Part shown: piece by piece, positions 1-38,595 of the stretch | Numbering within the stretch: position 1 is the stretch's first letter | How the letters are laid out: each line of letters starts with the position of its first letter | Assembly (NCBI GenBank): GCA_947447115.1 | Contig: CANFKD010000008.1 | Coordinates: 1 to 38,595 of the forward strand | From: Caulobacteraceae bacterium | Lineage (GTDB): Bacteria; Pseudomonadota; Alphaproteobacteria; Caulobacterales; Caulobacteraceae | Length of the DNA: 38,595 nt | Direction of reading: 5' to 3' | Made by a program: the position numbers and the translations under genes | The notes under the pieces: model-generated | Told to the model about the DNA's origin: nothing | What the model saw: the letters and a program-made list of their open reading frames with translations, nothing else | Databases searched by the model: none

Positions 1-1
1 G

Positions 2-202
2 CCCGGCGCCGAAGGTGACTTCGGCGTTCTGGCGGGCCATGCGCCCTTCATGACCACCCTGCGCGAAGGCATCGTGACCATCACGGACGGCACCACCCGC
101 CGCGCCTTCACGATCCAAGGCGGTTTTGCCGATGTCACCGGCGAAGGCCTGACCATCTTGGCCGAACAGGCCGTAGAGGCTGAGGTTTCAGCGGTCCACT
201 AG
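2..202 (+). CDS. atpC: ATP synthase F1 epsilon subunit, C-terminal part (cut by window edge)
   Basis: The last 66 codons of the epsilon subunit of F1Fo ATP synthase, which sits on the central stalk and couples rotation to catalysis. The visible part begins PGAEGDFGVLAGHAPFMTTL, the typical beta-sandwich segment, followed by a region matching the family up to the stop at 200-202. The short tail after the beta-sandwich is consistent with alphaproteobacterial epsilon subunits, which often have a reduced helical inhibitory domain. As the last gene of the usual F1 operon it is followed at once by a strong terminator-like hairpin. The start lies outside the window. Confidence 0.93.
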   Translation, partial: PGAEGDFGVLAGHAPFMTTLREGIVTITDGTTRRAFTIQGGFADVTGEGLTILAEQAVEAEVSAVH

Positions 203-226
203 GGCTGCGCTGATCCATCGCGATTA

Positions 227-268
227 ACAAAACCGCCGCTGGAGCAATCCGGCGGCGGTTTTTGTTTG
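227..268 (+). terminator. Rho-independent terminator of the atp operon
   Basis: A perfect 9 bp stem (AACCGCCGC at 231-239 with GCGGCGGTT at 252-260) around a 12-base loop is followed by a T-rich run ending TTTTTGTTT. A run of A residues precedes the stem, so it could also work on the other strand. It lies 25 bases after the atpC stop and is the clearest intrinsic terminator in the window. Confidence 0.85.
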
Positions 269-376
269 GGGGGCAAACTGTCGCTATCGAGGCTGACAGA
301 CCGAACGGTTTAAGCCATCATGCTCGCAACCAGAGGCGCACTCTATTTAGAACCCACAGGATAATAGGCTGCACGC

Positions 377-799
377 ATGGCCGTCGCTCCACCCCTGACG
401 CCTGAATTGGATGTCGAAGACCTCGAAACATCGCTTCGGATATATACTGGCGCGTTCGGCTTCAGGGTGCTGTTTAAGCGGTCGGAAGAGCGCTTTGCCT
501 ATCTTGAGCGGGAGGGCGCCCATCTGATGCTGGAAGAGGCGGCGGGCCCTGGGCGTCGCTTTCGCACCGCCCCGCTTGAAAAGCCATATGGCCGTGGCAT
601 CAATCTGCAGATCCGCGTTTCTGACGTGGTTATGTTGTACGAACGCGTCGCGCGCGCAGAGGTCTCGGTAATCATTCCTCTTGAGGAGCGTTGGTATCGT
701 CAGGGCAGCCTCGAACGGGGGAACCGGCAATTCGTAGCCGCTGACCCGGATGGGTATCTACTTCGATTCTTCAGTGATCTCGGCGAGAGGCCAGCTTGA
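377..799 (+). CDS. VOC-fold protein, bleomycin-resistance/glyoxalase type
   Basis: A 140-residue single-domain protein of the vicinal oxygen chelate superfamily. The opening PELDVEDLETSLRIYTGAFGFRVLF is the standard first beta-alpha unit, and the end, FVAADPDGYLLRFF, is the standard last strand of the bleomycin-binding subgroup. Such proteins bind or sequester small hydrophobic molecules, or act as metal-dependent lyases or dioxygenases. The usual metal-ligand pattern is not obvious here, so a binding role is as likely as catalysis. It stands alone between the atp terminator and serC. The ribosome binding site is weak (ACAGGA about 15 bases upstream). Codon use is a little more mixed than in the neighbours, so later acquisition is possible. 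The substrate cannot be predicted. Confidence 0.8.
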   Translation: MAVAPPLTPELDVEDLETSLRIYTGAFGFRVLFKRSEERFAYLEREGAHLMLEEAAGPGRRFRTAPLEKPYGRGINLQIRVSDVVMLYERVARAEVSVIIPLEERWYRQGSLERGNRQFVAADPDGYLLRFFSDLGERPA

Positions 800-921
800 T
801 CGTTAAGGTCCAGTCTCACCCCCATCTTAACCTAAGGGCTCACCCGACACCCTAATTGTCCCCCCGCGACAAAATCCTCCTTGCGTGCGGCACCGAAAAG
901 GGGTCTATCGCCCTCGGGCCA

Positions 922-970
922 CGCCTCCCCAACGGGGCGCTGCTCATCTGTAAGGATGGGAAACACAGAT
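922..970 (+). promoter_or_regulatory. Candidate serC leader RNA structure
   Basis: Two hairpins lie directly before the serC start. The first pairs CCCC (927-930) with GGGG (934-937), with C922-G923 able to pair with C938-G939. The second pairs ATCTGT (946-951) perfectly with ACAGAT (965-970) and ends at the base before the ATG. Its 13-base loop contains AAGGATGGG, the likely ribosome binding site. A serC leader motif is known upstream of serC in Alphaproteobacteria, with a hairpin near the start codon. Matching this element to that motif is from memory and position, not a covariance search. The placement suggests translational control of serCA. Confidence 0.5.
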
Positions 971-2143
971 ATGACAAACCTCGCTAAGCCAGCGATGCGC
1001 CCTGCGCGTCCTGAATTTTCTTCCGGACCCTGTGCCAAACGGCCGGGATGGAACCTTGACCAACTCTCGGGCGCCGTGCTCGGTCGGTCACACCGCTCAA
1101 AATTAGGTAAGGGTCGTCTCAAGGACGCTATTGATCGCACTCGTGCGGTTCTGGGCGTGCCCGATGACTATCTGATCGGCATCATGCCGGCCTCGGACAC
1201 GGGCGCTGTCGAAGCGGCCATGTGGTCGATGCTGGGCGCGCGCCCGGTGCAGATGCTGGCCTTTGAAAGTTTCGGCAAGGACTGGGTGACCGATGTGGTC
1301 AAGCAGTTGAAGCTGAAGGACACTGAGGTCCTCGACGCTGATTACGGCCTCCTGCCCGACCTGACCAAGGTCCGCCCTGATGCCGATCTGGTCTTTACCT
1401 GGAATGGCACGACCTCGGGCGTGCGGGTTCCCAATGCTGATTTCATTTCTGCGGACCGCGAAGGCATTACCCTCTGTGACGCCACCTCGGCCGCCTTTGC
1501 CCAAGATCTCGACTGGGCCAAGCTGGATGTGACCACCTTCTCTTGGCAAAAGGTGCTGGGCGGGGAGGGGGCTCACGGGATGCTGATCCTGTCGCCCCGC
1601 GCTGTCGCGCGTCTGGAAAGCTACAGCCCCGCTTGGCCGATGCCCAAGATCTTCCGCCTGACCAAGGGCGGCAAGGTCAATGCCGAGATCTTTGAAGGCG
1701 CGACCATCAATACCCCCTCCATGCTCTGCGTTGAGGACTATCTCGACGCCCTGACCTGGTCGGAAAAGATCGGTGGCCTGACCGAGCTTCGTCGCCGCGC
1801 CGATGCCAATCTTGGCGTCATTGCCGACTGGGAGGCCAAGACCGATTGGGTCGATTTCCTGCCCGTCGATCCTGCGACCCGCTCCAACACCTCGGTCTGT
1901 CTGAAGGTGGTGGATGCTCGTGTTGCAGCGCTTGATGCCGCTGCTCAGGCGGATTTCGCCAAGAAACTGGCCAGTCTGCTGGAAAAGGAAGGCGTAGCGC
2001 TGGATATTGGCGCCTATCGCGACGCCCCTCCGGGTCTGCGTATCTGGTGCGGCGCTACGGTTGAGACCTCCGATCTGGACGCCCTGACCCCTTGGCTCGA
2101 CTGGGCCTTTGCCAGCGTCGCAGCCGACTCTCTTTCCGCCTAA
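971..2143 (+). CDS. serC: Phosphoserine aminotransferase
   Basis: A 390-residue PLP enzyme converting 3-phosphohydroxypyruvate and glutamate to phosphoserine, step two of serine synthesis; it may also serve pyridoxine synthesis. It has the form common in Alphaproteobacteria: [12 protein letters not shown] near residues 16-27, and the PLP lysine K194 in [17 protein letters not shown]. Start choice: ATG 971 begins [11 protein letters not shown] right after the leader hairpin, with AAGGA at 952-956 upstream. An in-frame ATG at 956 would add five residues but falls inside the hairpin loop, so 971 is preferred. serA follows after 96 bases on the same strand; the two steps are adjacent in the pathway and probably co-transcribed. 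Confidence 0.95.
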
Positions 2144-2239
2144 TCAAACCTAAGGCCTCGCCCTGACCTGTCTGTGCGCGCAATGCGCCGAGGCGGGGCG
2201 AGGACCTATCCCCTTCATCCGACCCCCGGAGATAAAATC

Positions 2240-3817
2240 ATGGCCCCTCGCGTTCTCATTGCCGACCAACTGTCCCCCGCCGCCGTCAAGATTTTCGAAG
2301 CGCGCGGCGTTCAAGCCGATGTCATTACCGGCCTGACCAAGGATCAACTGCTCGAGATCATTGATCAATATGATGGTCTCGCCGTCCGTTCGGCCACCAA
2401 GGCCGACAAGGACGTCATTGCCAAGGCCAAGAACCTCAAGGTGGTTGGCCGCGCCGGTATCGGTGTCGACAATGTCGATATTCCAGCCGCCACCGCCGCC
2501 GGTGTCGTGGTCATGAACACCCCGTTCGGCAACTCGATCACCACGGCCGAACACGCCATCGCGATGATGTTCGCTCTGGCCCGCCAGCTTCCCGCCGCCG
2601 ACCTGTCGACCCAAGCCGGGAAGTGGGAAAAGAACCGCTTCATGGGCATCGAGCTCTATAGCAAGACCCTCGGCCTAATCGGCTGCGGCAACATCGGCGG
2701 CATTGTTGCCGACCGCGCGAACGGCCTCAAGATGAAGGTCATCGCCTATGACCCGTTCCTGTCGCCCGAACGGGCCGTCGAGATCGGTGTCGAAAAGGTC
2801 GAGCTGGATGAGCTTTTGGCCCGCGCCGAGGTCATCACCCTGCACACCCCCCTGACCGACAAGACCCGCAACATCTTGAGCGCCGAAAACCTCGCCAAGA
2901 CCCGTAAGGGCGTGTTCATCATCAACTGCGCGCGCGGCGGCCTTGTGGACGAGGCGGCTCTGCGGGCTGGTCTCGATAGCGGCCATATTGGCGGCGCGGC
3001 CTTTGACGTCTTTGTCGAAGAGCCTGCCAAGGCGAACGTGCTGTTCGGTCATCCCAACTTCATCGCCACGCCTCACCTAGGGGCCTCGACGGCGGAAGCG
3101 CAAGAAAATGTCGCCCTTCAGGTCGCCGAACAGATGGCGGACTATCTGCTGACCGGCGCGGTCTCTAACGCCTTGAACAGCCCCTCGGTCACTGCTGACG
3201 AGGCGCCAAAGTTGAAGCCCTTCATCGCCTTGGCTGAAAAGCTGGGGGCCTTTGCCGGACAGATGGTCGATTCAGGGCTCAAGTCGATCGAGATTGCCTA
3301 TGTCGGCGAGGTCTCCAAGCTGAACGTCAAACCCTTGACCGCCGCCGCCCTTGCCGGGGTTCTGCGTCCTATGCTGGCCGAGATCAACATGGTCTCTGCC
3401 CCCAGCGTGGCCAAAGAGCGCGGCATTACGGTTTCGGAAAGCCGCCAAGAACTGTCACCGGTCTATGACAGCCTCATGCGGATCACGGTGACCTCGGCTT
3501 CGGGCGAGCGGGCCTTTGCAGGCACGGTCGTTGGCGGCATTGCCCGTGTCGTCGAGGTCAAGGGCATGGACCTTGACGCCCCCTTCTCGCCCGCCATGCT
3601 CTATGTGAACAATCTCGACAAGCCGGGCTTTATCGGCGCGGTTGGCGCGCTTCTGGCCGATGCCGGGATCAATATCGCGACCTTCAATCTGGGTCGTACA
3701 TCGGCAGGCGGCGACGCCATCTGTCTGGTCGGTGTTGACCATGCGCCAAGCGATGCTGTGTTGCAGGCCGTTAAGGCCTTGCCGCACGTCAAGGAAGCCC
3801 GCGCACTGGTGTTTTAA
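2240..3817 (+). CDS. serA: D-3-phosphoglycerate dehydrogenase, long form
   Basis: This 525-residue enzyme oxidises 3-phosphoglycerate with NAD+ to 3-phosphohydroxypyruvate, the committed step of serine synthesis. In order: substrate domain; Rossmann fold with GLIGCGNIGG near 145-154; catalytic R232 (NCARGG), E261 (FVEEP) and H279 (ATPHLG); an intervening domain typical of the long bacterial type; and a C-terminal ACT domain from about 452 (NLDKPGFIGAVG), usually the site of serine feedback. The start is the ATG at 2240, 8 bases after GGAG. An upstream in-frame start would add 22 residues without family similarity. Product and length match the common alphaproteobacterial enzyme. Confidence 0.97.
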   Translation: MAPRVLIADQLSPAAVKIFEARGVQADVITGLTKDQLLEIIDQYDGLAVRSATKADKDVIAKAKNLKVVGRAGIGVDNVDIPAATAAGVVVMNTPFGNSITTAEHAIAMMFALARQLPAADLSTQAGKWEKNRFMGIELYSKTLGLIGCGNIGGIVADRANGLKMKVIAYDPFLSPERAVEIGVEKVELDELLARAEVITLHTPLTDKTRNILSAENLAKTRKGVFIINCARGGLVDEAALRAGLDSGHIGGAAFDVFVEEPAKANVLFGHPNFIATPHLGASTAEAQENVALQVAEQMADYLLTGAVSNALNSPSVTADEAPKLKPFIALAEKLGAFAGQMVDSGLKSIEIAYVGEVSKLNVKPLTAAALAGVLRPMLAEINMVSAPSVAKERGITVSESRQELSPVYDSLMRITVTSASGERAFAGTVVGGIARVVEVKGMDLDAPFSPAMLYVNNLDKPGFIGAVGALLADAGINIATFNLGRTSAGGDAICLVGVDHAPSDAVLQAVKALPHVKEARALVF

Positions 3818-3824
3818 GACCAAA

Positions 3825-3858
3825 GGGCAACAGGCCGGGGCGATCCAGCCTGTTGCTC
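3825..3858 (+). terminator. Hairpin after serA
   Basis: A perfect 9 bp inverted repeat (GCAACAGGC at 3827-3835, GCCTGTTGC at 3848-3856), extendable by a G-U and a G-C pair, begins ten bases after the serA stop. There is no T-run after it, so it may stall polymerase only weakly or protect the 3' end of the serCA message. Confidence 0.45.
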
Positions 3859-3926
3859 GACCTATACAATCCGTAGGCAAATCGGTTTAGGGTTTCCGCT
3901 CTAGGGCAATTGTGGACGGTCTGAAC

Positions 3927-4556
3927 ATGAGCACGCATAGGTCACTTCACTTGATCTGGGCTGCGATCATGTTGCTCACCCTCGCCCCGGTCTCGAGCGC
4001 CCGTGCCGCCGAACTGCTGGTCGGGGTCTTTGCCCATGATGTGACCTTTATCGGCGACGTCATTGGCGTCGGTGCCGCGGGACGCGAGGGCGGGGGCGAT
4101 CTGCAGATCGGGCTTCGCTCAGATCGTATTGAGGCTCTGAGCCTGATCGGACGACCGCAGGCCCACGGCCTGGTGTCGATCAATTCCGCCGGGACCAGCA
4201 ATTTTGTCGCCGCTGGGCTGTCCTGGCCGATATCGTTGCAGGGTCAGTTCTATGTCCGTCCTGGGTTGGGTCTGGCCTATACCGATGGTGAGGCCGGTCT
4301 TCCCGCGGTCAATGCGCCCGGCCTTGCGCCGCCAGAGATTCAGCGGCGCCTAAAACTTTACCGTTCGCGCATCGATTTTGGCTCCCATCTGCTGTTTCAG
4401 CCCGAGCTGTCGATCGGACGGGTCCTATCCCCACGTTGGTCTGCAGAACTGACCTACCTGCATTTGAGCAATGGGCAGGTCTTTGCGCACGGTAAGAACC
4501 AAGGGCTTGATGACGCGGGCCTTCGCTTGATCTACAAGCTGGGTTCAATCCGTTAG
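3927..4556 (+). CDS. PagL-like lipid A 3-O-deacylase / acyloxyacyl hydrolase
   Basis: A 209-residue outer-membrane beta-barrel enzyme candidate. A signal peptide is clear: basic MSTHR, a hydrophobic segment, then likely cleavage after ARA near residue 28. The C-terminal region holds [22 protein letters not shown], matching the PagL active-site arrangement of His-x-Ser-Asn followed by a downstream acidic position. PagL removes the 3-O-linked acyl chain from lipid A. Alternating hydrophobic segments and the length fit an eight-stranded barrel. The ATG at 3927 directly precedes the signal peptide; an in-frame GTG at 3912 would add five residues. It sits alone between serA and purA. The exact lipid substrate is not known, and lipid A here may differ from the enteric type. 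Confidence 0.75.
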
Positions 4557-4609
4557 CGCCCCCGGTTCGGTGGCGTGTCTCTACGACCTATCATCTAAGG
4601 AATAGTCTA

Positions 4610-5899
4610 TTGGCCAACGTCACCGTGGTCGGCGCTCAGTGGGGCGACGAGGGTAAGGGCAAGATTGTCGATTGGCTGTCCAATCGCGCGGATGTCGTGG
4701 TTCGCTTTCAAGGCGGGCACAATGCAGGCCATACTTTGGTGGTGGGCGATGTGACCTACAAGCTCTCGCTGCTGCCTTCGGGCGTGGTGCAGGGCAAGAA
4801 GTCGATCATCGGTAACGGCGTCGTCGTCGATCCTTGGGCCTTCTTGGACGAGATCGCCCGTATCGATGCGCAGGGCGTGGTCATTGGTCCAGAGCTCTTG
4901 GCCTTGGCCGACAATGCCGTTCTGATCTTGCCCCTACACCGCGACCTTGATCAGGCCCGCGAAGCTCAGGCGGGTGCCGGTAAGATCGGCACGACAGGCC
5001 GGGGCATTGGTCCGGCCTATGAAGATAAGGTGGGCCGCCGCGCCATTCGGGTTGCCGATCTGGCCGAGCCCGATTCTTTGCCGACCAAGATTGCGCGCCT
5101 TCTGGCCCACCACGGCGCTCTGCGCCGGGGACTAGACCTGCCAGAGGCCGACGCCGAGACTCTGCTCGCGGCCCTGTTAGAGGTCGCGCCCAAGATCTTG
5201 CCCTTTGCCCAGCCCACCTGGCGGCTGCTTGACCAAGCGGTCAAGGATGGCAAGCGCGTGCTGTTTGAGGGGGCTCAAGGCACCTTGCTGGATGTCGATC
5301 ATGGCACCTATCCCTATGTGACCTCGTCCAACACGGTGGCGGGTCAGGCCGCCGCCGGTTCGGGTCTTGGCCCGCGCGCGCCGGGCTTTGTTCTGGGCAT
5401 TGTGAAGGCCTATACGACACGCGTGGGCGAAGGGCCTTTCCCGACCGAACTGTTTGACGAGCATGGCCGACGCCTTGGCGAGCGGGGTCATGAGTTTGGC
5501 ACCGTTACGGGGCGTCCGCGTCGCTGTGGCTGGTTCGATGCGGTTCTGGTTCGTCAGTCCATCGCCATCAACTGCATCCACGGCATCGCCTTGACCAAGC
5601 TGGACGTGCTCGACGGCTTTGAGACCCTCAAGGTCTGCGTCGGCTATCAGATTGGCGATAAGCTCTATGATTACCTTCCCGCGGGTATGGCCGCCCAAGC
5701 AGCCGCCGTTCCCGTCTATGAGACGCTGGAGGGGTGGAGTGACAGCACCCGTGGTGCGCGCAGTTGGAAGGATCTTCCTGCAAACGCGGTAAAATATGTT
5801 CGACGCATAGAAGAATTGATCGAGGCCCCCGTCGCTCTACTGTCAACAAGCCCCGAGCGCGAAGATACGATCCTGATGCGCGACCCGTTCCAAGATTAA
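4610..5899 (+). CDS. purA: Adenylosuccinate synthetase
   Basis: A 429-residue enzyme joining IMP and aspartate with GTP to give adenylosuccinate, the first step from IMP to AMP. The N terminus has [13 protein letters not shown] with catalytic D13, and GGHNAGHT with catalytic H41. GIGPAYEDK and the later [11 protein letters not shown] and [11 protein letters not shown] blocks are also diagnostic. The start is a TTG at 4610, supported by AAGGA at 4597-4601 and by the family N terminus beginning exactly there. The use of TTG may keep expression modest. No clear terminator follows. Confidence 0.97.
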
Positions 5900-5981
5900 T
5901 TATGCCCGGAAAGATTGTTTTTAGAGTTTAGGCATGTTACTATCCTAACTGGTTTAATATTTATTCGCACCCTTGCTGCGG

Positions 5982-6872
5982 ATGGAGTCCCAGTTGGCCT
6001 ATAGTGAACAGATCTCGGCGCGGGCTCTCTCGAAGAGCATGAAGCGCGTGCTGATCGTTGATCCCAATCCTATGGCGGTCGACATCATGGTCGATCTGAT
6101 TCGACAGGTGGGTTTGGTTAAGATTTTTAAGACGGACCGGACCCACTACGGCTTTGAAATGGCGCGGGATATTAATCCCCATCTCATCATCACCGAGCTT
6201 GCGGCAGAGGGTTTCGATGGCCTCGACCTCGTTCGGGATATCCGACGCAGCGACATGGTCTGTCGCAAGGTGCCGATTATTGTCACGACGGCTGCCTCCA
6301 CCCGTCAGGCCATTGACCGCGCGCGGGATGCCGGGGTCCATGAATTCCTAGCCAAGCCCTTTACCGCCCATGATCTCTATCGACTGATTGAGGCCGCCGT
6401 CCTTCATGATCGCGATTGGGTGGAATGGTCAGACTATGTGGGACCAGAGCGAAGGCGCTTTAATTCCGGGGTCTATCATGGCAGGCTGAAGCGTGAATTT
6501 GACCAAGAACCGCCGACGACGCAGGAGCGCATGGGGGGTATCCTCATCCAGATGAAGGCGACCATTGAGCGGGTCGAGAGCGATCCAACGACCTCAGCGC
6601 GCGAACTTCTAAAGCAGGCAGAACAGCTCAGTGCCATCGGCCTAGAGATTCAAGACTTTGCGATCGGGCAGGCGGCTTTCGAGCTCAAGACCTTCGTCCT
6701 GTCGTCGGTAAAGGCCGGCGGATTGACGAAAGCCAATATGCGCAAACATGCGGCCAACCTCATGACCGCTATGTCTGCGATGGCCAGCGTCGGAACCCCG
6801 GTTCAAAATGCTGTTAGCAGCGGTTCTGGCCGAGAGAAGAGCCTGTCTGGCTCAAGGGTTCAGAGCCTTTAG
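5982..6872 (+). CDS. cleD: CleD-like CheY receiver with arginine-rich motif and CheE-like C-terminal half
   Basis: A 296-residue response-regulator-like protein. The receiver (about 20-143) has D27 and K125, but the phosphoacceptor position carries E72 (ITELAAEGFDG) instead of Asp. Next is an arginine-rich stretch, YVGPERRRF at 152-160 and HGRLKRE at 166-172, of the kind that binds cyclic di-GMP in Cle proteins, which act on the Caulobacter flagellar motor. Residues about 185-265 are helical and resemble CheE (22573-23055): a DP near 201, then IGQAAFEL at 228-235. Start ATG 5982 gives an N terminus the same length as CheYIII; ATG 6039 is possible. From memory, C. crescentus also has cleD near rpoH. 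The name is by similarity; cyclic di-GMP binding is inferred. Confidence 0.7.
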   Translation: MESQLAYSEQISARALSKSMKRVLIVDPNPMAVDIMVDLIRQVGLVKIFKTDRTHYGFEMARDINPHLIITELAAEGFDGLDLVRDIRRSDMVCRKVPIIVTTAASTRQAIDRARDAGVHEFLAKPFTAHDLYRLIEAAVLHDRDWVEWSDYVGPERRRFNSGVYHGRLKREFDQEPPTTQERMGGILIQMKATIERVESDPTTSARELLKQAEQLSAIGLEIQDFAIGQAAFELKTFVLSSVKAGGLTKANMRKHAANLMTAMSAMASVGTPVQNAVSSGSGREKSLSGSRVQSL

Positions 6873-6876
6873 GCAA

Positions 6877-6916
6877 GCCGCCGCTAGTGACTGTCGATCC
6901 GCTGTTCAGCGGCGGC
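6877..6916. terminator. Hairpin between convergent cleD-like gene and rpoH
   Basis: A perfect 9 bp inverted repeat, GCCGCCGCT at 6877-6885 and AGCGGCGGC at 6908-6916, spans the 11-base gap between two convergent stops and runs into the 3' end of rpoH. The loop is 22 bases and no T-run follows, so bidirectional termination is only a possibility. Confidence 0.3.
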
Positions 6917-7777
6917 GGCCATCATGGACTTTTGCAGCTTCTCGAAGGCGCGGACCTCGATCTGGCGCACCCGTTCACGGCTAACGCCATAATGGCTGGC
7001 CAGGTCCTCAAGTGTCGTGGGGTCATCCTTGAGGCGCCGTTCGGTCAGAATATGACGCTCACGATCGGACAGCTCGGTCATGGCCGATTGCAGCAGGGTC
7101 GTGCGGATGCCGTGTTCTTCGCTATCGGCCAATTGCGTCTCTTGGCTCACCGCATTGTCGTCGGCCAGCCAGTCCTGCCACTCGCCGTCACCATCGATAC
7201 GCAAGGGTGCGTTGAGGGACGCATCTGGACCGGACATGCGCCGGTTCATCGAGATGACTTCCTCGTTTAGCACGCCCAGACGCGTGGCAATATGGCTGAC
7301 CTGTTCAGGACGAAGGTCGCCCTCTTCAAAGGCGCTTATCTCCGACTTGGCCTTGCGCAGGTTGAAGAACAGCTTCTTCTGCGCGCCGGTCGTGCCCATC
7401 TTCACCAGCGACCAAGACCGCAGGATATATTCCTGGATCGAGGCGCGGATCCACCACATGGCATAGGTCGCTAAGCGAAAGCCGCGCTCAGGTTCGAACT
7501 TCTTGACCGCCTGCATCAGGCCGACATTGCCTTCGGAGATCACCTCGCCGATGGGCAGGCCATAGCCGCGATAGCCCATGGCAATCTTGGCCACCAGACG
7601 TAGGTGTGATGTCACCAGACGGTGGGCAGCATTGGGGTCTTCATGTTCGCGCCAGCGCTTGGCCAGCATGAATTCTTCGTCCCTTGCCAGCATAGGGAAC
7701 TTGCGAATCTCAGTCAGATAGCGTGACAGGCCGCCATCGGGCGACATCACTGACAAGGATTTAGCTGCAGTAGCCAT
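6884..7777 (-). CDS. rpoH: RNA polymerase heat-shock sigma factor (sigma-32)
   Basis: A 297-residue sigma-70 family factor that directs polymerase to heat-shock promoters. Region 2 includes SEGNVGLMQAVKKFEP and the promoter-melting segment FRLATYAMWWIRASIQEYI (about 100-118). The RpoH box QKKLFFNLR at 133-141, used for chaperone-linked control and specific to this group, is present. Region 4.2 has a helix-turn-helix, LASHYGVSRERVRQIEVRAFEKL, near the C terminus. The ATG at 7777 has AGGGGT about 8 bases upstream. It lies 159 bases downstream of rluD on the same strand, with a possible promoter of its own in that gap. It is convergent with the cleD-like gene. Confidence 0.96.
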   Translation of the reverse strand: MATAAKSLSVMSPDGGLSRYLTEIRKFPMLARDEEFMLAKRWREHEDPNAAHRLVTSHLRLVAKIAMGYRGYGLPIGEVISEGNVGLMQAVKKFEPERGFRLATYAMWWIRASIQEYILRSWSLVKMGTTGAQKKLFFNLRKAKSEISAFEEGDLRPEQVSHIATRLGVLNEEVISMNRRMSGPDASLNAPLRIDGDGEWQDWLADDNAVSQETQLADSEEHGIRTTLLQSAMTELSDRERHILTERRLKDDPTTLEDLASHYGVSRERVRQIEVRAFEKLQKSMMAAAAEQRIDSH

Positions 7778-7845
7778 CGGTAGAACCCCTAATCTCTTGG
7801 CGAGTGACGCATGGTGCTCCGTCGTCCTCCCCTTCGGGTGGATAG

Positions 7846-7872
7846 ATAGGGAGCGTCCGTGGCCGGTTTAAG
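7846..7872 (-). promoter_or_regulatory. Possible RpoH-type promoter for rpoH
   Basis: Read on the minus strand, CTTAAA (7872-7867) and CCCTAT (7851-7846) are 15 bases apart, resembling the alphaproteobacterial heat-shock pattern CTTGAA followed by a C-rich -10 element. It would start transcription about 60 bases before the rpoH ATG. C. crescentus rpoH is known to have a heat-shock promoter, so autoregulation is plausible. The match is by eye and imperfect. Confidence 0.3.
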
Positions 7873-7936
7873 TCCCACCGGACAAAAACTTACGCTTTCA
7901 GGGCCAAGATCCCATTACAAATTGGAGAGGTGGACC

Positions 7937-8986
7937 TTATAGCGCACCCAAGCGTGCCGCTAAACCGGCCATATCCGGTGGCAATTGGGTCTCAAATCTC
8001 AGCTTTTCACCGGTTATCGGGTGAATAAAGCCCAGAACCGAGGCGTGGAGGGCTTGGCGCGATAGTCCAGCCTCTAGGATCGCTTCCCGAACGGCGAGGG
8101 CGGGCGGGCCACCGCCATAGATGCTATCGGCCAAGCAGGGCGTGCCCTTGTGGGCCATATGGACTCGGATCTGGTGCGTTCGCCCAGTCTCTAGGCGGCA
8201 ACTGATCCGTGCCGCATAGGGTTTGGTCTCGGGTCCATAGGTCTGTTCGACCGTGTAGCGGGTGATGGCCTCGCGCCCACCACTCTTGAGAACGGCCATC
8301 TTCTTGCGGTCTGTGGGGGATCGCCCGATCTGGGTGACGATGAGACCCGCTCGTGGCTCAGGCACGCCCCGAACCAGCGCCGTATAGACCCGGTCAATAT
8401 CGTGGGCGGCGAAGAGGGCCGAAAGTCCAGCATGGGCGGCATCGGACTTGGCCGCGACCATGACGCCGGATGTGTCCTTGTCGAGCCGGTGAACAATGCC
8501 GGGCCGCGCAACCCCGCCAATGCCCGATAGGCTGCCCGCGCAATGGTGCAAAAGCGCATTGACCAGCGTACCCGACGGTGTGCCCGGCGCGGGGTGGGCG
8601 GCCATACCGGCAGGCTTATCAATAACGATCAGGTGAGCATCTTCGAAAAGCACGATGAGGCCTAGATCTTCGGGCTGAGGCTCTGCGGTGCGCGGCGCAG
8701 GCAGGCTCAGCCGATAGGTCCCGGCCTTAGCCTTTTCTGAGGCGGCCAGAACCGTGCGGCCTCCAAAGCTCAAGGCCCCTTCCCCAATCAGGGCCTGAAG
8801 GCGGGCGCGGCTGATCGCGGCGGCGTCGAGGTCGGGATGACTTGCCAGAACCTTATCGAGCCGTTGCCCGGCCTCTGTGGCTTCCAGCCTAATCTCCAGC
8901 ACCCGCCCATCGCTGACCTCATCGACCGCGGCATCGGGGGCCTCGTCGAGCAGGTCATCATCGAAAATTGTCGGATCTGAACTCAA
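7937..8986 (-). CDS. rluD: RluA/RluD-family 23S rRNA pseudouridine synthase
   Basis: A 349-residue enzyme that isomerises uridine in 23S rRNA. An S4 RNA-binding domain lies at about 40-95 (GQRLDKVLASH, SRARLQALIGEGAL). The catalytic domain has the signature RPGIVHRLDKDTSGVMV, with the catalytic Asp at about D169, and RTHQIRVHMAHKGTPCLAD later. The first 28 residues are an acidic extension. The start assigned is a TTG at 8986; no in-frame ATG lies before the S4 domain and the ribosome binding site is weak, so the exact start is uncertain. It is divergent from phoD and upstream of rpoH on the same strand. RluD (positions 1911/1915/1917) is the most likely member, but RluA and RluC are related. 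Confidence 0.85.
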   Translation of the reverse strand: MSSDPTIFDDDLLDEAPDAAVDEVSDGRVLEIRLEATEAGQRLDKVLASHPDLDAAAISRARLQALIGEGALSFGGRTVLAASEKAKAGTYRLSLPAPRTAEPQPEDLGLIVLFEDAHLIVIDKPAGMAAHPAPGTPSGTLVNALLHHCAGSLSGIGGVARPGIVHRLDKDTSGVMVAAKSDAAHAGLSALFAAHDIDRVYTALVRGVPEPRAGLIVTQIGRSPTDRKKMAVLKSGGREAITRYTVEQTYGPETKPYAARISCRLETGRTHQIRVHMAHKGTPCLADSIYGGGPPALAVREAILEAGLSRQALHASVLGFIHPITGEKLRFETQLPPDMAGLAARLGAL

Positions 8987-9097
8987 GGGTTGCCGTGGGA
9001 TTGGGAGCGGAGCGCTTGTCGCGCCGAAGGCTACAATCTAACGTCACAAAGCTGCGTTAAAGACAACATCAGGCTATGATTCCTGAGGGGACCCCAC

Positions 9098-10792
9098 ATG
9101 ACCATCAATCGTCGCAAAGCGCTGAGCCTTCTGGGCATGGGGGCCGCTTCGCCCGTTCTATCGGCCGGTTCAGCCTCCGCGCGTGAGGCCAAGGTGGCCT
9201 TCGCCCATGGCGTCGCCAGCGGTGATCCCTTGGCAGATCGTCTGATCATTTGGACGCGGGTTAGTACGTCGGCAGAGGCCAAGCCCATGGTGCGCTGGGA
9301 GCTGGCGACCGATGCCAGCTTCAAGTCGATCGTCGCCAAGGGTCAATCGGTGGCCGACCCGGCCCGGGACCATACGGTCAAGATCGATGTCGGCGGACTT
9401 AAGCCCGGCGCGGACTATCACTACCGTTTCATCTGCCAAGGCGTGACCTCGCCTGTGGGCCGTGGGCGGACCTTACCGACCGGTTCAGTGAAGGATGTGG
9501 TGCTGGCCGTAGCGAGCTGCTCGCTCTATCCGGCGGGTTTTTTCAATGCCTATCAGGCCATTGCCAAGCTTGAGCGCGTTGATGCCGTGCTGCATCTTGG
9601 CGACTATATCTATGAATATGGCGCGGGACCGGACGACTATGGCATGTCAATTGGTGCTAAGATCGGCCGCGCGCCGGAGCCTGCCCATGAGATCGTGTCT
9701 CTCGCGGACTATCGCACGCGCCATGCCTGCTACAAGGCCGACCCCGACCTTCAGGCTGCCCATGCTCGCGCGCCTTGGATCGTGGTCTGGGATGATCATG
9801 AGACGGCCAATGACAGCTGGACCGATGGTGCCGAAAACCATCAGCCAGTGACCGAAGGCGATTGGGCCGCGCGCAAAGCGGTCGCCTTGCGGGCCTATCA
9901 CGAGTGGATGCCGATCCGGGACCCGGCACCGGGACAGTCCCTCTCGGCGATCAATCGGTCGTTCTCGTTCGGCGATGTCGCGACCTTGATCATGACCGAG
10001 ACCCGTCTAACGGCGCGCGATAAGCAACTGACCTTTGCCGCCGACCTGATGGTCAAGGGAACCGATGGTCAGCCAGGTTTTGACGAAGCCACCTTCAATG
10101 CCAAGCTCAATCACCCATCGCGCCAACTGATGGGCCCCGCCCAAGAGGCTTGGTTGGGTCAGGAACTGGACCGTTCGGTTAAGGCGGGTCAAACCTGGCA
10201 GGTGCTGGGCAATCAGGTGGTCATGGCTCGGGTCAAGGGTCCGCAATTGGCCAAGGTCATGGGGCCAGAAGCCTGGGCGGCGATGCTGGCCAAGGCTCCA
10301 GCCTATTACCGTGACCAGATGATCAAGTCATCGGCGCGTAACGACCTTGAAGTTCCCTACAATCTCGACAGCTGGGACGGCTATCCGGCGGCGCGTGAGC
10401 GGGTCTATGATCTGTTTAAGGCCACTAAGGCCCATCCGATCGTCCTGTCGGGCGACAGCCACGCCTTTTGGGTCAATGCCCTCTTCGATCACTCGGGGAA
10501 GACCCGCGTCGCGGCTGAGTTCGGAGCCACAGGCATTACGAGCCCCGGTCTTGGCGATGCCCTGCGTGACGCCCCGGTCAATGAGGCCTATGTCAGCCGC
10601 AATCCAGAGGTTCTGTTTACCGATCAGTCGGCTAAGGGCTTTGTGCTCCTAACCCTGACCAAGGACAGTGCGCGCGGTGATCTGATAGCGGTCTCAACCG
10701 TGGTGCGCAAACAGTTCGAAACCAAGACGGTCTCGTCATGGACCGTGACGCCCGAACAGGGCGGCGGGGTTGGTCCGCTCAAGCGGGTCTGA
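9098..10792 (+). CDS. phoD: PhoD-type alkaline phosphatase/phosphodiesterase, Tat-exported
   Basis: A 564-residue secreted metallophosphoesterase. The N terminus carries a twin-arginine signal (NRRKALSLLG, R5-R6) followed by an alanine-rich hydrophobic stretch to about residue 28. Then come the PhoD N-terminal beta domain (to about 130) and the metallophosphatase domain: C141, D169 and Y172 in HLGDYIYE, the WDDHETANDSW motif at 231-241, and SGDSHAFW near the end. PhoD enzymes release phosphate from esters, including phospholipid and teichoic-type diesters, using Fe and Ca; the signal suggests folding before export to the periplasm. GAGGGG lies 6 bases before the ATG. No good Pho box is visible upstream. 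Confidence 0.9.
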   Translation: MTINRRKALSLLGMGAASPVLSAGSASAREAKVAFAHGVASGDPLADRLIIWTRVSTSAEAKPMVRWELATDASFKSIVAKGQSVADPARDHTVKIDVGGLKPGADYHYRFICQGVTSPVGRGRTLPTGSVKDVVLAVASCSLYPAGFFNAYQAIAKLERVDAVLHLGDYIYEYGAGPDDYGMSIGAKIGRAPEPAHEIVSLADYRTRHACYKADPDLQAAHARAPWIVVWDDHETANDSWTDGAENHQPVTEGDWAARKAVALRAYHEWMPIRDPAPGQSLSAINRSFSFGDVATLIMTETRLTARDKQLTFAADLMVKGTDGQPGFDEATFNAKLNHPSRQLMGPAQEAWLGQELDRSVKAGQTWQVLGNQVVMARVKGPQLAKVMGPEAWAAMLAKAPAYYRDQMIKSSARNDLEVPYNLDSWDGYPAARERVYDLFKATKAHPIVLSGDSHAFWVNALFDHSGKTRVAAEFGATGITSPGLGDALRDAPVNEAYVSRNPEVLFTDQSAKGFVLLTLTKDSARGDLIAVSTVVRKQFETKTVSSWTVTPEQGGGVGPLKRV

Positions 10793-10796
10793 CCCC

Positions 10797-11708
10797 TTAG
10801 GTCGCGGCTTGATCTTGAGGCCGCGACCTTTGCCAAGCGCCCCACGCAAAGACCGCCACGCCCGTCCAGATAAAGACGAAGGATAGGGCACGCAGGGGTG
10901 TGAAGGCCTCGCCATTGGCCAGTCCGATACCGAACTGCACCGTTGGGCCAATGAACTGCAAGAAGGACATGGTCGATAGCGGAATGCGCCGCGCCGCCCA
11001 GCCAAAGGCCGCTAAGGGGGCCACGGTCGCCGGGCCGAGCAGCAAAAGCAGGCTGGTTGCGCTAAGACCCTGACCCAGATGGCCTTGGCCCTGCATCTGC
11101 AGCCAGACCACATAGGCCAGACCCGGCACGGTCAGGATCAGACATTCGATAAAGAGGCCGCTTTGCGCATCGGCGGCGATCTGTTTGCGCAAGACCCCAT
11201 AGAGGCAAAAGGACAGGGCCAAGGCTAGCGACATGAAGGGCGGATGGCCCAGCGCTGCGGTCTGGAACAGGACGCCGATGACCGCAAGGCCGATGGCAAC
11301 CATGCCCACCCGGCTGATCTTCTCGCGAAACAACAGCGCCCCGGCCAGCATGTTCATGAGCGGGTTGATATAGTAGCCGAGGCTGGCCTCCAGCGTATGG
11401 CCGCTATTGACCGTGATCAGGAACAAAAGCCAGTTCAAGCCGATCAAAAGGGCCGAGAGGGTCAACCATCCCATCAGCTTGGGATCGCGCAGGATGGCCA
11501 TGACCTGACCGCCTTGCCGCGCGAGCAGCACCAGACCGCCAGCCCAGAACACGGACCATAGGGCGCGGTGACCAGTAATCTCCCAAGGGGAAATGCCGCT
11601 GCGGCCCATGGCCTGGAACATCAGGGGCATCAGCCCCCACATCAGATAGCAAGAGATGGCCGCAGCGACCGCAGCGCGCTGTTCCTTGGCTGCGGCCTCT
11701 GGACTCAC
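10797..11708 (-). CDS. rarD: EamA/RarD-type inner-membrane transporter
   Basis: A 303-residue polytopic membrane protein of the drug/metabolite transporter superfamily, RarD branch. About ten hydrophobic segments are visible. Family hallmarks include YLMWGLMPLMFQAMG near the start, PWEITGHRALWSVFW, and the second half ending in LSFVFIWTGVAVFAWGAW. The substrate of RarD proteins is not established; chloramphenicol sensitivity named the group. The ATG overlaps the asd stop by four bases, indicating translational coupling. Its stop codon touches the hairpin shared with phoD. Confidence 0.88.
   Translation of the reverse strand: MSPEAAAKEQRAAVAAAISCYLMWGLMPLMFQAMGRSGISPWEITGHRALWSVFWAGGLVLLARQGGQVMAILRDPKLMGWLTLSALLIGLNWLLFLITVNSGHTLEASLGYYINPLMNMLAGALLFREKISRVGMVAIGLAVIGVLFQTAALGHPPFMSLALALSFCLYGVLRKQIAADAQSGLFIECLILTVPGLAYVVWLQMQGQGHLGQGLSATSLLLLLGPATVAPLAAFGWAARRIPLSTMSFLQFIGPTVQFGIGLANGEAFTPLRALSFVFIWTGVAVFAWGAWQRSRPQDQAAT
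10799..10829. terminator. Bidirectional hairpin between phoD and rarD
   Basis: A perfect 10 bp inverted repeat (AGGTCGCGGC at 10799-10808, GCCGCGACCT at 10820-10829) with an 11-base loop lies between the two convergent stops and overlaps the last bases of rarD. T-runs are poor on both sides, so it is a likely but imperfect terminator. Confidence 0.5.
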
Positions 11709-12733
11709 GAGCCCGAACGCTCTAGCAGACCTCTACGGTCGAGAAGCTGTGCGATCTGAACGGCATTGAGAGCCGCGCCCTTGCGCAGATTGTCAGACAC
11801 GCACCACAGGTTCAGACCGTTCTTGATGGTCGGGTCCTTGCGGATGCGGCTCACATAGACCGCATGCTCACCGACAGATTCGACCGGGGTGATGTAGCCG
11901 CCGGCTTCGCGGCGATCCAAGACCACGACGCCGGGGGCTTCGCGCAGGATCTCGCGGGCCTCGTCCTCGTCCATAGCGGTTTCAAACTCGATATTGACCG
12001 ATTCAGAATGGCCAACAAAGACCGGGACCCGCACGCAGGTGGCGGTGAGCTTGATCATCGGGTCCAGAATCTTCTGGGTCTCGACCGTCATTTTCCACTC
12101 TTCTTTGGTCGTGCCGTCGTCCAAGAAGTCGTCGATGTGCGGAATGACGTTGAAGGCGATCTGCTTGGAGAACTTCTTCGGTGGCGGTGCGCCGAGGACG
12201 AAGACACCCTTGGTCTGGTTCCACAGCTCGTCCATGCCTTCCTTGCCCGCGCCAGAGACGGACTGGTAGGTCGACACCACAACCCGCTTGATCCGAACCT
12301 CATCATGAAGCGGCTTTAGGGCCACGACCAGTTGTATGGTCGAGCAGTTCGGATTGGCGATAATGTTCTTCTTGCGGAAGCCCTCGACGGCGTCGGGATT
12401 GACCTCGGGCACGATCAGGGGAACGTCTGGGTGCATGCGCCAGGCCGACGAATTGTCGATGACCACGGGGCCAGCCGCGCCGATCTTTTCAGACCATTCC
12501 TTGGATACGGTGCCGCCAGCGGACATCAAAACAATGTCCACGGTCGAGAAATCGAAGCTGTCCAAGGCCACGCACTTTAGGGTGCGCTCGGCGTAGGAGA
12601 CCTCCATACCGACGGATTTTCGTGATGCCACGGCATGGATTTCATCAATGGGGAACTCCAGTTCCTCAAGGACGTTCATCATTTCTCGGCCCACATTGCC
12701 GGTGGCGCCGACGACGGCCACACGGTACCCCAT
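11705..12733 (-). CDS. asd: Aspartate-semialdehyde dehydrogenase
   Basis: A 342-residue enzyme that reduces aspartyl phosphate with NADPH to aspartate semialdehyde, the branch point to lysine, diaminopimelate, threonine and methionine. Seen: the NADP fold VVGATGNVGREMMNVLEE at 7-24, catalytic C130 in NPNCSTIQL, and SVSGAGKEGMDELWNQT, the substrate-binding loop. Length is normal. The start ATG is at 12733. It is the first gene of a pair with rarD (4-base overlap), a pairing without an obvious metabolic link. Because it supplies diaminopimelate for peptidoglycan it is expected to be essential. Confidence 0.96.
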   Translation of the reverse strand: MGYRVAVVGATGNVGREMMNVLEELEFPIDEIHAVASRKSVGMEVSYAERTLKCVALDSFDFSTVDIVLMSAGGTVSKEWSEKIGAAGPVVIDNSSAWRMHPDVPLIVPEVNPDAVEGFRKKNIIANPNCSTIQLVVALKPLHDEVRIKRVVVSTYQSVSGAGKEGMDELWNQTKGVFVLGAPPPKKFSKQIAFNVIPHIDDFLDDGTTKEEWKMTVETQKILDPMIKLTATCVRVPVFVGHSESVNIEFETAMDEDEAREILREAPGVVVLDRREAGGYITPVESVGEHAVYVSRIRKDPTIKNGLNLWCVSDNLRKGAALNAVQIAQLLDRRGLLERSGS

Positions 12734-13162
12734 CGCATTACTCCTCTGTCTCTTAAAGAGAGGCCGGAGCGATACGCTTCAATTGCCTTGGGTGCAAGAC
12801 GAGGATGGCTGATTCGGCCCCACGCGCTCTCAGCGTTGCATTGGCGCCGCGCCGAACTGTCCGAGCGCCGCATTTTTTGCGATGACAGCGTAATCATTGC
12901 CAGACTCGCCCTTGGGGGGTTTGCCCCGGCGGTCTTGATCTTCTAAACGGATTTTTAACGTGAGCTTTTTGGCTTGGTACCTGTCCGCCTCTTGGGGTGG
13001 AAACCAGCAGTTCACATTGTTCGATGATGGCGTAGATCGTCGAAATGATTGGGACCGGTAGCGGATCGGACGGCGCTTTTAGCCGTTTGATTTTGTTATA
13101 TTTGTTATCGATTGACGCCAGTTTAGCAGGGCGTAGTCGGATCGAATTGTGGAGACGACCCT
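12734..13162. other. Non-coding region between asd and pckG, with operator-like repeats
   Basis: This 429-base stretch separates divergent asd and pckG and must hold both promoters. I find no convincing gene in it. Two sequence features stand out. An imperfect palindrome has arms TTCGATGAT (13020-13028) and ATCGTCGAA (13036-13044), eight of nine positions matching, with a 7-base spacer. A tandem direct repeat TTTGTTAT occurs at 13092-13099 and 13101-13108, in an AT-rich patch about 55 bases before the pckG start. These could be regulator or promoter sites for gluconeogenic control. No specific regulator can be named. Confidence 0.4.
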
Positions 13163-15031
13163 GTGACGAATGCTTCCTCTGTTCCCGGACTTGATCCTGC
13201 GCCAACCAAACATGCCAAACTGGTCGCTTGGGTCCGTGAGATCGCGGCCTTGACGACCCCTGATCGGGTCCATTGGTGCGATGGCTCTGATGCCGAGTGG
13301 GAGCAGTTGACCGCGGAGTTAGTCGCTTCGGGCACCATGGTGCGTCTCGATCCGGCCAAGAGGCCAAATTCTTTTGCCGCCAATTCCGATCCGCGCGATG
13401 TGGCCCGGGTGGAAAGCCGGACCTTCATCTGTTCAGACAAAGAGATCGACGCCGGTCCGACCAACAATTGGATGGCTCCAGACCAGATGCGCGCCAAGCT
13501 TCAGGGCCTGTTTGCAGGCTGCATGAAGGGTCGCACCCTCTATGTCGTGCCCTTCAGCATGGGCCCGATTGGCTCGCGCATCAGTGCGCTGGGCGTTGAA
13601 ATTACCGATAGCGCCTATGTCGCCGTCTCGATGCGCGTCATGACCCGGATGGGCACAGCGGCGCTAGAAGCCATTGGTGAAGACGGGTTCTTCGTGCCTG
13701 CGGTCCACAGCCTCGGAGCCCCCTTGACTGAGGGTCAGGCCGATGTGGCGTGGCCCTGCAATGACGACAAATATATCGTCCACTATCCCGAAACCCGCGA
13801 GATCTGGTCCTATGGCTCGGGCTATGGCGGCAATGCCTTGCTGGGTAAGAAGTGCTACGCCCTGCGTATCGCCTCGGTCATGGCCCGCGACGGGGGCTGG
13901 TTGGCCGAGCATATGCTGATCCTCAAGCTGACCTCGCCGCAAGGCGCGGTCCATTATGTGACGGCAGCCTTCCCCAGCGCCTGCGGCAAGACCAATCTGG
14001 CCATGTTGCAACCGACCATCCCCGGATGGAAGGCCGAGACCATTGGTGATGATATTAGCTGGATGCGCTTTGGCGACGACGGACGGCTCTATGCCATCAA
14101 TCCAGAGGCAGGCTTCTTTGGCGTGGCTCCGGGCACCGGCAAGCACACCAATCGCAATGCTATCGAGACCCTTCACGCCAACACCATCTTCACCAATGTC
14201 GCGACGACGGCGGATGGTGATGTCTGGTGGGAAGGCCTAACCGACACCCCGCCTGAGGGCTTGACCGACTGGAAGGGCCGCGCTTGGTCGCCTGCATTGG
14301 GCGAGCCTGCGGCCCATCCTAATGCGCGTTTTGCCGCCCCGGCGGGCCAATGCCCCACCGTCGCATCGGAATGGGAGGACCCCAAGGGCGTTCCAATCTC
14401 CGCCATTCTGTTTGGCGGACGCCGGGCCTCGGCAGTGCCCTTGGTGACCGAAGCCTTCAACTGGCAGCATGGGGTGTTTTTGGCCTCGAACGTCGCCTCT
14501 GAAGGTACAGCGGCTGCCGAAAACAAGGTCGGTGAATTGCGCCGCGATCCCTTCGCCATGCTGCCCTTCTGTGGCTACAATATGGGTGACTATTTCAACC
14601 ATTGGCTCTCAGTCGGCAAAAAGGCCGACGCCGCCAAGCTGCCGCGCATCTATTTCGTCAACTGGTTCCGCAAGGACGAGGGCGGCAAGTTTGTCTGGCC
14701 CGGCTATGGCGAAAATAGCCGCGTCCTGAAGTGGATCGTCGAACGTCTCGAGGGCACAGCCCAGGCTCAGGCCACGCCGATCGGCAATCTGCCCGCCAAG
14801 GGGGCGATCGATACGTCTGGCCTGAACCTGTCTGAAGCGCAGATGGACCTGCTCCTATCGGTTGACCGGGATGTTTGGCGCGAAGAGGCGTCCCTCATCC
14901 CCGCTGCCTATGACCGGTTTGCCGACCGCCTGCCCAAGGCCCTTTGGCAAGAGCTTGAGGCCCTGATGGAGCGGCTTGAGGCCGACGATGCCCCCGCGCC
15001 TGCGCGTCACCTGCAAGGTGAACTGAACTAG
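13163..15031 (+). CDS. pckG: Phosphoenolpyruvate carboxykinase, GTP-dependent
   Basis: A 622-residue enzyme converting oxaloacetate and GTP to phosphoenolpyruvate and CO2, the entry to gluconeogenesis. It belongs to the GTP family rather than the shorter ATP family: the P-loop-like [12 protein letters not shown] contains the hyper-reactive C274 and K276-T277. Other diagnostic blocks are the N-terminal [30 protein letters not shown], and [12 protein letters not shown] near the guanine site. The GTG start at 13163 has GGAG 8 bases upstream. Many alphaproteobacteria use the ATP enzyme instead. A stable hairpin follows the stop. Confidence 0.96.
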
Positions 15032-15047
15032 CCAGCCGTCTGAACCT

Positions 15048-15075
15048 TTGGGACGGCGCTGCATCGCCGTCCCAA
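15048..15075 (+). terminator. Hairpin after pckG
   Basis: A perfect 11 bp stem (arms 15048-15058 and 15065-15075; core GGGACGGCG/CGCCGTCCC) with a six-base loop begins 17 bases after the pckG stop. The following sequence, CCCTTT, is a weak T-run. It separates pckG from the che operon. Confidence 0.6.
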
Positions 15076-15244
15076 CCCTTTCGCGGTCGATAGAGCTCGC
15101 GCTCGTCTCTTAGAACTTCATGATTAAATGAGTTGTTTACTGGCCTCTGTCATTTAGGTGGTTATAGCTATCGTTTGGTGGGTCCTGAACCCGTCATCGA
15201 GCGCGCCGCACTCGGTTTGGTAACCCCAAACCCAGAGGACTGAA

Positions 15245-15535
15245 ATGACCGAACCTGCTTCTGCTTCGAGGCTGCAACTGATTGAAAATCTCGACCTCAA
15301 GGCCGCAGGCCCCCTGCGCTCTGAGCTCCTGTCCCTTCGTCACACGCCTTTAGACATCGATGCTTCGAATGTGCAGCGTCTCGGCGGTCTCTGCTTACAG
15401 GTCTTGATGTCCGCCCAAGCCACTTGGGCCGCCGACACCATACCCTTCGCCATTTCCTCGCCGTCCCCGGCATTTCAAGAGGCCTTGAGCCTGTTTGGTG
15501 CCGAGGATCTTCAGCCGTTCGTTCAGCAGGGCTAG
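15245..15535 (+). CDS. cheX: CheX-type small STAS-domain protein, first gene of the che operon
   Basis: A 96-residue protein with a STAS fold (anti-anti-sigma type): LQLIENLDLKAAGPLRSELLSL, then DIDASNVQRLGGLCLQVLMSA. The usual phosphorylatable Ser/Thr after the central Asp (DSSG in SpoIIAA) is replaced by LGGL, so control by phosphorylation at that site is unlikely. In the C. crescentus operon a gene called cheX occupies this place. It is unrelated to the CheX CheY-phosphatase of Thermotoga and Borrelia. AGAGGA precedes the ATG. The upstream 170 bases should contain the operon promoter; I see a short TCAT/ATGA palindrome near 15118-15131 but no confident site. No mcpA gene precedes it. Confidence 0.75.
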   Translation: MTEPASASRLQLIENLDLKAAGPLRSELLSLRHTPLDIDASNVQRLGGLCLQVLMSAQATWAADTIPFAISSPSPAFQEALSLFGAEDLQPFVQQG

Positions 15536-15539
15536 TCCA

Positions 15540-15908
15540 TTGAGCAAGATCGTTTTGACCGTTGATGACTCCCGCACCATGCGCGACATGCTGATGCTGG
15601 CTCTGGGCGATGCTGGTTTCACCGTGGTGCAGGCTGTGGACGGGGTCCATGGCCTTGAGGTTCTGGAATCCATGGCTATGCCCGATGTGATCATCACCGA
15701 TATCAATATGCCGCGTATGGATGGGTTTGGCTTTATCGAGGGGGTGCGCAAGAGCGAACGCCATCGCGCCACCCCGATCTTGGTCCTGACGACCGAAAGC
15801 GACTCGGTAAAGAAAGAGCGCGCGCGCTCAGCCGGTGCGACCGGCTGGATCGTGAAGCCCTTCAATCCTGACAAGCTAATCGACGCCGTTCGCCGCGTCG
15901 CGGCCTGA
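15540..15908 (+). CDS. cheYI: CheY response regulator (CheYI)
   Basis: A 122-residue single receiver domain. All key residues are present: acidic pair D9-D10, phosphoacceptor D54 (IITDINMPRMDG), T84/T85, and K106 in the VKPF motif. It should take phosphate from CheA and act on the flagellar motor or serve as a phosphate sink. The start is a TTG at 15540, four bases after the cheX stop, with AGCAGGG upstream; an upstream in-frame start would overlap cheX and add residues foreign to the family. Its sequence looks like the canonical CheY of this cluster. Confidence 0.9.
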   Translation: MSKIVLTVDDSRTMRDMLMLALGDAGFTVVQAVDGVHGLEVLESMAMPDVIITDINMPRMDGFGFIEGVRKSERHRATPILVLTTESDSVKKERARSAGATGWIVKPFNPDKLIDAVRRVAA

Positions 15909-15935
15909 CGCGCCCTGTAACCGGAGCAAACGCCC

Positions 15936-18200
15936 GTGGATCCGTTAGAAGCGATCAAGGTCACATTCTTCCAAGAATGCGAAGAACAGCTGTCCGAGCT
16001 CGAATCAGGCCTCTTGGCCATGGAGCAGGGCGAGACCGACTCTGAGACCGTCAATGCCGTGTTCCGCGCCGTTCACTCGATCAAGGGCGGCGCTGGGGCC
16101 TTTAGTCTTGAGCCTCTGGTTCGCTTTGCCCACGTCTTTGAAACGACGCTAGATGATGTGCGAGCGGGCAAGCTCGCGCCCGATAACAATGTCGTCAAGG
16201 TCATGCTGCGCGCCGCCGATGTGCTGGCCGACCATGTCCGCGCGGCCCGTGATGGCGGAGTGGTTGAGGAGGCGCGCTCGCAGGAGCTCGCCTCAGCGCT
16301 CGAGGCCTTGAACGGTGAGGCCCCGCTGGCTCCAATCGCCAGCGAAGATTTTGACGATATGCCCGGCTTGGAATTTACCCCCCTGACCGTGTCGGATGAT
16401 GACGGGATTGGCGATGATTTCGGCTTTACGCCGCTGGCGGCGGGGATCATCGAGCTTGAGCCCGAGGGCCCGGCCCTGCGCCGCTGGACGGTGCACCTGC
16501 GACCCAAGAACGCCCTCTATGCTAAGGCCAATGAAACTGGCCTGCTGCTGCGAGAACTGAAGCGTCTTGGCGATATTCAGGTCTCGATCGACCCTGCAGA
16601 TCTTCCCGGCCTGGCAGAGTTGGAACCTGAACACGCCTATTTGAGCTGGACGATTGTCCTGACCACGGATCGCAGCCAATCGGACATTCAAGAGGTCTTT
16701 GAGTTTGTCGATGGCGACTGCGACCTGACCATTACGGCAGACGACGTCCCGAGCAGCCTCCCAGCGATGGGTGAGGCGAGCATCGATGAGCCCTTTGACG
16801 TCATGGCCCTGATCCAACAGGCCCAGGCCGATGTTCAAGCGGCCCCGGCAGCGGCCATCATGGCTGAGATCTTGGCCCCGGCAGCACCGGCACCGGTCTT
16901 TGCCGCCTCGGCACCGTCCATTCCAGTGCCCGTAGCGGCGACGGCTGCCGCTGCAGGTGTGGCGCCGGATGCGGCCCATGGTGCAGCGGCGCAGCAGGCG
17001 ACCATTCGGGTGGATCTGGACCGGGTAGACCGTCTCATCGATCTGGTCGGCGAGCTGGTCATCAACCAAGCCATGTTGGCCCAGCGCGTGACCGAGAGCG
17101 GTGTTCCGCGCTCTTCGAACATCGCCATGGGTCTGGACGATCTCGAGCACCTGACCCGCGAGATTCAAGACAGTGTGATGGCCATCCGCGCTCAGCCGGT
17201 CAAGTCGGTGTTCCAGCGTATGCCGCGTCTGGTGCGCGAAGTTGCAGCCATGACCGGCAAGCAGGTTCGTCTTGTGACTGAAGGCGAAGGCACCGAGGTT
17301 GATAAGACCGTTATTGAGCGCCTGACCGACCCCATCACCCACATGATTCGCAATGCCATCGATCATGGCCTTGAGCGGCCTGAGGTTCGGGTTGCTGCGG
17401 GCAAGGGCCCTGAAGGGACCGTGCGCCTATCGGCCGCCCATCGCAGCGGCCGGATCGTGATTGAGGTTTCCGATGACGGTAAGGGCATTGATCGGCCCCG
17501 CGTGCGCCAGATTGCCATTGATAAGGGACTGATCGAGGTCGATTCCAACCTCAGTGACGAGGATGTCGACAACCTAATCTTCATGCCCGGCTTCTCGACC
17601 GCCTCTTCGGTGTCTGACATTTCCGGACGCGGCGTCGGCATGGATGTGGTCAAGCGCTCCATTCAAGGGCTCGGCGGCCGGATCGCTATTACCTCGAGGC
17701 CCGGTCAAGGCTCGACCTTTACCTTGAGCCTACCCCTGACCCTTGCGGTCTTGGATGGCATGGTCGTCTCGGTCTGTGACCATACGCTGGTTGCGCCCCT
17801 GACTGCGATTATCGAAAGCCTGCAGCCTAAGGCTCAGGATGTGCGGGCCATAGGTCCGGACGCCTATGTCATTGCCATTCGCGACACCTACACCCCGCTA
17901 ATCGATGTCGGGGCTGTGCTGGGCTATCGGACCACGCCGCTCGATCCGACCAAGGGCGTGGCCCTTTTGGTCGAAGGCGAGGGCGGTGCGCGGGCGGCCT
18001 TGATGGTCGACGCCATTCAGGGCCAGCGGCAGGTGGTGATCAAGTCTCTTGAAGCCAATTACCGACAGGTCGAGGGTATTGCCGCCGCCACCATCCTTGG
18101 CGATGGCCGCGTGGCCTTGATCTTGGATGTCGACAATGTGGTAGCCGCCCGGCGACGGGAAAAGGCCCGCAGCGACGCGAAGCTGGCAGCGGCAGGTTAG
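15936..18200 (+). CDS. cheA: Chemotaxis histidine kinase CheA
   Basis: A 754-residue kinase that couples receptor signals to CheY and CheB. Domains: P1 phosphotransfer domain with H47 in [12 protein letters not shown]; a P2-like CheY/CheB docking region at about 185-280; an Ala/Pro-rich linker (about 285-350); P3 dimerisation (about 355-420, starting [19 protein letters not shown]); P4 ATPase with N473 in the N box (RNAIDHG), DDGKGID and GRGVGMDVV; and a C-terminal CheW-like P5. GTG start at 15936 with GGAG nine bases upstream. It should sit in the polar receptor array. Length and all boxes are intact. Confidence 0.97.
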
Positions 18201-18204
18201 GACC

Positions 18205-18675
18205 ATGACCCCAATGACCACCTCCTCCTCCAACAGTGCCCTGCGTGAGTTGATCTCGTTTCAGATCGGCGCGCAGGAGTTTTGCGTCGATATCATGTCG
18301 GTGCGTGAGATCCGCGGCTGGACCCCGGCAACGCCCCTGCCCAGAACGCCTGTCTTTGTGCGCGGTGTGATCAATCTGCGCGGTGCCGTCCTGCCGATCG
18401 TTGATCTGGGCTCGCGTCTGGGTCTGCAGATGACCGAGCCGACCGAGCGGCACGTGATTATCGTGACCCGGATTGAAGAGCAGTTGGTCGGTCTGTTGGT
18501 CGATGCGGTCTGCGACATCATCACGGTACGCGACGACCAGATCCAGTCGACGCCTGATGTAGCCTCGGACCTCGTCCAACAATTCGTCAAGGGCATCCTG
18601 TCGATGGAAGGCCGGATGATCAGCCTAATCTATCTGGAGCGGGTCCTCCCCGACCGTGAGGCTGAGGCCGCATGA
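18205..18675 (+). CDS. cheW: Chemotaxis coupling protein CheW
   Basis: A 156-residue adaptor linking chemoreceptors to CheA. The single CheW domain includes [21 protein letters not shown], the [26 protein letters not shown] core and VSDVVQQF-like distal residues. The ATG at 18205 follows the cheA stop by four bases; a second ATG three codons on is also possible. Its end overlaps cheR by four bases (ATGA), so the two are probably translated together. Confidence 0.95.
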
Positions 18676-19568
18676 GCGATCAGGCAGATATTAAGCGGCC
18701 CGGCAGCGGCAGCAAAAACCTCGTAGAGGGGGAATATCCCTTTACCCAAGAGGATTTTCGCAACATCGCGGCCATGCTGCATGCCGATGCGGGGATTGCC
18801 CTGCCGGACTCCAAGGCGACCTTGGCCTATTCGCGGCTTGCAAAACGTCTGCGCGCCTTGGGCCTGAAGACATTCAAAGACTATTGCGCACTGGTCGCCA
18901 GTCAGGCCGGGGTCGAAGAGCGTCAAAAGATGCTGGCCTCGCTGACCACCAACGTTACAAGGTTCTTTCGTGAACCGCACCATTTTGACCATCTGAAGAC
19001 CAAGGTCTTGCCGGACCTGTTGGCGCAGGCCAAGCGCGGCGGACGGGTGCGGATCTGGTCGGCGGGCTGTTCGACCGGTCAAGAGCCCTATTCCATCGCC
19101 CTGACCATTCTGTCGCTGCTGCCCGATGCCGGGCGCTATGACATCAAGATCTTGGCCTCGGACATTGACCCCAATGTGGTGGCAGAAGGCAAGGCGGGTT
19201 TCTATGACGAGGAATCCTGCTCTGCTATTCCACGCGATCTGATGAAACGCTGGTTCGTGCCCAATCCTGACGATGCCTTCAAGCGTTGGGGCGTAGGTGA
19301 GGCGGCCCGCGACCTGGTCAGCTTTCGCGAGCTGAACCTGATGGGTCAGTGGCCAATGAAGGGCCCGTTCGACATCATCTTCTGCCGCAATGTGGTGATC
19401 TATTTCGAAGAAGAGACCCAAGCCCGGATCTGGAGCCGCTATGCGCCGCTGCTGAGCCCCGGGGGGCGGCTCTATATCGGCCATTCGGAGCGGGTGTCCG
19501 GGCCTGCGACGGCGCTGTTTGAGACTGATGGTTTGACGACCTACCGGCTTGTAGGGGGTAAGGCTTGA
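18672..19568 (+). CDS. cheR: Chemoreceptor methyltransferase CheR
   Basis: A 298-residue enzyme that methylates glutamates on chemoreceptors using S-adenosylmethionine, for adaptation. N-terminal helical domain to about 95 ([13 protein letters not shown]), then the methyltransferase domain with [15 protein letters not shown] as the SAM loop and [12 protein letters not shown] near the end. It overlaps cheW by four bases and cheB by four (TTGA). The receptor genes must lie elsewhere, because none is in this operon. Confidence 0.95.
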
Positions 19569-20605
19569 GCCCTGTCCGTGTCCTGATTGTCGATGATTCA
19601 GCCACCATGCGGGGGCTGATCAAGGCTGTGCTGTCGCAAGATCCCGCCATAGAGGTGATTGGAACCGCGTCCGATCCGCTTGAGGCGCGCACCGCGATCA
19701 AGTCCCTCAATCCCGACGTCATTACCCTCGATATCGAAATGCCAAACATGAACGGTTTGGAATTTCTCGAAAAGATTATGCGCCTTCGCCCCATGCCGGT
19801 GATTATGGTCTCGACCCTGACCCAACATGGCGCGGTGGCGACCCTCAAGGCCCTTGAAATTGGGGCCTTTGACTGCGTGGGTAAGCCCATGAACGGGGTT
19901 GCGGCCAAGGAGGCCTTTGCCGAGCTGGCTGATAAGGTCAAGGCCGCCGCCCGCGCCAAGATGCGCGCCTTTAGCCAAGCGGTGATCGCCAAGCCGCAGG
20001 CAGACGCCTTCAAGTCCGATGGCCGAGTTCTGGCCATTGGCTCCTCGACCGGTGGTGTTGAGGCCCTGTTGGCGGTTCTGTCGCACTTTCCGGCCAATTG
20101 CCCGCCGACCGTGATCACTCAACATATGCCCGCCAGCTTCACGGCCAGCTTTGCCGAGCGGCTCAATCGCAGCTGCGCGGCCTCGGTCTGCGAAGCCAGC
20201 GAAGGCGCGCCCTTAGAGGTTGGTCAGATCTATCTGGCCCCGGGCGGGGCTCAGCATCTGGAGGTCAGCGGCCTTGGCCAACTGCGTTGCCGTCTCAAGC
20301 CTGCTGATCTGGTCAATGGCCACCGCCCCTCGGTGGATGTGCTGTTTGAGTCCGTGGCGCGCACGGTCGGTGGTCAGTCGGTGGGTCTGATCTTGACTGG
20401 AATGGGCCGCGATGGCGCTAAGGGTCTTAAGATGATGCGCGACGCGGGGGCCTCCACCCTTGGCCAAGACGAATCGTCCAGCGTGGTCTACGGCATGCCG
20501 CGCGTGGCCTTTGAAATCGGCGCGGTAGAGCGTCAGGCGCCCTTGGAGCGCTTGGGTCCTATGGTTCTTAATCTTTGCAATCTAGACCGGCGGGAGAGGG
20601 CGTAA
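19565..20605 (+). CDS. cheB: Chemoreceptor methylesterase CheB
   Basis: A 346-residue two-domain response regulator that demethylates and deamidates receptors. Receiver domain: D10-D11, phosphoacceptor D56 ([12 protein letters not shown]) and K107. Catalytic domain: S161 (IGSSTGG), H187 (ITQHMPASF) and a later Asp in [11 protein letters not shown]. The start is a TTG overlapping the cheR stop (TTGA); the next in-frame ATG would remove half of the first strand. It overlaps cheYII by one base (TAATG). Confidence 0.95.
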
Positions 20606-20994
20606 TGCCAGCGGCCTCGGGAATTTCTGTTCTCATCGTAGACGACCAAATGACTATGCGCGCCTTGGTGCGCAATGGCTTGCAGCAGTTGGGCTTTACC
20701 GAATTTCGCGATGCCGTGGATGGTGAAGATGCGCTGCGTCAGCTCATTGCGCGGCCCAGCCATCTGGTTATATCCGACTTCAATATGCCCAAGCTGGATG
20801 GATTGGCCCTGTTGCGCGCTATCCGTGGCCATCCGCCGATTGCCAAGACTGCCTTCATCATGCTGACCGGCCGTGCAGACCGCGAGTTGGTGCAGCGCGC
20901 TGTGCAGTTCGGGGTCAATAACTATCTGGTCAAACCCTTCACCGTGACAATCCTGAAGGAAAAGATCGAAGCGGTCTTCGGGCCCCTCACATGA
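20605..20994 (+). CDS. cheYII: CheY response regulator (CheYII)
   Basis: A 129-residue single receiver with D13-D14, phosphoacceptor D58 (VISDFNMPKLDG), T88 and K110. It is the second canonical CheY of the cluster and in C. crescentus is considered a main motor-binding candidate. ATG at 20605 overlaps the cheB stop by one base, with GGGAGAGGG just upstream, and the end overlaps cheD by four bases. An earlier start inside cheB would add ten residues unrelated to the family. Confidence 0.92.
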   Translation: MPAASGISVLIVDDQMTMRALVRNGLQQLGFTEFRDAVDGEDALRQLIARPSHLVISDFNMPKLDGLALLRAIRGHPPIAKTAFIMLTGRADRELVQRAVQFGVNNYLVKPFTVTILKEKIEAVFGPLT

Positions 20995-21563
20995 GCCTCG
21001 TGTCACGCGAACAGGAGCCTCTTGCGCTGCCTGAACGACGTGTGCACGTGGTTCAGGGCGAGCACTATGTCACCGATGATGCCAGCGTCATGCTGACCAC
21101 CATCCTCGGTTCCTGCGTTGCCGCCTGTATTCGTGATCCCCTGGCCGGTCTGGGTGGAATGAACCACTTCCTGCTGCCCGGCGGGGAGGGTGAAGATGTG
21201 ACCACCGATTCTGTGCGGTACGGGGCCTATGCCATGGAGCTTCTGGTCAATGGCCTCCTGCGGCAGGGCGCGCGGCGTGAGCGCTTACAAGCCAAGCTCT
21301 TTGGCGGTGCGCGGGTCATCAGTGGCCTGACCGATATTGGCGATCAAAATGCCCGCTTCGCAGAGCGCTATCTGAAGCAGGAAGGGATCAGTTTTGCCGG
21401 CGGCAGCTTGGGCGGCGAACGGGCAAGGCGGATCCAATTCTGGCCCATTTCCGGTCGGGTCCGGCAGATGGCGCTAGCCAAGGATGAGGCCAGTGTGTTT
21501 GAAATCGAGCGGCGGACCAAGCCGTCTGCCCCGGTCGACTCCGGCGCGTTGGAGCTCTTTTGA
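20991..21563 (+). CDS. cheD: Chemoreceptor glutamine deamidase CheD
   Basis: A 190-residue enzyme that deamidates receptor glutamines to glutamates. The catalytic pair is visible: C42 in TILGSCVAACIRD and H59 in GGMNHFLLP, with the 17-residue spacing known from Thermotoga CheD. There is a full C-terminal domain. The last residues, SGALELF, form a short hydrophobic-acidic tail comparable to the end of CheU (GDVDLF). It overlaps cheYII by four bases. Confidence 0.93.
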   Translation: MSLVSREQEPLALPERRVHVVQGEHYVTDDASVMLTTILGSCVAACIRDPLAGLGGMNHFLLPGGEGEDVTTDSVRYGAYAMELLVNGLLRQGARRERLQAKLFGGARVISGLTDIGDQNARFAERYLKQEGISFAGGSLGGERARRIQFWPISGRVRQMALAKDEASVFEIERRTKPSAPVDSGALELF

Positions 21564-21565
21564 TC

Positions 21566-21961
21566 ATGACACCCTCAAGTCCCGTCCAAGCGCTCGGCTC
21601 TACGGATGGCCAGGTCTGTCTGTCCGAGGTGATTCAGACGGCTGCGCTTGAGGCCCGTGACCTTGCCGGCATGGGCAACCGGTTCCAAGGGCTGGTGGCG
21701 GAACTGATGGCATCCTCCCAAGGGGCCCATAGCGCAGAACGGATCGTTCAGGCCCAGGGTCTGGATTCCTTAATTCAGCGCCTATCGGCCCTATCGTCCT
21801 TTCTCGAAGCGCTTGGTCCGAGCCTGCCGCCCGAATGGAAGGTCAATCCGGCCCAAGCCAGTCAAAATCTAACCCTCGATCATTCCGTGCGCCGTTTTGG
21901 TCGCCGGGCCGAAGATCGTATTGCCGCGGCGACAAGGCCCGGCGATGTCGATCTGTTTTAG
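21566..21961 (+). CDS. cheU: CheU, probable CheT/CheZ-like CheY phosphatase
   Basis: A 131-residue mostly helical protein in the place of cheU in C. crescentus and of cheT (after cheD) in Sinorhizobium. I see a DxxxQ motif, D67 and Q71 in QGLDSLIQRL, inside a predicted helix. CheZ uses Asp and Gln in this spacing to remove phosphate from CheY; Sinorhizobium CheT was reported to carry the same motif. The C terminus, GDVDLF, resembles an acidic-aromatic docking tail such as that of CheZ. The phosphatase role is an inference. ATG 21566 was chosen; a TTG at 21560 overlapping the cheD stop has GGAG at better spacing and may be the true start. Confidence 0.6.
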   Translation: MTPSSPVQALGSTDGQVCLSEVIQTAALEARDLAGMGNRFQGLVAELMASSQGAHSAERIVQAQGLDSLIQRLSALSSFLEALGPSLPPEWKVNPAQASQNLTLDHSVRRFGRRAEDRIAAATRPGDVDLF

Positions 21962-21970
21962 GGGTCAAAC

Positions 21971-22576
21971 ATGGCGTCTCCCCCCACCAACCCTAAGGCC
22001 AAGATTAACCTCGAGCGGGCTACCGTTCTGTTGATGGAGGCCAGTCCTCAAGGCATGGACATTCTGGTTCAGGTGCTCAATGGATTTGGCGTGCGCACAC
22101 CGCTTCGGGCCATGTCTGGGGCGTCGGCCATGGAGATAGTCAAGAGCCATCTTCTCGACCTGATCATCGTCGATGCCCAGCTTTCAGACATGGACGGCTA
22201 TGATTTCGTAAAGTGGCTGCGGAGCTCAAAAATCGAGCCAAACTGCGCCGCGCCGGTGATTTTCATGTCCGGCCACACCCAAGTGTCGAATGTCACCAAG
22301 GGACGCGATTGCGGCGCAAGCTTCTTGGTCGCCAAGCCCATCGTGCCTCGCGTGCTTCTGGATCGGGTGATCTGGGTGGCCCGTGAAAATCGAATCTTTA
22401 TCGAGTGCCCCACCTATTCAGGCCCTGATCGCCGCTTCAAATTTGTTGGTCCGCCGCACGGGACCGAAGGGCGGCGCTCTGATGACCTGCCCCTCGAGGT
22501 GGGCACAGCCAATACACCGAACATGTCGCAAGACGCTATTGACTCATTGCTCCAGCCTCAGAAAGCACAGCTGTGA
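21971..22576 (+). CDS. cheYIII: CheYIII/CleA-like receiver with arginine-rich and FliM-like C-terminal motifs
   Basis: A 201-residue response regulator. The receiver (about 17-138) has phosphoacceptor D68 (LIIVDAQLSDMDG), S100 and K122; its first acidic pair is reduced (LLMEASPQ). It is followed by YSGPDRRFKF at 149-158 and HGTEGRR at 163-169, the same layout as in the CleD-like protein and typical of cyclic di-GMP binding Cle proteins. Near the end MSQDAIDSLLQ at 185-195 looks like the N-terminal peptide of the flagellar switch protein FliM (LSQxEIDALL), the CheY-docking site. AGGGG precedes the ATG. The name follows gene order; from memory the C. crescentus equivalent is CleA. Confidence 0.75.
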   Translation: MASPPTNPKAKINLERATVLLMEASPQGMDILVQVLNGFGVRTPLRAMSGASAMEIVKSHLLDLIIVDAQLSDMDGYDFVKWLRSSKIEPNCAAPVIFMSGHTQVSNVTKGRDCGASFLVAKPIVPRVLLDRVIWVARENRIFIECPTYSGPDRRFKFVGPPHGTEGRRSDDLPLEVGTANTPNMSQDAIDSLLQPQKAQL

Positions 22577-23055
22577 CGGTAACAAGACGCCGATTTGAAA
22601 ACCGGCTTTCCAAGTTGATCAAGCTTCCCGGCGGCAAGACCGTTCAAGAGGCCATGGACGATGCCGAAAGCAATATGGAATCCATCCGGGACAAGGTCTT
22701 GGGTGCGATGGACAAAAAGGTCCTTCAGCTTCTGGATAGTGCAGCGTCGGTGACGGCTGACCCCAATCCTGAGGCCCTGACCAATTGCTACAATGTCGCC
22801 AACGAAATCTTTGCCCTCGCCGGTGCCTTTGGTAAGGCGCAGATGGGCGAGGCGGCCTACAGCCTGTGCGAACTGATCGATCGGTCGCGTGAGGCGGGTA
22901 AGTGGAGCGACCCTGCCTTCCAAGCCCATATGAACGCCCTTCGGCTCATGCGCCATGATGAGACCGAAGAAGGCCAAGAGGCCCGCAAGGTCGTCTTGTC
23001 TGGGCTCAGAAGCGTTATTGATGCGGTGACCGGGCCGCCGCCCAAGCCGCGTTAA
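22573..23055 (+). CDS. cheE: CheE, last gene of the che operon
   Basis: A 160-residue helical protein in the place of C. crescentus cheE; its biochemical function is unknown. It has a basic N terminus (TRRRFENRLSKLIKLPGGK) and two helical segments; residues 82-120 include ADPNPEALTN and FGKAQMGEAAYSLCELI. The region from about 78 to 145 aligns by eye with the C-terminal half of the CleD-like protein (DP, G-x-AA-aromatic-x-L, then an H and M a similar distance on). No enzyme motif is visible. GTG at 22573 overlaps the cheYIII stop (GTGA), so the two proteins are probably made together in similar amounts. Confidence 0.65.
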   Translation: MTVTRRRFENRLSKLIKLPGGKTVQEAMDDAESNMESIRDKVLGAMDKKVLQLLDSAASVTADPNPEALTNCYNVANEIFALAGAFGKAQMGEAAYSLCELIDRSREAGKWSDPAFQAHMNALRLMRHDETEEGQEARKVVLSGLRSVIDAVTGPPPKPR

Positions 23056-23074
23056 GGCGCCGCGATCGCCTTAA
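23052..23074. terminator. Shared terminator of the che operon and folE-hisI
   Basis: A perfect 8 bp inverted repeat, TTAAGGCG (23052-23059) and CGCCTTAA (23067-23074), with a 7-base loop. The cheE stop codon lies in one arm and the hisI stop codon in the other. The TTAA ends give short T-runs on both strands. Confidence 0.55.
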
Positions 23075-23463
23075 TCGCGTTCGACGAGCTTGCCTTGATC
23101 CAGGACGCGGTAAAAGCAGGATCGAAAGCCGACGTGGCAGGCCCCGCCGTCTCCCTGTGGCAGGACCTTGATCCAGACGGCGTCCTGATCACAGTCGACG
23201 CGAAGTTCTGTGACTCTTTGAACCTGACCGCTGGTCTCGCCCTTTTTCCAGAGGGCTTGGCGCGAGCGGCTAAAATAGTGGGCCTCGCCCGTATCGACGG
23301 TGAGCTTCAAAGCCTCGGCATTCATCCAGGCCAGCATCAGGACCTCGCCCGTTTCCGCATGGGTCGCCACCGCCGCGATCAGGCCCTTATCGTCAAAGCG
23401 AGGGGCCAGATCGACACCGCGCTCTAAGGCCTCTTGATTGGCGGCAACGGGAAAGTCTGCCAT
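23071..23463 (-). CDS. hisI: Phosphoribosyl-AMP cyclohydrolase
   Basis: A 130-residue zinc enzyme opening the adenine ring of phosphoribosyl-AMP, step three of histidine synthesis. It is the monofunctional form, without the HisE domain. Metal ligands are visible: DCDQD at 90-94, C109 and C116 near the C terminus ([10 protein letters not shown]), and the block [11 protein letters not shown]. The ATG at 23463 lies four bases after the folE stop; a longer reading into folE shows no family similarity. It is a rare partner for folE, though both enzymes are zinc-dependent cyclohydrolases acting on purine nucleotides. Confidence 0.95.
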
Positions 23464-23467
23464 CCGA

Positions 23468-24100
23468 TCAGCGAGGATTGGCGAGGGCGAGGAAGCGGTC
23501 TTGCAGCGCTTGGTTGGTCTTGAACAGGCCTGTGAAGCGCGTGGTGATGGTGCTGACATGGCGGTGGTGAACGCCGCGCGTTGACATGCACTGGTGCTCA
23601 GCATCGATCATGACCGCAACGCCCGCTGGATCTAGACTTTCATTGATCGCGTCCACGATCTGCTGGGTCATGGTTTCTTGGGTTTGGAGGCGCTTGGCAT
23701 AGATCTCGACGACCCGCGCCAGTTTCGACAGGCCCACGACCCGGTTGGTCGGCATATAGGCGACATAGGCCTTGCCGATGAAGGGGGCCATGTGATGTTC
23801 GCAGTGGCTCTCCACCTCAATGCCGCGCAGCATGACCATATCGTCATAGCCCTGCACATCTTCAAAGGTCCGCGACAGTTCCACTGATGGATCCTGCTCA
23901 TAGCCTTGGAACCATTCACCAAAGGCTTCGACCACGCGCTTGGGGGTGTCGAGCAACCCTTCACGGCGCGGATCATCTCCGGCCCAAGCGAGCAGGGTGC
24001 GAACTGCCGCCATGGCCTCTTCGCGGGTTGGCTTGATCAGACCTTCTGCATCTGAACCGATATTGCCAATGAGGGTCCGGTCTTTTGCCAGAGCATCCAT
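23468..24100 (-). CDS. folE: GTP cyclohydrolase I
   Basis: A 210-residue enzyme making dihydroneopterin triphosphate from GTP, the first step of folate synthesis. Zinc ligands are C100, H103 and C171 ([14 protein letters not shown] and [10 protein letters not shown]). Other diagnostic blocks are [10 protein letters not shown] and [21 protein letters not shown]. The ATG at 24100 has AAGGA 7 bases upstream on its strand; an earlier in-frame start lacks one. It is a FolE1-type enzyme. Its promoter is shared with the divergent cysS region. Confidence 0.96.
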
Positions 24101-24293
24101 GGGAGAGTCCTTGGGGTTGAGTTGCGCCGGAACGAGGGTTCCGGGATGACGCGTGACACCCAGCACATCTACGACCAGAAAGCCCGATCGGATCAGTACG
24201 GTGGAAACCTGTGATGGCTAGTCGCAGGACAAATAGTTATATGGGCTTAAATTGGCTTTTGGCTAGCCCAACTCAGCCCCAACTTCGTTTTGA

Positions 24294-25712
24294 ATGATGT
24301 CCATGACCCTAACGCTCCACGACACCTTGGCCCGCGACAAGCGCGCCTTTGAACCTGGCGATCGCAAGCGGGTGACGCTCTATGTCTGTGGGCCGACCGT
24401 CTATAACTATGCCCATGTCGGCAATGCCCGGCCGGTGGTGGCGTTTGATGTGCTCTATCGCCTGCTGCGCCGTCTCTATGGCAAGGACGCGGTGGTCTAT
24501 GCCCGTAATTTCACAGACGTTGACGACAAGATAAATCTCAAGGCCACGGAAGAAGGCGTTGAGATCGGTGTGATTACGGATCGCTATATCGCCGCCTATC
24601 ACGCGGATATGGACGCCCTTTTAGCCCTTCGGCCCAATCTGGAGCCGCGTGCGACAGAGCATATGGGCGATATTATCACCATGATCAGCGGTTTGCTGGC
24701 CAAGGGCGCGGCCTATGAGGCTGAGGGCCATGTGCTGTTCGACACCCAAAACTATGACGCCTATGGGCAACTGTCGGGCCGCAATCTTGATGACATGATC
24801 GCCGGCGCGCGGGTCGAGGTGGCTCCCTATAAGCGCCATGGGGCCGACTTTGTGCTGTGGAAGCCGTCAAAGCCTTCCGAGCCGGTCTGGGACAGCCCCT
24901 TTGGTCCAGGTCGCCCCGGCTGGCATATTGAATGTTCGGCTATGGTCGAGGCGACCTTAGGCTCGCCCATCGATATTCACGGCGGCGGTCACGATCTGAT
25001 CTTCCCGCACCACGAGAATGAGATCGCGCAAAGCGTCTGCGCCAAGGCGGGGCCGGGTCATGAGCATCCGGTCTATGCGCGCTATTGGATGCATAATGGA
25101 TTCCTGACCATGGACGCTGAAAAGATGTCCAAGAGCCTTGGCAATGTGCTCTTGGTCCATGATCTGGTGCAGCAGGTGCCCGGAGAGGCGATCCGCTGGG
25201 CGCTTCTGTCAGGCCACTATCGCGCGCCCCTCGATTGGACCGCCAAGCTGCTGGAACAGTCGGTCAAGGCGTTGGACCGGCTCTATGGCGTGCTGCAGCG
25301 GGCCAAGGCCGTCAATATGGACATTCTTGAAGATGATGAGGTCCTTGCCCCCTTGATGGATGATCTGAACACACCTCTGGCCTTCAGCCGCCTCTTTGCC
25401 TATGCCGACGATCTGGATCGCTCCATTCGCAATGGCACGGAAGATGGGCCGGAACATAAGGGCAAGCTGATGACCCTCGCAGGCGTGATGGGCTTTTTAC
25501 AGGCCGATCCGGATGCCTGGTTCAAGGGCGGCGCGGATGAAGATCTCAGCGCGCAGGTCGAGGTCCTTTTGCAAACCCGCAAGGCGGCGCGGGCCAATAA
25601 GGATTTTGCGGCCGCCGACCGCATCCGTGATGAACTCAATGCCCTCAATGTTGTCGTTATGGATTGCCCGCAGGGCGCGACTTGGCGCTTCCGGGACACA
25701 GCAAATGACTAG
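24294..25712 (+). CDS. cysS: Cysteinyl-tRNA synthetase
   Basis: A 472-residue class I synthetase that charges tRNA-Cys. The HIGH-type motif is HVGN at 41-44 with zinc ligand C32 (VCGPTVYNYAHVGN); the distal zinc region is GGGHDLIFPHHENE; the KMSKS loop is exact at 277-281. The usual C-terminal helical anticodon region follows. Three in-frame ATGs (24294, 24297, 24303) occur close together without a strong ribosome binding site; family members start about MTLTLHDTL, so the third is also likely. It is followed by the SRPBCC gene after 39 bases. Confidence 0.96.
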   Translation: MMSMTLTLHDTLARDKRAFEPGDRKRVTLYVCGPTVYNYAHVGNARPVVAFDVLYRLLRRLYGKDAVVYARNFTDVDDKINLKATEEGVEIGVITDRYIAAYHADMDALLALRPNLEPRATEHMGDIITMISGLLAKGAAYEAEGHVLFDTQNYDAYGQLSGRNLDDMIAGARVEVAPYKRHGADFVLWKPSKPSEPVWDSPFGPGRPGWHIECSAMVEATLGSPIDIHGGGHDLIFPHHENEIAQSVCAKAGPGHEHPVYARYWMHNGFLTMDAEKMSKSLGNVLLVHDLVQQVPGEAIRWALLSGHYRAPLDWTAKLLEQSVKALDRLYGVLQRAKAVNMDILEDDEVLAPLMDDLNTPLAFSRLFAYADDLDRSIRNGTEDGPEHKGKLMTLAGVMGFLQADPDAWFKGGADEDLSAQVEVLLQTRKAARANKDFAAADRIRDELNALNVVVMDCPQGATWRFRDTAND

Positions 25713-25751
25713 CGTGCACGCCATTCGATCCGCGAAAAATGGGAAGGGATA

Positions 25752-26222
25752 ATGACCAGCTTTTTTGAAAACCGCGCCGGTATTGCCGCGCCCGCTGAGA
25801 TCGTCTGGGAGGTTCTCTACGACATTGAGAACTGGTCCCAGTGGAACCCTCTCTATCCAGAGGTTCAAGGCAGTGTGCGGATTGGTGAGACCTTGACCCT
25901 AAAGCAGATCCTGCCTGGTGGTGAGGAAGAGGTCCTGCGGCCGCGCATTACCGAATGGGTCCCCCACAGTCACATCTATTGGCACATGGCCTGGATGGGC
26001 GGTCTGGTCAGGGCTCAGCGTTATTTCGAGATTGAGGCGGTCACTGAGACGGGCAGTATCTTTGCCAATGGCGAGGTGTTTCGCGGCCTTCTCGGCCCCT
26101 ATGTCGGCAATCGGCTTCAACGCCGCCTTCGGGCCGGTTACAAGTTGATGGGTGATGCGATGAGAGATCGCGCTCAGGCCCTCTGGATTGAACGGGGCGG
26201 CGAGCCTTTGATCATAGAATGA
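25752..26222 (+). CDS. SRPBCC-fold protein (polyketide cyclase/START-like)
   Basis: A 156-residue protein of the SRPBCC superfamily: FFENRAGIAAPAEIVWEVLYDIENWSQWNPLYP is the standard first strand and helix, and the terminal helix starts near GNRLQRRLRAGYKLMGDAM. These proteins form a deep hydrophobic cavity and bind lipids or other nonpolar ligands. The ligand is not predictable. GAAGGG precedes the ATG at a good distance. Its last four bases overlap the IscU-like gene (ATGA), so the pair is coupled. Confidence 0.8.
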   Translation: MTSFFENRAGIAAPAEIVWEVLYDIENWSQWNPLYPEVQGSVRIGETLTLKQILPGGEEEVLRPRITEWVPHSHIYWHMAWMGGLVRAQRYFEIEAVTETGSIFANGEVFRGLLGPYVGNRLQRRLRAGYKLMGDAMRDRAQALWIERGGEPLIIE

Positions 26223-26644
26223 TCGACGACCTCTATTCCCGCCGCATTCTGGCCTTCGCCGCCAATATGCCCCGGGCGGGGCGACTGGCTGCGCCCCAAG
26301 CCTCAACCGAAAAGGTCGCAAAGCTTTGCGGCAGCCGGATCATTGTCGATCTTGATCTCACCGATGGCCGGGTCAGCGATTTTGCCCAAGAGGTTCAGGC
26401 CTGTGCGCTCGGCCAAGCGTCAGCGGCGATTTTGGGAGCCAATATCATTGGGGCCACGGTCGACGACATCCGTCAGGCGCGAGACGCCCTGCGCGCCATG
26501 CTGAAGGAGGCCGGTCCAGCGCCGGAGGGCCGGTTTGCGGATTTGGGTGTCCTCGCGCCCGTAAGCGATTATCCAGCCCGTCATGCTTCAACGCTTTTAG
26601 CCTTCGAAGCGGCCTTGGAGGCGGTGACCAAGATTCATCACTGA
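26219..26644 (+). CDS. IscU/NifU-like iron-sulfur scaffold homologue, third cysteine absent
   Basis: A 141-residue protein with the NifU N-terminal (IscU) fold: C37 in AKLCGSR and C62 in ACALGQAS occupy two of the three cluster-ligand positions. The third, normally a Cys in a KC-x-LA block near the end, reads RHASTLLAFEAL here, so the cysteine is replaced by Ala (about 123) with H122 next to it. Whether it still holds a cluster is unclear. It may be a specialised carrier rather than the main scaffold; no isc or suf genes are nearby. It is coupled to the SRPBCC gene upstream. Confidence 0.75.
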   Translation: MIDDLYSRRILAFAANMPRAGRLAAPQASTEKVAKLCGSRIIVDLDLTDGRVSDFAQEVQACALGQASAAILGANIIGATVDDIRQARDALRAMLKEAGPAPEGRFADLGVLAPVSDYPARHASTLLAFEAALEAVTKIHH

Positions 26645-26762
26645 AAAGTGCCCCTATAGCCCCTAAAGCGGCGTCTTTTGCTCCCCATGCGGTTGGCGCA
26701 ATTATGTGGGGATGGTACGACGGACTTTCTATGGTTCCGCGTTGAATCGGTATGATGGCGAG

Positions 26763-27056
26763 ATGATTGGCCTCTATGACCGTACTATTGGCTTTGGGCT
26801 AAGGGCCTATAAGCTGATCCTATCGCCCCTGATTGGGCGGCAGTGCCGGTTTGAGCCCACCTGCTCGCAATATGCGGCAGCGGTCTTGATTGGCCATGGT
26901 CCCATTCGCGGGGCCGGGTTAGCCTTCAAGCGTATCTGTCGCTGCCGTCCGGGCGTGCCATGGGGTTATGATCCGCCTCCGCCGGGTGCGCGTGAGGCGA
27001 GGCTCGCGTTAAGGGATGGCCGCAAGGCTGCTCCCGTTTGGAAGTGTGATGAATGA
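26763..27056 (+). CDS. yidD: Membrane protein insertion efficiency factor YidD
   Basis: A 97-residue small protein with the family signature: [34 protein letters not shown] and RICRCRPG...WGYDPPP, including the conserved cysteines C28, C34, C59 and C61. YidD acts at the inner membrane near YidC, supporting insertion of membrane proteins. ATG 26763 gives the family-length N terminus; a GTG at 26706 or ATG at 26712 would add 17-19 residues. The stop overlaps the thrS start (ATGA). Confidence 0.9.
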
Positions 27057-29002
27057 TTGATCTTGTCTTTCCTGACGGTTCGGTACGGTCCTACCCCGTC
27101 GGGACCCGTGGCCGCGATGTGGCTGCGGGCCTGTCCAAGTCGCTCGAAAAGAAGGCGGTTCTGATCAAGCTGGACGGGACCTTGCTTGATATCGACCGTC
27201 CCTTGACCTCTGATCTGCTGACCGATGGCAAGATTGAGATTCTGACCCGGGACGCCGAGGACGCCCTTGAGGTTATTCGTCACGATACGGCCCACGTCTT
27301 GGCCCAAGCGGTTCAAGAACTGTTCCCCGGCACTCAGGTGACCATTGGTCCGAACGTCGAGAACGGCTTCTATTACGACTTTGCGCGCGACGAACCCTTT
27401 AGCCTGGATGATCTGCCTAAGATCGAAGCGCGCATGCGCCAGATCGTCGAGCGCGATGAGCCGATCCGGCGTGAAGTGGTCGACCGCGACGCGGCCATTG
27501 CCGATTTCGAAGCCATGGGTGAAGCCTATAAGGCCGAGATCATTCGAGGCCTGCCCGACGGAGAGACGGTCACCGTCTACCATCAGGGCGCGGCTTGGAA
27601 GGATCTCTGCCGCGGCCCGCACCTGCCCTCCACCAAACATGTTGGCAAGGGCTTCAAGCTGACCAAGCTGGCCGGGGCCTATTGGCGCGGCGATCAGAAC
27701 AATGCCCAACTCCAGCGCATCTATGGCACGGCCTGGGCGTCCGAGGCTGATCTCGCCGAGCATATGACCCGGATCGAAGAGGCCGAAAAGCGCGACCATC
27801 GCCGCATAGGCCGGATCATGAACCTGTTCCACCTTCAAGAAGAGGGCAAGGGCATGGTGTTCTGGCATCCGAAGGGCTGGGCCCTCTATCGGACGCTCGA
27901 GGCCTATATGCGCCGCCGTCTGGAAAAAGAGGGCTATCAGGAGGTTAAGACGCCTCAGGTCCTCGACCGATCCCTGTGGGAGAAGTCGGGACACTGGGAA
28001 AAGTTCGGCAAAAACATGTTTGTCTGTGAGACCGACGAGGGCGATACGCTCGCGGTCAAGCCGATGAACTGTCCCGGCCATGTTCAGATCTTCAATGTCG
28101 GTCAGAAGTCCTATCGCGACCTTCCTCTACGCATGGCGGAGTTCGGCTCCTGCCACCGGTACGAGCCCTCAGGCGGCTTGCATGGGATCATGCGGGTGCG
28201 GTCCTTCACTCAGGACGACGCCCACATCTTCTGCCGCGAAGAACAGATCGAGGAAGAGACGACCCGTTTCGTGGCCCTGCTCAATTCGGTCTATGACCAA
28301 CTGGGCGTCACCCTGCACAGCATCAAACTGGCCCTGCGTCCGGACGTCCGAGCCGGTTCCGACGAGGTTTGGGATCAGGCCGAGGCCAAGCTGGAGCGTG
28401 CGGCGACCGCTGCCGGCGTCAGTGTTGAGCTTCTGCCCAACGAGGGGGCCTTCTACGGTCCAAAGCTGGAATTCCACCTGCGCGACGCCATTGGCCGGAC
28501 TTGGCAGTGCGGAACCTTGCAGTTGGATTTTGTCACGCCCGAACGTCTGGATGCCGAATATATCGCTGAAAATGGTACAAAAGTGCGACCTGTGATGTTA
28601 CATCGCGCCATTTTGGGTACATTTGAACGGTTTTTAGGTATTTTAATCGAAAATTATGGCGGTGCCTTCCCCCTTTGGCTTGCGCCGGTTCAGGTGGTTG
28701 TGGCAACCATAACGTCGGACGCCGATGATTATGCCCGCACTGTAGCGGCAGCCTTGGCGGCAGTGGGACTACGCGTGGAAACGGACCTTCGTAACGAAAA
28801 GATCAACTACAAGGTCCGTGAACATAGTCTCACCAAGACCCCCGTGATCTGCGTTGTTGGCCGCAAAGAGGCCGAGACGGGCCAGGTCGCGTTGCGCCAT
28901 CTTGGCTCCGACGGTCAGACCATCTTGACGCTGCAAGAGGCGCTGAGCGCCCTTAAGCATCAGGCTACGCCCCCCGACCTGTTGGGGCCTGCTGCCGCAT
29001 GA
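27053..29002 (+). CDS. thrS: Threonyl-tRNA synthetase
   Basis: A 649-residue class II synthetase charging tRNA-Thr. N-terminal TGS domain (1-62), editing domain with H77 and H81 ([10 protein letters not shown]), catalytic core with zinc ligand C340 (MNCPGH), [23 protein letters not shown], and a C-terminal anticodon domain ([16 protein letters not shown] onward). Overlaps yidD by four bases. A segment of about 35 codons (28567-28665, residues about 505-537) uses TTA, ACA, AAA and CGA, unlike the rest of the gene, though the protein sequence there is normal and conserved. See findings. Confidence 0.97.
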
Positions 29003-29934
29003 ACCAACTGGTTGGCATATTAAAGGCGACCACAGGCCTCACGCAGGCGACGGAGTCTCGCGCTCTCGCCCAATGTCGCGTGTCTGTGATCATGGTGGTA
29101 TACCGCACCGGGCCAGCCTTGATGTCCAGCCTGCAGCATGTCTTGGACGAAGCCTTGGTCGATGATTTCGTCATCGTCGATAATGGCTCACCCCAAGATG
29201 ATGAGATCTTGCTCCGGTCTATTGCCGCGCGTGAACCTAAGGTTCAACTGATCCAAGGCCACGGGAATGTTGGCTTTGCCTGCGGGGCCAATATGGGCGC
29301 TAAGGCCGCCAAGGGCCGGGCGCTGGTGTTCCTCAATCCCGATGCCTTCTTGCAGCCCGACTGTATCCGCCAGCTGGTTCTGGCCACCGATGGTCAGCCT
29401 TCACCCTGTATCGTTGGCGCGCGGGTCTTGAACAAGGATGGCACCGAGCAGCGCGGATCACGGCGCGGAGAGGTGTCGCCTCTGACCACGGTCTTGACCT
29501 TCAGCCATCTGGCAAGCCGCATTCCCGGCCTGTCACGGTTTGAAATCCATCGTGAAAAAGAGCCTCTGCCCGCGGTTCCGATTGCTGTTCCGACCGTGTC
29601 GGGGGCCTGTTTCTGCGCCAGCCAACTGGATTTTGAGCGGTTGGGCGGTTTCGATGAGGGCTATTTCCTGCATGTGGAAGATATCGACCTGTGCTGGCGC
29701 GCCCGCCGCATGGGCGGAACTGTGATTTTCCAGCCCCATGCTGAGGTCATTCACCTTGGCTCCACCAGCCTGACCCATCCGGTCAAGGTTGAATATTGGA
29801 AGGGTCTGGGCCTTGCGCGCTATTTCCGCAAGCGTGCAGACAATCCTTGGCGGCGGATTTCAGCGACGCTGATGTCGCCCATGATCCTTCTTGTCTCGGT
29901 CTTAAGGCCGCTCGTGCGCCGTCGTCAGCGCTAG
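28999..29934 (+). CDS. Family 2 glycosyltransferase, rhamnosyltransferase-like
   Basis: A 311-residue GT-A fold enzyme: [11 protein letters not shown] at 29-39, [46 protein letters not shown] (with the DxD-type NPDA), and the acceptor-side [23 protein letters not shown]. This pattern is shared by WbbL-like sugar transferases building O-antigen or capsule, using nucleotide sugars on the inner face of the membrane. Donor and acceptor are not known. A short C-terminal hydrophobic patch may aid membrane binding. It overlaps the thrS end by four bases, and its stop codon interlocks with that of the opposing gene at CTAG. Confidence 0.82.
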
Positions 29935-30842
29935 GTCGCGGCCTTTAGAGAAAAGGCCCCGGCGCGGGCCAGCGAAGAGGGCGGGGTCTTGCCCAAACGC
30001 TCACAGATCCATTGTCCGGTCTGAATAAGCCCCTCCAAATCCAAGCCCGTTTCGAACCCGCCCCGATGCAGCATATTGACCAGATCCTCTGTGCCGATAT
30101 TGCCGGTCGCCGCCGGCGCAAAGGGACAGCCGCCGATCCCGCCGCAGGAGGCGTCTAAGATGTCCACGCCAGCCTCAACCCCCGCATAGGCATTGGCGAG
30201 GCCTGTATTTCTGGTGTCATGGAAGTGAAGGCGTAGCGGCTTGTCGCCAATGACCTTGCGCACCGCTTCAACCCGCCGCCGCACCATCCAAGGATCAGCC
30301 GCCCCGATCGTATCGGCAATGGCCACCTCATCGACCCCGAGAGCGGCGGCCTCTTGGCAAAGGCTGGCGACCCGATCCTGTGCGATTTCGCCGTCAAAGG
30401 GACAGCCGAAGGCGGTGGACAGGGTCATGGTTACGGGCGGGCCGCCATTGGCCGTCTTGAGGTCCATAATCTGAGCCAAGACTGCCATCTGTTCGTCCGT
30501 CGTCGAGCCTTGATTGCGGATACCAAAACCATCGCTGGCGCAGACCACGACATTGGCCTCATCGCAGCCCGAGGCGACCGCGCGCTCCCAACCCTTGAGG
30601 TTCAGGACCAGCCCAATGCGGGACCGGCCGACGGTGGGGCTTAGCGCGGCGGCGATCTCTTCGGCCCCGGCCATCTGGGGCACACGGCGAGGATTGACGA
30701 AGGAAACCGTCTCGATCCGCTGAACGCCGCAGGCCTCGAGCCGCGCGATGAAGTCGAGCTTTTCGGCTGGTTCGAGCAGAACGCTCTCATTTTGCAGACC
30801 GTCGCGTGGCCCGACCTCGACCACTGTGATGAAGCGAGACAT
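29931..30842 (-). CDS. Hydroxymethylglutaryl-CoA lyase
   Basis: A 303-residue enzyme that splits HMG-CoA to acetyl-CoA and acetoacetate, the last step of leucine breakdown. Active-site features match the family: VVEVGPRDGLQNE (R13, D14), the metal histidines H206 and H208 (LHFHDTRNTG), and C239 in GGIGGCPFAPAATGN. The ATG overlaps by one base with the stop of the ArnT-like gene (TAATG), which puts a catabolic enzyme in the same transcript as an envelope sugar transferase. No other leucine-degradation genes are nearby. Confidence 0.92.
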   Translation of the reverse strand: MSRFITVVEVGPRDGLQNESVLLEPAEKLDFIARLEACGVQRIETVSFVNPRRVPQMAGAEEIAAALSPTVGRSRIGLVLNLKGWERAVASGCDEANVVVCASDGFGIRNQGSTTDEQMAVLAQIMDLKTANGGPPVTMTLSTAFGCPFDGEIAQDRVASLCQEAAALGVDEVAIADTIGAADPWMVRRRVEAVRKVIGDKPLRLHFHDTRNTGLANAYAGVEAGVDILDASCGGIGGCPFAPAATGNIGTEDLVNMLHRGGFETGLDLEGLIQTGQWICERLGKTPPSSLARAGAFSLKAAT

Positions 30843-32521
30843 TAGCGAGGCTCCGCAGTGGGGGTGTCGGAAAGGGGGCGATAGAGGGTCAAGGTCGTTT
30901 CTCGGCCATTGGAATAGTTCAAACCCGAGACGGTTCCCGCCTTTTCGGCTCGGGTCTTGTCGCGGGCCATGGCCTTGTCGAAATCGGCCTGTTCGCGGCT
31001 TTCGACGATGGCGGGCCTTCCTTCGGCTAGGGCGGTGGCTGCGGCGGCTCCATCGGCCAAGATCGTGTTGGTGCCGAGGGCAAAGACCAGGCTGGGTTCG
31101 GCATAGCCCGCCACGGTCACCGGCCCCGTAATGAGGCCCGAGCGCGGGGCCAGACCGGCCCTATCGAGGGCCTTTGCCGTCCGACTGGACAGCATCAAGG
31201 GGTCCAGTCCAGGCACGAGGACGCCCGCGAGGACGCCGTGGGCCGCAATGCCGAGCCCGCCCGCGATGGCCAAGGCCGCGACGGGGGCCTTGCGGACCAA
31301 GAGGAGGGCGCCTGCAAGACCGGCTGCCGCAAAGAGGGCCGCGCTTAGGGCCGCAGCCGTCAGGTCGCCGGGACTGCCGTAGCGGGCTAGGGCCAAGATG
31401 CTCACAGTCGCGAACAGAGCGGCGCCAAGAACCGACAGGGCTGCGCCGCTATAGCGACCGACCCGTCCAATCTGCTGCTGGCTCGCAGCAGAGATCAGCC
31501 AAGCTAAGGCCCCATAGGTGGGCAGGGTATAGTGAACCAGTTTGGTGGGCATGGCCTCGAACACCAGCCAAGAGGGGATCAGCCAGCAGAGCGCGAACCG
31601 AACACCCGGTTCCTTGCGATGGGTCCAGCCGAGGATCAAGGCCGCTGGAAGCATGAACCCCGTCGGGAAGGTCAAGAAGGGCGCAAGAAGAGTGTGAAGG
31701 CCGGTTGGCGCGCCATGGCTCTCATGACCTCCGGCCAGCTTGGGGGCCAGATCGCCCCCGATGGCTGCGCCCCAGAAGGCACCGTCCGTGGCCACAGTAA
31801 TGGCAATGGCCCAAGGCCCGACAATGGCGGCAAAGATTACCAGACCCCAGATCCAGCCGAGGTCCTTAGCCCAGGGCGCCTTGCGATCTGCGGCCCATAG
31901 GCTCAGGCCAGCAAGGGCGACCACCATCGGCCCAATCGGACCCTTGACCAGGGTTGCGACCGATAGGCCGACCCAGAACAGGATCCGCGTGCGCCAGCCC
32001 TCAGACCCTTCACCGCGCGAGGCGGCATAGAGACGGCCCAAGGCAGCCATGGCCAGGGTGGTTGTCCCGCACAGGACCGCGTCGGTCTTGGCAATGGAGG
32101 CCTCTGTCGACAGAAGAAAGCTCGCGCCCAAGACCGCCCCGGCAATCAGTCCCCCGCGCGGACCGAAAAAGGCCGCAGCGCCCCAAGCGCAGGCCGCTGC
32201 CGCGAGCATGGCTCCGAGCAAGGACGGGATCCGGTAGGCCCAGATTTGGCGGGCCTCGACGCCGGACAAGAGGCTGACACTGGCCGCCTGTAGCCAATGG
32301 ATGCCGACGGGCTTCTTATCGCGCGGCTGGTCCTGATAGTTGATTTTGACGAAGTCTCGGGTCTCGAGCATCTGCGCTGTGGCCTGAGCAAAGCGCGATT
32401 CATCGCGATCCAGCGGCGGAAGGGCAAAGACGCCCGGCAGGCCAGCGATCATGGCGATCAACGCCGCCACTATGGGGCCGCGCACACCGCTCGACCAACG
32501 ATCCAGAAAGGAGTTCATCAT
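30842..32521 (-). CDS. ArnT-like polyprenyl-phosphate sugar transferase (GT83/GT39 type)
   Basis: A 559-residue membrane protein with about a dozen hydrophobic segments. The periplasmic catalytic loop after the first segment has ALPPLDRDESRFAQATAQML (D38, D40, E41), and INYQDQPRDKKPVGIHWLQA follows, both ArnT hallmarks. Such enzymes move a sugar from an isoprenoid phosphate to lipid A or other acceptors on the outer face of the inner membrane. A link to galacturonic acid is argued under findings. Tandem ATGs at 32521 and 32518 are likely starts; there is no strong ribosome binding site, and a GTG at 32587 gives an extension that is probably not real. Divergent from the next gene; 106 bases lie between. 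Confidence 0.85.
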   Translation of the reverse strand: MMNSFLDRWSSGVRGPIVAALIAMIAGLPGVFALPPLDRDESRFAQATAQMLETRDFVKINYQDQPRDKKPVGIHWLQAASVSLLSGVEARQIWAYRIPSLLGAMLAAAACAWGAAAFFGPRGGLIAGAVLGASFLLSTEASIAKTDAVLCGTTTLAMAALGRLYAASRGEGSEGWRTRILFWVGLSVATLVKGPIGPMVVALAGLSLWAADRKAPWAKDLGWIWGLVIFAAIVGPWAIAITVATDGAFWGAAIGGDLAPKLAGGHESHGAPTGLHTLLAPFLTFPTGFMLPAALILGWTHRKEPGVRFALCWLIPSWLVFEAMPTKLVHYTLPTYGALAWLISAASQQQIGRVGRYSGAALSVLGAALFATVSILALARYGSPGDLTAAALSAALFAAAGLAGALLLVRKAPVAALAIAGGLGIAAHGVLAGVLVPGLDPLMLSSRTAKALDRAGLAPRSGLITGPVTVAGYAEPSLVFALGTNTILADGAAAATALAEGRPAIVESREQADFDKAMARDKTRAEKAGTVSGLNYSNGRETTLTLYRPLSDTPTAEPR

Positions 32522-32627
32522 GGGTTCAAGATAGCGCCGAAATTGGCATCCGTCTTGGTCTTGCATCGCCCCACTGCCCTTGGCCACCGAAACCGGTTAT
32601 GAGGGGAGCGAATTTGGATAGGATCCC

Positions 32628-33347
32628 ATGACCCCTGACGTTTCCATCGTGGTGCCGGTGTTCAACGAAACCGGCAATGTCGGCCCTCTGGCACGAGAAA
32701 TTGCCGCTGCCTTTGCCGGTCAGGCCTATGAGATGATTTTCGTCGACGATGCCAGCACCGATTCGACCAGAGCCGATTTGATCGCCCTGAAGGCCGAATT
32801 GCCAAGCCTTCGCGTCCTGTCCCATCAGCGCAATAGTGGTCAGAGCCGTTCGGTTCGCACGGGAATCTTGGCCGCTCGCGCAAGCATTGTGGTGACCATG
32901 GACGGTGATGGCCAGAACGATCCCGCCGATGCGCCGCGCTTGGCTGCCCGTCTTTTGGCGAGCCCAGATCAGGTGGCCTTGGTCGGTGGCCAGAGGGTTA
33001 AGCGACAGGACAGTTTGGCCAAGAAGTTTGCCTCAAAGGTCGGCAACGGCGTGCGCAAGCGCCTCCTCAAGGACGGGGCCGCCGATACGGGATGCGGCCT
33101 AAAGGCCTTTCGGCGCGAGGCCTTTTTGCGTCTTCCCTATTTCGATCACATCCACCGCTATCTGCCCGCCCTCATGATCCGCGAGGGCTATCAGGTCGGC
33201 TTCGAGCCGGTCGGTCACCGCGCGCGGATGGCGGGGACCTCGAAATATACCAATCTTGGCCGCCTGTGGGCGTCACTGTCGGACCTGTTGGGGGTCATGT
33301 GGCTCAATAGCCGCTCACGTCTGCCGGGTGTGGTGGCCGAGGACTAG
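32628..33347 (+). CDS. Polyprenyl-phosphate glycosyltransferase, dolichol-phosphate mannosyltransferase type
   Basis: A 239-residue GT2 enzyme: VSIVVPVFNETGNVGPL, MIFVDDASTDSTRADL, HQRNSGQSRSVRTGI, and MDGDGQNDPAD as the DxD-type motif. Enzymes of this group load a sugar from its nucleotide onto a membrane lipid phosphate. Unlike ArnC it lacks the two C-terminal membrane helices, ending at SRSRLPGVVAED. Its divergent arrangement with the ArnT-like gene, the enzyme type that would use its product, supports a joint pathway. The donor may be UDP-galacturonate, an inference. Confidence 0.85.
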   Translation: MTPDVSIVVPVFNETGNVGPLAREIAAAFAGQAYEMIFVDDASTDSTRADLIALKAELPSLRVLSHQRNSGQSRSVRTGILAARASIVVTMDGDGQNDPADAPRLAARLLASPDQVALVGGQRVKRQDSLAKKFASKVGNGVRKRLLKDGAADTGCGLKAFRREAFLRLPYFDHIHRYLPALMIREGYQVGFEPVGHRARMAGTSKYTNLGRLWASLSDLLGVMWLNSRSRLPGVVAED

Positions 33348-33351
33348 CGCC

Positions 33352-33459
33352 CTAGGTTAGGACCGTGAAGATCAAGGTCGCGACCAGCACGTCAAACAGA
33401 CGCGGCACCAAGAGGCTGATGGGCCGAGCCACGGGACGGATGGGGTAGGTGAGGGCCAT
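33352..33459 (-). CDS. Candidate small membrane protein, 35 residues
   Basis: A short unrecognised ORF, too small for routine callers. It begins with ATG at 33459, with GGAG six bases upstream, and reads MALTYPIRPVARPISLLV and then PRLFDVLVATLIFTVLT. It has a proline/arginine start and a hydrophobic C-terminal half that could cross or lie in the membrane. Third codon positions are G or C in 29 of 34 codons after the start, as strong as in the neighbouring real genes. It sits tail to tail with the polyprenyl-phosphate glycosyltransferase gene, four bases from its stop. No function can be given. Confidence 0.42.
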   Translation of the reverse strand: MALTYPIRPVARPISLLVPRLFDVLVATLIFTVLT

Positions 33460-33532
33460 GAGGGGCTCCGGCTAGGACCTGTCGATCCCATGGCCGCAGC
33501 AAGATCAGCGCCAGCAATGGCACTGACTTACG

Positions 33533-33572
33533 ATCCAATAATCATATGTAATTATTCATTATTTTTCTGCCC
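33533..33572. promoter_or_regulatory. AT-rich patch with palindrome upstream of the small ORF
   Basis: In an otherwise GC-rich region this 40-base stretch is strongly AT-rich. It has a perfect inverted repeat, AATAAT (33537-33542) and ATTATT (33551-33556), around CATATGTA. It lies 75 bases upstream of the 35-codon minus-strand ORF and 70 bases after the end of the epimerase gene. It could be a promoter or protein binding site; no standard -35/-10 pair is clear. The rest of 33460-33642 shows nothing else. Confidence 0.3.
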
Positions 33573-33642
33573 TGCCTTTTGACGGCTGCGTTATGGGCAG
33601 CCGATCTTGCCGGGGTGGCGCATCTGACTCGGCGCAGTTTGC

Positions 33643-34638
33643 CTAGGGCGAGGTCTTGCCTTTGGGCGTGTAGTGCCGGTACCACTCGACAAAGCGCGGC
33701 AATCCCACCTCAAGGGGGGTGGTCGGATGGTAGCCCGTGACCGCTGCGATCTTGGAAATGTCGGCAAAGGTCGCGGTGACGTCACCAGCCTGCATATCGG
33801 TGAAGACTTTCTTGGCGGGGATGCCGATGGCCTGTTCGAGGATCTCGATCATCTTCATCAGGCCGACGGGCTGGCTGTCGCCAATATTATAGACCTGATG
33901 GCGTTCCGCGCCCGTTCCCGCAGGTGGGCAAGGAATCAGGCCAAGGATGCCGTCAACAATATCGTCAATATAGGTGAAGTCGCGGGCCATCTGCCCCTGA
34001 CCAAAGACGCTGATGGGCTGCCCGGCAAGGATCTCACGGGTAAAGCTGTAATAGGCCATGTCCGGGCGTCCCCACGGCCCATAGACCGTAAAGAACCTGA
34101 GACCCGATTGGGGCAGGTCATAGAGGTGGGCATAGGAGGCGCTCATCAACTCGCAAGAGCGTTTGGTCGCCGCATAGAGCGAGGCGGGCGCAATGGCGGG
34201 GTCCTGCTCGCTAAAGCCCTGACCGTTCAAGGGCCGGTCGCCATAGACCGAGCTGGACGAGGCATAGATCAGATGGTTCAGGCGCGGCGCGTGGCGGCAA
34301 GCCTCGAGCACACTGAGATGACCGGTCAGGTTGGAATGGGCATAGGCAAAGGGATTATCGATCGAGTGGCGCACCCCGGCTTGAGCGGCCAGATGGATGA
34401 CACAGTCTGCGCCGCTATTCTTGACCAACGCGGCCATGGCACCCGTATCGGCAACATCCATCCGCACCATCCTGAACCCCTTGTGGGAGTTCAAGGTCGC
34501 GGCGCGCGCCTCTTTCAGGGCGGGATCATAATAGGCGTTGAAAACATCGACGCCGATAACCTCTTGGCCAGATGCAAGCAGCCGTTCGCACACAGCTCGG
34601 CCGATAAATCCTGCCGCACCGGTCACAAGAAGGGTCAT
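33643..34638 (-). CDS. lspL: UDP-glucuronate 4-epimerase, short-chain dehydrogenase fold
   Basis: A 331-residue NAD-dependent epimerase interconverting UDP-glucuronate and UDP-galacturonate. GAAGFIG at 7-13 is the NAD loop; the catalytic triad is in ASSSSVYG (126-133) and Y155-x-x-x-K159 (YAATK). The blocks DVFNAYYDPALKEAR and HLAAQAGVRHSI separate this group from GalE. ATG 34638 begins MTLLVTGAAGF; a longer reading is unlikely. Its substrate would be supplied by Ugd, encoded 1.1 kb away. Substrate choice is by similarity; the LpsL/CapI type fits best. Confidence 0.83.
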   Translation of the reverse strand: MTLLVTGAAGFIGRAVCERLLASGQEVIGVDVFNAYYDPALKEARAATLNSHKGFRMVRMDVADTGAMAALVKNSGADCVIHLAAQAGVRHSIDNPFAYAHSNLTGHLSVLEACRHAPRLNHLIYASSSSVYGDRPLNGQGFSEQDPAIAPASLYAATKRSCELMSASYAHLYDLPQSGLRFFTVYGPWGRPDMAYYSFTREILAGQPISVFGQGQMARDFTYIDDIVDGILGLIPCPPAGTGAERHQVYNIGDSQPVGLMKMIEILEQAIGIPAKKVFTDMQAGDVTATFADISKIAAVTGYHPTTPLEVGLPRFVEWYRHYTPKGKTSP

Positions 34639-34781
34639 GGCTCGCCTAACGCGCTGCAATCGGCGCATCCTCGCCGTCTCTAAGGACTGTTTGCCATGGA
34701 TTGAGCCCGGTTTCTACTGCGCCCGCCTTGCTGTATGAAGCCCATCAGGCACCCTCTTGTCCCAACCCGTGCAGGCCGATC

Positions 34782-35768
34782 ATGACCGACAGACCTTCGA
34801 TCCTTGTGGCAGGCGGTGCCGGGTTCATTGGCGCCCAGACCTGCAAGGCGCTCTATCAGGCGGGCTATCTACCCGTGACCCTCGATAATCTGAGCACGGG
34901 CTATCGTGCGGCGGTTCAGTGGGGTCCGTTTCACCGGGGTGATCTGCGCGACCGAGACCTGGTGATCCAGTTGGTCCGTCAGTATGACATCAAGGCCGCA
35001 ATCCATTTTGCAGCCTATAGTCTGGTCGGCGAGAGCGTGACCAATCCGGCCAAATATTATGACAATAATGTCGGGGCCGCGACGATCTTTGCCTCGGCCC
35101 TGATCGAGGCTGGGGTTGAGGCGCTGGTCTTTTCCTCAACGGCGGCGGTCTATGGCGTACCTAGCGTCTCGCCGATCCCAGAGACCCACCCCACCGTGCC
35201 GATCAATCCTTACGGTGCCTCCAAGCTCGCCTTTGAGGGCACCTTGCGCTGGCTGGGTGAGGCCCATCCCTTCCGCTGGACGGCGCTGCGCTATTTCAAT
35301 GCGGCGGGCGCGGACCCTGACGGCGAGGTCGGTGAAAGCCATGTGCCTGAGACCCATCTGATCCCTCTTCTCTGCAAGGCTTGCCTTGGCAATGGCAAGG
35401 GCCTGACGGTCTTTGGTCAGGACTATGACACCCCCGACGGCACGCCGATCCGCGACTATGTCCATGTGGTCGATTTGGCTGAGGCCCATGTGCTGGCCGT
35501 CGCGCGCCTGATCGGCGGCGGGGATAGCCGCATCCTCAATGTCGGCACCGGCGAGGGGGTGACGGTCATGCAGATGATTGAGGCGGCAGAACGCACCCTA
35601 GGCCTGAAGGTGCCCTATCAGGTCGGCCCGCGCCGTGCCGGTGATCCGCCCAGCCTTGTGGCCGACAGTCGCCAGCTTAAGGCTCTGCTCGGCTGGAAAC
35701 CGGTCTGTTCAGATCTCGACAGCCTGATCCGCGATGCGGCGCGCTGGCAGCGTAACCCGCTCTATTAG
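34782..35768 (+). CDS. galE: UDP-glucose 4-epimerase
   Basis: A 328-residue epimerase interconverting UDP-glucose and UDP-galactose. GGAGFIG at 11-17 binds NAD; catalytic S119/T120 and Y144-x-x-x-K148 (YGASK). The middle contains RYFNAAGADPDGEVGE and later DGTPIRDYVHVVDLAEAHVLA, the characteristic GalE blocks. ATG 34782 gives the standard start; an upstream in-frame start adds 27 unrelated residues. It is divergent from lspL across 143 bases and convergent with ugd, nine bases apart. Feeds LPS or capsule sugars. Confidence 0.95.
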   Translation: MTDRPSILVAGGAGFIGAQTCKALYQAGYLPVTLDNLSTGYRAAVQWGPFHRGDLRDRDLVIQLVRQYDIKAAIHFAAYSLVGESVTNPAKYYDNNVGAATIFASALIEAGVEALVFSSTAAVYGVPSVSPIPETHPTVPINPYGASKLAFEGTLRWLGEAHPFRWTALRYFNAAGADPDGEVGESHVPETHLIPLLCKACLGNGKGLTVFGQDYDTPDGTPIRDYVHVVDLAEAHVLAVARLIGGGDSRILNVGTGEGVTVMQMIEAAERTLGLKVPYQVGPRRAGDPPSLVADSRQLKALLGWKPVCSDLDSLIRDAARWQRNPLY

Positions 35769-35777
35769 GGCCCGGCC

Positions 35778-37082
35778 CTAGGGTCGGCCAATACTCGAAT
35801 AGGCAAAGCCCAAGGCCTGCATCTCGTCGGGGCGATAGACATTGCGCAGGTCGACAATGGTTGGGCTGTTGAGCAGGCTCTTGACCCGTTCCAGATCCAG
35901 CGCCCTGAACCGGTCCCATTCGGTCAGGATGACCATCACATCGGCCCCGTCCAGCGCCTCATAGGGGCCGGTCTTGAAATCGACATCGGTCAGCAAACGC
36001 TGCGCCTCGTGCATGCCTTCGGGATCAAAGGCCTGAATCTTGGCGCCGAGGGCCTGTAGGGCTGGGATGATGTCGAGGGAGGGGGCGTCGCGCATATCGT
36101 CCGTATTGGGCTTAAAGGTCAGGCCCAATATGCCCACCGTCTTGCCCGCGACCGAGCCGCCCAGCGCCTTGACGATCCGCCCTGCCATAGCCTTTTTGCG
36201 CGCATCATTGACCTTGACGGTGGTCTCCACCAGCGTCACAGGCGCGCCCGCATCGACGGCGGTCCTTACCAAGGCCAGTGTGTCTTTTGGAAAACAGGAG
36301 CCGCCATAGCCGGGTCCGGCATGGAGGAACTTGGATCCGATCCGGCCATCCAGTCCGATGCCCTTGGACACCTGCTGCACATCTGCGCCGACCGCTTCGC
36401 ACAGGTCCGCGATCTCGTTGATGAAGGTGATCTTCAGAGCCAAGAAGGCGTTGGCGGCATATTTGATCAGCTCAGAGGTCCTACGCCCGGTAAAGACCAG
36501 CGGCGTCTCATTGAGGTTCAGAGGCCGGTAGAGTTGGCGCATCACATCGCGGGCGCGCTCATCGTCTGTCCCGACCACGACCCGGTCGGGGCGTTTGAAA
36601 TCATTGATCGCGGCCCCCTCGCGCAGAAATTCAGGGTTCGAGACTACGGCGAACTGTGCATCGGGACGGCGCTCGCGGATCAGGCGCTCGATCTCATCGC
36701 CGGTGCCGACGGGGACGGTGGACTTAGTGACAATGACCGTGAAGCCCTCGATCAGATCGGCGATCTCTTGGGCTGCGGCATAGACATAGGACAGGTCCGC
36801 ATGGCCATCGCCTCGGCGCGACGGTGTCCCCACGGCGATGAACACGGCGTCTGCCCCGCGCACGGCAGCGGCGGCGTCGGTCGAGAAGAACAGCCGCTCT
36901 TCGCGCACATTGGTCTCGACGAGGGTCTCAAGGCCCGGCTCGAAAATCGGCATGATCCCGGCCTTGAGCCGTTCGATCTTGCTGCCATCCTTGTCGATGC
37001 AGGTCACCACATGGCCGAAATCGGCAAAGCAGGCCCCGGACACCAGTCCGACATAGCCAGTTCCGATCATTGCAACGCGCAT
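35778..37082 (-). CDS. ugd: UDP-glucose 6-dehydrogenase
   Basis: A 434-residue enzyme oxidising UDP-glucose twice with NAD+ to UDP-glucuronate. NAD fold MRVAMIGTGYVGLVSGACFADFGH at the N terminus; catalytic C263 in GSCFPKDTL; the block FTGRRTSELIKYAANAFLALKITFINEIADLCE; and the C-terminal domain with VGILGLTFKPNTDDMRDAPSL. GGAG lies six bases before the ATG. It is downstream of pseI on the same strand, with 86 bases between. Its product is the substrate of the 4-epimerase. Confidence 0.96.
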   Translation of the reverse strand: MRVAMIGTGYVGLVSGACFADFGHVVTCIDKDGSKIERLKAGIMPIFEPGLETLVETNVREERLFFSTDAAAAVRGADAVFIAVGTPSRRGDGHADLSYVYAAAQEIADLIEGFTVIVTKSTVPVGTGDEIERLIRERRPDAQFAVVSNPEFLREGAAINDFKRPDRVVVGTDDERARDVMRQLYRPLNLNETPLVFTGRRTSELIKYAANAFLALKITFINEIADLCEAVGADVQQVSKGIGLDGRIGSKFLHAGPGYGGSCFPKDTLALVRTAVDAGAPVTLVETTVKVNDARKKAMAGRIVKALGGSVAGKTVGILGLTFKPNTDDMRDAPSLDIIPALQALGAKIQAFDPEGMHEAQRLLTDVDFKTGPYEALDGADVMVILTEWDRFRALDLERVKSLLNSPTIVDLRNVYRPDEMQALGFAYSSIGRP

Positions 37083-37168
37083 GGGGGGCTCCGAAATTCA
37101 AGCGGCAGGGGCTATAGGGCTGGTGCGGACATAGGACAGATTTGTAACGGTCTTACGACGGGTCTAGA

Positions 37169-38233
37169 TCAGATCATGTCCCACGAGAAGGCCTCGCCGC
37201 GCGTCAGATCGCGCTTGGCCACCTTGCCCAGAACCTCGCCTAGATGACGCGGCGCAAGACCAAAGCCCGGGCGGATCGAGCGCACGTGAGCGGTGGTCAA
37301 GACCTCGCCTTGGGCCACATCAGCGACGACATAGAGCGAGCGGCGGAAGGATATATTGGCCTGTTCGCTGCCAAGCAGGTCATAGCCGACCTTGCCCAAA
37401 GCGCGCCAAGCCTCCTTGCAGTCGCGGGTCAGGGCGGTGAATTCGGCAGGCTCTAGGCTGAAGGCCGAATCGGGGCCGCCGTCGGAGCGGGCGAGCGTAA
37501 AGTGCTTTTCGATGACGCAGGCCCCAAGGGCGACGGCCGCAACCGAGGCGGCGGATCCGGGCGTATGGTCCGACAGGCCTGAAATGACGCCGAATCGCTC
37601 GGCCAGATCGGGCACGGTGCGGACATTGGCTTCGTCCATCGGAGCGGGATAGGCGCTGACACAGTGGAGCAGCACCACGCCCGGTGCGCCATGTTGCAGG
37701 GCTGTATCGACCGCATCACCGATCTCGGCCAGATTGGCCATGCCGGTGGAGATGATCATCGGCTTACCGCGCCGCGCCACCGAGGCGATCAGGGGCAAAT
37801 CAATCACCTCGAACGAAGCGATCTTATAGGCCGGGGCGTCCAGCCCTTCGAGCAGGTCAATGGCGGTCTCGTCAAAGGGGGTGGAGAAGAGGATCACCCC
37901 CAACTGCTTGGCCTTGGCGAACAGGGCCGCGTGCCATTCATAGGGGGTCTGCGCCTCGCCATAGAGGTCATAGAGCGTGCGCCCATCCCAAAGCCCGCCC
38001 TCGATGCGAAAGTCGGGACTGTCATGGTCTAGCGTGATGGTGTCGGGCGTATAGGTCTGGATCTTGATCGCGTCGGCCCCGGTGGCAGCGGCGGCCTCCA
38101 ACATCACCAGCGCCCGCTCAAGGCTGCCATTGTGATTGCCGGACAGTTCGCAGATCACGAAGGGCTCGTGTGCCAGACCGATCTTGCGGCCAGCAATCTC
38201 GATCTCGAGGGGTGGGGTGGCCTTGGAGGTCAT
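37169..38233 (-). CDS. pseI: Pseudaminic acid synthase (NeuB family)
   Basis: A 354-residue enzyme condensing phosphoenolpyruvate with a 6-deoxy-AltdiNAc hexose to give pseudaminic acid. NeuB catalytic domain: FVICELSGNHNGSLERALVMLEAAAATGADAIKIQTY at 26-62; the QTYTPDTIT and FSTPFDETAIDLLE blocks; STGMANLAEI; and EKHFTL in the later part. A SAF (antifreeze-like) domain closes the protein from about 295. The ISNGG-less PseI type (SxNH, QTYT) is closer to pseudaminic than to N-acetylneuraminic acid synthases. In Caulobacter this sugar modifies flagellins. It overlaps the upstream small gene by four bases. Confidence 0.88.
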   Translation of the reverse strand: MTSKATPPLEIEIAGRKIGLAHEPFVICELSGNHNGSLERALVMLEAAAATGADAIKIQTYTPDTITLDHDSPDFRIEGGLWDGRTLYDLYGEAQTPYEWHAALFAKAKQLGVILFSTPFDETAIDLLEGLDAPAYKIASFEVIDLPLIASVARRGKPMIISTGMANLAEIGDAVDTALQHGAPGVVLLHCVSAYPAPMDEANVRTVPDLAERFGVISGLSDHTPGSAASVAAVALGACVIEKHFTLARSDGGPDSAFSLEPAEFTALTRDCKEAWRALGKVGYDLLGSEQANISFRRSLYVVADVAQGEVLTTAHVRSIRPGFGLAPRHLGEVLGKVAKRDLTRGEAFSWDMI

Positions 38234-38577
38234 TGGCTGTCGTCCTCGTCGGTAATGACCGTTGCGCCTGTTGCGCGGCCAAAGGCCTTGCGGAACGGCT
38301 TTCGGGCCATGGGTTTCTTCTCGCCCTTAGCCTTACCGGTGATTTCCTTAAGTTTTACCGTCTGCATCATCGATAGGGCTTGGCCGGGCGCGCCCTTTTC
38401 GGGATCGCCAAAGGCACGGCCATAGGTCTTGACCCGTTCCTCGACCGAGCCGAGAAACTCCCCCTCCCATTCCGAAAGCTCAACGCCGCCCTTAGCGGCG
38501 ATGCGCCGGGCCTTGCGTAGGGCGTTCAGAGCCTGCCTTCGGGCTTGGGCTCTTTGATCGGGAGGGGTTTTCTTCAC
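38230..38577 (-). CDS. Unrecognised small basic protein coupled to pseI
   Basis: A 115-residue protein rich in Arg, Lys and Ala: a helical N-terminal part with repeated basic residues (RAQARRQALNALRKARR), a middle segment ELSEWEGEFLGSVEERVKTYGRAF, and a C-terminal basic tail ending in an acidic DEDDSQ. No motif points to an enzyme. The GTG at 38577 has GGAGG three bases before it, somewhat close, and the frame remains open to the window edge, so a start outside is possible. The four-base overlap with pseI suggests a joint role, perhaps in flagellin or surface glycosylation, but no function is assigned. Confidence 0.7.
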   Translation of the reverse strand: MKKTPPDQRAQARRQALNALRKARRIAAKGGVELSEWEGEFLGSVEERVKTYGRAFGDPEKGAPGQALSMMQTVKLKEITGKAKGEKKPMARKPFRKAFGRATGATVITDEDDSQ

Positions 38578-38595
38578 AGGCCTCCGATCGCCGAC

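Follow-up and report, generated by a model that had tools for sequence, protein, structure and literature searches.

The closest described relatives of the locus analyzed here are the Cle proteins of Caulobacter crescentus. Binding of c-di-GMP and FliM was shown for both CleA (CC0440) and CleD (CC3100), neither of which requires phosphorylation (Nesper et al. 2017, PMC5677366). In the same work, CheYIII was named CleA, CheYII was found to be antagonised by CleA, and the C-terminal region of CleD was described as variable. Removal of this whole tail lowered the c-di-GMP affinity of CleD 5-fold, and removal of a part of it caused no loss (PMC5677366). The protein CheE is absent from the text of that paper. 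CheE (CC0441), encoded in the che operon, was still called 'hardly described' in 2023 (PMC10579534). In Phenylobacterium zucineum, three CheYIII-CheE pairs were found, one of them 'scattered' (PMC2529317).

The window, i.e., the whole analyzed stretch of 38,595 nucleotides from a Caulobacteraceae bacterium (contig CANFKD010000008.1), carries a cleD-like gene (P0001) at positions 5982..6872 of the forward strand, on which all features given below are located. This ORF begins with ATG, encodes 296 amino acids and lies between purA and rpoH, which is likewise the setting of cleD in a relative (L069). Residues 23-136 (6048..6389) constitute a receiver domain (Pfam Response_reg, 7.2e-17). Foldseek and VIA were queried with the full CleD and returned receiver domains only, and VIA matched CheY chains at Z about 19, so the domain is of the CheY type. 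Its phospho-Asp is missing and Glu72 stands at that position; glutamate was found in the D57 column of 23 of the 26 CleD proteins. The resemblance of this half to CheYIII, which had been noticed by eye, was confirmed (25% identity, E=7e-14). Downstream lies a predicted arginine-rich c-di-GMP-binding region (ARR; YVGPERRRF...YHGRLKRE, 6435..6506), in which YVGPERR at residues 152-158 fits the motif [YF]xGP[DE][RK]R (PMC5677366) and YHGRLKR is a second, degenerate repeat. From the low pLDDT at residues 158-175, the region is predicted to be disordered. The receiver and the ARR motif are thus shared with the Caulobacter proteins, as is the che-operon setting of cleA, and the tail is also found on CleD of other Caulobacteraceae (PMC5677366).

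The rest of CleD contains a CheE-like four-helix domain at residues 180-268 (6519..6785), which was delimited by hhalign to CheE and by the AF2 helices. The original prediction had aligned residues about 190-265 of CleD with residues about 78-145 of CheE, on the basis of a DP pair, a GxAA(F/Y)xL motif, and a G and an H/M pair at similar spacing with one single-residue gap. BLASTP reproduced this arrangement between CleD 184-256 and CheE 46-119 (22% identity, one single-residue gap), with DP at positions 201 and 63, GxAA(F/Y)xL at 229 and 92, and a histidine at 256 and 119, respectively. The alignment, the CleD numbering and the window coordinates were therefore correct, but the CheE numbering had been about 25-30 residues too high. 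The pairwise E-value of only 0.019 is weak alone, and middling structural scores are usual for helical bundles, as would be expected if the likeness were due to chance or to a generic helical-bundle signal. Profiles were built from 31 CleD tails and 30 CheE proteins found in 148 related genomes, a sample of one class. They were aligned by hhalign over 81 columns with one gap at a score of 34.2 (P=3.6e-5), against 19.4 for the best of 200 column shuffles and 16.4 for the reversed profile. The profile-profile comparison proposed as a check of the prediction thus scored above all shuffles, and the shuffles and the reversal rule out chance similarity. A generic HPt signal is also ruled out, since the tail profile, which matched both CheE and the fused-family domain described below (P=8e-6), had no match to the generic HPt170 (P=0.73) and CheA-P1 (P=0.21) profiles. 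Fused proteins were in turn matched by the CheE HMM with E-values down to 2e-9, and we regard a merely coincidental likeness as very improbable.

Single-sequence searches connected CheE with CleD of L016 (E=4e-4) and the CleD tail with CheE of L057 (E=1.8e-3), and the CheE HMM, run against 31 CleD tails, matched those of several genomes with E-values down to 2.9e-6. These data allowed us to conclude that CleD ~180-268 and CheE ~43-127 are homologous. Structure prediction of each protein agreed with the alignment: the AF2 helices of the tail (180-196, 202-222, 226-244 and 250-268; pLDDT about 90) coincide one for one with those of CheE after a one-residue offset, and CheE has a longer first helix and an extra last one. 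Because the tail spans helices A-D only, and helix E and the N-terminal PGG segment of CheE are absent from it, it was classed as CheE-like and not as a complete CheE. The tail alignment behind the AF2 model of CleD was thin (two CleD sequences, the others CleA), and the interdomain confidence was low (pTM 0.51). Neither the window CheE nor the CleD tail was matched in Pfam or NCBIfam, and the PDB sequence search, at the thresholds used, revealed no close relative, only CheA at E=0.87.

In the case of the tail, Glu214 occupies the phospho-His column and the helix-D His256 is retained. The latter residue is present in the window genus and in L007 and is missing from most other CleD proteins. 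The tail is weakly conserved in most Caulobacteraceae outside the window genus, and within the genus it is under purifying selection (dN/dS 0.04-0.19). Synonymous divergence between the cleD genes of L001 and L002 was 0.046 in the receiver and 0.504 in the tail, and between those of L003 and L004 the relation ran the opposite way. Both pairs look as if the tail had been swapped by recombination, or as if the assemblies were chimeric.

The window cheE gene (22573..23055, GTG start, 160 amino acids) is the orthologue of CC0441 by operon position (PMC2529317, PMC10579534), and its product is a putative five-helix, CheA-P1-like pseudo-HPt. The AF2 model (pLDDT 82) consists of helices 24-62, 66-86, 89-108, 113-127 and 132-153, and CheA P1 was the top match both in Foldseek (E 0.035) and in VIA (Z 12.4-13.7 over 116-129 residues). 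Helical bundles score easily in structure searches, and the HPt assignment is therefore carried by the sequence profiles. With hhalign, CheE matched CheA-P1 (96.6%, P=7e-10) and HPt170 (98%, P=8e-14). The CheE profile matched the HPt (P1) domain of CheA in the window (15945..16241, E=1.2e-5). Its matches further included CheA HPts from many alphaproteobacteria, as well as HPt proteins of ~170 aa that bear AHDLKGLG and form a family found across the class. Pfam Hpt was the sole family matched by several CheE proteins (9 of 19, below the cut-off). Judged by these profiles and by the model, CheE has a CheA-P1-type HPt fold without the phospho-histidine, an identity that was missed in the original prediction.

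Alignment with HDLKG/HSIKG proteins placed Asn77 (codon at 22801..22803) in the phospho-histidine column. No histidine was found in this column in any of the 51 cheE genes (0/30 in the first set and 0/21 among further copies), which is occupied by N in the window, while other copies carry N, S, D, A, G, R, K, L or C. CheE is thus seen, as far as sequence can tell, as a relative of the HPt fold that has lost the phosphorylatable histidine of the HxxKG motif and would not be a functional HPt by that route. Compared with CheA P1 and other HPt domains (PF01627; PDB 1i5n, 3kyi, 2lp4), the five-helix fold and profile homology are in common, whereas in CheE the phospho-His is replaced (N, S, D and others), CheE-type domains stand alone or are fused behind a c-di-GMP receiver, and the helix-D histidine is extra. 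This histidine (codon 119, 22927..22929) is invariant in 51/51 CheE. HPt170 paralogues that bear the phospho-His have it too, as do the tested fused proteins, and it is absent from CheA P1. HPt paralogues without a nearby ARR receiver kept the phospho-His in 15 of 15 cases, and CheE-like genes with an ARR receiver within 2 kb in 9 of 28, kinship not being corrected for in these counts. The source genome also encodes a 170-aa HPt protein (L108, G000:C19) of a type widespread in the class, with AHDLKGLG intact, which is likely an active paralogue of CheE. Relative to CC0441, what is new here is the HPt-type fold with the lost histidine; in the literature searched, we found no description of CheE as an HPt, or of the FliM-like motif in CleA described below. 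A search of viral contigs for CheE gave no match.

The site at which an HPt domain docks on a receiver lies close to the Asp pocket (PDB 3kyi is a complex of CheA3 P1 with CheY6), and the docking face of CheY-type receivers is where FliM binds. The reading that we consider probable is that the CheE-type domain, as a dead HPt, regulates the Cle receiver as its pseudo-HPt partner, either from a separate chain or within the same one. Docking on the receiver would have been kept and the phosphotransfer chemistry lost, which would turn the pseudo-HPt into a regulatory partner, with CheE acting on CleA in trans and the CleD tail on the CleD receiver in cis. CleD would be the one-chain version of the CleA-CheE pair, in which a phosphorylation-independent receiver and a c-di-GMP-binding arginine-rich peptide are followed by a CheE-like pseudo-HPt domain. 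The dead HPt could occupy the receiver during c-di-GMP and FliM binding, and it may stabilise the receiver and ARR in the c-di-GMP-bound, FliM-binding form or keep them out of it. We infer the binding of CheE to CleA, the docking in cis within CleD and the effect on the motor; the docking need not be general, because the tail is weakly conserved and without H256 in most Caulobacteraceae outside the genus. A precedent is provided by plant pseudo-HPts (AHP6/PHP1 and the rice PHPs), which are likewise non-phosphorylatable HPt family members and bind response regulators without phosphotransfer, as the rice proteins do (PMC12115143). This is a works-like comparison only, as theirs is a different phosphorelay with no c-di-GMP and no fusion.

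The gene order bears on which receiver is the partner. The cleA gene (cheYIII, 21971..22576) encodes a receiver with the ARR motif YSGPDRRF and overlaps cheE by 4 nt (GTGA at 22573-22576). The contrast originally drawn between one chain at the cleD locus and two overlapping genes in the che operon therefore stands, with a CheE-like tail and a CleA-type receiver on one side and the 4-nt overlap on the other. Among the Caulobacterales, 47 of the 51 cheE genes lie directly behind a gene for an ARR receiver (30/30 in the first set, 17/21 among further copies), mostly at a distance of a few nt. As for the others, the cheE of L159 follows a receiver with a slightly altered motif, that of L161 a receiver without the motif, and no receiver was found in the fetched flank of two. 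In L069 (3377-5541), purA, cleA, cheE and cleD follow one another with rpoH beyond, so that the pair and the one-chain form adjoin. Across the Alphaproteobacteria at large, the pair of an ARR receiver and a CheE-like protein occurs both with and without the histidine. The near-universal linkage in Caulobacterales strengthens the prediction that CheYIII (CleA) and CheE bind each other; that CheE acts in the Cle pathway was already implied by its operon position, since CheYIII is CleA.

In the main alternative, the partner is not their own Cle receiver: CheE and the CleD tail would serve as decoy P1 domains for the ordinary CheYs of chemotaxis (or for CheA/CheB). Phosphorylation of CheYII would then be prevented, or CheYII would be brought near the motor, and the antagonism of CheYII by CleA and CleD would be explained. 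The nearest fold to CheE is that of CheA P1, whose partners are CheY and CheB; cheE is a che-operon gene, CheYII is antagonised by CleA (PMC5677366), and the cheE of L150 comes after a CheW-like ORF, with no ARR receiver. However, an ARR receiver gene also precedes the scattered copies of cheE that lie away from che operons (see also PMC2529317), and the CleD fusion joins the domain to an ARR receiver. We consider a decoy role unlikely.

The C-terminus of CleA, MSQDAIDSLL (22523..22552), is similar to the N-terminal CheY-binding motif of FliM. CleA ends in NMSQDAIDSLLQPQ and FliM of the source genome (L149) begins with RILNQEEIDSLLGF, and the two are close. Most Caulobacteraceae CleA proteins share this conserved end, as do some further ARR receivers of alphaproteobacteria, and it is absent from CleD. 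The sequence could represent a CheY-binding mimic, which would explain the antagonism of CheYII by CleA, or an autoinhibitory peptide. The end of CleA also resembles the C-terminus of CheZ. Similar LF ends were seen in CheD (20991-21563), which ends in ALELF, and in the neighbouring CheU-like protein (21560-21961), which ends in GDVDLF.

The tail of CleD could also be a structural or oligomerisation helper that raises the c-di-GMP affinity of the ARR, its HPt ancestry being no longer relevant. Such a role is consistent with the 5-fold affinity cost of losing the whole tail but not a part of it (PMC5677366), and with its low sequence conservation outside the genus. It does not account for the separate cheE retained beside cleA in almost every genome with a cheE gene, nor for the HPt fold and helix-D histidine retained in CheE, and we find it improbable.

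Further REC-ARR-CheE chains, which like the CheE kinship and the HPt fold are absent from the text of PMC5677366, were found in two families of the same order (f3 and f4). Their ~300-aa REC-ARR proteins have C-terminal halves that match the CheE HMM with E-values down to 2.2e-9 and, unlike the CleD tail, extend to helix E. In hhalign, the profile of this fused domain reached 96.6% (P=7e-10) with CheE and 84% (P=8e-6) with the CleD tail, which shows that natural fusions of this kind exist. In the tree of receivers and ARRs, CleD formed one clade (support 99) grouped with the fused receivers (92), and CleA fell among receivers with CheE-like neighbours. Constrained trees gave a better likelihood for CleD with the fused receivers; joining CleD and CleA was 24.9 log units worse but was not rejected by the AU test (p=0.187). 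The CleD receiver is thus placed closer to the fused receivers found in sister families than to the local CleA, and CleD is probably an old fused lineage. The proposed natural fusion of CheYIII-like and CheE-like parts holds for both parts, but a recent fusion of the local cleA and cheE is disfavoured by the receiver tree.

Receivers adjoining a His-bearing partner had the Asp in 10/10 cases, and the partner lacked the His in all 13 cases in which the receiver lacked the Asp; several rows are close relatives and the counts are not independent. This pattern suggests that the His was lost first and the Asp later, which fits with CleA and CleD acting without phosphorylation (PMC5677366). The window CleA retains its phospho-Asp, a point against the pseudo-HPt reading given above. 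A wider scenario, which we put forward tentatively, is that a phosphorelay of receiver and HPt was converted as a pair, and its docking re-used as a c-di-GMP-gated motor switch. The two-gene form would be cleA-cheE, the one-chain form CleD and the sister-family fusions, with related pairs across the Alphaproteobacteria.

In consequence, CheE, a chemotaxis-operon protein without a known role, receives a fold, a reason why it should not be able to transfer phosphate and a likeliest partner, and the 'variable' C-terminus of CleD finds its explanation as a CheE-like region. The question raised is whether a CheY that is driven by c-di-GMP and free of phosphorylation is controlled by a dead HPt. In that case, second-messenger signalling at the flagellar motor would have taken over a contact from a phosphorelay.

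Follow-up and report, generated by a model that had tools for sequence, protein, structure and literature searches.

According to the accessible text of a 2025 review (PMC12654446), CheT of Sinorhizobium meliloti has a DXXXQ motif and a CheZ-like AlphaFold model, dephosphorylates only one of the two CheY proteins and forms complexes with CheR, and CheT homologues exist in Caulobacter crescentus among others. The C. crescentus genes CC0438 (cheD), CC0439 (cheU), CC0440 (cheYIII) and CC0441 (cheE) are given in the available part of the genome paper (PMC2529317), and cheD, cheU and cheE are called 'hardly described' in the available part of a 2023 paper (PMC10579534). In a search of mostly open literature, no assignment of CheU to CheT by name was found, and CheU, CheT and CheY were not found together in any paper. 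The primary CheT paper, reportedly Agbekudzi 2024, may discuss C. crescentus CheU, and the core idea pursued here is largely already in print for CheT.

The window, which is the whole stretch of 38,595 nucleotides analysed, carries the gene order cheB-cheYII-cheD-cheU-response regulator-orfE and is termed Caulobacter-type from its gene content and order (Table 1). The open reading frame list opens the cheU frame at a TTG (21560), and the ATG at 21566 directly follows the cheD stop, in agreement with the initial annotation, which had placed cheU just after cheD. The start of cheYI was inferred within an open reading frame listed at 15495. In our plasmid collection the large S. meliloti record contains a whole che operon with a hypothetical protein of 124 amino acids encoded between cheD and fliF, and this protein is CheT according to NCBIfam (225.5 bits). 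Nine genes are collinear between the two loci, STAS-cheY1-cheA-cheW-cheR-cheB-cheY2-cheD-cheT in S. meliloti and STAS-cheYI-cheA-cheW-cheR-cheB-cheYII-cheD-cheU in the window, with identities of 71% (CheYI and CheY1), 57% (CheA), 60% (CheW), 59% (CheR), 64% (CheB), 55% (CheYII and CheY2), 53% (CheD), 42.5% (STAS) and 29% (CheU and CheT). The mention in the initial annotation of a Sinorhizobium CheT encoded after cheD, a reported phosphatase with the same motif, agrees with this order and with the accessible review text (PMC12654446). The loci differ downstream, where cheU is followed by a CleA-type regulator and by orfE in the cheE position, whereas S. meliloti cheT is followed by fliF. The STAS-domain-like protein that starts the collinear block (15245-15535) lies at the CheS position.

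Table 1. Features of the cheU locus discussed in the text (positions are those of the window)
Feature	Position	Strand	Description	Basis or conservation
cheYI	15537..15908	+	CheY1 orthologue, possible substrate	71% identity, S. meliloti
cheR	18672..19568	+	S. meliloti CheR orthologue, possible tail partner	59% identity
cheYII	20575..20994	+	CheY2 orthologue, possible substrate	55% identity, S. meliloti
cheD	20991..21563	+	ends GALELF, CheU-like tail	
cheU	21566..21961	+	131-amino-acid CheT-related protein	translation, gene place, HMM, hhalign, alignment
E29 codon	21650..21652	+	helix 1	72/73
Q64 codon	21755..21757	+	His in two copies away from cheD	71/73
D67 codon	21764..21766	+	candidate catalytic acid	73/73
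Q71 codon	21776..21778	+	candidate catalytic amide	73/73
CheU tail GDVDLF	21941..21958	+	predicted disordered	G-[DE]-x-[DE]-x-F pattern in common with CheT

The relation of CheU to CheT was analysed with sequence profiles, using as the rhizobial CheT set the best 80 of 256 relatives from a scan of named genomes with S. meliloti CheT. A hidden Markov model built from 26 CheU sequences only matched all 80 rhizobial CheT loci among 8,151 open reading frames (E 4e-19 to 1.3e-13), and 71 of the 80 matches pass a crude test of distance to cheD. Comparison by hhalign of 36 CheU with 30 CheT sequences gave a probability of 98.8% (E 5e-17), the alignment beginning close to the N-terminus and extending through the final residue. 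The NCBIfam CheT model (NF047973) matched CheU with 24.4 bits (E 2.4e-5) and 22 of the 36 CheU sequences at E<=0.01. The equivalog cut-off of this model is 200 bits and was not reached, indicating that CheU is a divergent relative of CheT that lies outside the NF047973 equivalog as drawn. Pairwise identity is 29% over 86 residues. CheU resembles S. meliloti CheT and the NF047973 family in place after cheD, length and whole-length profile match, and both proteins have E29, Q64, D67, Q71 and a GDxxxF C-terminus; CheU thus has the whole-length homology, the place after cheD and the invariant DXXXQ of the wider CheT family. On the sequence evidence, homology of CheU to S. meliloti CheT is close to certain, and CheU is the divergent syntenic counterpart of CheT.

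Searches with the single CheU sequence recovered the protein from all genomes of the genus (7 of 7) and, at E<=0.001, from 45 of 149 genomes of the family, the others not being proven CheU-free. Directly 3' of cheD lie 45 of the 47 places in the family; the remaining two (L094 and L095) are second copies, and the stretch fetched for them contains no cheD. These second CheU-like proteins, found in two family genomes, have His for Q64 and retain D and Q. A clear CheU relative in another genome (L082 in G170, E 1e-13) lies about 3.5 kb off cheD and does not adjoin it. After cheU at the six fetched loci of one genus (g20; L008-L012 and L014) there was no match to a CleA-type gene or orfE.

The initial annotation had pointed to D67-x-x-x-Q71, and D67-S-L-I-Q71 is indeed present in the translation. 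CheU contains 7 Asp and 10 Gln among its 131 residues, and a D...Q of this spacing occurs somewhere in 42.7% of 20,000 composition-preserving shuffles of CheU, so that the motif in one sequence is no more than chance; its conservation exceeds chance. Clustering of CheU and CheT sequences at about 90% gave 76 aligned rows, of which three were removed: L037 and L043, which are not beside a cheD and were treated as chance matches, and the truncated L081. D67 and Q71 are invariant in the 73 non-redundant sequences left, and neither residue drifts among orthologues in the way that would have counted against the motif. With all 76 rows kept, D and Q are each found in 75, L037 being the exception. 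In 26 aligned CheU sequences the invariant residues are M1, E29, Q64, D67, Q71, L73, L104 and F131.

CheU had been described as helical, and an AlphaFold2 monomer model built with 68 sequences is mostly helix (residues 19-50, 57-86 and 105-123; mean pLDDT 80.7, and 93-98 in 10-residue blocks from 61 to 90). The first two helices form a hairpin, followed by the third helix and a disordered tail. D67 and Q71 are predicted one turn apart in helix 2, together on its polar face rather than separated or buried. On the helical wheel the angles to the hydrophobic direction are 149 (D67), 171 (Q71) and 151 degrees (Q64), which indicates that none of the three belongs to the core of the CheU monomer.

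CheU as a CheZ by sequence was rejected: hhalign of 70 CheU and CheT against 15 CheZ sequences gave a probability of 0.3%. In that weak alignment the two D...Q stretches lie close, with a one-residue gap, and it was not counted as evidence. The CheZ profile PF04344 did not match CheU, nor did any other Pfam family. The interpretation in the initial annotation, a CheT/CheZ-type phosphatase, is supported: the CheT part stands by homology and synteny, and in the profile comparison (98.8%), and the CheZ part stands as residue spacing only, sequence homology to CheZ being undetected (0.3%). Both proteins have D-x-x-x-Q in helix 2 of a predicted hairpin, followed by a linker and a C-terminal peptide, the CheZ architecture being that of the available part of PMC7750401. 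On the other hand, CheU is much shorter than CheZ, without detectable sequence homology; it lacks the FQDLTGQ context and the tails QxxVDDLLxSLGF or SQxxIDALF that dock CheY, ending instead in GDVDLF. With regard to the dimeric four-helix bundle of CheZ, the CheU monomer is predicted as a hairpin, and its structure matches are generic. Acid-plus-amide dephosphorylation is common to the CheC/CheX/FliY phosphatases (available text of PMC3035606) and to the chemistry proposed for CheU; CheU differs from them in matching no Pfam family. A sequence search of solved structures with CheU returned designed coiled coils and helical chance matches and no chemotaxis phosphatase. With the CheU model, Foldseek returned helical hairpins of a generic kind, EsxA/EsxB-type ones first, with no match at E<=0.001, and VIA-align gave similar hairpin rows with Z up to 9.2, a range common for helical bundles. 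CheZ is not among the fold-search matches listed, which carries no weight either way.

The initial annotation had noted the lack of a cheZ in the operon, and no match to the CheZ profile was found in the window's own genome (84% complete) even at E<=10. Across the family CheZ is over the cut-off in 25 of 149 genomes, confined to three genera: 0 of 45 with CheU compared to 25 of 104 others. In the class-wide sample, where as a rule 11 candidates were scored per genome and absence is weak, CheZ was found among CheD-containing genomes in 0 of 6 with a CheU/CheT match and in 22 of 32 without one. The nominal Fisher p values, which ignore shared descent, are 7e-5 (family) and 0.003 (class, CheD-containing); when sub-cut-off CheZ matches in two CheU-containing family genomes (G100 and G120) are counted, the family value becomes 0.005. 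This pattern fits the replacement of one enzyme by the other.

Taken with the homology to CheT, we consider that CheU is a CheT-type phosphatase of phosphorylated CheY, with a probability of about 0.75, and probably the missing signal-termination enzyme of this locus. We infer catalysis, the dimer, the choice between CheYI and CheYII and the tail partner. The two-helix hairpin of CheU would probably pair into a four-helix bundle, on which D67 and Q71 would face the active site of phosphorylated CheY. The acid residue of E. coli CheZ is D143, and D67 would likewise form a salt bridge with the conserved receiver lysine. Q71 would position the attacking water for hydrolysis of the aspartyl phosphate, the role of Q147 in CheZ, whose acid-plus-amide chemistry is set out in the available part of PMC3035606. 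Through its flexible tail, GDVDLF, CheU would be tethered to a second chemotaxis protein, for which CheR is the likeliest candidate.

A variant compatible with this reading keeps CheU as a CheT homologue and makes phosphate-sink CheYI its main substrate, so that CheU would drain the sink rather than directly end the motor signal. The activity of CheT on only one of two CheYs, as summarized in the accessible text of PMC12654446, and the 71% identity of CheYI to CheY1, the rhizobial CheY1 being described as a phosphate sink, argue for it; that same text, however, does not name the substrate CheY. The variant deserves serious consideration, at somewhat less than even odds.

The tail that the proposed CheT-type phosphatase would use is common to CheD. 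Most CheU relatives end in G-[DE]-x-[DE]-[LF]-F, rhizobial CheT in GDFEAF or a close form, and CheD in GxLELF-like or IEFF sequences. In counts that were not de-duplicated, a terminal [DE]-x-F was found in 44 of 45 family and 83 of 83 rhizobial CheD, in 34 of 47 family and 83 of 83 rhizobial CheU/CheT, in no tail of CheR, CheB, CheYII, the CleA group, orfE, CheW or CheA, and in 9 of 2,175 other closed frames of at least 150 amino acids from the same loci. CheD also has the tail where no CheU follows (class group, which includes a few repeats of the window's own genome and of other loci: an exact terminal match in 22 of 51, and a match anywhere in the last six residues in 41 of 51). What is new here is this acidic-hydrophobic-Phe tail, common to CheD and CheU/CheT and not in the neighbouring che proteins; the literature search found no paper on it in CheD.

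The chemoreceptor pentapeptide that tethers CheR has W at position 2 and F at position 5, the remaining positions being mostly acidic (available text of PMC7390727). DFEAF of CheT retains aromatics at both positions, and the CheU and CheD tails retain F5 and the acid at 3 with L, V, I or C at position 2; the replacement of the receptor tryptophan mostly by L, V or C speaks against the likeness. One receptor of the window's own genome ends in GWEEF after a long Pro/Ala/Ser-rich stretch, and two others found do not. The tail of CheD, CheU and CheT may dock on CheR, judging from these C-termini, and such docking would account for the complex reported between CheT and CheR. It is a tentative and rather doubtful suggestion that the tail imitates the receptor pentapeptide, with deamidase, phosphatase and receptors competing for a single tethering site, which would most likely be on CheR. 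If so, signal termination and adaptation would be physically coupled, and CheT would bind CheR through its last five residues, DFEAF. The accessible text of the review (PMC12654446) names no site for the CheT-CheR contact, and the shared tail offers a concrete and cheap test of it.

The reported CheT-CheR binding and a tail common to CheD and near the receptor pentapeptide could also mean that CheU is a non-catalytic adaptor, which would bind CheR, and perhaps CheD or CheY, to tune adaptation, with D and Q kept for receiver binding. However, the phosphatase activity reported for CheT in the accessible text of PMC12654446 and the two invariant residues, at exact CheZ spacing on an exposed face, make this unlikely. 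That the D...Q motif is a coincidence in a protein unrelated to CheT, as the 43% shuffle rate and the 29% identity over only 86 residues might suggest, is contradicted by the HMM, profile-profile and NCBIfam matches and by synteny, and we give it hardly any credence.

The response regulator encoded after cheU is a CleA-type protein with an arginine-rich region. Its C-terminus, SQDAIDSLL (22526-22552), with a short helix predicted by AlphaFold2 at residues 187-193, is like the alphaproteobacterial CheZ tails SQDDIDALF and SQEDIDALL, and such a sequence also resembles the FliM N-terminus. The strict form of the pattern is found in 26 of 37 relatives. By this resemblance the CleA-type C-terminus may bind CheY, in which case the two parts of a CheZ would be divided between the adjacent genes cheU and cleA.

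Through its link to CheT, and as the CheT-type phosphatase proposed here, CheU becomes a direct candidate for terminating the signal in a group in which no CheZ exceeds the cut-off in CheU-containing genomes. Caulobacter-type bacteria are a model for motility, and D67 and Q71 are two named residues to mutate in them.
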